Positions 1 to 34,735 of a stretch of 34,735 nt of DNA are shown piece by piece. Source of the stretch: a virus; IMG/VR virus record IMGVR_UViG_3300040771_000154, positions 1 through 34,735 of that record; one strand, given 5' to 3'. Position 1 is the first letter of the stretch. Each line of letters starts with the position of its first letter. The notes under the pieces were generated by a model. That model saw only the letters and a list, made by a program, of their open reading frames with translations. It was not told where the DNA came from and made no database searches. The position numbers were made by a program, and so were the translations under genes.

Positions 1-217
1 CTTCTGAACTTGCAAAAGATTGCGCTTTATTTGACGTGAAAAAATTCTTTGTCAAATAAGCAATTGCAGTCACTAATAACACTTTAATTTCTGGACTAAC
101 ATTTAATGAGGGAACGAACGTTTCTTGCAACCAATTAAAAACTGTTGCTAAAATTGCTATTAACAACCCTTTACCCAAATCTAGCCAATTAAGGCTTAAA
201 AAACTACTCTGTTTCAT
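1..217 (-). CDS. Small membrane protein, holin candidate (5' part; continues across the window edge)
   Basis: The ATG is at 217 and 72 codons are readable before the edge. The protein has two hydrophobic stretches, at about residues 17-34 and 45-58, separated by a short polar segment. The frame continues exactly at the right edge of the window, giving an 85-residue protein that ends PTKPKK. Small two-segment membrane proteins next to an endolysin are commonly holins. Here the gene is followed, across the edge, by two further membrane proteins and a GH24 lysozyme. The holin role is inference from topology and neighbours. No signature sequence was recognised. Confidence 0.6.
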   Translation of the reverse strand, partial: MKQSSFLSLNWLDLGKGLLIAILATVFNWLQETFVPSLNVSPEIKVLLVTAIAYLTKNFFTSNKAQSFASSE

Positions 218-232
218 ATTATATTTATTTAA

Positions 233-769
233 TTAATTACGTGAAATCCCTTGAATGCTTAATGATGAATATTCTATTGATGTAACCCCTACTGTTGCAG
301 TGTTTAGTCTAACAAATATTTTAAAACCATTTACTTTTAAAGCGTCACCGATATATAGAGGTAATGTAAAAGGTTTGTTTTTAAAGTTTGTATTAAATAA
401 AGTTACATCGTAAACATCAGTAAATCCACCTTGATTTTCAAAAGGGAAATTTAACGGTACGCCTGCGCTAATTCCGTTCGGTATTTGTATTCTCAATTGC
501 AAAGACGCTCTTGTACTTATAATTGTGCTTAACGTTTCAAACTCAAATAACAAATTGAAGTTATGAGGGTATACATCGTTATAAGTAAATAAATTTGTGC
601 CTACATTATAATCAAACATAAATTTACCGCTTATAGGGTCTTTTCCGTAAGTATTCATAGTTTTACCCGATTCCGTGCCATTGTAGACCAATTCTTGAAA
701 AGTAGTTGTAAGCACTAAGGGCGTTGTTCTACTTACTATTAAACGAGGGTCTGCGCTAGATTGTGCCAT
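233..769 (-). CDS. Small beta-rich virion or tail accessory protein
   Basis: This 178-residue protein of alternating polar and hydrophobic residues is predicted mostly beta. It begins only 3 bases after the tailspike gene and precedes the holin candidate. It has no signal peptide, membrane segment or catalytic motif. The position directly after the tailspike suggests a spike or fibre accessory, a tail-tip decoration protein or a spike chaperone. A TNF/C1q-like receptor-binding head is possible from length and beta content, but this is not demonstrated. The family was not recognised. Confidence 0.6.
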   Translation of the reverse strand: MAQSSADPRLIVSRTTPLVLTTTFQELVYNGTESGKTMNTYGKDPISGKFMFDYNVGTNLFTYNDVYPHNFNLLFEFETLSTIISTRASLQLRIQIPNGISAGVPLNFPFENQGGFTDVYDVTLFNTNFKNKPFTLPLYIGDALKVNGFKIFVRLNTATVGVTSIEYSSLSIQGISRN

Positions 770-772
770 ATT

Positions 773-3259
773 TTATAAAATTATATATTGTGATAAATTT
801 GCCCCTATTGTTGTTTTTGAGTATTGACCGCTAACAACTAGTGTACTTGCTCCGTCAATATTAACCCCTCCTACGCTTTGAATTAATACGCTATTTGCTG
901 AGCTATCCATTTTTTTAACGGTTAATTTATAGCCTTGTAAAGCCGTAAAAGTAGGTAGAGTAACAGTAATATTCCCACTTGTTGTGTTTACACTTAAAAT
1001 TAACTCGTTATTGTTTACAAAGTCACCTATTACAACTGTTTTGTTAGCTGTGATTGTTTGATTTGCGTATAAAGTTTGACCTTTAGTAACGAAGTGGTTA
1101 AAAGCGGTAGCATTTGCCCCTTGCATTGTACCATCAAGATTAACTCTCGCTTTTTCATTGTTATTTACGTCTCTAAATGTAGCGATTATACTTCCTGTTC
1201 CGTTATTTCTTATGTTTGCTCCAACAACCCCTACAGTAACTATACCGTAATCATTATTTGACTCAAAACTAGCACCAGCCGCAGCACCTGTCCCAGTGTT
1301 AATAGCAGTAAAAGCAGGATTTCCATTATTGGCTAAATTTATTGTTTTTACACCTGTTATAGTTTGAACTCCTGTCAACTTAACATTCCCACTATCAGCA
1401 TTTGTTACAAAAGAAGTAGTAGCAATTGTACTACTTAAAACTTTCTCAAAAATTCCTGTACTTGAGTTCCGTGTTAAAAAGTCATAAGACCCTGCACTTG
1501 TGGTTGGCGTATCTGATAAGGTGATCCCCGCAATTTGCATTTTCTCCCCTCCTAAGAAATCTCCGTACATATTAGATAGATTAGCAAGCTGAACGGTATA
1601 CTCACTTATATCCGATCCCTCAACTCTGTTCCCTAATATAGTAGAATAACCTGCCCCGTTACCTCCAACTCCAAAAAATGCAATACCATAGTCTCCGCAA
1701 TTTATAATGATGTTGTTTGAAATCACGTTATACTTACCGTTAGTCGATCTAATTCCAGATCTATTCAATGCCGTATCTCTTACGCTATTCCCTATTACAT
1801 AAACATTGCTGGCGTTTTCTAAATTAATCGCTTCTAAACCACTATTTGACACGGTATTTCCTGATACTAAGCAGGGAGAAGATATAGGAGTGAATGGTAT
1901 GCCGTCAACCGTAGGATCTACAGTTATACCTATTAATGTAGAATTATGCACCGTATTGCCTAACACTTTAGTGTTTTGATTTTGAGTTTTAGAAGGGTCT
2001 CCACCGCCTATCTGTATACCGTTAGTTCCGTTGTTTTTAAAAGTACTGTTTTCAATAGAGCAATTCAAGGAATATGTTACGCTGTAACCACTGCTTAACG
2101 TGTTATTAGCTTGGCTGTTTATAACTGATATTTCGCCCGCATCGGTAAAATAGAAGCCCAAATCTGAACCCTCAGAAACACAACCGTCTAAAGTAATGTT
2201 TCTAACGTGTTTAATGTGAAAATTGTTTACGTCGCAATTATAGACTTTACAATTAGTAAGCTTACTATTGACATCTGGCGCATTATTGTTAAAAGGACTC
2301 CCCCCTTGACCACTTAGAAAAAATCCAAACTGCCACCCGTTAATAATAGTAACGTCCTCAGCAATAAAATTAGTCCAAGAAGGAGGATTCATATATATAC
2401 CATTGCCTAATATCTGACTTGCTGGATTAGTGGTATTGGCTTTATTCAAATCAATTGTAACCCCTTTAATAACACACCCATTTGTAGCTACTAATACACC
2501 GTTGAAATTTACGGTAGCGGAATTTTTTATTTTAATTGTAGCACCATAGCCTAACAGTGTTAAACCTGTTGTATTAATAGCCCCAGAAACAAGATATATT
2601 TTTTTAGGCGTTAATTGAACTATTTCCCCAATAGAGGCGCTCATTGTTAATATCAATGCAGCCGTATCATCTGTTGCGTTATCCCCTTTAGCACCGAACC
2701 ATTCTGGGCGTATGTGTAAGAAGTCTCTCTTAAAAAACTCACCGCCTAATTGAAAAAAAATAATTCCGTCAACCGTTGGTGTTCCCGTTACTTTTGATAA
2801 AGTAATTTCTTCACCCGTGTATTGGTCTAAGATGCCGTACAAAACATCCCCTTTTCTTTGAGCTAAAGAAAGGGATTCGTTTGATTTAATCCATGCAAAA
2901 TTTATTGTAGTCCACGTACCAGCACTACGACCAAACACCCCCGCTGTAGTTACATCTTCAACAAAATCTAAATTGTTATCAAATTGAGATAATAAAGTAG
3001 GTTTGTTTTTTATAAAAGCAGGGTTTAAAGGATCGTTTATTGCGAAATCACTTTGACTTGACACGCTAGGGTCGATACTGTCTAACTTAGCTTTGTCTAC
3101 AGCTGAAAAATTAACGTCCGTTAAACTTTTACCTGTTACTTTATCAACCTTATTTGCGTATAATTCGTCAAAATTATCGTCTGATTTAACAAAAGCTTGT
3201 CTTAATGGGTCTCCCAATCCATCATTTGCAAAGCTATAATTTATTTTCTTTTGTGCCAT
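773..3259 (-). CDS. Tailspike / tail fibre with pectate-lyase-type right-handed beta-helix
   Basis: At 828 residues this is the largest virion protein. The N-terminus (residues about 17-34) has the GDPLRQAF...NFDELY pattern common at the base of phage tail fibres. At 184-200 the motif RPEWFGAKGDNATDDTA marks the start of a pectate-lyase-superfamily beta-helix. Residues about 230-560 follow a parallel beta-helix pattern: repeated short strands with Asn ladders and many NxV/NxI rungs. A Ser/Thr/Asn-rich C-terminal part ends in a small beta domain. It probably binds and depolymerises a surface polysaccharide. Catalytic residues cannot be assigned by eye. The start abuts the connector gene (stop at 3260), so the two are translationally coupled. 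Confidence 0.85.
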   Translation of the reverse strand: MAQKKINYSFANDGLGDPLRQAFVKSDDNFDELYANKVDKVTGKSLTDVNFSAVDKAKLDSIDPSVSSQSDFAINDPLNPAFIKNKPTLLSQFDNNLDFVEDVTTAGVFGRSAGTWTTINFAWIKSNESLSLAQRKGDVLYGILDQYTGEEITLSKVTGTPTVDGIIFFQLGGEFFKRDFLHIRPEWFGAKGDNATDDTAALILTMSASIGEIVQLTPKKIYLVSGAINTTGLTLLGYGATIKIKNSATVNFNGVLVATNGCVIKGVTIDLNKANTTNPASQILGNGIYMNPPSWTNFIAEDVTIINGWQFGFFLSGQGGSPFNNNAPDVNSKLTNCKVYNCDVNNFHIKHVRNITLDGCVSEGSDLGFYFTDAGEISVINSQANNTLSSGYSVTYSLNCSIENSTFKNNGTNGIQIGGGDPSKTQNQNTKVLGNTVHNSTLIGITVDPTVDGIPFTPISSPCLVSGNTVSNSGLEAINLENASNVYVIGNSVRDTALNRSGIRSTNGKYNVISNNIIINCGDYGIAFFGVGGNGAGYSTILGNRVEGSDISEYTVQLANLSNMYGDFLGGEKMQIAGITLSDTPTTSAGSYDFLTRNSSTGIFEKVLSSTIATTSFVTNADSGNVKLTGVQTITGVKTINLANNGNPAFTAINTGTGAAAGASFESNNDYGIVTVGVVGANIRNNGTGSIIATFRDVNNNEKARVNLDGTMQGANATAFNHFVTKGQTLYANQTITANKTVVIGDFVNNNELILSVNTTSGNITVTLPTFTALQGYKLTVKKMDSSANSVLIQSVGGVNIDGASTLVVSGQYSKTTIGANLSQYIIL

Positions 3260-3724
3260 CTAGTAGAAATCATTAAAATTAGTGGTTTCTTCGTCTTTCT
3301 TTTCGTAATCCCATTCTGGAATGGTTGTATTTCCCATAAATTTACGAAAATTATCTTCAATAGTTACGGCTAAATTCTTGTATTGATCTGCTAATTGATA
3401 AGTTTTTTGAGTAGGCTGACCGTTTGCCACTGATAAAATAGTATTCCCAATGTTAGACTGCTTTACCTCATTGAATAAAGTAAAATAATAAGCAGTATAA
3501 AATACGTGCATATCAATAATGTACTTATCATAAATTGTCTTGTAAATACCTTGTAAATTAGCAAAATCATTAGTTATTTTATCAACTAAAGACTGACCTA
3601 AAACCCTAGTAACATCTGAAATTTGAGCGTAGTATATTTTCTGTAAAATAAGTTCGTTATCCGTTGCGCTACTTATTGAAGTTGTTGCTTTAAATTGTTC
3701 CGCTGTTATAAATAATTTTGTCAT
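3260..3724 (-). CDS. Head-tail connector / head-completion protein (DUF6712-like)
   Basis: This 154-residue protein is mainly helical. It opens with TKLFITAEQFKATTSI and a helix rich in charged residues, then LGQSLVDKI. This pattern recalls the DUF6712-type connector adaptors placed after the portal in Bacteroidota phages. It overlaps the portal stop codon by 4 bases (ATGA) and is followed immediately by the tailspike, which fits a gp6-type connector in the neck. The assignment rests on position and pattern. No catalytic residues are expected. Confidence 0.6.
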   Translation of the reverse strand: MTKLFITAEQFKATTSISSATDNELILQKIYYAQISDVTRVLGQSLVDKITNDFANLQGIYKTIYDKYIIDMHVFYTAYYFTLFNEVKQSNIGNTILSVANGQPTQKTYQLADQYKNLAVTIEDNFRKFMGNTTIPEWDYEKKDEETTNFNDFY

Positions 3725-4875
3725 ATAGTTTCGTTATTTGTACTTTGTGGAACTTCTTCTGCTTTCTTAAACTCTTCAAAATCTTCAAACTCTAAAACAA
3801 TATTAACATCAATCAATTTGAATAACTTTGTCAATCCATCAATTACAACTTTTCGCAAAGGGTTTATATTCCTTCTATACATTTCCTTTGTAGCTACTAA
3901 AATTTCGTCAGCGTTTGAACTAAAACCACTCGCATTATTTGAACCACTAAAAAGTATTTTAGGAGCACTATGAGCTACAATAATTTTTCTTTCGCATTCC
4001 TCTGCAAAAAATACATTTTGCTGGTTTAAATTAGGCGTTTCTACTTGGTCAATTGTAGTTGCATCCAGTTCGTTTGTATTATAAGAAACAACTACGTGAT
4101 GCTTAGGACTTCCACCCGTGTAATCATCTTTTATTTTTTTAGCTTTTTCTTCTTTTACTGTTTCGCTCATCCCTTTTGATCCATTGAAATTAATAACCGT
4201 AGTTATTTTATTTTCAAATTGAAAGTGCGTTTTAGTATTTTGACCTAAATAACCCTCAGCAATGCAATAATTAATTCCGCTAAAATAGTCTGGCAAAGGG
4301 TAGTATTTGTTTTTAGTTACTCTTTGAACTATAACTAATTCACAACCAGCTTGAAACGTACCGTCGAATTTTTTACATGCTGTAGGTCTATATGTTCCGC
4401 TTCTTTTCCAATCCTCAGAATGCCAATAAGCAACTACTCTAGGCTTTACCATTCTATCATCTATTTCCACTGCTATCTCTTCAATAGGCACATATTCAAA
4501 TCTCAATATTTGTCTGTCTTTTTCTGAATCATTCCAAATAACTTGTAAACAAAAACCTCCAAACAGTTTAACATCTAAGCATATTAATTCAACCGTATCT
4601 TCGTCTAAATATCTTGAAATATCCAAACTCGATCCTGTGTTTTTTAACCCATTTGCATACATGAAATTTACAAATGAATTAATTATACTTTGATTAGTAG
4701 GGCTGTCGTCGTAAGCGTCACGCAAAGTTTTGTAATTTGAATTGTTAGCGCCATTACAAACTATATTAAATCCATTCTGAGTAACTAAAGGATTTATTTC
4801 AATAGGTTGCCAAGCTGACATTTTAACGACATCATTACTCATTGAATACACATTATTTTCTTTTTTTACTGCCAT
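3721..4875 (-). CDS. Portal protein
   Basis: This 384-residue protein has the features of compact phage portals: an N-terminal extension, a mixed alpha/beta clip and wing region (residues about 60-240), and a C-terminal helical part with AEECERKIIVAHSAP followed by GSNNASGFSSNADEI. The latter resembles the stem and crown region of HK97/PBSX-type portals. Portals form the dodecameric DNA-entry ring and dock the terminase. The gene overlaps its neighbours by 10 and 4 bases. It lies about 11 kb downstream of the terminase and after the capsid gene, which is atypical because portals usually follow the large terminase directly. Confidence 0.75.
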   Translation of the reverse strand: MAVKKENNVYSMSNDVVKMSAWQPIEINPLVTQNGFNIVCNGANNSNYKTLRDAYDDSPTNQSIINSFVNFMYANGLKNTGSSLDISRYLDEDTVELICLDVKLFGGFCLQVIWNDSEKDRQILRFEYVPIEEIAVEIDDRMVKPRVVAYWHSEDWKRSGTYRPTACKKFDGTFQAGCELVIVQRVTKNKYYPLPDYFSGINYCIAEGYLGQNTKTHFQFENKITTVINFNGSKGMSETVKEEKAKKIKDDYTGGSPKHHVVVSYNTNELDATTIDQVETPNLNQQNVFFAEECERKIIVAHSAPKILFSGSNNASGFSSNADEILVATKEMYRRNINPLRKVVIDGLTKLFKLIDVNIVLEFEDFEEFKKAEEVPQSTNNETI

Positions 4876-5150
4876 CTTTTTGTATCTTGAGTTTGTGCGC
4901 TATAATTTTGAATATCAGTTCCGTTTTTTAAAAATATAATTTTGCCTTTATAAACTATTTCGTTATTTGAAGTAATTGTAAAAGCATAATTTTGTCCCTC
5001 TGTAAATAATGAAGTGTTCAATATTGTAACTTGATTATTACTAACAACATTTTGAACTTCTAATCCTTCATCAAAAGTTAAAACAGCTGAATTAAAAGTA
5101 AATCGAGGAACAAATTTAAAAATAGTAGTATTAGGCGTGATTACTTTCAT
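4866..5150 (-). CDS. Small structural protein of unknown role between tube and portal genes
   Basis: This 94-residue protein is predicted beta-rich. It has a hydrophobic core pattern (FKFVPRFTF, AVLTFDEGLEV, YKGKIIFLKNG) and no membrane segment. It starts after the terminator hairpin at 5163..5186 and overlaps the portal start by 10 bases, so the two are coupled. It may be a head-decoration or neck protein. No family was recognised. Confidence 0.5.
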   Translation of the reverse strand: MKVITPNTTIFKFVPRFTFNSAVLTFDEGLEVQNVVSNNQVTILNTSLFTEGQNYAFTITSNNEIVYKGKIIFLKNGTDIQNYSAQTQDTKRWQ

Positions 5151-5162
5151 ATTTTAAGGTAA

Positions 5163-5186
5163 AAAAGGCGGGATTAACCGCCTTTT
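5163..5186 (-). terminator. Hairpin terminator after the tube-like gene
   Basis: A perfect 9-bp stem (AAAAGGCGG with CCGCCTTTT) has a 6-nt loop and a T run on the minus-strand side. It lies just after the stop of the 5191..6069 gene and before the small gene that precedes the portal. It could lower portal expression relative to capsid and tube. Confidence 0.75.
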
Positions 5187-5190
5187 ATTG

Positions 5191-6069
5191 TTAATACGCT
5201 AATCTTGAATCAGTAAATTCTGCAACCGCTGTAGGTGTCAATAGATACTTTCTAAAAGAATCTGACTCTTCGGTATTAATTGTAATAGTAACACCGTCAA
5301 GTTCGCCATCTGTAGCACCTGTTGAATCAACTACGCTAGAAATCATACACCCAAATTGACTACCTACTGCGAAAATTTCGCCTGTTTTGTACTCAATAAA
5401 TCCTACGAAATCAGTTTTAGTTATTTCATCAACTAATTCAGATAAAGCAATGTTATCCATTCCACCACCTGAGAATAATGTTAGACTAAATTCGCCTTTA
5501 CGTCCTCCTGATCTGGTGTCAGGGTTTTGAGTTAAGGTATCGTTAAAACCTGTAGTTGTGCTTTTAACGTCAAATCTTGCTATTTTTCCACCCGATGGAG
5601 CTGTAGCAAACTGCATATAACTAGGTAAAGTTAAAACTCCACCACTACCAACGTTCTGACCTATTGTAGATACCGCAATTGATCCTGTAGCTCCTGTAGT
5701 TCCAGCTGAATAAATAGGGTCTAATCTATCGCCTATTGTGTTAGCTGTGAATATTACGTTTGTTCCTGTTCCGCTTGTCGTATATCCCGTAAATGATGTA
5801 GCTCTTATTTTAGTAGCTACTATGCTAGCTGCATCGCCTGTCAATACTGCTACTGTTGTAGCTGCACCGTTTAAAGTAACCGTTACATTTGATGAAGTAG
5901 TAGCTGCTGCCGTAATGTTTAAACTCACAACTTGCGCAACTCCTAAAGATGAACTATTTGCAACAATTCTACTTAATGAATCAAATCGAGCAATAGAAAA
6001 GGATCTTATACCTATTTTCTTTTTTACGCAATTAAGATTGCGTGATTTTGGTAGTGCTAATGTACACAT
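5191..6069 (-). CDS. Major tail tube-like or major virion protein with an inserted domain
   Basis: This 292-residue protein lies directly after the major capsid gene and has its own terminators on both sides, a pattern typical of very abundant virion proteins. The core (residues 1-40 and about 140-292) includes TKTDFVGFIEYKTGEIFAVGSQFG and reads as a beta-rich tube-like fold. Residues about 45-135 (VVSLNITAAATTSSNVTVTLNG onward) form a low-complexity Ala/Thr/Gly-rich beta module that looks inserted. Similar modules recur in phage tail proteins. A tail tube is favoured over a second capsid protein, but this is inference. Confidence 0.5.
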   Translation of the reverse strand: MCTLALPKSRNLNCVKKKIGIRSFSIARFDSLSRIVANSSSLGVAQVVSLNITAAATTSSNVTVTLNGAATTVAVLTGDAASIVATKIRATSFTGYTTSGTGTNVIFTANTIGDRLDPIYSAGTTGATGSIAVSTIGQNVGSGGVLTLPSYMQFATAPSGGKIARFDVKSTTTGFNDTLTQNPDTRSGGRKGEFSLTLFSGGGMDNIALSELVDEITKTDFVGFIEYKTGEIFAVGSQFGCMISSVVDSTGATDGELDGVTITINTEESDSFRKYLLTPTAVAEFTDSRLAY

Positions 6070-6085
6070 ATAATTTAAGGTATTA

Positions 6086-6109
6086 AAAGGGAGTTTTCAC
6101 GCTCCCTTT
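6086..6109 (-). terminator. Hairpin terminator after the major capsid gene
   Basis: An 8-bp perfect stem (AAAGGGAG with CTCCCTTT) has an 8-nt loop and then a T run on the minus strand. It sits in the 48-bp gap between the capsid stop (6118) and the next start (6069). Partial termination here would give excess capsid transcript. Confidence 0.75.
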
Positions 6110-6117
6110 GATTAATG

Positions 6118-7140
6118 TTATCCTACGTATAAAACGTTAAATTTTTGATTAGCTACGTGTGCACCAATTGATAATACAGATTTAATAAACATATCTTCTC
6201 TGTTTTCTGCAATTTTATCAATTTTCATTGTGTTGTTATCGCTTGCTAAATCAGTAACCCAGAATAAGTGAGATTTTAAAGCTACAATAATCACATTGTT
6301 AGGAATTGGAACGAACTCAATTAACACACCGTTAAAATAAAATTCAGTTGCTGCAGTATTTACATCAAAAGGTTTTTTAAAATCAGTAACAACATTGTTA
6401 GCTGCTACAATTATTTGCTTGATGTTTTTAGGCGCATATATGATAGGCTGTTCTGTACCATCTAAAACCTCTGCAGGAATTGCTGCGTAAATTTTATCAA
6501 ATTCTGCTTTTACGTTAGAAGCTGTAATTGTAGTTCCTGCAACCTTAATACGTGTCCCTAAAGCTGCTGTTTGCGTAGCATTAGAATCATTGTAAATCAT
6601 TTTAACTAAAATACCATCAATTTGCGAGGCTGTCAAAGCGGCTACCGCTGTTTTTTCTGCAGCACCTACTGCGTTATTTGTTGTCCCTGCTGTTAGAGCT
6701 GCTACCGCTGTCTTAGTAACTGCTGTCGCACCATTCCAGAATTCATTTTCCAAAGCTAAAGACATTTTTTTAGCGTAAATTCCACCGATTACAATTCTTT
6801 CAAATTCTGAACTCATATTGTTCCACGCTCCTGCTGCCATATCTCTTTTGAAACGAGAGAAACGTAAATTGTCAGGGCAAAACTCTTGGTAAAACATCGC
6901 TTTTTTAGGAGTCACTACTGAATCAAAAGCGCTTAAAGCTCCTGAGCTTGTAGGTAATCCACAAACAAATTCTTGTAGCGTAGCTGTTGCACTAGCTTCG
7001 GTAAATATTGTTTCTGCTTTTACGTCAGTTTCAAATGTAACTAACCCTTTTGAAATCGTAAGGTTTTCAAATAAAACCTCTTCTATAATAGGCTCCGCTG
7101 CTACGCCTCTAATATCTACTTTATTATAAGTAATTGCCAT
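6118..7140 (-). CDS. Major capsid protein
   Basis: This 340-residue protein follows the protease-scaffold gene and is followed by a strong terminator. Its features fit an HK97-fold capsid: an N-terminal arm, ETDVKAETIFTEASATATLQEF as the start of the shell domain, YQEFCPDNLRFSRFKRDMAAGAW, and a C-terminal segment (FYFNGVLIEFVPIPNNVIIVALKSHLFWVTDLASD) typical of major capsid proteins of Bacteroidota siphoviruses. Residues about 143-170 carry a short internal duplication of KTAVAALTA. The capsid role is assigned from context plus pattern, with good but not absolute certainty. Confidence 0.75.
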   Translation of the reverse strand: MAITYNKVDIRGVAAEPIIEEVLFENLTISKGLVTFETDVKAETIFTEASATATLQEFVCGLPTSSGALSAFDSVVTPKKAMFYQEFCPDNLRFSRFKRDMAAGAWNNMSSEFERIVIGGIYAKKMSLALENEFWNGATAVTKTAVAALTAGTTNNAVGAAEKTAVAALTASQIDGILVKMIYNDSNATQTAALGTRIKVAGTTITASNVKAEFDKIYAAIPAEVLDGTEQPIIYAPKNIKQIIVAANNVVTDFKKPFDVNTAATEFYFNGVLIEFVPIPNNVIIVALKSHLFWVTDLASDNNTMKIDKIAENREDMFIKSVLSIGAHVANQKFNVLYVG

Positions 7141-7167
7141 ACTTTTATTGTTTTTTAATTATTAAAT

Positions 7168-8100
7168 TTACTTTGTTGCTCTAAATTTCTCTAAAGGTGT
7201 CATTTTACTATAATCTTTTTTCTCTACAGGAACATCAGCCAATCTTTGACTTGACATTTTAACTGCTTTGTAACTGTCAAAAGCCTTAGTAACTTCTTCA
7301 AGTTGTGCGCTCATTAAAGTAGCATCGTTTTCATTTTTAGCTTTTTCAGCTTCTAAATCATCGATTTTCTTTTGCAACTCTACAATAGTAGCCTGTGCAA
7401 TTTCTAATTCGCTTGGTTCTGCTGGCATTTCTTCCGCCATTTCTTCAGGTTCTTCTTTAACCTCTTCTACAGCTTCGGAAGTTTCGTATACAGGCTTTTC
7501 ATCATCGCTAATGGCACTCATCAGGATAGCCTTGAAATCTTCCAATTTTTCTAAGATTGTTTTTTTCATATTAATATTACTAAATTTAGAGATAGGACTA
7601 TCCGTATCTTCTTCCGTATCTAAGTGACCTTCAATTGAAAGTCCTTGCAATAATTGATTTTGTATTTTGTTTAAAACATCTTCGCTTTCACACTTGTACC
7701 CCATTATCCAAGTGCCTTGTTTTTGCAATGGCATTCCTAAAGCCTTGCTTTTATCATTTCCAGGGTCTGTGACTATCCAACTTTCAACAGGATAAACTCC
7801 CTCGGTATCTGTGTCTTGGTGTTCTATATTTGTATTAGCGTTACCATTTTGTTTAAAATAGTTGTTTGCTAGTTGCTCTACTGTTTCTGAATCATAATAA
7901 ACTAAATATTTTTCGCCTGTGTTGGGGTCTATCCTTTGTATCTTAACATCTGGAATCATTACAGGCGAATAAAACACGCCTTTAATTTCTTGCGCTGCCA
8001 TAAGCACCAAGTCGCCCTCTCCTACTGCTGGATTTTTAACTATAGAAACTTTAAAGACTCCTTTTTTATCAGGATTGTATTTATATTTTAGTATTTTCAT
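7168..8100 (-). CDS. XkdF-like prohead protease fused to scaffold
   Basis: Residues about 1-175 match the XkdF family of putative phage serine proteases: SPVMIPDVKIQRIDPNTGEKYLVYY, NTNIEHQDTDTEGVYPVESWIV, GTWIMGYKC, QGLSIEGH. Residues about 190-290 are Glu-rich and predicted coiled coil, as in capsid scaffolds. The C-terminus is Lys-rich (PLEKFRATK). Protease and scaffold fused in one gene directly before the capsid gene is a common arrangement. The protein should template prohead assembly and then cleave itself. The gene is preceded by a promoter-hairpin-terminator module at 8116..8224. Confidence 0.8.
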   Translation of the reverse strand: MKILKYKYNPDKKGVFKVSIVKNPAVGEGDLVLMAAQEIKGVFYSPVMIPDVKIQRIDPNTGEKYLVYYDSETVEQLANNYFKQNGNANTNIEHQDTDTEGVYPVESWIVTDPGNDKSKALGMPLQKQGTWIMGYKCESEDVLNKIQNQLLQGLSIEGHLDTEEDTDSPISKFSNINMKKTILEKLEDFKAILMSAISDDEKPVYETSEAVEEVKEEPEEMAEEMPAEPSELEIAQATIVELQKKIDDLEAEKAKNENDATLMSAQLEEVTKAFDSYKAVKMSSQRLADVPVEKKDYSKMTPLEKFRATK

Positions 8101-8115
8101 TTGCGTATAACGATA

Positions 8116-8149
8116 AAAAGCCTACTCGCAATTAAGCAAGTAGGCTTTT
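8116..8149 (-). terminator. Terminator hairpin just upstream of the protease-scaffold gene
   Basis: An 11-bp perfect stem (AAAAGCCTACT with AGTAGGCTTTT) has a 12-nt loop and a T run on the minus strand. It lies 16 bases upstream of the ATG at 8100, inside the leader that follows a -7-like box at 8217..8224. It can end the upstream transcript, or act as an attenuator or the end of a small RNA. Confidence 0.75.
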
Positions 8150-8224
8150 ATTTTTGAATTACTAACTAATACCATATATTTTGGTTGATACGTGCCACTT
8201 CACACGCTGAGTTAAGCAAACTTA
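8150..8224 (-). promoter_or_regulatory. -7 box and UGAAGU-loop hairpin leader (copy B)
   Basis: On the minus strand TAAGTTTG (8217..8224) fits the Bacteroidota -7 box TAnnTTTG; no clear -33 box is seen. Downstream is a small hairpin, CGTG/CACG (8191..8206), with an 8-nt loop reading UGAAGUGG, then the terminator at 8116..8149 and the ATG at 8100. The same order and nearly the same loop occur in copy A at 8620..8714. Confidence 0.45.
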
Positions 8225-8239
8225 CAAAAAATATTTTAA

Positions 8240-8578
8240 TTAATCGCTGTAATTAAATAAAATATTTTTATCAAACAAAGCTTTAAATATGTCTTCGTTA
8301 CTTTCTTTTTTCAAACAAACATTCATAGCATCGTCATACCTTTCATTCATTCCGTTAAAAAGTATTTTAGGTCTTGGATAAATCAAAGTAGGTGGCTTTT
8401 TAAATTCATGCAACCCCCATACTATAACTATATAACCCTTAACGTATCTAATGTCTAAACCGCCATCTTGTAAAGTAGAAAAGTCATTTATATTATTTTC
8501 TACATACGTACTGTTTATTCTGCGAAAAGGCTTAAATCCTAAATCTTCTAATAAGTATTTTGTAAAATGTTTTTTCAT
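8240..8578 (-). CDS. Moron-like hypothetical protein inside the late operon
   Basis: This 112-residue protein begins MKKHFTKYLLEDLGFKPF and contains a YVKGYIVIVWGLHEF strand. No family was recognised and no signal or membrane segment is evident. It stands alone between the tape-measure and protease-scaffold genes, with a -7-like box and terminator hairpin before it and another such pair after it. That is how morons (accessory genes with their own expression signals) sit in late operons. It may act on the host or on superinfecting phage rather than being structural. The function is unknown. Confidence 0.6.
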   Translation of the reverse strand: MKKHFTKYLLEDLGFKPFRRINSTYVENNINDFSTLQDGGLDIRYVKGYIVIVWGLHEFKKPPTLIYPRPKILFNGMNERYDDAMNVCLKKESNEDIFKALFDKNILFNYSD

Positions 8579-8595
8579 TAATTTTATAAATTAAA

Positions 8596-8619
8596 AAAGC
8601 ACCCGATTAAAGGTGCTTT
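8596..8619 (-). terminator. Terminator hairpin upstream of the moron-like gene
   Basis: A perfect 8-bp stem (AAAGCACC with GGTGCTTT) has an 8-nt loop and a run of six T on the minus-strand side. It is 18 bases upstream of the ATG at 8578 and downstream of the -7 box and small hairpin of leader A. It ends the tape-measure transcript or a short leader RNA. Confidence 0.75.
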
Positions 8620-8714
8620 AGATTATTGAATAGTTGCGTAAAACTTCATACGCTTGGAAACTTAAAAAAAATAACAGCCGGGAAGACTTATAAATTTATG
8701 ATGTAGCAAATATA
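8620..8714 (-). promoter_or_regulatory. -7 box and UGAAGU-loop hairpin leader (copy A)
   Basis: On the minus strand TATATTTG (8707..8714) matches the TAnnTTTG -7 box; a TTG -33 box at the usual spacing is not evident. About 55 bases downstream is a hairpin GCGTA/TACGC (8636..8653) with the 8-nt loop UGAAGUUU, followed by the terminator at 8596..8619. Loop length, loop sequence and element order match copy B. Confidence 0.5.
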
Positions 8715-8729
8715 GATACTTTATTCCAA

Positions 8730-10658
8730 TTAAAAGCTATTTACCAATTCTTTTTTTCTTGCTAGTTCTTCTGCATCACGAACTGATTGACTAACTACAA
8801 ACGCCTGTAATGGTGGTTGGTTCCTTTGTTGATTAGCTACTGCATTCCCTATTTGGTTTTCGCTACTTGCTTGAAATCCTACCTGAGCCACGTTTCTACT
8901 AGGTTGTGGTGTTTGGCTGCCTCCATTTGCTCCAGCACTTGCGCCACCTGAGCCACCGCCAGAAAGCAATTGTTTTGCACGTGCTATATTACTGACTACG
9001 GATAAAGTCGTGCCTGTATAGCTTAAAACTCTTGCAACTGTTCCAATGCCTGGCACGAATGGTAGTGCTGTTTGTGCTGCAACCCCTTCCGCATTTGCTA
9101 AAGTACTAGCTTTTGACAATGCTACTGCTGAGTCAATCCCTATCTGAGTTAACGCAATGCCTTTTGAAACTACTTGACCTGCTTTTGTTTTAGCTATTCC
9201 AGAATCTTGTAAACCGTTTGAAACCCTGTTTAAGTTTTCTTTTGATGTTGCAATTGCTTCATTTTTTAATTTTTCCGCTTCAACTTCTTGCTCTTTTAAT
9301 CTTTTCGATTTTTCGACTCTTTCTGTTTCAATTGCGTCAACCTGATCTGTTATAGTTTTTAAATTCTCTGCTTGTAATTCCGCATCAACTAAATCTTGAT
9401 TTAATTTTGCTTTAAAAGTATTTATTTGAAATTCATTTAAAGCCTTTTGATCTTCTTGTTTCTTTTTTAATTGATCCTCAAATTCTTTTTTTTGTCTTTC
9501 TTTTCTATCTTCAATTTCTTTTTTTTCCGCTTCTTCACGTTTTAACCTTGCATCTGTTTCCGCTTGAACTTTTGCTACCTCTGCATTATTTCTAATATCT
9601 TCTAAATCGTTAAAAGAATTATCAACAAAATCTTGCATTCTTTTGTAATTTTCTTTTGCACTTTGCAAAGACTTTTCAGTGAAGTCAGTAGGATTATCGC
9701 TGTTTAACTGTTGTGCTTTTAATAGCAATCTATAGGCTTCCGCACTTGCGTTTATACCCATTTGTATTTCCTGTTCTTTTAAAGCTTTTGTCTCTCTTAA
9801 TATCTGAGCTTCACTAGCTCCACTTGCTTTTAATAATGCAATTTTAAAATCATTATTTCTACTATTGCTATCACTATTCTTTTCAAAAGTTTTACTTTGA
9901 TGTTCAATAGCTTGATCTAATTGCATACTAGCAACCTTTGCTTTTTCCTCCGCTTTTACTGCATCGCCTGTTATTTTAATGTAAGCGTAAATAGCAGCAC
10001 CAGCCGCAACAATACCAGCCGTAATTAATACAATTGGATTAGCCAATAATGCAGCGTTCCAACTCCAAGTAGTTACAGTTGCTTCGGTATTTGCCACTGC
10101 TAACGCTTCTGTTGTTCCTATTTCAACTACATCAGCAGCACTTTTAGCACGCTTTGAAGCCGTTAAAACTGCATAAGCATCTGACATACCAGCAACAGCA
10201 CTTGTAACGCCTAGTATAGCCTGTGCGCTTCCTATTACTTTGTCTAATACTTCACTTTCAATTCCTAGTGCCGTGAATCCATCCTTAACCCCCCCAAGTG
10301 CTAACGCTGCGACTCCTGCTGTTTGCGTTAATGCTCTGAATTTATCATCAGGATTAAACGAGTCTACTAAATCCTTTTGCAAACCTATTTCATCTTTTAT
10401 TCCTGCTACTGCCTTAGCTGCTTTAATAGCTTGCTGGCTTGTTGCCCCGAACTTATCAGCTAGTTTTTGTTGCTCAACAATAGCTTCACGTAATTGAACT
10501 TTTAAAGACTTAAAAGAATCTTCGCTTTTTTTGTTTTCTATTACGGTATTATTAATTGACTTATTTAAACCTTGTACTTTTTCAGTAGCTTCGGATGTTC
10601 CTGTTTCGTTTACGTCAATTTGTATGACTTGTTTTATCGGATCTAAATTTTCAGACAT
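8730..10658 (-). CDS. Tail tape measure protein
   Basis: This 642-residue protein has an N-terminal helical region, a hydrophobic, Ala-rich centre (residues about 112-165), a membrane-like segment at about 200-229 (ANPIVLITAGIVAAGAAIYAY), and then long Lys/Glu-rich coiled coils (about 350-480). It ends in a Gly/Ser/Gln-rich tail. This composition is characteristic of tape measure proteins, which set tail length and help DNA pass the inner membrane. By the usual rule of about 0.15 nm per residue, the tail would be roughly 95 nm. It follows the 716-residue tail protein with a 2-base gap. Confidence 0.85.
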   Translation of the reverse strand: MSENLDPIKQVIQIDVNETGTSEATEKVQGLNKSINNTVIENKKSEDSFKSLKVQLREAIVEQQKLADKFGATSQQAIKAAKAVAGIKDEIGLQKDLVDSFNPDDKFRALTQTAGVAALALGGVKDGFTALGIESEVLDKVIGSAQAILGVTSAVAGMSDAYAVLTASKRAKSAADVVEIGTTEALAVANTEATVTTWSWNAALLANPIVLITAGIVAAGAAIYAYIKITGDAVKAEEKAKVASMQLDQAIEHQSKTFEKNSDSNSRNNDFKIALLKASGASEAQILRETKALKEQEIQMGINASAEAYRLLLKAQQLNSDNPTDFTEKSLQSAKENYKRMQDFVDNSFNDLEDIRNNAEVAKVQAETDARLKREEAEKKEIEDRKERQKKEFEDQLKKKQEDQKALNEFQINTFKAKLNQDLVDAELQAENLKTITDQVDAIETERVEKSKRLKEQEVEAEKLKNEAIATSKENLNRVSNGLQDSGIAKTKAGQVVSKGIALTQIGIDSAVALSKASTLANAEGVAAQTALPFVPGIGTVARVLSYTGTTLSVVSNIARAKQLLSGGGSGGASAGANGGSQTPQPSRNVAQVGFQASSENQIGNAVANQQRNQPPLQAFVVSQSVRDAEELARKKELVNSF

Positions 10659-10660
10659 CT

Positions 10661-12811
10661 TTATTTATTTAAAAGAGTTAATTTTGTTTTGCCATCAGTT
10701 AAAGATATATTACTTTCAAGGATGCTATATTTATTTTCTTTAATAATTATTTCTTGATTATCATCAAAATTTTGCAATTCAGTTGTTGGTAAATCCAAAT
10801 CAATTGTGTGAATCAATTTTTTACCGCTTAATGTATCTTCAATATAAATCTTATAACCTTGTTGATACAATGTATTTTGATCTATGTAATCCCCTGTAAC
10901 AATATTGAACAAGCTACTAATATAATTATCTACCCCCGTAAATGTACGCCTGCTTTTATGTCCTATTTCGTTGTATTTATTAATTGCTACAACTTGTTTT
11001 AACTCAGTATCTACAAACGCATAAGCTGTTGAAATTGATTTGCTACCTTGATAATAAAATATAGGGAACTCTTTTGTGATTGTATCATAAATAAATCTAG
11101 TTTCACTTTCATTTAATTTAGCTTCACTTCCAAAAGGATAAAATGTATAAACATTTGCATCTGCATCCGTAGCAATAGGACTGAAAACAGGCGCTGTAAA
11201 TTTAGTCTCAATCTTAAATTCACTTTTTGGTTTTATTCCCAATGGATATTTTAATTGACCCCACTCTTGACCATTAGCAATCGCAAACGATTTATTTTGT
11301 TGGTAATCACTTGTAAAATGCTTTAAATCATAAGCATCATATTTAGTATTTGTTTTTTTAGTTACTTTAGATAAATCTGCAAAAGGTGTTAAATCATTTT
11401 CTGTTCTTTCGCCTTGATGTTCTATAAAATCAACTGTTTTTTTTGTATAATAAAAATCGTTTAAAACCCCCTCATTAAATTTTTTGTATGCAAACATTGT
11501 ATAAATTGACTTTACAAAGTCAATCAACTTCATTTCTGGTAAACTCTTAAATAAATTAACAACTGTTGCTTTTGCATTAGGTTGCACATTTGCCACGCTT
11601 GTTTTAACCCAATTTTCTTGCGCCCATACAAATAAATAATCAGTTGTTTTCCATCCGCTTAATCCATCAGAACTGACGAAAACGGCTATTAAAGGCTTTA
11701 TTAATGTACTAGGTTCGCTTCCTCCATTTGGAGTGAATACATCTAATCCTATCCCTATCCTTAAAAAACTACTTCTATTTTCTGACCCTTGAATTATTGA
11801 ATAATTTAATTTTTTAAGTTTTAATCCCGCTGCATTTACTTCCCAAACTTCAATATAATTTATAGAGCTGTCAATAGCTAATGTAGAATTATTAATTCTG
11901 AGCCTTATAAGCATTTCAAAAGTTGCGTCATGTCTACTTCCGCCTCCATAACCTAAATACCTTAATTCAAAAGCATTTATTAATGGCTTAGGTATAATGT
12001 CAAATCGCTCCTCTCTAAACGCATCGAAAAACCAAACAGGACTTTGTACCGTCGTTTGGACTTCATTAGTAGCAACATTAGCACTTACACACATAACCGC
12101 TAAATCTGTCAATTGCGTTGAAGTACCAATAAAAGGTAAAGGATCAATCTTAATATCGTATTTTGAATTCATTGACTGTAATATTTCGCTTAAAAAAATA
12201 GCCGGGCGTAATTCATGAGGCAATAAAACATCTTCGCTAGTTATAGGTTTGTCATTTCTATAAACTATATTGTCGGTCGGTAACGCTACTAGCGAATTAT
12301 AAAGCGTAAATATACGCTCAGTTGATACAAAAGGAATAAACCATCTTGTACCATCGCTTGCGCTTTGTATTGTTTGTAATCCTGCTTTTATTGTCCTGCT
12401 ATTCCAAGTAATATCGCCGCCAATTAAATTTTTAAAAGTGTCTTCCGCTAATATTTCGGTTAAATTTTGTTTACCATCAGAAAATGACAACTCAAATAGG
12501 CTAGGTTCTTCATTTATCCAACTTGAACCCTCAATAGTTACAATCCCTTCTTTATATAATTGATTGTCTATAAATAATTTAGCTCTTTTTTTTACATTAG
12601 TAGGCTGTAATCTATTAGTATAACCAAAATAATCCAATAGTTTAACATTATTCGGAGAAGCTTGCACGCTAAAATTGTTCGTGAAGCCTTTAAATACTGC
12701 TGTTATATCTTGAGTATAAAGCGTTTTAGTATTTAAAACAATAGTTTCATTTAGGAACGTATCTATAATTCCGTAAACTCCTGCCTCGTCTGTTTCGATA
12801 TACAACTCCAT
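10661..12811 (-). CDS. Large minor tail / baseplate protein
   Basis: This 716-residue protein is mostly beta with a helical middle (LFKSLPEMKLIDFVKSIYTMFAYK). Its N-terminus (MELYIETDEAGVYGIIDTF) resembles a beta-sandwich that could dock on the tail tip. It lies between the metallopeptidase gene and the tape measure gene. Large proteins of this type in Bacteroidota siphoviruses are tail-tip hub or distal tail components. No enzymatic motif is visible, and the assignment relies on length, position and composition. Confidence 0.6.
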   Translation of the reverse strand: MELYIETDEAGVYGIIDTFLNETIVLNTKTLYTQDITAVFKGFTNNFSVQASPNNVKLLDYFGYTNRLQPTNVKKRAKLFIDNQLYKEGIVTIEGSSWINEEPSLFELSFSDGKQNLTEILAEDTFKNLIGGDITWNSRTIKAGLQTIQSASDGTRWFIPFVSTERIFTLYNSLVALPTDNIVYRNDKPITSEDVLLPHELRPAIFLSEILQSMNSKYDIKIDPLPFIGTSTQLTDLAVMCVSANVATNEVQTTVQSPVWFFDAFREERFDIIPKPLINAFELRYLGYGGGSRHDATFEMLIRLRINNSTLAIDSSINYIEVWEVNAAGLKLKKLNYSIIQGSENRSSFLRIGIGLDVFTPNGGSEPSTLIKPLIAVFVSSDGLSGWKTTDYLFVWAQENWVKTSVANVQPNAKATVVNLFKSLPEMKLIDFVKSIYTMFAYKKFNEGVLNDFYYTKKTVDFIEHQGERTENDLTPFADLSKVTKKTNTKYDAYDLKHFTSDYQQNKSFAIANGQEWGQLKYPLGIKPKSEFKIETKFTAPVFSPIATDADANVYTFYPFGSEAKLNESETRFIYDTITKEFPIFYYQGSKSISTAYAFVDTELKQVVAINKYNEIGHKSRRTFTGVDNYISSLFNIVTGDYIDQNTLYQQGYKIYIEDTLSGKKLIHTIDLDLPTTELQNFDDNQEIIIKENKYSILESNISLTDGKTKLTLLNK

Positions 12812-12812
12812 A

Positions 12813-13139
12813 CTATTGTTTTAATGTTTTTTCAATTTTATCATAAAGCCACCCTGTCAAGTACGCCTGTGACTCATCGTTTTCTAAATCTAGTTCCACA
12901 CCCCTATCTTTAAATATATGATTTACTAAGTGAACAACTTCATGCGCTATTATACCTTCTTTACTATGCGTGAAAGCAACTATATAATGAAAAGGTCTCC
13001 AAGGGTCTCGTAAAACTACAGCGCCATAATTTGTTAATGGTCTTGTCCTATATTTTTCACATATATAACTTAAATCATTATCGTATATAATAGTTAAATC
13101 ACAGTTGTATATTGGTATTTGTATTTTTTTTTTAATCAT
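12813..13139 (-). CDS. Phage zinc metallopeptidase-like protein (HEVVH motif)
   Basis: The 108 residues include HEVVH at 66-70, an HExxH zincin signature inside GIIAHEVVHLVNHIF. An acidic NDESQAY segment at 87-93 could supply the third zinc ligand. There is no signal peptide. The protein starts 2 bases after the gene at 13142 and is followed closely by the 716-residue tail protein, so it is co-expressed with tail genes. It may process a tail protein or trim the host envelope during entry. The fold is clear from the motif, but the substrate is unknown. Confidence 0.75.
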   Translation of the reverse strand: MIKKKIQIPIYNCDLTIIYDNDLSYICEKYRTRPLTNYGAVVLRDPWRPFHYIVAFTHSKEGIIAHEVVHLVNHIFKDRGVELDLENDESQAYLTGWLYDKIEKTLKQ

Positions 13140-13141
13140 CG

Positions 13142-14305
13142 TTATTGTTTTTTAATTTTTGAAGCCGTTTCTTTGAATTTTAACGTATATGAAATATCTC
13201 TTTTATCATTAATCAAGTTCTTTTGCGTAAAGTCAGTATCAACACAAGTAACAGGAACTTGTAAATAGGTAGAATAGTAGCCTATATCGGCATTTGTTAC
13301 CGTATCACTATCAATTGATATAGTGGTGTTATCAACTGTAATAATAGTATTATCAACTGTAATGCCTTGTTGTGATGCAGTCCAACGATCCCCGAAGAAA
13401 CGGACTAAATAAACTTTTGGACTATACAAAAGTTCTTCAATTAATCCATTCATACTATTATCAAGAATACCTGTGTTAACTGTATACGTTCTAAATGCCT
13501 CATCAATCGAAGTGTTTTTATAATGCGTTGAATATGGGTTAACCATTCCATTATCTCTAAACACTTTGTTACTTTCATTTCTTTTTATTTCATTACTTAT
13601 TGAGACTTTACCAGAGGTTGTAATGTATTCAAACAAACCTTGTCTATTTATAAATATTATCAACAAAGGTTCTTTGATACATTCTACTTTTGTCGGGTTT
13701 ACTTTTTCAGTAGTAATAAAATTAAAACTGTTTCTATCGTTACCAAAATTAAACGATTGCTTTGCGTAATAAGGTATAAACTCAGCAAACCTTTTATTAG
13801 GAGTAGTAGCCACGTTGAAGCCATTTGTATTTCCAATATAATTGCCGTAAAATGATGGTGCTTCACTATCGATTCTAAAACCTAATGTAGCAACTCTATC
13901 TGTTACATTAATAGCTGTTGCACTTGATAATTCATCATAAGCATAATATGAATATCGATAAAATAAACACATCCCTTGCGTATAAGGTAAAGATGTGTTA
14001 TTATAAAGTAATACAGGAAAATCTACATTGTTAAAGTTTTCACGCCTTACTAAGTCGTTTTTCAATTCGTTATCAATACGTATTGTTACCTGCTTGTCAT
14101 TCTTTGAGACTCTCGGTACATCTATCAAATGTACATTTACATTTTCTTCAACTCCTAATGCGCTAATATCAAAAGTAGTTAATTGCAAACGTACGCGTGT
14201 ATTTTTTACAGGCGGAAAATAAGTAGGGAATTCATTTTGCAAATCAACACGAATATAAACAGGAGAGTTTACATAAGATAGTTGCGAGGAGTTATTTATA
14301 TTCAT
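13142..14305 (-). CDS. Tail or neck structural protein, unknown
   Basis: This 387-residue protein is rich in beta strands, aromatics and Asn (SPVYIRVDLQNEFPTYFPP, YRYSYYAYDEL) and has no membrane segment. Near the C-terminus, at about residues 318-335, a short unit like TVDNTIITVDNTTISID is repeated in tandem, and the DNA is correspondingly repetitive at about 13305..13365. Its place between putative tail-completion genes and the metallopeptidase suggests a minor tail protein. The family was not recognised. Confidence 0.5.
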   Translation of the reverse strand: MNINNSSQLSYVNSPVYIRVDLQNEFPTYFPPVKNTRVRLQLTTFDISALGVEENVNVHLIDVPRVSKNDKQVTIRIDNELKNDLVRRENFNNVDFPVLLYNNTSLPYTQGMCLFYRYSYYAYDELSSATAINVTDRVATLGFRIDSEAPSFYGNYIGNTNGFNVATTPNKRFAEFIPYYAKQSFNFGNDRNSFNFITTEKVNPTKVECIKEPLLIIFINRQGLFEYITTSGKVSISNEIKRNESNKVFRDNGMVNPYSTHYKNTSIDEAFRTYTVNTGILDNSMNGLIEELLYSPKVYLVRFFGDRWTASQQGITVDNTIITVDNTTISIDSDTVTNADIGYYSTYLQVPVTCVDTDFTQKNLINDKRDISYTLKFKETASKIKKQ

Positions 14306-14486
14306 CTATTTTATTTTTAATAATAGCACAATCTTCATACATTTCTGCATCTTCAAACGCCTGCAAGGTACAAATTAAATCTTGTTTTGTTCCTGTTTCT
14401 AACCAACTTTCAAACTCGTTATCTGAAACAAAAAAAGCCTTGATATTCTCAGGCTTTATAATTTGTTCGTATACATTATTTATCAT
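14292..14486 (-). CDS. Small acidic hypothetical protein
   Basis: The 64 residues have a C-terminal helix, LQAFEDAEMYEDCAIIKNKIDEY, that resembles the UVR/short coiled-coil motif found in many small Bacteroidota phage proteins. It overlaps the genes on both sides (by 11 and 14 bases), so it is translated as part of the tail operon. A chaperone-like role is possible, but no function can be assigned. Confidence 0.55.
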   Translation of the reverse strand: MINNVYEQIIKPENIKAFFVSDNEFESWLETGTKQDLICTLQAFEDAEMYEDCAIIKNKIDEYK

Positions 14487-14856
14487 TGCTAACTATTGAT
14501 TTAATTAAACTCTTTGATATTACATTTATTGTATTAGGTATATTTTGCGCTATACTTGTAGCCATTGGGTTATCCCATAATTCAGATGTAGCGCTTGCTG
14601 GTGGGTTCCAAGGAATTGAGCCAAGTTCTTTTGGTTTTTGCCATTTACCGTAAAACAACTGCGACATAGTTAATCTTTTCCCTTTTGCGAACGGTAAAAC
14701 AGAATCCCGAAGTGATCCACCTCTATTTATCGGCTCTCCGTTTTTCGCAAACGTATCTTTTGAAACTCTTACGTTTTGTCTAGTATCTTCATAAACGATT
14801 TCACCAAGTCTAGTCAGCTCCTCTTCTATTATCTTTGTTGGTGTTTTCTTCTTCAT
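14476..14856 (-). CDS. Tail-completion-like protein
   Basis: This 126-residue basic protein begins with a helical KTPTKIIEEELTRLGEIVYEDTRQNV and has GGSLRDSVLPF, which recalls the HK97 gp10-type tail-completion pattern of an N-terminal helix followed by a GxLRxS segment. It overlaps its neighbours by 47 and 11 bases. The protein is likely part of the neck or tail connector. The assignment is by pattern and position. Confidence 0.5.
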   Translation of the reverse strand: MKKKTPTKIIEEELTRLGEIVYEDTRQNVRVSKDTFAKNGEPINRGGSLRDSVLPFAKGKRLTMSQLFYGKWQKPKELGSIPWNPPASATSELWDNPMATSIAQNIPNTINVISKSLIKSIVSNDK

Positions 14857-15211
14857 CCCTTTTCTTACGACCTTTAATAGCTAATAATCTAGCTTGATTT
14901 TCTCTATTGACTTTACGCTCATATCTTTGAACTCTTCCGCTTTGTGCTTTATTTACCGATTGAACAATATCGCCCTCTTCATCAAATCTTTCAATCTTAT
15001 ACGGTACACTTCCCATCATTTCACGTGCATTCTGTTCTAGTGTGCTGTTGTCGTTATACTCACCATAATAATACTCTCTAAACACTATAACGCCTCTTTG
15101 TACCTTTTGATTAATAGAACGCCTTAAACGCCCTGTATCAACGTGAGCTTCACGTTTAGACTTAACAACTACTTGCTCTGCTAGTTGCTCATCTTCTAAT
15201 CTTACGGACAC
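14810..15211 (-). CDS. Tail-completion-like protein, HK97-gp10 type pattern
   Basis: The 133 residues contain HVDTGRLRRSI at about 23-33, the characteristic DTGxLRxSI motif of HK97-gp10-like head-tail joining proteins. After the motif are a strand-rich segment and a Lys/Arg-rich C-terminal half that is probably disordered. It overlaps the neighbouring genes by 10 and 47 bases. Two tandem gp10-like genes suggest an old duplication or a two-part connector. It probably joins the tail tube to the head. Confidence 0.55.
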   Translation of the reverse strand: MSVRLEDEQLAEQVVVKSKREAHVDTGRLRRSINQKVQRGVIVFREYYYGEYNDNSTLEQNAREMMGSVPYKIERFDEEGDIVQSVNKAQSGRVQRYERKVNRENQARLLAIKGRKKRDEEENTNKDNRRGAD

Positions 15212-15654
15212 GCTACACCAATATTAGGAATAGACAAAACAATATCAAAACTGTGACCGCTTAGACCGTTTAGCTTTTCAAACTTTATAGGCGTTAATAC
15301 TGTTTTGCTTTGAATTTCTATATTATCATTATTGTATTGTCTAAATGAATTAATAAACGATTGGCATACGTTAAAAGTCTCGTTCATTATATCTTGATGG
15401 TTAGTATTAATTAATAGTTTCGAATCAGTAGGCGTGGTATATACATCTTCTTGATCCATACACTTAATGCGATACGAGACTAAAATAATATCTTCTAATA
15501 CATCGGTATTAATGTATTCGAGATTAACCAATGGGTATATAGTTTCTTTGTTAGTATCAATCAAATCATCTGTTAACGTGGTAACAGTATTAACTAAGTC
15601 ATTAGCTTGAAACCAATTAATAAGATACGTATTTATTTTGTTTAATTCGTTCAT
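15202..15654 (-). CDS. Tail terminator / neck-like protein
   Basis: This 150-residue protein has an N-terminal helix (INTYLINWFQANDLVNTV), a central strand region (IILVSYRIKCMDQED), a long helix with NETFNVCQSFINSF and a final strand pair ending HSFDIVLSIPNIGVACP. The alpha/beta layout and the location beside gp10-like genes fit tail-terminator proteins, which cap the tail tube. The specific family was not recognised. It overlaps the next gene by 10 bases. Confidence 0.5.
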   Translation of the reverse strand: MNELNKINTYLINWFQANDLVNTVTTLTDDLIDTNKETIYPLVNLEYINTDVLEDIILVSYRIKCMDQEDVYTTPTDSKLLINTNHQDIMNETFNVCQSFINSFRQYNNDNIEIQSKTVLTPIKFEKLNGLSGHSFDIVLSIPNIGVACP

Positions 15655-15656
15655 AA

Positions 15657-16253
15657 CTACTCAACGCCTTCAACGGCTCTTTTTCTAATTAAATACTCCC
15701 CTGTTGCTAGATAATCTGATAACTTCATTTTGTTAACTTCATCAAACTTTAAAGGATTACCGTTTGAAATCAAATAAGTAATCTCTGCATATGCTCCGTA
15801 ATGTTCTTGGAACTCCTGCCTTAATTGTTTGCCTAAAGTAAACTTTGCTGAACTAGGTAAACTTGGCGGGTCAAATATCCATTCGTATTTTTCTTTGAAA
15901 TAGTCCACACTTTCAAGGTACAACCGTTTAACCTCAGTTGCTAATTGCAAAGATATTGATTTTAAATTACTATTACTCAAATGATTATATAAACTTACTA
16001 AATCTAATCTGCTTAAATAAGCATCTGCTGTAATGTAATATTCTGCCGCTTTATTCTCAAAGTCTAAATCTAGTTTTAATTTACCTTTAAATGGATTAGA
16101 TAATTCTTTGTTAAACTCTTCAATACATAATACCCAAGGTCGTGTGTCATTAGGATAGAAATCTTTTAAAATAGCCATACATGAATCTTCATAACTAGGA
16201 TTTTCGCCTAGCTCATTCGTCATTAAAACAAATTTTTCGTAATCTATAGTCAT
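15657..16253 (-). CDS. Hypothetical protein directly after the large terminase
   Basis: This 198-residue acidic protein is mostly helical (AAEYYITADAYLSRLDLVSLYNHL, LQLATEVKRLYLESVDYFKEKY). It starts one base after the terminase stop and is followed 2 bases on by the neck-like gene, so it is part of the packaging/neck operon. It could be a neck component or a packaging accessory. No motif or family was recognised. Confidence 0.45.
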   Translation of the reverse strand: MTIDYEKFVLMTNELGENPSYEDSCMAILKDFYPNDTRPWVLCIEEFNKELSNPFKGKLKLDLDFENKAAEYYITADAYLSRLDLVSLYNHLSNSNLKSISLQLATEVKRLYLESVDYFKEKYEWIFDPPSLPSSAKFTLGKQLRQEFQEHYGAYAEITYLISNGNPLKFDEVNKMKLSDYLATGEYLIRKRAVEGVE

Positions 16254-16254
16254 A

Positions 16255-17457
16255 TTAATCTAATCCACTTGTATATATTTGCTCTACAACCGCATAAGTT
16301 CCAGCATCATTAATGTGATCCAAACCACTCGTCTTGTCAGGTAGTCCATTGTTGTATGTTTGTTGACTCAAAGCTTCCGAGTAGTTGGGGCACATTTCCA
16401 AATTTACAAAATATTTTCCATCTTCCAACGCTTTATTTACAGAGCGAACACGATTTAATATTTCAGGGTTTTTTCTTCTAATTGTTACAATAAAATTATA
16501 CTTTTCATCTATAATAATATCATAATCAGAAAGTCCTGCTGTATTTCTGTTTCTACAACTTGCATCAGGGTTAATCTCTATTTGATTACGTGGGTATTTT
16601 AATCTTATAGAATCACATAAATCAAACGTATCATACATCTTAACAAATTCATCAACTGCGATTAATTGACCATTACGGATAACGTGTATAATTGCGTGCA
16701 TATTGCTAACGTTAAAATCCATCCCAATATAAAGATTTTCGTTTAGGTCAACAATAGCGTTACTATTATGTAATTCTCTGTTATAAGACTTGTAAACTGA
16801 TCCGCTTGTAAGGTTGCAAAACTCCCCATTAATATACGCGGTTAACTCTTCAATAGTGTATTGAGCCGTTAAAGTAGCAATATAATCTTCTGGAAGATAC
16901 GGGTTGTCTAAAGTTTTGGCGCGTATTAAATGTTTTTCGTCCGTCTTCTCTTTAACTGAAAAATTATAAAGGAAATTAAAACCCTCTGGAGTGCTAACTA
17001 AATCTATTGCGTTCTTTTTACCTGCTGGGTCTATTTGCCTATTACGCGCGATAATTTTATTGAATACTGCCTTTGCCTTACCTTTAGGCAAAATATCAAT
17101 CTCATCAATTATAGCGTAAAAAGTTTCGTAACCTACTATAGTCTCAGGCTTAGTCATATTTCTAAGTAAAATACTCCCGTATTTAGTCCTAAACACCTTT
17201 TCGCTTGAATTGTATTTGTATGCTATACTATGGTCTTCAAAGAATTGTTGAAACCTTGGCACTGCAATATCGTTTATAAGTGGGTAGTTTGGTAGATAGT
17301 ACCCTACGTTTAAGTTAGGTGGTGTAGTAATTAGTTTAACAACTGCCTTACTTACCGCTGCTTCTGTCTTACCAGATCCAAAACCAGCTACTAATACAGT
17401 GTGCTTAGCATCTGAAAAAATAAATTCCTCTTGATGCACTAATAGCTTAAGTTCCAT
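16255..17457 (-). CDS. terL: Terminase large subunit
   Basis: This is the DNA packaging motor. Walker A is GFGSGKT at residues 25-31, and Walker B is YAIIDEID with D118 and E119. The C-terminal RNase H-like nuclease shows its acidic cluster in IGMDFNVSNMHA (about residue 245), NPDASCRNRN (about 295) and GLDHINDAGTY near the end. The protein is 400 residues, a compact but complete large terminase. It overlaps the small-subunit candidate by 11 bases. A headful type is plausible given the circularly permuted map, but the subtype cannot be decided here. Confidence 0.95.
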   Translation of the reverse strand: MELKLLVHQEEFIFSDAKHTVLVAGFGSGKTEAAVSKAVVKLITTPPNLNVGYYLPNYPLINDIAVPRFQQFFEDHSIAYKYNSSEKVFRTKYGSILLRNMTKPETIVGYETFYAIIDEIDILPKGKAKAVFNKIIARNRQIDPAGKKNAIDLVSTPEGFNFLYNFSVKEKTDEKHLIRAKTLDNPYLPEDYIATLTAQYTIEELTAYINGEFCNLTSGSVYKSYNRELHNSNAIVDLNENLYIGMDFNVSNMHAIIHVIRNGQLIAVDEFVKMYDTFDLCDSIRLKYPRNQIEINPDASCRNRNTAGLSDYDIIIDEKYNFIVTIRRKNPEILNRVRSVNKALEDGKYFVNLEMCPNYSEALSQQTYNNGLPDKTSGLDHINDAGTYAVVEQIYTSGLD

Positions 17458-17716
17458 CGGCTCGGCTTATTTTAATTTCAAATATCTGATTATCTTGAAC
17501 TTGCTCTACTATTTGTTTCGGCATTCCATAACGATAATTAAGCCATGTTTTTTGAGCTGTAACGTCCCCGCTTTCAACTTTCAATGCTAGAGCTTGCCAA
17601 ACCTCAACAGGTGCTAAGACGGCATCCATTTGTTCTATAAGCTTTATTTCATCTATCTTTGGTTTTCTTCCTGCATTCTTATTACCACCATTATTTTTTC
17701 TACCATCTTCTTTCAT
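17447..17716 (-). CDS. Terminase small subunit-like DNA-binding protein
   Basis: This 89-residue protein has a basic, Gly/Asn-rich N-terminus (RKNNGGNKNAGRKPKID), followed by helices (VEVWQALALKVESGDVTAQKTWLNYRYG). That layout is common in small terminases, which recognise the packaging site. It lies immediately upstream of terL with an 11-base overlap and is the first gene of the late operon, just after the terminator at 17753..17775. The length is at the short end for the family. Confidence 0.65.
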   Translation of the reverse strand: MKEDGRKNNGGNKNAGRKPKIDEIKLIEQMDAVLAPVEVWQALALKVESGDVTAQKTWLNYRYGMPKQIVEQVQDNQIFEIKISRADGT

Positions 17717-17752
17717 AAAAAATCATTAATGAATCCAAAATTAATAAAAAAA

Positions 17753-17775
17753 ACCCACTTATTTGATAAGTGGGT
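17753..17775 (-). terminator. Terminator hairpin at the early/late boundary
   Basis: A perfect 10-bp stem (ACCCACTTAT with ATAAGTGGGT) has a 3-nt loop and a run of eight T on the minus strand. It sits about 37 bases upstream of the terminase small-subunit ATG and downstream of the -7 box at 17820..17827. It may stop early transcripts entering the late region, with antitermination or a promoter needed for late expression. Confidence 0.8.
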
Positions 17776-17819
17776 CAAAAAAAATATCAAAAACCAAAAA
17801 CTAAAAAATTATGAAGTAA

Positions 17820-17827
17820 CAAATATA
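17820..17827 (-). promoter_or_regulatory. Candidate promoter -7 box before the late genes
   Basis: TATATTTG on the minus strand matches TAnnTTTG. It lies just beyond the stop of the 44-residue gene and about 50 bases before the terminator at 17753..17775. A -33 TTG at the standard spacing is not obvious, so confidence is limited. Confidence 0.4.
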
Positions 17828-17832
17828 GTTAA

Positions 17833-17967
17833 TTATTTTAATAAATACCTATCTACTTTTTTATTTTTATTCAGTTCTGCTAATTGTTTTGCTTTTTCTC
17901 TATTATCATAAGGTAAATCAAAGATATAGACTTTTTTTGTTTCTGGATTTCTTTTTTTTGTTCTCAT
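17833..17967 (-). CDS. Small basic protein, 44 residues
   Basis: The ATG at 17967 forms an ATGA overlap with the YopX-like gene stop. The product begins MRTKKRNPETKKVYIF and is Lys/Arg-rich throughout, with one amphipathic helix (NREKAKQLAELNKNKK). It is the last gene before the late region. Nucleic-acid binding is possible from its charge. No family was recognised. Confidence 0.5.
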   Translation of the reverse strand: MRTKKRNPETKKVYIFDLPYDNREKAKQLAELNKNKKVDRYLLK

Positions 17968-18359
17968 AATAATTCTGGATTTTCGTAAATATTTCCGATT
18001 ACTTGATAATCATTTACTTTAAAATATAAATCATGACTAACTCCATTAGCTCCTAACCATTCATTTTTTTTAGCAGTATACCATTGCGTATAAATAAATT
18101 TTCCATAAGAAAAACTAACTTTAGCTAATATTTCTCCATAAACATTTTGCATTTTAATTATATCCCCTTCATAAATATCTACTCCGTTTTTGTCTTTTAG
18201 TCCTGTGAACTGCATTATAGCCTCAAATTCATTTATATCTAATTTCAAAGCAGTTCCAATTCCTACTATTACTTTTATGTATTTGTTACAAAATGAAAAA
18301 ACTTCACGCATTTCTTTTTCTTTCTTTAAATATGCTCTAAACTTAATTTCTCTACTCAT
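17964..18359 (-). CDS. YopX-family protein
   Basis: This 131-residue protein begins SREIKFRAY and has QFTGLKDKNGVDIYEGDII at about 50-68 and YQVIGNIYENPELL at the end. These are hallmark segments of the YopX family found in many Gram-positive and Bacteroidota phages. The fold is a beta-barrel-like dimer, but its biochemical role is not known. It lies between the outer-membrane-type protein and a small basic gene. It starts with a typical AAATTATG context. Confidence 0.85.
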   Translation of the reverse strand: MSREIKFRAYLKKEKEMREVFSFCNKYIKVIVGIGTALKLDINEFEAIMQFTGLKDKNGVDIYEGDIIKMQNVYGEILAKVSFSYGKFIYTQWYTAKKNEWLGANGVSHDLYFKVNDYQVIGNIYENPELL

Positions 18360-18363
18360 AATT

Positions 18364-18864
18364 TTATAATTGAATTGTTAAACCGAATTTTAATTTATTA
18401 AACGTATCAACTCCAGCGAATACACCAATATCTTTTGTAATTGAGCACTGAGCATTAAGTCCAACTAATGGCACAAGTATCAATTTATCGTTCTTGTGAT
18501 ACTCATAATCATTAATTTTAAAGTTACGCATCTGACCGTATAACCCTGCGCCACCTGTAAATGATATTCTAAAAGCACCTAAGTAACCAAAACTTGCTAC
18601 ACCATACAATGAGCACCATTCTTCTTTTGCCACTCCTGTTGTGTATTTCATTTCGTCGGATGTTATATGCTTACCTGCCCATTCACCTTTAGTCAATGAA
18701 TTTTTTAATGTTCCGCTAAATCCTGCGCCAAAATAATTATCATTTTTAGTTTTTAAAATCATTTCCGCCCCTGCTAAATTTTGACTTGCTATAAAGTAAT
18801 GTTGAATTACTTCTTGACTAAATCCAATCATCGGGAATAATAGTATTAATATTAATTTTTTCAT
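18364..18864 (-). CDS. Secreted outer-membrane beta-barrel-like protein
   Basis: The 166 residues start with a clear signal peptide (MKKLILILLFPMIGFSQ, cleavage after about residue 16-17). The rest shows alternating hydrophobic strands with many Gly and aromatic residues (YFGAGFSGTL, GVASFGYLGAFRISFTGGAGLYG, IGVFAGVDTF), ending in KLKFGLTIQL, a typical C-terminal barrel strand. An eight-strand outer-membrane barrel is likely. A phage-encoded outer-membrane protein in an early region is best explained as a host-surface modifier or superinfection-exclusion factor, by inference from such proteins in other phages. It overlaps the preceding gene by 4 bases (ATGA). Confidence 0.7.
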   Translation of the reverse strand: MKKLILILLFPMIGFSQEVIQHYFIASQNLAGAEMILKTKNDNYFGAGFSGTLKNSLTKGEWAGKHITSDEMKYTTGVAKEEWCSLYGVASFGYLGAFRISFTGGAGLYGQMRNFKINDYEYHKNDKLILVPLVGLNAQCSITKDIGVFAGVDTFNKLKFGLTIQL

Positions 18865-19028
18865 AACTTCTCTATATTTTTTAAATCAATCAAAAAACCA
18901 TCAACAAATTTTTTTACAGTAATAAATCTTTCTAAATCTGCTTTCGTTTGTTTAATGTTAATTAGATCTTTTAATACATTTGATTGTGTTTCTGTTTTCT
19001 TTATAAGTAATCTTAATTCTTCTTTCAT
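18861..19028 (-). CDS. Small helical protein, 55 residues
   Basis: The ATG at 19028 gives 55 residues that are mainly amphipathic helix (MKEELRLLIKKTETQSNVLKD, ADLERFITVKKFVDGFLIDLKN). It is joined to both neighbours by 4-base ATGA overlaps, which supports that it is translated. Coiled-coil dimerisation is possible. No function was recognised. Confidence 0.6.
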   Translation of the reverse strand: MKEELRLLIKKTETQSNVLKDLINIKQTKADLERFITVKKFVDGFLIDLKNIEKL

Positions 19029-19423
19029 AACTTATCTATTTTATACCCTAATTTATCGGCTAGTTCTTGTAATTGTTTTACTTCTGGATTGATTGGTTTT
19101 AGTCGGTATTCTGAAAAAACAGCATCACGCCATTCGTTATCAGTACTTGGATTTCTATACTGTAATTCGCCTCTATAAAAAATCTTTTCCTCAACAATAT
19201 CCAAAGCATCTAAAAATATTGATCTGTCAAATTTTTCGTGTACTGTTCTTTCGAAATTAGATTTAATAATTTCCTCTACATTAGTAACACGACCTAAAAT
19301 GCTGTCAGAATTAGTTACTAAATACGGATAAGAATCAAAATCATCTATTGGTATTATATTTTCAACCAAATCCTTTACGCTATCCCAACCTTGTTGAGTT
19401 GCTTTCATTGCTATTGCTTTCAT
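19025..19423 (-). CDS. Hypothetical protein, 132 residues
   Basis: This acidic protein has a helical N-terminus (AIAMKATQQGWDSVKDLVENIIP), a middle with EKFDRSIFLDALDIVEEKIFYRGE and a C-terminal helix KQLQELADKLGYKI. It belongs to a run of genes linked by ATGA overlaps (18861 to 19788). No catalytic or binding motif was recognised. Confidence 0.5.
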   Translation of the reverse strand: MKAIAMKATQQGWDSVKDLVENIIPIDDFDSYPYLVTNSDSILGRVTNVEEIIKSNFERTVHEKFDRSIFLDALDIVEEKIFYRGELQYRNPSTDNEWRDAVFSEYRLKPINPEVKQLQELADKLGYKIDKL

Positions 19424-19788
19424 AATTTTTCTTTTTTAAATTGTTCTACCCAAAACTCAATCAAATTGTACGGTACTGTTTCAATTGTAAACTGTTCAAC
19501 ATCACTTTCTTGTCCTTCATTTACTTTTTTTACAATATACTCCTCAATATCCAAGCCTTTTTTAAACGTTCTAACCATTTTGACGTGTTTTTCTTGTACG
19601 TATAACTGCAATCTCTCTCGGTTTGATGTTCTAGGTCGTCCTCGTTCTTTTTCTTCGATTACAGAGCCTATTTTAAATGGAATGTTTTTTTTTATAAACA
19701 TTGCAAAATAAGCATAGTACCCTAATTGGTTTTCGTTATACACAACCCCATTCACATCGATTGCATTATTTTCAATTACTTTTATCAT
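19420..19788 (-). CDS. Hypothetical protein with a basic RGRPR motif
   Basis: The 122 residues contain KERGRPRTSNRERLQLYVQEKHVK at about 48-71. RGRP is the core of AT-hook-type minor-groove binders. Flanking parts are acidic and helical (ESDVEQFTIETVP). It overlaps its neighbours by 4 bases on each side. A DNA-binding regulatory role is suggested by the motif but not established. Confidence 0.5.
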   Translation of the reverse strand: MIKVIENNAIDVNGVVYNENQLGYYAYFAMFIKKNIPFKIGSVIEEKERGRPRTSNRERLQLYVQEKHVKMVRTFKKGLDIEEYIVKKVNEGQESDVEQFTIETVPYNLIEFWVEQFKKEKL

Positions 19789-20075
19789 TTTGCTAGTATT
19801 AAATCTGAATCATTCCAAACGTACATTTTTATTTGTGATTGAGTGCCGTCTTTTTTTTCTTTAAAACAAACAGGCTTTACTTCATTACTGTAATTAATTT
19901 CAAATGAAACTACATATCCAAATGTTTTTTTTGATTGACACATTACTCTATCGCCAATTTCAAAAGGCTTATTTGCTTCTATGTAATTTTCTTTTGCAAT
20001 TTTAAGAGACTCCCTAAGATTATATATTTTAGAGTTAATTTCTTTTTCTAATTCGATGTATTCTTGTTTTCCCAT
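19785..20075 (-). CDS. Hypothetical protein with N-terminal coiled coil
   Basis: In this 96-residue protein residues 1-35 form a charged helix (EYIELEKEINSKIYNLRESLKIAKENY). Residues 36-96 form a small beta domain with FEIGDRVMCQSKKTFGYVVSFE, which resembles an SH3-like or KOW-type barrel. It starts one base into the stop of the 28-residue membrane peptide (TAATG). The function is unknown. Confidence 0.5.
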   Translation of the reverse strand: MGKQEYIELEKEINSKIYNLRESLKIAKENYIEANKPFEIGDRVMCQSKKTFGYVVSFEINYSNEVKPVCFKEKKDGTQSQIKMYVWNDSDLILAK

Positions 20076-20161
20076 TATCTATGTTGTTGAGGTGTTAATA
20101 AAATAAATGCTATTATTATAGCTATTGTTAAGACTGCGATTATTTTTTCTGATGTTTTCAT
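20075..20161 (-). CDS. Single-pass membrane micropeptide, 28 residues
   Basis: The ATG at 20161 gives a peptide of the form MKTSEKIIAVLTIAIIIAF followed by a short polar tail. It is one strongly hydrophobic helix after a short cytoplasmic N-terminus. The stop overlaps the next start in TAATG. It is the first gene after a good promoter (20186..20215), which supports it being expressed. It could affect host membrane functions; the role is unknown. Confidence 0.5.
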   Translation of the reverse strand: MKTSEKIIAVLTIAIIIAFILLTPQQHR

Positions 20162-20185
20162 AATATTTGTTTTTATTTATTAAGT

Positions 20186-20215
20186 CAAAGATACAACAAC
20201 TATTTACATTTACAA
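20186..20215 (-). promoter_or_regulatory. Promoter, TTG-N19-TATCTTTG
   Basis: On the minus strand TATCTTTG (20186..20193) is preceded by TTG (20213..20215) at exactly 19 bases. This matches the Bacteroidota housekeeping promoter (-33 TTTG, -7 TAnnTTTG). It lies in the 80-base gap before the micropeptide and should drive 20161 down to about 17833. Confidence 0.65.
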
Positions 20216-20241
20216 CTCTTAATATTAATTTTAATATAAGT

Positions 20242-20442
20242 TTAACATTTGCCGTAATAAAACTGATCCAATTCTTCTTTCAAATCTTTTACTTTTTTAT
20301 TGTCGCCTTTGTTTATAGCTTCACGAATAAGCACAGGTAACTGATTTGGTCTGTCTGCGATTGCGTTGTATTTATTGCATTCTGTTTTTCCTTGAATGCG
20401 ACAAGAGTTTTGACAATGTTTGCAATAAATATTCTTAGCCAT
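20242..20442 (-). CDS. Small zinc-ribbon-like protein
   Basis: The 66 residues carry four cysteines near the N-terminus (C7, C10, C14, C22 in CKHCQNSCRIQGKTEC), a likely zinc site. A helical, charged C-terminus follows (KKVKDLKEELDQFYYG). It lies one base downstream of the methyltransferase gene. It may bind nucleic acid, but the function is unknown. Confidence 0.6.
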   Translation of the reverse strand: MAKNIYCKHCQNSCRIQGKTECNKYNAIADRPNQLPVLIREAINKGDNKKVKDLKEELDQFYYGKC

Positions 20443-20443
20443 A

Positions 20444-21109
20444 TTAAAATAATTTAGTTTGTGACATATGATTGTTTATTCTTTGAATAGAAGTATTAAA
20501 AAATTGTTTATTTAATTCACAACCAATAAAACTTCTATCTGTATTATAACATGCAATAGCTGTTGAACCAGAACCACTAAAACAATCCATTACTAAATCA
20601 TATTTATTTGTTGATTTTTCTATTAAGTATTCCATTAAATTAACTGGCTTTTGAGTTGGATGAAATTCGTTTCCTGTTTTTTTAGCTTTAATAATATTAC
20701 TATCTCTGCCGCCCTTTAATTTTTTAGTTCCATTACTACAAAAAATAATCATTTCATATTTTGGCGCATAATCACCCTCTAAATCACCCATTCCCGTATT
20801 GTTTTTTTCCCATATTAATATATTTTTTACATTAAAATAATTTTCTATTTGACTTTTAAAAACTTCTACTTTGTGCCAACTGCAGAAAATATATAAATGT
20901 GCGTCTTCTTTCATAACTCTTTTAATTTCCTTGATCCATTCTGATAACCAATTTAAATTATTATCATTTTCTATTTTTTCATGCTTAAATTTTCTATGAT
21001 TACTTTGAAAGTTCATTCCAAAAGGTGGGTCTGTTAATAATAAATCAATAGAATTATTATCTAAACGTTTCATTAGCTCCATATTACATTCGTTTGTGAT
21101 TTTTATCAT
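20444..21109 (-). CDS. Orphan DNA methyltransferase (N6-adenine or N4-cytosine, beta class)
   Basis: This 221-residue protein has motif IV DPPF at 27-30 near the N-terminus and, at the C-terminus, HPTQKP (150-155) followed by the SAM-binding motif DCFSGSGST (175-183). That order defines beta-class amino methyltransferases. No restriction enzyme gene is adjacent, so it probably protects phage DNA from host restriction or marks it. The recognition sequence cannot be read from the protein. The ATG is in a standard AAATTATG context. Confidence 0.9.
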   Translation of the reverse strand: MIKITNECNMELMKRLDNNSIDLLLTDPPFGMNFQSNHRKFKHEKIENDNNLNWLSEWIKEIKRVMKEDAHLYIFCSWHKVEVFKSQIENYFNVKNILIWEKNNTGMGDLEGDYAPKYEMIIFCSNGTKKLKGGRDSNIIKAKKTGNEFHPTQKPVNLMEYLIEKSTNKYDLVMDCFSGSGSTAIACYNTDRSFIGCELNKQFFNTSIQRINNHMSQTKLF

Positions 21110-21115
21110 AATTTT

Positions 21116-21238
21116 TTATTTAAGGTTATTTTTTTTATTTATAATATTTCTATAGATATTATTTACATTCTCTTTATTTACCCCCATCGCTCTATAATAT
21201 TCTAAAATAGCTATTATTCTTTCTAGTTTGCTTTTCAT
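21116..21238 (-). CDS. Small basic protein, 40 residues
   Basis: The ATG at 21238 gives a 40-residue helical, Lys/Asn-rich peptide starting MKSKLERIIAILEYYRAMGV. It fills the gap between the nuclease and methyltransferase genes, spaced 7 bases from the upstream stop and 6 from the next start. The length and lack of motifs make it a low-certainty gene. Confidence 0.4.
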   Translation of the reverse strand: MKSKLERIIAILEYYRAMGVNKENVNNIYRNIINKKNNLK

Positions 21239-21245
21239 ATTTTTA

Positions 21246-21629
21246 TTATTTATCTTTCATATAAGCGTGAATAAGTTTTTTTATATCTTCAAAATCCCAT
21301 TTAAAAAAAGCGAAATACCCTTTTTTAATTAAATCATTTATTGATTTTTCTTGAGCCTGTAAATGTTCGTTTTTGTATAATTGACCATTTTTTTTATACG
21401 GACTTTTTATCTTTAGTTCTATAAACAAACCATTCCATAATCTATTAGGCTCTAAAATCAACAAATCAGGGCATTTAAAACCGTTCTTTTGTATTTGCTT
21501 ATTTCTGTATGCTTGTGATTCAGTTAGTTTAATGTTCCCAATTGTATCGCTTAAAAATAATACGTTTGGATATTCTTTCTCTAAAAATCTGCAAACTGCT
21601 TTTTGTAAAATGTATTCTTGATGCTTCAT
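21246..21629 (-). CDS. VRR-NUC-type nuclease
   Basis: This 127-residue protein has the VRR-NUC pattern of the PD-(D/E)xK superfamily: an N-terminal helix with an acidic residue (HQEYILQKAVCRFLEKEYP), GFKCPDLLILEP at about 50-61, LFIELKIKSP (the ExK element) at about 68-77, and HLQAQEKSINDLIKKGY. VRR-NUC enzymes resolve branched DNA such as Holliday junctions. It lies directly after the helicase gene, so it probably acts in phage DNA replication or recombination. Confidence 0.8.
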   Translation of the reverse strand: MKHQEYILQKAVCRFLEKEYPNVLFLSDTIGNIKLTESQAYRNKQIQKNGFKCPDLLILEPNRLWNGLFIELKIKSPYKKNGQLYKNEHLQAQEKSINDLIKKGYFAFFKWDFEDIKKLIHAYMKDK

Positions 21630-21632
21630 AAT

Positions 21633-22517
21633 TTAAAATTTAGCTGGTGTTTTATTTTTTGGTAGTTTGTCAAAATTACCTTGTTCTATTTCAAAAGGTA
21701 GCCAATCAGAATTAACATCGAAATGAATATCATTAAAAGGCATATTACGGCTGTATTCACATTTTGCGATGCTTAAATTATCTTCTTTTTCAATAAACAC
21801 AACTGTCTCGGCTTTTTTTAATACTGATGATCCTAAGTGACCTACAGGCTTTGAAGTTCCAAAATTCTTATGAAGTATACCAGTTATGTGCATGTCACCA
21901 CGTGCAGTCCATTGCAATAGCTTTTCGGTTAGTCCTGATGACTGCTCTAAGCTATTAAAGTCTGTTACTAAATCTACAAAACCATCAATTGAAAGCAAAC
22001 CAATTTTGTTTTTATATTCACTTTCATTTATGATATAATCAATAAATTGTAAACGTTCTTTTGGTTCGTACGCTCTGAGTGCAAACGTCTTGTAATTGTG
22101 GTAAATATCGCTTTCAACCATTTCCATAACTCGACGTTGTACTCTTTGAGTATGAAATTTTGACTGTTCCGTATCAAATGATATAACATACTTTTCTTGC
22201 GTGTCGTGTCCTTTAAAACTAGGGCAAAATTTATTTGCATTACCTCCTAAATAACTCGCTTCAATCATTGATTTAAAGAAAGTCTTTCTACTTTTTGATG
22301 CTCCTACTATACAAGAAAAGTCGCCATAAGAACCAAAAGCAATTGGATAATTTTTCCCTTTGTATTCGCTTGTTCCGATGCTAATTGCTACTGGTTGCGG
22401 TTTCATTTCCTCAGATGGATCTATATAACTATCAATCAACATCTTTGAAAAATCAACCGTAACTATCTCATGCGTTCCTGTTGTTTTTAATTGGTCTAAT
22501 TCGTTTAAGTCTAGCAT
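21633..22517 (-). CDS. RepA/DnaB-like RecA-fold helicase (AAA_25 type)
   Basis: In this 294-residue protein Walker A is GASKSRKT at 72-79, an SKSxKT variant seen in RepA-type hexameric helicases. VISFDTE at 111-117 carries the catalytic acidic residue, and Walker B is IGLLSIDGF with D178. The C-terminus continues with HITGILHKNFGTSKPVGHLGSS, a RecA-like sensor region. It is the likely replicative helicase, downstream of the initiator-like gene at 23442 and its partner at 22909. It overlaps the 22511 gene by 7 bases. Confidence 0.8.
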   Translation of the reverse strand: MLDLNELDQLKTTGTHEIVTVDFSKMLIDSYIDPSEEMKPQPVAISIGTSEYKGKNYPIAFGSYGDFSCIVGASKSRKTFFKSMIEASYLGGNANKFCPSFKGHDTQEKYVISFDTEQSKFHTQRVQRRVMEMVESDIYHNYKTFALRAYEPKERLQFIDYIINESEYKNKIGLLSIDGFVDLVTDFNSLEQSSGLTEKLLQWTARGDMHITGILHKNFGTSKPVGHLGSSVLKKAETVVFIEKEDNLSIAKCEYSRNMPFNDIHFDVNSDWLPFEIEQGNFDKLPKNKTPAKF

Positions 22518-22897
22518 AACAATAACTCCTCTCCTGTTAATGCAAAGTATAGGTTTTGCAGTTGATGCATTGACTTTAATTCTAAATCTCCTTTAAAAAA
22601 TTTACCTGATTGATCTGTAGTTTTCCAAAAAGTAAAAGTTAAATCAGAATTAAAGATTCCATTGACAACATATCCATATCTTTTACCAGCTGAATTTTCA
22701 TTGATTACATAAAATCCTATTTTTTTTAACAATTCTTCACTTAGCGGTATTGGTTCACATTCTTTTAATTCAGTTGTACCACAATGCCAATTTTCTATAA
22801 AAAATTCCTCTCCGTAAAATTTATCAATACAACCTAAAGTGCTATCTTCTGAATGTTGAATATAATTACCAATTCTTAATTCTTTAATATTTATCAT
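22511..22897 (-). CDS. Conserved Bacteroidota phage protein (LRIGNY...QLQNLYFALTGEEL)
   Basis: This 128-residue protein begins INIKELRIGNYIQ and ends HQLQNLYFALTGEELLL. These two segments recur in small proteins of Bacteroidota phages and prophages. The middle is beta-rich and variable. It lies between two replication genes, with a standard AAATTATG start. The function is unknown, and its neighbours suggest a replication or recombination accessory. Confidence 0.6.
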   Translation of the reverse strand: MINIKELRIGNYIQHSEDSTLGCIDKFYGEEFFIENWHCGTTELKECEPIPLSEELLKKIGFYVINENSAGKRYGYVVNGIFNSDLTFTFWKTTDQSGKFFKGDLELKSMHQLQNLYFALTGEELLLC

Positions 22898-22908
22898 AAT
22901 TTTATTTT

Positions 22909-23424
22909 TTAAATATAGTTATCAGTTTGTTGTAAAAATTCGTTTGCGGTATTATAAAATGATTTACTTACATTCTCATAAGTCCAATTCGTTTGCATCT
23001 TTTCGATTATTTCCTTTTGGTTTTCTTTTAGGATTTTATCGTTTGTTTCTTGCTTTTCTTTGCTGTGGTCTAAGTGGTCTAAATTCAACCCTAAACTTTT
23101 TAAATAATTGTCTATTCCTTTTTGGTTTAGATTATTTTTAAACATTTGTAAATGATAATTTAAAGGCTCTTTGAGTATATCAGCAACTATTTTAATTGAT
23201 GCTTTAATGTCTCCATTATGATGTACATTTCGGTCTAAAACATAAACTAATAATTTCGCAAAGAGTAAATTATCATTAACATTCGATTTTGACGCATTTT
23301 CAATAGCTAGGTTTAAAGTTTTTATAGCTTCTATATCATTATCCCACAACTTACCGTTTTGTTCTTTAAATCTCTTATAAACGCTAAACACTCTTTTTAA
23401 TGCGTTTTGGTTAGTCCATGACAT
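22909..23424 (-). CDS. Putative helicase-loader-like or replication accessory protein
   Basis: This 171-residue helical protein begins MSWTNQNALKRVFSVYKRF and has a charged, Lys/Glu-rich C-terminal part. It has no Walker motif, so it is not an ATPase loader. It lies between the initiator-like gene (23442) and the helicase (21633) with an intervening small gene. A scaffolding or loading role is suggested by position only. Confidence 0.4.
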   Translation of the reverse strand: MSWTNQNALKRVFSVYKRFKEQNGKLWDNDIEAIKTLNLAIENASKSNVNDNLLFAKLLVYVLDRNVHHNGDIKASIKIVADILKEPLNYHLQMFKNNLNQKGIDNYLKSLGLNLDHLDHSKEKQETNDKILKENQKEIIEKMQTNWTYENVSKSFYNTANEFLQQTDNYI

Positions 23425-23441
23425 AATTTTAATTTTTAAGT

Positions 23442-24167
23442 TTATAATCTATCGTTTTTAATTTGTGGTTTAACTATTGTTTCTTTAAAATCGAAATACA
23501 TTGCAAACTTATCGGGTCTGCTTATAAATTCTAAAGTTAAATTTTTATGACCGTTGCTTTTGTGAAATTCTGAATTATAACAATTGGTTATTGCGTTTAC
23601 AATGTCGTTCTTGGTATATCCATCTTTTAGCCTTGCAAGAAATTGTTTTTTAGTCTTATCGTCTACAACCTTTGCTTTTTTTCCTGTTATTTCGTTGAAT
23701 TGATTTAAAAGTCCCTCCCAATTCACCGTAGGTATTTTTTCTTGTTCTTCTTCTTGTTCTTCTTCTTCTTCTTCTTCTTCTTCTTCTTGCGATACAGTAT
23801 CAATACTGCTTATATACTCTATCAGTACTTTATTTTTAATCTCTTTAAGCTCTGATTCTATGCACTTTACTACTTTTGGAGACGTTGAGTAATTAAATTT
23901 TTTCCAATTCTTAATTGCGACCTCATTTGTAGTATCTGAATACTGAATTTTGCCTATTTTTATAAAGTATTGTAAGTGTTTAGATACTGTATCTATACTG
24001 CATCCTAAATCAAAAGATATTTGCCTTTTAGATATTTCATAAATACCGCATTGCTTTGTTCTTTCATTGGTCAATAAGTACAAATAAAAAAGTTTTCTAT
24101 CGTTTGATAGTTCAGAAGTAAAAGTATCGCTCCAGAAAGTAACGTGTATTTTTCTAAATATCGCCAC
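23442..24167 (-). CDS. Replication initiator / replisome organiser-like protein
   Basis: The N-terminal domain (about 1-95) is a winged-helix type reading (TKQCGIYEISKRQISFDLGCSIDTVSKHLQYF). A poly-Glu linker (about 128-143) follows, and then a C-terminal domain (about 150-235) with the Phg_2220_C-like pattern LLNQFNEITGKKAKVV, TKKQFLARLKDGYTKNDIVNAI and FISRPDKFAMYFDF. Proteins of this type bind the origin and load helicase. Many phages carry their origin within this gene, but no iteron set was recognised here. The poly-Glu linker is encoded by a GAA tract. Confidence 0.7.
   Translation of the reverse strand: MAIFRKIHVTFWSDTFTSELSNDRKLFYLYLLTNERTKQCGIYEISKRQISFDLGCSIDTVSKHLQYFIKIGKIQYSDTTNEVAIKNWKKFNYSTSPKVVKCIESELKEIKNKVLIEYISSIDTVSQEEEEEEEEEEQEEEQEKIPTVNWEGLLNQFNEITGKKAKVVDDKTKKQFLARLKDGYTKNDIVNAITNCYNSEFHKSNGHKNLTLEFISRPDKFAMYFDFKETIVKPQIKNDRL
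23757..23788. repeat. Trinucleotide CTT (GAA on coding strand) microsatellite
   Basis: About ten uninterrupted TTC/CTT units, with a shorter tract just to the left, encode the Glu-rich linker of the initiator-like protein. It is a triplet repeat, so length changes keep the reading frame and would only alter linker length. Confidence 0.85.
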
Positions 24168-24405
24168 AACTACCTCCTTCCTCGTCTTCTATAAATCTAC
24201 CGCAAATTTGTAGGTGTTTGTGATATGGATTTAAGTATAAAAACTTGCAAGTTTCTTCATCAAAGAAAATTGTTCTAGGCTTTTTAAACTTAATAAATGA
24301 TTCTACTTGCTTTGAAGTTACAAGTATCTGATAAGCTACATAATCAAATCTAGGTAACTTTTTAACTCTTTCGAGAGTTTCTTTTGAAATGGTTTTTTCT
24401 TCCAT
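24154..24405 (-). CDS. Hypothetical protein preceding the initiator-like gene
   Basis: This 83-residue protein has charged residues in the first third, a hydrophobic middle (RTIFFDEETCKFLYLNPYHKHLQICGRF) and a C-terminal GGSCGDI. It overlaps the initiator-like start by 14 bases and follows the structured leader at 24422..24498, so it is the first gene of this transcript. No family was recognised. The ATG is in AAAATTATG context. Confidence 0.5.
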   Translation of the reverse strand: MEEKTISKETLERVKKLPRFDYVAYQILVTSKQVESFIKFKKPRTIFFDEETCKFLYLNPYHKHLQICGRFIEDEEGGSCGDI

Positions 24406-24421
24406 AATTTTAAAATAAAAA

Positions 24422-24498
24422 ATCCTATCGGTTTGAAGGTTGCAGCTTCTCCCCGATAGGATAATGAAAAATTTCTTTATTTGTAAAAAGCCTGCAAC
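24422..24498 (-). promoter_or_regulatory. Structured leader: terminator-like hairpin with loop complementary to upstream leader
   Basis: On the minus strand the hairpin 24422..24462 has a 10-bp outer stem (ATCCTATCGG with CCGATAGGAT), an inner 4-bp GAAG/CTTC stem and a 7-nt apical loop reading CUGCAAC. It is followed by six T and the ATG at 24405. An upstream leader segment at 24492..24498 reads GUUGCAG, the exact complement of the whole loop. It could form a pseudoknot or an alternative (antiterminator) pairing that controls the 24405-start operon. Confidence 0.55.
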
Positions 24499-24512
24499 GA
24501 ATTTTACTTTAG

Positions 24513-24520
24513 CAAATATA
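24513..24520 (-). promoter_or_regulatory. Candidate promoter -7 box of the 24.4-kb operon
   Basis: TATATTTG on the minus strand fits TAnnTTTG. With the downstream CTAAAG it makes a 14-base string identical to one at the plus-strand promoter of cassette 5 (31405..31418). No -33 TTG occurs at the usual 19-base spacing. It lies just after the terminator at 24532..24562. Confidence 0.45.
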
Positions 24521-24531
24521 AAACAAAAAAA

Positions 24532-24562
24532 AACAATTAGCTACTATTTTTCACTAATTGTT
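24532..24562 (-). terminator. Terminator after the 24572..24838 gene
   Basis: A 9-bp perfect stem (AACAATTAG with CTAATTGTT) has a 13-nt loop and a run of nine T after the stem on the minus strand. It separates the upstream early transcript from the next promoter at 24513..24520. Confidence 0.75.
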
Positions 24563-24571
24563 TTTAAAAAT

Positions 24572-24838
24572 TTATAGTCTTTTAAATTCTATTTCATTGT
24601 TTAATTTTTTATACATTGTTTTTTTACAGAAATTATTTTGATTCAAACATTCTTTAACACTTTCATAAATAAACCCATCTGATAGCCTAATTACTTTTAT
24701 TTTAAATCTATTCTCTGGAATGTTTAGCCTTTGATTGAAATATAAGTTATCTTCCTTAGTCCATACTGATTTATCCCATAAATAACAGTCTGGGTATTTA
24801 ATCATTTTTTCACGTATTATGTTAGGTTTTGGCTTCAT
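24572..24838 (-). CDS. Hypothetical protein with a NUMOD1-like segment
   Basis: This is an 88-residue basic protein. The C-terminal half, VIRLSDGFIYESVKECLNQNNFCKKTMYKKLNNE, has the DGxxYxSxxE...S...L layout of NUMOD1 helix-turn-helix modules that accompany homing endonucleases. No endonuclease domain is present. It could be a stand-alone DNA binder or the remains of a homing endonuclease gene. It is the last gene before the terminator at 24532..24562 and overlaps the membrane protein gene start by 4 bases. Confidence 0.5.
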   Translation of the reverse strand: MKPKPNIIREKMIKYPDCYLWDKSVWTKEDNLYFNQRLNIPENRFKIKVIRLSDGFIYESVKECLNQNNFCKKTMYKKLNNEIEFKRL

Positions 24839-25038
24839 CTTTTAGTAAAATATCTTCTTATAAAATAACCTCTTAAAATACTAGATACAAAAAACACAAA
24901 TGTTATAATTAAATTCTGTTTAAAGGTAACAGGAATATCCATTAAAGGGTACAGAATTAATTGAATTAATATCGATGTCACTAAGCCTATTAACGTTTGT
25001 GTTATCGATTCGAGTAACGAGAGTTTTTTTGATTGCAT
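24835..25038 (-). CDS. DUF7220-like small membrane protein
   Basis: The 67 residues contain two membrane helices (about 11-30 and 40-56) with a short loop (YPLMDIPVTFKQN) and a basic C-terminus (RGYFIRRYFTKR). The layout SLLESITQTLIG...YPLMDIPV matches a family of small integral membrane proteins (DUF7220) seen in many phages of Gram-negative bacteria. The role is unknown. It lies 18 bases after dut. Confidence 0.7.
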   Translation of the reverse strand: MQSKKLSLLESITQTLIGLVTSILIQLILYPLMDIPVTFKQNLIITFVFFVSSILRGYFIRRYFTKR

Positions 25039-25056
25039 AATTATTTTTTTTATGAA

Positions 25057-25473
25057 TTATTTTCCGCTTGATCCATAACCGCCTAAAGCTCTTTCGCTAT
25101 CTGATAATTCATCAGTTAGTTCAAACTCGATTTGTGGGTAAGGTAAAATTAATATTTGCGCAGCACGGTTACCAACTTTATATTTTTGAGAAGAAGTCCC
25201 AATCATTACCGCTGATAATTCGCCACGATAACCGCTGTCAATAACTCCAACGCAATTAGACAAAATTTGTCTTTGTTTGTAACAACTTGAACGAGGAAAT
25301 ATTAAGCCAACATAACCGAAAGGAATTTCAATTGCTATTCCGAAATTATACTTTATGTGTTCATTATCTAGTATTCCAGTACTTACTACTGTCAAATCCA
25401 TTCCAGCGTCTCCATTTTTAGCATAAATTGGTATTACTGCGTTTTCGTGTAACTTCTTAATTTTTATTTTCAT
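25057..25473 (-). CDS. dut: dUTPase
   Basis: This 138-residue protein carries the five trimeric dUTPase motifs in order: AGMDL at 23-27, PRSSCYK, GVIDSGYRGEL with the catalytic Asp in motif III, RAAQILILP, and the C-terminal RALGGYGSSGK. It converts dUTP to dUMP and diphosphate, which keeps uracil out of phage DNA and supplies dUMP for dTTP. It overlaps the upstream gene by 17 bases in the early operon. Confidence 0.95.
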   Translation of the reverse strand: MKIKIKKLHENAVIPIYAKNGDAGMDLTVVSTGILDNEHIKYNFGIAIEIPFGYVGLIFPRSSCYKQRQILSNCVGVIDSGYRGELSAVMIGTSSQKYKVGNRAAQILILPYPQIEFELTDELSDSERALGGYGSSGK

Positions 25474-25822
25474 ATTCTTTTTTATAAAGTTCTAATAAGT
25501 AAATTGTTTTGTCAATATCTTCAATAAAATTAGCTTTTTTTCTGCAACGCATAACACGTTTAATAATATCAAATTCGTACGTATTAAGCTGTTTATCTTC
25601 GCAAAACTGGTAAAGCGATCCTTTGCTATTGTCGTAGTTTTTTTGAGTCGTTAAATCGGGTTCTTTATCATTCCATTCTGCCCAAAAATCAATACCTTCT
25701 TTTGTGTCTCCCCAAACAAAAGCCTTTTCTAAAGAATTTGTATCTTTGTCGCTTGTAACTGATTTTCTCTGATACTCTAACGCCTTTTCTTTTATTTCCT
25801 GTGGTAATTCGCTTATTTTCAT
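25457..25822 (-). CDS. DUF3310-like phage protein
   Basis: The 121-residue N-terminal part has KISELPQEIKEKALEYQR and WGDTKEGIDFWAEWND. The C-terminal part, TYEFDIIKRVMRCRKKANFIEDIDKTIYLLELYKKE, follows the DUF3310 pattern of short phage proteins (xxAIKYxxRxxxK...EDxxKxxxYLxxL). That family has been linked to nucleotide metabolism, though its role is unproven. The gene overlaps dut by 17 bases. Confidence 0.6.
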   Translation of the reverse strand: MKISELPQEIKEKALEYQRKSVTSDKDTNSLEKAFVWGDTKEGIDFWAEWNDKEPDLTTQKNYDNSKGSLYQFCEDKQLNTYEFDIIKRVMRCRKKANFIEDIDKTIYLLELYKKEYENKN

Positions 25823-26037
25823 AAATAATTCATTTTAGATTGTAAAGTTATTTCTTGAATTTTTCCAATAAAGTATAAATGTTGGTGTAATAAATCTTCC
25901 TGGTACTTGTCTAAATATAAAGCGTAATTGTTAATTCGCTTTACTTTTGTAGGTATGATTTTAATGCTTTTTATACATCTAGAAATTTCGTTATACATCA
26001 TATCGCATTCTATAGCAATTTGCATTAAAGACTTCAT
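25819..26037 (-). CDS. Hypothetical protein, 72 residues
   Basis: This is a helical, basic protein (LMQIAIECDMMYNEISRCIKSIKIIPTKVKRIN). The arrangement resembles a short helix-turn-helix, but no canonical motif is present. It is joined to both neighbours by 4-base ATGA overlaps, so it is translated as part of the early operon. Confidence 0.5.
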   Translation of the reverse strand: MKSLMQIAIECDMMYNEISRCIKSIKIIPTKVKRINNYALYLDKYQEDLLHQHLYFIGKIQEITLQSKMNYL

Positions 26038-26090
26038 AACGCTAACATTTTAGCTATTTTAATAATAAATTGTTCTATTTTGTTTCTCAT
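26034..26090 (-). CDS. Possible leader peptide, 18 residues
   Basis: The ATG at 26090 gives MRNKIEQFIIKIAKMLAL and a stop overlapping the next ATG (ATGA). It has the same AAAAAATTATG start context as the neighbouring genes and sits just after the hairpin at 26104..26128. It could be a leader peptide that couples translation to that hairpin. It is very short, so certainty is low. Confidence 0.3.
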   Translation of the reverse strand: MRNKIEQFIIKIAKMLAL

Positions 26091-26103
26091 AATTTTTTAT
26101 TTA

Positions 26104-26128
26104 AACCGTCCTAAATTTTAGGACGGTT
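26104..26128. terminator. Perfect 12-bp hairpin between early genes
   Basis: AACCGTCCTAAA pairs perfectly with its complement around a 1-base centre. On the plus strand it is followed by GGTTTTTT, the layout of an intrinsic terminator for antisense transcripts; on the minus strand no T run follows. It lies between the SSB-like gene and the 18-residue ORF. Confidence 0.6.
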
Positions 26129-26140
26129 GGTTTTTTGTTT

Positions 26141-26473
26141 TTAAAAAGGAATATCAGATTCTTCTTCTTCTGAAACAGGTGTGGCATTAAATACCGTTTC
26201 TTTTTGATCCCATATAGTAGTAACTCCTTCGCCTATAAAAATAGTCTCTGCTTTCGCTTCTCTTTCTTCTTTAGTTTGTATTACGCTTGCAAAATGTGAT
26301 TTCTGTAATTTATAACCGCTACCCTCGTGTATTATTTTAGGCTCTTTTACTTCTACAAGTTCAAATCTGACTTCTTGGACTTTCATTTTAATCCCTTCTT
26401 TTGAATCGAACTCTCTTTTTGTTACTAGATTACGTAATTTAGTAGCGTCTAATGTGATTGTTATTTTTGACAT
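26141..26473 (-). CDS. Single-stranded-DNA-binding-protein-like, acidic C-terminal tail
   Basis: This 110-residue protein has a beta-rich body (KITITLDATKLRNL, VQEVRFELVEVKEPKI) and an acidic tail that ends EEESDIPF. The tip DIPF matches the SSB C-terminal peptide (DDDIPF) that recruits replication and repair proteins. The gene lies directly after the YqaJ-type exonuclease, so a partner role in recombination is likely. Whether the body is a true OB fold is not certain from the sequence alone. Confidence 0.65.
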   Translation of the reverse strand: MSKITITLDATKLRNLVTKREFDSKEGIKMKVQEVRFELVEVKEPKIIHEGSGYKLQKSHFASVIQTKEEREAKAETIFIGEGVTTIWDQKETVFNATPVSEEEESDIPF

Positions 26474-26475
26474 AT

Positions 26476-27126
26476 TTAAAATTTTAATTTGTTTAATTCA
26501 ATTGTTATTTGTTCTTTTAATAATTCCCCTTCTTTTTTAGCTATTTCAACCCACTCATTGACAGTTTTTATAATTGGTTTGGCTTTTGTTCCTAAATTAA
26601 TTAAGCTTTCTCTAGTAAGCTCTTTTACAAAAATAGGTTTATAAATGTTTTCGGGTCTGTAGCTACAAAAATAATGTTTTTGTAATTTAGGGTTTATCGT
26701 AAAATAGTGTAAACATTGGTGTATATTGTCGTTTGGAATATCATTTGCTCGAATAGTAGATAAATGTTTTTTTTTTGCAAAACATTTTATTTCTGCTGAT
26801 ATTGTTTCATCTTCACTTATTCCATCTGGAGAAATGCCTAAGTATTCGTTTTCTTCGCATTGCAACCAACCAACCTCTAAAAGTTCAATGCCTAAATATG
26901 CGCTTAATGCTTTTCTTGCTTCTGGCTCTAATTCTGAACCTCTTACCATATCATAAGATTGATAATTTTCTTGTAAGTCAAATTCTTCGCATAGTTCGCT
27001 TAAAACATCTTCTAATAAAGTATCTGATTTTACAAATAAACCTTTTGATAAAGTACCACCTATTTTCCCATATCTTACTTCGTGCCATTCCTCAGAATGT
27101 TGTTCAATATCATTTCTAATTATCAT
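26476..27126 (-). CDS. YqaJ-like recombination exonuclease
   Basis: This 216-residue protein has the YqaJ/lambda-exonuclease PD-(D/E)xK pattern. The first motif is SEEWHEVRYGKIGGT at 11-25 and the second is RGSELEPEAR at 62-71. Catalytic D101 lies in GISPDG and E112-x-K114 in AEIKC. Such exonucleases resect dsDNA 5'-3' for single-strand annealing recombination. The 27123..27656 gene upstream and the SSB-like gene downstream complete a recombination set. The next start overlaps by 4 bases. Confidence 0.9.
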   Translation of the reverse strand: MIIRNDIEQHSEEWHEVRYGKIGGTLSKGLFVKSDTLLEDVLSELCEEFDLQENYQSYDMVRGSELEPEARKALSAYLGIELLEVGWLQCEENEYLGISPDGISEDETISAEIKCFAKKKHLSTIRANDIPNDNIHQCLHYFTINPKLQKHYFCSYRPENIYKPIFVKELTRESLINLGTKAKPIIKTVNEWVEIAKKEGELLKEQITIELNKLKF

Positions 27127-27656
27127 TTTAAAGTAGTTTTAAGTTTTTCTTTTAAAGCAATTACAGTTGGTAAATGCTGTTCGGAAGGAGTTAATATTTT
27201 CCAAGCTATTTGTAAAGCTTCTAAAGAAGTACACATGTTTAAAGCAGAAATTGCAGTAACATCTGAAATAACTTTTTTAACAACAGGCTTAACTTTTATA
27301 CCTCCTGTTACTTTACCCATCATTTTAACGCTAGGATCAAAAAACAAATCTATTTTAATACCTTTCCATTTAGGTAATTTTCTACTTTCTGCTGAACTGC
27401 AATTTAATTCTTGCTTTACAATTTCATTTATTATTTTTCTATTTCCACTATTAGCAACCATATCTTTAACAGGCTCTATAAATGAAATAAAATAACCATC
27501 TGTTTTATTTCCAGAAACATCTACGCCTCTATCATAATAGGCTTCCTTAATTGTTAAAATACAATTTCCTTTTTCCTCCACAATTGCATCTACATCAATC
27601 CCCGCTAAATGCGTTGACTTTCTGTATTTCATACTATCAATATCTAACTCTCTCAT
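27123..27656 (-). CDS. Putative recombination partner of the YqaJ exonuclease
   Basis: This 177-residue protein begins with KYRKSTHLAGIDVDAI, then ILTIKEAYYDRGVDVSGNKTDGYFISFIEP, NRKIINEIVKQ and KWKGIKIDLFFDPSVKMMGKVTGGIKVKP. Similar small phage proteins with a WxGxxIxLFxDxxVxxMG segment are often found next to exonuclease or SSB genes and are thought to bind ssDNA. It overlaps the exonuclease by 4 bases. The annealing or ssDNA-binding role is inferred from the neighbourhood. Confidence 0.5.
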   Translation of the reverse strand: MRELDIDSMKYRKSTHLAGIDVDAIVEEKGNCILTIKEAYYDRGVDVSGNKTDGYFISFIEPVKDMVANSGNRKIINEIVKQELNCSSAESRKLPKWKGIKIDLFFDPSVKMMGKVTGGIKVKPVVKKVISDVTAISALNMCTSLEALQIAWKILTPSEQHLPTVIALKEKLKTTLK

Positions 27657-27662
27657 AATTTT

Positions 27663-27911
27663 CTATTTTAATTTTTCTATTAATCTTCTAACTTTTCCAG
27701 CTAAACCACTATCAACTGATTCTAAACAATAAAGTATATGGTTTGCTTCTTCTATAATATTTCTTTGCATTTCGTTAAATACTTCAACATAACCGTTGTC
27801 GTATGCTTCTGTTAAATTTATAATAGTTTCTACTATTTCAGCATCTACTTCAATCTCGTTTGCAGGATGCATACTGTTGTTCGTTCCTAAATAATTGTCG
27901 TCGTAATTCAT
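27663..27911 (-). CDS. First leftward early gene, hypothetical
   Basis: This 82-residue acidic protein has no recognised motif. It is mostly helical after residue 20 (EIVETIINLTEAYDNGYVEVFNEMQRNIIEEANHIL). It follows the promoter at 27945..27973 by 35 bases and is the first gene of the leftward operon. Early first genes often act on host take-over, but no function is proposed. Confidence 0.55.
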   Translation of the reverse strand: MNYDDNYLGTNNSMHPANEIEVDAEIVETIINLTEAYDNGYVEVFNEMQRNIIEEANHILYCLESVDSGLAGKVRRLIEKLK

Positions 27912-27944
27912 AATAATTTTTATTTAAATGATTAATATTTTTTA

Positions 27945-27973
27945 CAAAGATACATTTGTTTTTGACAAATCAA
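27945..27973 (-). promoter_or_regulatory. Leftward early promoter
   Basis: On the minus strand TATCTTTG (27945..27952) is preceded 18 bases upstream by TTG (27971..27973). It matches the -33/-7 pattern TTTG-N(17-21)-TAnnTTTG and is the only good match upstream of the first leftward gene. Confidence 0.65.
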
Positions 27974-27992
27974 TGTTAAAATTATGTTAAAA
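27954..27992. promoter_or_regulatory. Candidate operator cluster between divergent promoters
   Basis: A perfect inverted repeat, ATTTGT/ACAAAT (27954..27959 and 27965..27970), has a 5-nt spacer. The direct repeat ATGTTAAAA occurs at 27973..27981 and 27984..27992, an 11-base (one-turn) period. Both lie between the two early promoters. They may bind a regulator of both directions; the binding protein is unknown. Confidence 0.4.
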
Positions 27993-28016
27993 AGGAAAAG
28001 TAATGTATAAAAGCGC

Positions 28017-28024
28017 TATCTTTG
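28017..28024 (+). promoter_or_regulatory. Rightward early promoter -7 box
   Basis: TATCTTTG matches TAnnTTTG and lies 22 bases upstream of the ATG at 28047. A TTG -33 element at 19 bases is absent, so the promoter may be weak or activator-dependent. It is the only plausible promoter for the rightward early genes. Confidence 0.5.
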
Positions 28025-28046
28025 ACAAAAAATAAATCACAACAAT

Positions 28047-28340
28047 ATGAACAAAGCATTTACAAAATCAAAAGAAATAGTATTAGATGAAAATTACAAA
28101 ATTATTCCTGATACTGACAATGGTGTTGTTTTAGTTTTTAAAACAAGTAGAGTTAATAAAAAAGATGAAACAGTACCGCACGAGGAATTGTTTTATTACC
28201 CTAGAATTTCACAAGCACTAAAGCATTATGCAGATAAAACAATTAATAATTCTGAGAGTTTAGATGATTGTATTTATAAATCAGAATCAGTTTATAATTT
28301 GATAAAAAGATTAGACCAACAATTTAAACAATTTAATTAG
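28047..28340 (+). CDS. Small conserved early phage protein, hypothetical
   Basis: This 97-residue protein has a beta-rich N-terminal half (IVLDENYKIIPDTDNGVVLVFKTSR) and a helical C-terminal half (SQALKHYADKTINN, SVYNLIKRLDQQF). This pattern is seen in short accessory proteins near Bacteroidota phage regulatory regions. It is the first gene of the rightward early operon, 22 bases after the -7 box. The function is unknown. Confidence 0.5.
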   Translation: MNKAFTKSKEIVLDENYKIIPDTDNGVVLVFKTSRVNKKDETVPHEELFYYPRISQALKHYADKTINNSESLDDCIYKSESVYNLIKRLDQQFKQFN

Positions 28341-28345
28341 TAAAT

Positions 28346-28525
28346 ATGAAAACCAAGAAACACAAAATAGTAAATGGTAAATGGCAAATTAAAAACATTT
28401 ACGACGCTTTACAAGCTAGTTTATTTGATATTTATATAAATACCCATCGTGAATTAGAAACGCCTGCATTAAGGTCTAAAATAACGAAAGAATACAACTA
28501 TAAATTTAATTTTACAAACAGATGA
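28346..28525 (+). CDS. Small basic protein, 59 residues
   Basis: The ATG at 28346 (5 bases after the upstream stop) gives a 59-residue protein beginning MKTKKHKIVNGKWQIKNIYDALQASLFDIY. It is basic and helical. Its stop overlaps the next ATG (ATGA), a clear sign of translational coupling. No motif was recognised. Confidence 0.55.
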   Translation: MKTKKHKIVNGKWQIKNIYDALQASLFDIYINTHRELETPALRSKITKEYNYKFNFTNR

Positions 28526-28809
28526 AAAATTTAAAAATAAAAGAAATTAATTTTTTAAAAGGAGAAGAAAGAGGTTTGACAAAAAATTACCCTTCAAACG
28601 GTTTTTTTATTTCAAGGTTCGAAAACGGAACTAGCGACTTTATTCTTGTTGACAAGAATGCTGAGCGTGTTATTTTTCTTTGTCCAGAAGAAATATTTAA
28701 TTCAATTTCTGAATACGAAGAAGAAACAATAATTTCAGAACCTAATACCGATACCTATAAAGGTGATTTTATTCTTGAATTTGCTAGAATTTTATTAAAC
28801 AGAAAATAA
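28522..28809 (+). CDS. Hypothetical early protein, 95 residues
   Basis: This protein has a conserved-looking beta pattern (GFFISRFENGTSDFILVDKNAERVIFLCPEEIF) and an acidic C-terminus (EEETIISEPNTDTYKGDF). It is translationally coupled to the upstream gene. It lies before the short HTH-like gene. No family was recognised. Confidence 0.5.
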   Translation: MKNLKIKEINFLKGEERGLTKNYPSNGFFISRFENGTSDFILVDKNAERVIFLCPEEIFNSISEYEEETIISEPNTDTYKGDFILEFARILLNRK

Positions 28810-28823
28810 CTAAAAATAAAACA

Positions 28824-29072
28824 ATGATAACAGAACAACTAATACCACTTTTGAAGAATAAAAGAGAAAATTTAAAAGGAACAACACTACCAACGGTTAA
28901 ACTTTGGGAATCTGGTACACGTTCGCCATTATTAAAAAACGTTGACCAAATATGTAAAGCAAACGATTTAAAAGTTTTGGTTTATGATGGTAACTTAGAT
29001 ACTTTGATAAATTTTGCGCATAAAGTCGCTAAAGAACAAGGTATGAAAATGATTCTTAATTTTGAGGCTTAA
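28824..29072 (+). CDS. Degenerate XRE-type helix-turn-helix-like protein
   Basis: The 82 residues contain LPTVKLWESGTRSPLLKNVDQICKANDLKV, which looks like the recognition-helix end of an XRE/Cro domain (VxxWESGxRxP). But only about 16 residues precede it (LLKNKRENLKGTTLPTV), so the usual helix 1 to helix 3 spacing is too short. It could be a deleted or divergent Cro-like regulator. The stop codon TAA is inside the core of the first attC-like element (GCTTAAC at 29067..29073), so the gene is fused to the start of the cassette array. Regulation is inferred from the motif only. Confidence 0.45.
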   Translation: MITEQLIPLLKNKRENLKGTTLPTVKLWESGTRSPLLKNVDQICKANDLKVLVYDGNLDTLINFAHKVAKEQGMKMILNFEA

Positions 29073-29144
29073 CGTCCTGCAGCTACACGATGCTAGTCTA
29101 AGTGCTTAGTAGATTCGGCTGCTGAATTATGTTATGTGTTATAA
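29067..29144 (+). repeat. attC-like element 1 (short class)
   Basis: The left core GCTTAAC (29067..29073) matches canonical RYYYAAC and includes the stop of the HTH-like gene. The right core is GTTATAA (29138..29144). The inner stem GCAGC/GCTGC (29080..29084 and about 29118..29122) is followed by a shorter imperfect stem. The right flank TTATAAGTAGTAC is complementary to the left flank of element 2. Confidence 0.55.
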
Positions 29145-29174
29145 GTAGTACGGGTAATTAAAAAAAATGTAATT

Positions 29175-29351
29175 ATGAAAGAAAAATTTAAAAGTTATTT
29201 AGAAAGATTAAAGTCTTTTAATAAAGCGGAAAATTATAATTATACAGATGACGATTTTGATAAGTATAAAGATTATATTAGAGATTGTTGGCTAAGTAAT
29301 TTAAGCGTACATAAATGCCTTGAATTTATGTATTTTGAAACGGAATCGTAG
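29175..29351 (+). CDS. Cassette 1 gene, hypothetical 58-residue protein
   Basis: The ATG at 29175 is in ATTATG context, 36 bases after the right core of element 1. The product begins MKEKFKSYLERLKSFNKAEN and ends ETES, a charged helical protein. The DNA from 29337 to 29366, which includes its last codons and the left core of element 2, is 26 of 30 bases identical to the end of cassette 7 (32537..32566), so the two cassettes share a common 3' end. The function is unknown. Confidence 0.55.
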   Translation: MKEKFKSYLERLKSFNKAENYNYTDDDFDKYKDYIRDCWLSNLSVHKCLEFMYFETES

Positions 29352-29357
29352 TATTAC

Positions 29358-29494
29358 TTATAATGGATCAGTGATATGAGAGGATTTTCGGAACGGAAAT
29401 CACGAATATTTACTGCCAAAACTAATATTACCCAGTACAAAACAATAAATCAATAATCACAAATGCCGAAAATCGCTCATATCACTTGTTACTG
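29358..29494 (+). repeat. attC-like element 2 (long class)
   Basis: The left core is TTATAAT (29358..29364) and the right core GTTACTG (29488..29494). Two perfect arms form one long stem: CAGTGATATGAG (29369..29380) with CTCATATCACTTG (29476..29488), and GATTTTCGG (29383..29391) with CCGAAAATC (29466..29474). The 74-nt loop contains AGTACAAAA, shared with element 8. A short ORF starting in the loop (ATGCCG) reads through the core and stops 6 bases before the next gene. Confidence 0.75.
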
Positions 29495-29525
29495 GCTGTG
29501 CTTTTTCGGCTCAAAAAATTAAAAA

Positions 29526-29948
29526 ATGGATATTAAAACTATCAAAATTAAAAAAGTGGATACTGAAAAATTAATTGAATTTTTAGCAATCCCATTGAAT
29601 GAGAATGAAAAATTATCAATAGATGTTTTTGGAGTTTTTGAAAACAAATTCGGAATCGATACTGATTGTTGTTTCTGGGAAATAAATCAAGCGTTCTTTA
29701 ATGAAAAAATACAAGATGTAATTGATATTGAATGTAGAATTAAGAAGTATAACGATAAAGGAGGTTATTCAATTAGAATGGATAAAGCTGATTTTGTAAA
29801 AACAATTTCTTTAGAAGATTATTTGAAATTATCTGAAGAAGTTATGCTTGTAGATTTTATAAGATTGGATTATAATCCGAGAATTACAGGCAATCAAAAA
29901 TTATTGATGAAACATATTAGACAAAGTTATGCCGTTCCAACCGCATAG
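29526..29948 (+). CDS. Cassette 2 gene, hypothetical 140-residue protein
   Basis: The ATG at 29526 is 37 bases after the core of element 2. The protein is mixed alpha/beta and acidic (TEKLIEFLAIPLNENEKLSIDVFGVFENKFG) with a C-terminal helix (NQKLLMKHIRQSY). No family was recognised. The stop codon is 1 base before the left core of element 3. The flanks TTACTGGCTGTGC and GCATAGCCAGTAA pair at the cassette ends. Confidence 0.55.
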   Translation: MDIKTIKIKKVDTEKLIEFLAIPLNENEKLSIDVFGVFENKFGIDTDCCFWEINQAFFNEKIQDVIDIECRIKKYNDKGGYSIRMDKADFVKTISLEDYLKLSEEVMLVDFIRLDYNPRITGNQKLLMKHIRQSYAVPTA

Positions 29949-29949
29949 C

Positions 29950-30025
29950 CAGTAACGCCTACCGCTACAGCACGCCGCCTAAGTGGTTGCGTAGGTTCGG
30001 CGGTGGTTTGTAACGGTTGTTATGC
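29950..30025 (+). repeat. attC-like element 3 (short class, VCR-like)
   Basis: The left core is CAGTAAC (29950..29956) and the right core GTTATGC (30019..30025). The inner stem CGCCGCCTA (29973..29981) pairs with TAGG..CGGCG (29992..30002). The outer arm has imperfect pairing of ACCGCTACA with TGTAACGGT. The right part (GGTGGTTTGTAACGGTTGTTATG) is reminiscent of Vibrio cassette repeats. Confidence 0.7.
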
Positions 30026-30074
30026 CTTCGCCTTTTTATTTACAACATATTATTAACTAATAAATTATAAAAAA

Positions 30075-30551
30075 ATGAACAATTATTTATTTAAAAAAAT
30101 AGAACAAGCTCACGGAGCTTATTTTGAAAACTTAACTTTTATTGCAAATGAAGTTTGTCGTGAAAGACAATCAGAATCGTTTGAAGAATTTACTGAATTA
30201 GAACCTGCTGAAATAGCAAAAGTTTTAGGATGGAATGACAAAAAAGAAACCCTATCTCTAATTGAAAGCGAAATAAAAGACAAAAGTTTATCTGGATTAT
30301 TATTGAGATACGATATGACTGGATTTTTAGCACAATGTATGATGCCTGAATGTTCAAATTTTAGATTTGAAGAAGGAAAAGAAAGACCTTGCTCGTGGAG
30401 TGTTCACGGTGGAATTTGCAGAATATTTTGGATTTATGCTGAATCAATAGGCGAGCTAGTTGAAAAGTTAGAGCAAAAAGCAGAGAATTTATTTTTAGAA
30501 GCCGTAAATAAATCAAGGTCAGTTGTAGATTCCAACCAAGCTGACGCATAA
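30075..30551 (+). CDS. Cassette 3 gene, hypothetical 158-residue protein
   Basis: This protein has AHGAYFENLTFIANEVCRERQ and four cysteines, with CMMPECSNFRFEEGKERPCSWSVHGGICRIFW as a Cys-rich centre. It is otherwise helical and acidic. Its TAA stop is inside GCATAAC, the left core of element 4, so the last codons are part of the recombination site. No family was recognised. The start is 55 bases after the element 3 right core. Confidence 0.5.
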   Translation: MNNYLFKKIEQAHGAYFENLTFIANEVCRERQSESFEEFTELEPAEIAKVLGWNDKKETLSLIESEIKDKSLSGLLLRYDMTGFLAQCMMPECSNFRFEEGKERPCSWSVHGGICRIFWIYAESIGELVEKLEQKAENLFLEAVNKSRSVVDSNQADA

Positions 30552-30678
30552 CGGTCGAGTGCTTGGCGAAGAAGCGGAAAAGTACATGCTATTTTTCGAT
30601 TAAGCCTAAATTTTAAAGACACAAAATATATTATAAATTAATAACCGAACCCGCTTTTTTGCCAAACACTTGTTATGG
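30546..30678 (+). repeat. attC-like element 4 (long class)
   Basis: The left core GCATAAC (30546..30552) contains the stop codon of cassette 3. The right core is GTTATGG (30672..30678). The stem AGTGCTTGGC (30558..30567) pairs with GCCAAACACT (30661..30670) with one wobble, and AAGCGG (30572..30577) with CCGCTT (30651..30656). The loop is AT-rich, about 73 nt. Confidence 0.75.
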
Positions 30679-30706
30679 TTAGTGCGGTTCATAAAAACAA
30701 AAAGTG

Positions 30707-31183
30707 ATGAAACAATTAAATCAAATTATCAAAACATTAAGAGAAGAAACGGCTTTTTCATTTACCGAAAAGAAATTAGAAATACTTAGAAGTCAAAAAG
30801 ATTATTCAGAAATGATGAAACAATGTTATAGCGGGAAAGATAATACTACTATTGAAGAATGTGAAGAAAACGCTATTAGAACGTTTGTTTCTGAATATCA
30901 AAAAATGTGTGAGATTTATTCAGGATGGTTGAAAAATGGAAAGGTTTTTATTTTAGATAAAAGAGACCATTTTATTCTTGCACTATACAAAGTTGATGAT
31001 ATTGCACATAAGGCAATTGCACAATACAATCCATTGAATGTAGATTGCATTGAGCAATCAATTTCAAATAAACATTTTTTCGAGCAATTAAATATCCGTT
31101 TTGATATTTCTACAAATGAAGAATTATTAATTAAAGAATGTGATTTGTTAATCAAAAATTCAATTGTTTACCCAGCACCGTAG
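30707..31183 (+). CDS. Cassette 4 gene, hypothetical 158-residue protein
   Basis: An ATG at 30707 is favoured over the adjacent GTG at 30704. The protein is helical and charged (LNQIIKTLREETAFSFTEKKLEILRSQKDY), with a C-terminal part containing NEELLIKECDLLIKNSIV. No family was recognised. The start is 34 bases from the right core of element 4. The flanks TTATGGTTAGTGCGGT and ACCGTAGCATTAACCATAA pair across the cassette. Confidence 0.5.
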   Translation: MKQLNQIIKTLREETAFSFTEKKLEILRSQKDYSEMMKQCYSGKDNTTIEECEENAIRTFVSEYQKMCEIYSGWLKNGKVFILDKRDHFILALYKVDDIAHKAIAQYNPLNVDCIEQSISNKHFFEQLNIRFDISTNEELLIKECDLLIKNSIVYPAP

Positions 31184-31189
31184 CATTAA

Positions 31190-31321
31190 CCATAACGGAA
31201 TGTGGCTTTATTTCAGTTGCAAAATTCGTAACCGATAATTTTCGGCTAATAAAAAACGACTTTCGAAAGATAATTTTGATTTTATCAGATATTTTGCAAT
31301 TGAATAAAACCACTGTTATCG
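31190..31321 (+). repeat. attC-like element 5 (long class, best stem)
   Basis: The left core is CCATAAC (31190..31196) and the right core GTTATCG (31315..31321). The main stem (31202..31225 with 31291..31313) is 23 pairs with one bulged base and two wobble-type differences, reading GTGGCTTTATTTCAGTTGC on the left. The intervening loop is about 65 nt and AT-rich with a few short hairpins. Confidence 0.8.
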
Positions 31322-31382
31322 CTAGTTGCAAGTAGTTCAGAAAAATACTTTAGAAAATAATTTAAATATTTTATAAAAACAC

Positions 31383-31412
31383 TTGTTTATTATAAAATAA
31401 GTTATATATTTG
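31383..31412 (+). promoter_or_regulatory. Cassette 5 internal promoter, TTG-N19-TATATTTG
   Basis: TTG (31383..31385 region) lies 19 bases before TATATTTG (31405..31412), an exact match to the Bacteroidota promoter. It precedes the first gene of cassette 5 by 42 bases. None of the other cassettes shows such a promoter. Confidence 0.65.
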
Positions 31413-31454
31413 CTAAAGAAATAACAACGAAGTTATTTTGTAATTTTTATTATT

Positions 31455-31700
31455 ATGAATAATGTTTATACAAATAGTCGTCCAACTGAAAGTTTTTGCA
31501 AACTAAAAGCTACTTGTGGATTACACGGTAATTTAGACATTCACGGAATGGAATGGAGCGAAAGAGTTATTTTAAAAGTAGTTGCTTTTGATAGAACTAA
31601 CGGAGTTTTAATCGTTGAAAATGATAACGGATTAAAATGGAATACAGATTTGAAGAAAATGCAATTCTGTTTAGAGAATGGCAATTCAGTTCCAAACTAA
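31455..31700 (+). CDS. Cassette 5 first gene, hypothetical 81-residue protein
   Basis: This protein has SRPTESFCKLKATCGLHGNLDIHGMEWSERVILKVVAFD, a small beta domain with two cysteines. The pattern resembles small single-domain proteins found in phages and plasmids of Flavobacteriia. It is driven by the promoter at 31383..31412 and is translated immediately before the next gene (ATG at 31702, one base after its stop). No activity was assigned; a toxin-antitoxin or defence pair is possible but not shown. Confidence 0.55.
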   Translation: MNNVYTNSRPTESFCKLKATCGLHGNLDIHGMEWSERVILKVVAFDRTNGVLIVENDNGLKWNTDLKKMQFCLENGNSVPN

Positions 31701-31701
31701 A

Positions 31702-31902
31702 ATGCCATTCATCCTAAAAAATAAAGAAACCGAGCAATATAGATTGTTCGGTTCTTTACCTATCCTTTGCCGAAGCATTGGATTTGACGAAAAAAAAGAG
31801 AAAAATTTGCTTTACACTTTCTCTCAAAAAAAAGAAATAAAGTTTGAAAATAACGAGTTTCTAATTGTAAAAGTCTTTTTAGAACGTGGTGGCAGCAATT
31901 AG
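31702..31902 (+). CDS. Cassette 5 second gene, hypothetical 66-residue protein
   Basis: Starting at 31702 the product is MPFILKNKETEQYRLFGSL..., 66 residues; an in-frame start at 31678 that overlaps the first gene is also possible. Basic and beta-rich segments are followed by EFLIVKVFLERGGSN. Its TAG stop is immediately before the left core of element 6, so the last codons are part of the outer arm. It forms a two-gene unit with the upstream gene. Confidence 0.5.
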   Translation: MPFILKNKETEQYRLFGSLPILCRSIGFDEKKEKNLLYTFSQKKEIKFENNEFLIVKVFLERGGSN

Positions 31903-32036
31903 CGATAACGTTTTGCGGCTTTGTCGTCGTTGTGGCGTTTGAACACAAATATTAACAAAGAAAACAAATCATTAAATTATGCCAAATACTTCCAAAAATG
32001 CCCAAGTGCCACAATGCGACAAAACCGCTGTTAGCA
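31903..32036 (+). repeat. attC-like element 6 (long class)
   Basis: The left core is CGATAAC (31903..31909) and the right core GTTAGCA (32030..32036). The left arm (31913..31940, TTGCGGCTTTGTCGTCGTTG) pairs with the right arm (32004..32029, which includes GCGACAAAACCGC). The loop contains an ATGCCA start whose frame runs through the core into cassette 6. Confidence 0.75.
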
Positions 32037-32176
32037 GTAGTTATTCGTTAGATGAAGTTAGAAATATTGTTCTTGAAATGCGTAATGAAGCGATATCTGG
32101 TTTAAGAGGTGAGAGGCGTTGGGACATGCAAAAACGACTTGGTAAAATAAGAGATAAATGGAAGTTGGGGTATTAA
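31979..32176 (+). CDS. Cassette 6 ORF spanning the recombination site
   Basis: The reading frame starts in the loop of element 6 (MPNTSKNAQVPQC...), crosses the GTTAGCA core at codons 18-20 and continues with SLDEVRNIVLEMRNEAISGLRGERRWDMQKRLGKI and more, 65 residues. The first 17 codons belong to the upstream element, so in another array position the N-terminus would differ. The body is a short basic helical protein. An internal start (MRNEAISG...) is possible. No family was recognised. Confidence 0.45.
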   Translation: MPNTSKNAQVPQCDKTAVSSSYSLDEVRNIVLEMRNEAISGLRGERRWDMQKRLGKIRDKWKLGY

Positions 32177-32180
32177 TTAC

Positions 32181-32259
32181 TGCTAACGTTCCCGCGATAG
32201 GGGCTGTTTGCCTATGCGGAAACCTACTTTCGGCAAATAGACCTTATCGTGTGTTATCA
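32181..32259 (+). repeat. attC-like element 7 (short class)
   Basis: The left core is TGCTAAC (32181..32187) and the right core GTTATCA (32253..32259). The stem is CGATAGGGGCTGTTTGCC (32195..32212) with GGCAAATAGACCTTATCG (32232..32249), 14 of 18 positions Watson-Crick plus wobbles. The flanks TTATCAATATTATG and AATATTATTGATAA pair. Confidence 0.75.
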
Positions 32260-32290
32260 ATATTATGAATTATTAAAACAAAAATAAATT

Positions 32291-32551
32291 ATGGAAACTA
32301 AAAAACCAAACAATCCAAGTGCATTTCCTGTAATAGCTACAGAACAATCGTTTTTTAATCAAAGCCCATTAATGCCTGAATCAGGAATGACTTTAAGAGA
32401 CCATTTTGCTGGATTAGCAATGCAGGGATTAATGTCAATGGAAGAAAAAGGAGAGTATCAAACAATTGATGATGCTTGGAGGAAAATAGCTGAATACTCG
32501 TATCAAATGGCTAACGCTATGCTAAAAGTTCGTGAAGAAACGGAATCGTAA
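32291..32551 (+). CDS. Cassette 7 gene, phage-type small protein
   Basis: This 86-residue protein contains ESGMTLRDHFAGLAMQGLMS and a helical C-terminus (DAWRKIAEYSYQMANAMLKVREETES). The MTLRDxFAxxAMQGL pattern is common in small hypothetical proteins encoded by phages of Gram-negative bacteria. The start is in AAATTATGG context, 37 bases after the core. Its 3' end is 26 of 30 bases identical to that of cassette 1. The function is unknown. Confidence 0.65.
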   Translation: METKKPNNPSAFPVIATEQSFFNQSPLMPESGMTLRDHFAGLAMQGLMSMEEKGEYQTIDDAWRKIAEYSYQMANAMLKVREETES

Positions 32552-32557
32552 TATTAT

Positions 32558-32690
32558 TGATAACGGTTCGCTAGTAGGCGATGGTTAGGGTCAGGATTCT
32601 AATTGTGGCGAATTCTCCTTAATTAAACCAAGTACAAAAAACTAATTAAATTAATCACGATGCCCAACTATTGCTTACTAGCTGTTAGCA
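32558..32690 (+). repeat. attC-like element 8 (long class)
   Basis: The left core is TGATAAC (32558..32564) and the right core GTTAGCA (32684..32690). The stem GCTAGTAGGCGATGGTTAGG (32570..32590) pairs with CCCAACTATTGCTTACTAGC (32663..32682), with one bulged base and wobbles. The loop contains AGTACAAAA as in element 2, plus a 26-base inverted-repeat arm (32600..32625). Confidence 0.75.
32600..32625 (+). repeat. Inverted repeat arm L
   Basis: The 26 bases from TAATTGTGGCGAATTC onward match the reverse complement of 33266..33291 at 25 of 26 positions. This arm lies in the loop of element 8. The segment between the two arms holds cassette 8, the half-site and the 32984..33268 gene. Confidence 0.85.
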
Positions 32691-32721
32691 TTTGTGCGGG
32701 TAACTAAAACTAAATATTATT

Positions 32722-32934
32722 ATGAAAGCAATAGGAAATTATTTGCCGTGGGAATCTGGATATTATGAAAGTTCAGGTTCATATAAAAAAAGCAATGGAG
32801 AATTAATATTTTGTTATACTTATTATTTCTCTGGAAAAGCGGAACAAATTGAAACAAGACACCCTATAGATTGTGGTAAATTAAATAAAGAGATTGAAGA
32901 AAAATGTAATTCAAAAACGAAAATACAGCATTGA
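32722..32934 (+). CDS. Cassette 8 gene, hypothetical 70-residue protein
   Basis: The product starts MKAIGNYLPWESGYYESSGS with an aromatic, Gly-rich N-terminal half (ELIFCYTYYFSGKAEQIE) and a basic C-terminus. Its TGA stop overlaps the left core of the following half-site (TGCTAAC). The start is 37 bases after the element 8 right core. No family was recognised. Confidence 0.5.
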   Translation: MKAIGNYLPWESGYYESSGSYKKSNGELIFCYTYYFSGKAEQIETRHPIDCGKLNKEIEEKCNSKTKIQH

Positions 32935-32941
32935 TGCTAAC
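32935..32941 (+). repeat. Half attC-like site at the end of the array
   Basis: TGCTAAC is complementary to the right core GTTAGCA of element 8, and the outer flanks GCATTGATGCTAA and TTAGCATTTGTGC pair. No matching right arm follows; the next 40 bases are unpaired and lead into the 32984 gene. The array is therefore truncated here. Confidence 0.55.
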
Positions 32942-32983
32942 TCATCCATACAACTAACTAACCTATTCAATACCCTGTAAACA

Positions 32984-33268
32984 ATGACTTCAAACCTTGA
33001 CAAAAATTATTTTATCACTTATTCAAACTATTTTAAAATAGATAATAAGACGTTTGCATTTAGAAAAAAAGTTTTGTTTGACATCACTAATTTACCTATC
33101 AAACTAGAGTTAAAAGACAATAATAATTGTTTAGGTTATTGGATAAATCGAAAATGGTATAGTTTAAGTAAATTAGAGCCATTAGTTAAAAAAGAGAATA
33201 TTAAAAAAGATGTTAGTATATTGCAATGGAATGAACAAATACATTTAGATTATGTGTTTAATATCTAA
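32984..33268 (+). CDS. Hypothetical protein, 94 residues, after the array
   Basis: The protein begins MTSNLDKNYFITYSNYFKIDNKTFAFRKKVLFDI, with beta-strand alternation and a WINRKWYSLSKLEPLVKKENI segment. No family was recognised. It lies between the array half-site and the 43-residue membrane peptide. The IR arm at 33266..33291 begins within its stop codon. Confidence 0.5.
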   Translation: MTSNLDKNYFITYSNYFKIDNKTFAFRKKVLFDITNLPIKLELKDNNNCLGYWINRKWYSLSKLEPLVKKENIKKDVSILQWNEQIHLDYVFNI

Positions 33269-33291
33269 TTAAGGCGAATTCGCCACAATTA
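33266..33291 (-). repeat. Inverted repeat arm R
   Basis: This is the partner of 32600..32625 in reverse orientation with one mismatch (25/26), and contains the perfect palindrome GGCGAATTCGCC. It overlaps the stop codon of the 32984 gene. It may be a remnant of a second long-class element loop in the opposite direction. Confidence 0.85.
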
Positions 33292-33304
33292 AAAAAATAA
33301 AATT

Positions 33305-33436
33305 ATGGGAAATATAATAAGATTCATATTTAGAACCAACTATAGATATAACAAAATAGATCAGTTTTTTATATTTTTGGGATTTTTTGGAATTATACAA
33401 TGGTTGTTGATATTAATATTTTTAATTTTTAAATAA
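33305..33436 (+). CDS. Single-pass membrane micropeptide, 43 residues
   Basis: The ATG at 33305 follows AAATT. The product starts MGNIIRFIFRTNYRYNK and continues with one hydrophobic helix of about 20 residues to the C-terminus. It is the last gene of the rightward unit, 5 bases before the terminator. The function is unknown, possibly membrane-associated host modulation. It is supported by its start context and position. Confidence 0.5.
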   Translation: MGNIIRFIFRTNYRYNKIDQFFIFLGFFGIIQWLLILIFLIFK

Positions 33437-33440
33437 AAAT

Positions 33441-33471
33441 AAAAAAACGCTCTTAATTGGAGCGTTTTTTT
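33441..33471. terminator. Bidirectional terminator at the convergence of both transcription units
   Basis: The stem A7CGCTC/GAGCGT7 (12 pairs, 7-nt loop) has an A run on one side and a T run on the other. It serves the rightward early unit (last gene ends 33436) and the leftward late/lysis unit, whose last gene stops in the loop (33453). Confidence 0.9.
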
Positions 33472-33623
33472 ATTTTTATACCTAAGTCATTCTTTACTTT
33501 ATTTATTCCTTTAATCCATCTTAAAATACGTCCTACAATTGTTTTTGGTGGTTTATCGCTTATTAGTCCTGTGGCTACATCTATTATTATGTTTGGGTCT
33601 ATTTGTTCTTGATCTTGTTTCAT
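33453..33623 (-). CDS. Small basic protein at the end of the lysis region, 56 residues
   Basis: The ATG at 33623 overlaps the lysozyme stop (ATGA). The product begins MKQDQEQIDPNIIIDVATGLI and becomes basic (PPKTIVGRILRWIKGINKVKNDLG). No signal sequence was recognised; one amphipathic helix near residues 30-44 could associate with membrane. It is the last leftward gene before the terminator, with its stop codon in the terminator loop. A spanin or lysis regulator is possible but not shown. Confidence 0.55.
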   Translation of the reverse strand: MKQDQEQIDPNIIIDVATGLISDKPPKTIVGRILRWIKGINKVKNDLGIKIKKRSN

Positions 33624-34060
33624 AGTTGTTTTCTAAAATATTGTTCTACTTCTGATTTTCTGCGACCTATTAACTCTTTGTTTTTAGTCCACATCATAAA
33701 CGCACTTTTAATAGTAGGGTCGTTTGGATTTGCATTTACGCGTCTTAAAACAGTACTTTTAGCAAATCCATTTATTCCGATGTTATAAGCTAACGATACA
33801 AGGGCATTGAATTGGTTTTGCGTAACTTCTTTAGTTAACAGTGCATTTACTTGCTTTGCGAAATTATCGCTTGTTACACTTCCTAACTTGTAAGCTTCAC
33901 GCATTGTAAGTACTTTATCTTTCATTGTTACTTTTTTACCGTCAAGATAATAAGTATTTCCCATTGCAATAGTTGGTATTCCTTGCGTGTCTAAATAAGG
34001 CTTTAATTTCAATCCTTCTCTTTCGTGTAGAGCGTTATATCCGTTATCGTCTAGTCTCAT
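33620..34060 (-). CDS. T4-type lysozyme endolysin (GH24)
   Basis: This 146-residue protein has EREGLKLKPYLDTQGIPTIAMG at 13-34. The catalytic triad positions E15, D24 and T30 keep the exact spacing of phage T4 lysozyme (E11, D20, T26). The rest contains the helical core FNALVSLAYNIGINGF. It has no signal peptide, so release needs a holin; membrane proteins upstream supply candidates. It cleaves the glycan strand of host peptidoglycan at lysis. The start is in an AAATTATG context. Confidence 0.92.
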   Translation of the reverse strand: MRLDDNGYNALHEREGLKLKPYLDTQGIPTIAMGNTYYLDGKKVTMKDKVLTMREAYKLGSVTSDNFAKQVNALLTKEVTQNQFNALVSLAYNIGINGFAKSTVLRRVNANPNDPTIKSAFMMWTKNKELIGRRKSEVEQYFRKQL

Positions 34061-34067
34061 AATTTAT

Positions 34068-34385
34068 TTATAATTTTGTTGATTCACTTATTACCATAAA
34101 CATTAAACTGATTAAAGCGGTTATTAATACGCCTGCAATAAATTTACCTGCTCTCATATGTTCTTTTAATAGTATATTTTCATCTTCAATAGTTTCAACT
34201 TTTGAATTTAGTTTATCAAGTAATTGAATTAATCCTTTATTGCCATTTATATTACTACCTGCTAGGGCAATTTTAACTTCCTGCATAAAGTCTTTTACTT
34301 CGGTCATATCTTGCTTGTATATTCTAAAATGATGCTCTAAACGCTCAACGTTTAACTTGATTTCTGAAATATCCCTTTGATCCAT
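34068..34385 (-). CDS. Coiled-coil protein with C-terminal membrane segment, lysis accessory
   Basis: The 105 residues are a long charged coiled coil (about 5-80, with NVERLEHHFRIYKQDM and LDKLNSKVETIEDENILLKEHM) and then one hydrophobic helix at about 83-100 (AGVLITALISLMFMVI). This layout resembles the XhlA-type hemolysin/holin-associated proteins and some class III holins. It lies 7 bases upstream of the lysozyme gene and overlaps the 117-residue membrane gene by 41 bases. The role is inferred from topology and neighbours. Confidence 0.6.
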   Translation of the reverse strand: MDQRDISEIKLNVERLEHHFRIYKQDMTEVKDFMQEVKIALAGSNINGNKGLIQLLDKLNSKVETIEDENILLKEHMRAGKFIAGVLITALISLMFMVISESTKL

Positions 34386-34698
34386 TTGTTATAAAGATTT
34401 GAGCATAAAAAGTTAAAAGTATCAATGTTGAGTAAACAAAATAATATGTATTGTTTGTTATGTATTTATACAATAATTGTAACGATAAAATACTAACTAT
34501 ACATATAATAAAAATAACTTTTTTTACTGAATACTTTTGCATATTAAAAGTAAAATGAGTAATTGAAAATATTATAAAAGGAATGTCTATTAAATTTATA
34601 ATTTCAAAGTTGTTTGAATAAAATTCTGTATCAACTAAGAAAAATATAAAAACCCACCATAAAAAAATAAAATATGGTAGGTTTAATATTAATTTCAT
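34345..34698 (-). CDS. Polytopic membrane protein in the lysis region
   Basis: The 117 residues contain about four hydrophobic helices (for example LPYFIFLWWVFIFFLVD, VIFIICIVSILSLQLLYKYI, YFVYSTLILLTFYAQIFI) and a basic C-terminus. It is fused by an ATGA overlap to the holin candidate that wraps the window edge. It could be an antiholin, a second holin or an unrelated membrane protein. No family was recognised. Confidence 0.5.
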   Translation of the reverse strand: MKLILNLPYFIFLWWVFIFFLVDTEFYSNNFEIINLIDIPFIIFSITHFTFNMQKYSVKKVIFIICIVSILSLQLLYKYITNNTYYFVYSTLILLTFYAQIFITNGSKGYFRNQVKR

Positions 34699-34735
34699 TT
34701 CTTTGGTTTTGTTGGAAATGGTTGACCTATCAACC
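34695..34735 (-). CDS. Holin candidate (3' part; continues from the left edge)
   Basis: Reading in from the right edge, the codons continue the frame that leaves the left edge at position 1 and end PFPTKPKK followed by TGA, which overlaps the next ATG by 4 bases. Joining both parts gives 86 codons (85 residues). The split codon is GGG, one base from the left edge and two from the right. Confidence 0.75.
   Translation of the reverse strand, partial: LIGQPFPTKPKK

Follow-up and report, generated by a model that had tools for sequence, protein, structure and literature searches.

Integrase-less cassette arrays have been published for virulent phages, and some of them are active with IntI1 (Qi et al., 2023; PMC9892861); the main text of that study makes no mention of Flavobacterium. 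In Bacteroidetes, IntegronFinder 2.0 reported In0 elements and one complete integron only (PMC9024848). The available taxon-specific attC models do not cover this phylum.

The window analysed here is the whole of a 34,735-base IMG/VR virus record, which encodes terminase, portal, tape-measure, replication, exonuclease (of a recombination type) and endolysin proteins. Between positions 29070 and 32941, nine small plus-strand ORFs are set apart by eight TAAC/TAAT...GTTA elements, which confirms the arrangement described in the original prediction. A bare core (32938-32941) closes the last cassette, and no hairpin follows it. We found no integrase gene in the entire record, and an integrase would therefore be needed in trans. 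With eight sites close together, six of which are supported by the covariance model described below, and no intI, the locus corresponds to a CALIN (two or more neighbouring attC sites without intI). Rfam gave no match, and searches of the cassette proteins against Pfam, PHROGs and PADLOC returned no function, the only family match being phrog_2201, a phage family of unknown function, for the protein of cassette 7 (32291-32551, 86 aa). The ORFs of cassettes 1 (29175-29351, 58 aa), 2 (29526-29948, 140 aa), 3 (30075-30551, 158 aa), 4 (30707-31183, 158 aa) and 8 (32722-32934, 70 aa) and the two ORFs of cassette 5 (31455-31700, 81 aa, and 31702-31902, 66 aa) have no assigned function either. The regular spacing of start codons claimed initially holds for six ORFs, which begin 32-53 bases past the core, but not for the two ORFs of cassette 5, which begin farther away, nor for the ORF of cassette 6 (31979-32176, 65 aa), whose start codon lies within its own hairpin.

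The eight elements had also been described as imperfect hairpins. When folded as single-stranded DNA and compared with dinucleotide shuffles, elements 2, 4, 5, 6 and 7 were clearly more stable (z from -2.4 to -3.2) and element 8 less markedly so (z -1.7), whereas elements 1 and 3 showed no energy excess. A covariance model, R1, built from 58 sites in attC polarity, displays compensatory changes in 14 of its 14 pairs and matches six elements of the window, all on the minus strand, with E-values from 1e-5 to 1e-18: site 2, with a TAAT core (29361-29491; 64.1 bits, fold z -3.0), site 4 (30549-30675; 88 bits, z -3.0), site 5 (31193-31318; 71.4 bits, z -2.6), site 6 (31906-32033; 88.7 bits), site 7, of a short type (32184-32256; 35.9 bits, z -3.2) and site 8 (32561-32687; 64 bits, E 1.6e-12). 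R1 also matches the arrays of Lillamyvirus phages. The covariation and the matches of R1, together with the folding of five of the eight window sites, thus reveal the imperfect single-strand hairpin with R'' and R' cores that is typical of attC. Site 3 (29953-30022, minus strand), also of the short type, is not matched by R1 and folds ordinarily; the expected arms are present, and it was recognized by its arm architecture and by the complementarity of the cassette ends. Site 1 (29070-29141, minus strand) is doubtful because it combines a single good arm (a typical TAACG arm facing a poor one) with a fold no better than shuffles, and it is probably the degenerate distal end of the array.

We compared every cassette start (right of GTTA) with every cassette end (left of TAAC). 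In the window, cassette starts complement the end of the same cassette, with 65 matches versus 30 across one hairpin (permutation p = 5e-6). An integron would be expected to show such pairing, since both ends meet in the excised circle, and this pairing is the decisive signal for the window array. The same complementarity was found in a set of 393 cassettes and in integron controls. Among the 393 cassettes, the paired fraction is 0.81-0.93 at positions 5-9, 0.52-0.65 at position 10, only 0.01-0.02 at position 11 and 0.64-0.79 at positions 12-15, before falling to background; position 11 of the 5' end is an A in 389 of them. In the controls (23 Vibrio and Shewanella cassettes), pairing ceases around position 9, with no dip at position 11, so that the unpaired position 11 appears as a signature of the Bacteroidota site type. 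Inverted complementarity with GTTA at the ends of each cassette body could also suggest small transposons bounded by 15-bp terminal inverted repeats, the hairpins being by-products. We consider this highly improbable, since the end sequence varies from cassette to cassette and offers no fixed transposase site, the arrays are head-to-tail in one orientation and adjoin an IntI-like recombinase, and new units enter at one fixed site (see below).

The polarity of the sites differs from that first drawn. The polarity of the original prediction was adopted initially and then dropped on the basis of the integron controls, in all of which attC reads TAACA..CGTTA, a sequence found on the minus strand of the window. 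The array therefore starts at its right end, with genes antisense to attC, and each hairpin belongs to the gene located downstream of it. The antisense arrangement is general in phages (192:2 in viral contigs, 29:0 in Lillamyvirus and 3/3 in the window), whereas cassette genes in chromosomes are mostly in the sense of attC, as in integrons (74:18, and 15:1 next to the recombinase). In phages, attC is therefore located at the 5' end of its own gene, and 70 of 217 phage cassettes contain an in-frame ATG within their own attC, compared to 40 expected when attCs are swapped. Two Lillamyvirus methyltransferases seem to have no obvious start codon in the cassette body before their conserved N-terminal motif.

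Two dozen records of Lillamyvirus, which are virulent Flavobacterium phages, contain elements 81% identical to element 6; these precede a DNA methyltransferase gene and thus lie next to genes other than that of the window. The N-terminus of the cassette 6 ORF, SKNAQVPQCDKT, is common to a Lillamyvirus methyltransferase. A homologue of the cassette 3 protein (66%) is found next to different hairpins in the phage contig L001; a genome scan with this protein gave no matches. The arrays of Lillamyvirus and Muminvirus contain about 12-17 cassettes with the same end signature. Between the near-identical isolates lillamy9-1 and lillamy9-3, whose genomes are of equal length, one 439-bp cassette has moved exactly from the middle of the array to the first position; the other differences in the first 9.9 kb, the part compared, are some point changes and small replacements. 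Ungapped comparison of hairpins left their ownership ambiguous for some cassettes, and the exact relocation of the 439-bp unit settled it. An identical flank, ..TAATATTGTA|GTTA, precedes five different first cassettes in eleven phages and behaves as attI. By analogy with Lillamyvirus, the attI-like right end of the window, near 32941 (32938-32990, minus strand ..GTTGTATGGATGA|GTTAGCATC), would be the insertion end.

Hairpins located between genes, in a phage that encodes a recombination-type exonuclease, could be ordinary terminators or repeats, with genes swapped by homologous recombination from one hairpin to another, driven by an exonuclease-type phage system. This explanation is as improbable as the transposon one: the hairpin sequences differ within one array, the complementarity joins the ends of cassettes and not the sides of hairpins, the 439-bp unit moved exactly, and the sites cluster and are oriented at the recombinase genes described below. 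The original prediction of an integron-type, CALIN-like array without integrase is by contrast strongly supported, and the three patterns that would have spoken against it were all contradicted: the cassettes do not form a fixed block in relatives, the hairpins adjoin IntI-like recombinases instead of being mere terminators, and a cassette has been gained and lost exactly at GTTA in Lillamyvirus.

The four LMO6-isolated phages that were examined all carry a methyltransferase cassette, which lillamy9-1 and morran9-1 lack; in these latter two, plating efficiency shifted according to the last host. The paper describing Lillamyvirus reported that methyltransferase content varies and goes with efficiency of plating, and does not mention integrons (PMC7077304).

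Each of the 22 Bacteroidota genomes that were tested contains sites matching R1, as do 95 of 198 sampled across the phylum (E 1e-6). With a degenerate site pattern, at least 120 matching stretches were retrieved from viral contigs and at least 119 from genomes; the 80 genome loci among the matches listed are all from Bacteroidota, one being labelled Chlorobi. One array, on the chromosome of a metagenome-assembled genome (CP058707), contains 336 sites over about 507 kb with a recombinase gene at one end, and the best 300 of these 336 sites are all on one strand.

The tyrosine recombinases associated with these sites, hereafter IntL, were identified in the 22 genomes: in all of them, there are proteins that align with the integron-integrase model in its N- and C-terminal parts and skip about 60 positions in between. 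Alignment revealed that they lack the IntI-specific insertion (about 33 residues), but that most of them retain an SPLDxL-type terminus as in IntI. IntL proteins score under the TIGR02249 cut-off, and their nearest curated name is the NCBIfam XerA model; the predicted structure of a 267-aa version resembles both XerA and IntI. In the phylogenetic tree, the IntL clade (96/92) is sister to IntI (100/98), apart from XerC and XerD. As the window has no integrase and the IntL proteins next to related arrays have no insertion, an integrase with the IntI-specific additional domain is not found in this system. Messier and Roy (2001) reportedly found that IntI1 requires that domain for its activity, and its lack in IntL was counted against IntL as an integrase.

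R1 sites are present in the flanks of 17 of 20 IntL genes versus none of 20 XerC/XerD genes from the same genomes, which had been preselected for sites, the control regions being taken from these genomes as well; three IntL regions (L257, L266 and L267) have no sites nearby. In all 17 site-bearing regions the sites point away from IntL, which is codirectional with the array in 12 of them and divergent in 5. In nine phage contigs with their own recombinase, 40 of 40 sites likewise point away from it. The integron layout, an array adjoining the integrase with attC pointing away from it, is thus seen in 17/17 chromosomal regions and 9/9 phage contigs, the window excepted, and an attI-like end follows IntL, in addition to the Lillamyvirus flank mentioned above. 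A cassette array abuts a 580-aa IntL in Flavobacterium LMO8, which was isolated along with the phage hosts.

The cassettes could alternatively be canonical IntI/attC cassettes of the Vibrio or class 1 type, acquired from a proteobacterial-type integron, a route already reported for other virulent phages. They have the same layout and the same G|TT cut logic, and IntI1 used five of six virulent-phage attCs (Qi et al., 2023). However, R1 matches no site in Vibrio, Shewanella or Polaribacter phage P12002L genomes carrying canonical integron parts; P12002L, which had been expected to be the nearest relative, was rejected on this ground. The cores also depart from GTTRRRY/RYYYAAC: GTTA is invariant, but 58% of sites have T or C at position 5 and only 42% a purine, as counted on the strand of the original prediction (the two strands mirror each other). 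Finally, pairing extends over 15 bp with a fixed mismatch, versus about 9 in controls, and the genome loci listed above all come from Bacteroidota/Chlorobi. A canonical origin is therefore unlikely, if slightly less so than the terminator and transposon explanations.

We conclude that the window very probably carries an integrase-less array of a Bacteroidota-specific integron lineage, presumably moved by IntL supplied in trans. We build here on the site architecture, the circle-type complementarity, the exact relocation in relatives and the linkage and polarity of sites relative to IntL, all directly observed; what was seen of the presumed excision and insertion of cassettes by an integrase is their genomic footprint. 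Each cassette would comprise one or two small genes and one attC-like site. IntL, which we suggest is the enzyme acting on these sites, would come from the host or from a co-infecting phage and would most likely act on the folded single-stranded attC, the hairpin being the presumed recombination substrate. Cassettes would be excised as circles, cut at G|TTA (TAA|C on the plus strand), and inserted at the attI-like right end. The array of the window phage, presumably active although no cassette was seen to be gained or lost in this phage, may represent an exchangeable accessory gene set for phages; the cargo of relatives often consists of DNA methyltransferases, probably countering host restriction. 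More broadly, we think it likely that Bacteroidota have their own integron branch, which would extend from self-contained integrons of phages, with integrases of 267 aa, to superintegrons of about 0.5 Mb in chromosomes. Phages would use it as a common market for accessory cassettes in reversed orientation, often encoding methyltransferases and in some cases with genes that begin within the attC hairpin. Under the same reading, this branch was overlooked because its integrase has no IntI-specific domain and its attC sites differ.

A partial literature search, covering no preprints and few subscription journals, retrieved no published description of this Bacteroidota integron lineage. The lineage, its recombinase and its site anatomy appear to be new, and standard integron tools appear to have missed a lineage specific to Bacteroidota. 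The original prediction that such a phage array is not well described appears to stand for the Bacteroidota attC type, but not for integrase-less arrays of virulent phages in general (PMC9892861). With integrons regarded as nearly absent from Bacteroidetes (PMC9024848), the lineage would add a major gene-exchange system to this phylum. It would also suggest that recombination at hairpin sites need not depend on the IntI-specific domain, provide a sister group for studying the origin of integrons, and tie the shuffling of cassettes to the host range of phages, given the distribution of the methyltransferase cassette in LMO6-isolated phages.

The system works in the manner of an integron but falls outside the definition of an IntI integron, since it has neither the IntI-specific domain nor the GTTRRRY core; the window array is one integrase-less phage copy of this Bacteroidota variant. 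As in the sedentary chromosomal integrons of Vibrio and Shewanella, there is one attC per cassette, with TAACA..CGTTA polarity, G|TTA cut logic, complementary cassette ends, an array located by a tyrosine recombinase and insertion at one end. Unlike in IntI integrons, IntL has no IntI-specific insertion, the site model does not cross-match, the outer arms are 15 bp long with a fixed mismatch at position 11, and phage genes are antisense to attC. IntL has the same tyrosine-recombinase fold as XerA, XerC and XerD, but groups with IntI (100/98) and not with the Xer proteins of Bacteroidota, most IntL sequences have SPLDxL or a similar motif at their end, and there are no sites near Xer genes. The CALINs of virulent phages (PMC9892861), such as that of P12002L, are also integrase-less with methyltransferase cargo, but the Bacteroidota model gives no match to the sites of P12002L. 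The integrons of Bacteroidetes known to IntegronFinder (Salinibacter ruber and In0 elements; PMC9024848) belong to the same phylum; unlike in that survey, the sites described here are present in about half of the sampled Bacteroidota genomes.

At the distal end of the array, element 1 (29070-29141), a weak site, combines one typical arm with an unrelated one, as if a distal attC had decayed or had recombined with phage sequence where the gene at 28824 ends. Two unrelated genes, the ORF of cassette 6 (31979-32176, plus strand) and L002:5085-6062, have the N-terminal peptide SKNAQVPQCDKT in common; the reason is that similar attC sites, and not the genes themselves, encode this peptide.

A methyltransferase cassette is located at L002:2305-3079, with a corresponding cassette in L004. 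This cassette is present in all of the LMO6-isolated phages examined (4/4) and absent from lillamy9-1 and morran9-1, whose plating efficiency changed according to the last host (PMC7077304). The enzyme is likely the methyltransferase meant by Nilsson 2020.

Phage contigs L030, L054, L108, L008, L024, L124, L085, L046 and L038 carry their own recombinase (266-284 aa) adjoining cassette arrays and are apparently complete phage-borne integrons. In L255:8616-9671 (minus strand), a single-strand binding (SSB) domain is fused N-terminally to an IntI-like recombinase (IntL), fitting for an enzyme working on folded single strands, but this fusion could be an assembly effect. The Flavobacterium LMO8 recombinase (L258:1075-2817, minus strand; 580 aa) has a long N-terminal extension, in which Pfam matched nothing and a domain seems to be repeated.

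An IntL occupies one end of an array of 336 attC-like sites spanning about 0.5 Mb of the MAG chromosome CP058707.1 (G001; 3475214-3982497, loci L304-L329), the best 300 of the 336 all lying on a single strand. This region is possibly a giant chromosomal superintegron.
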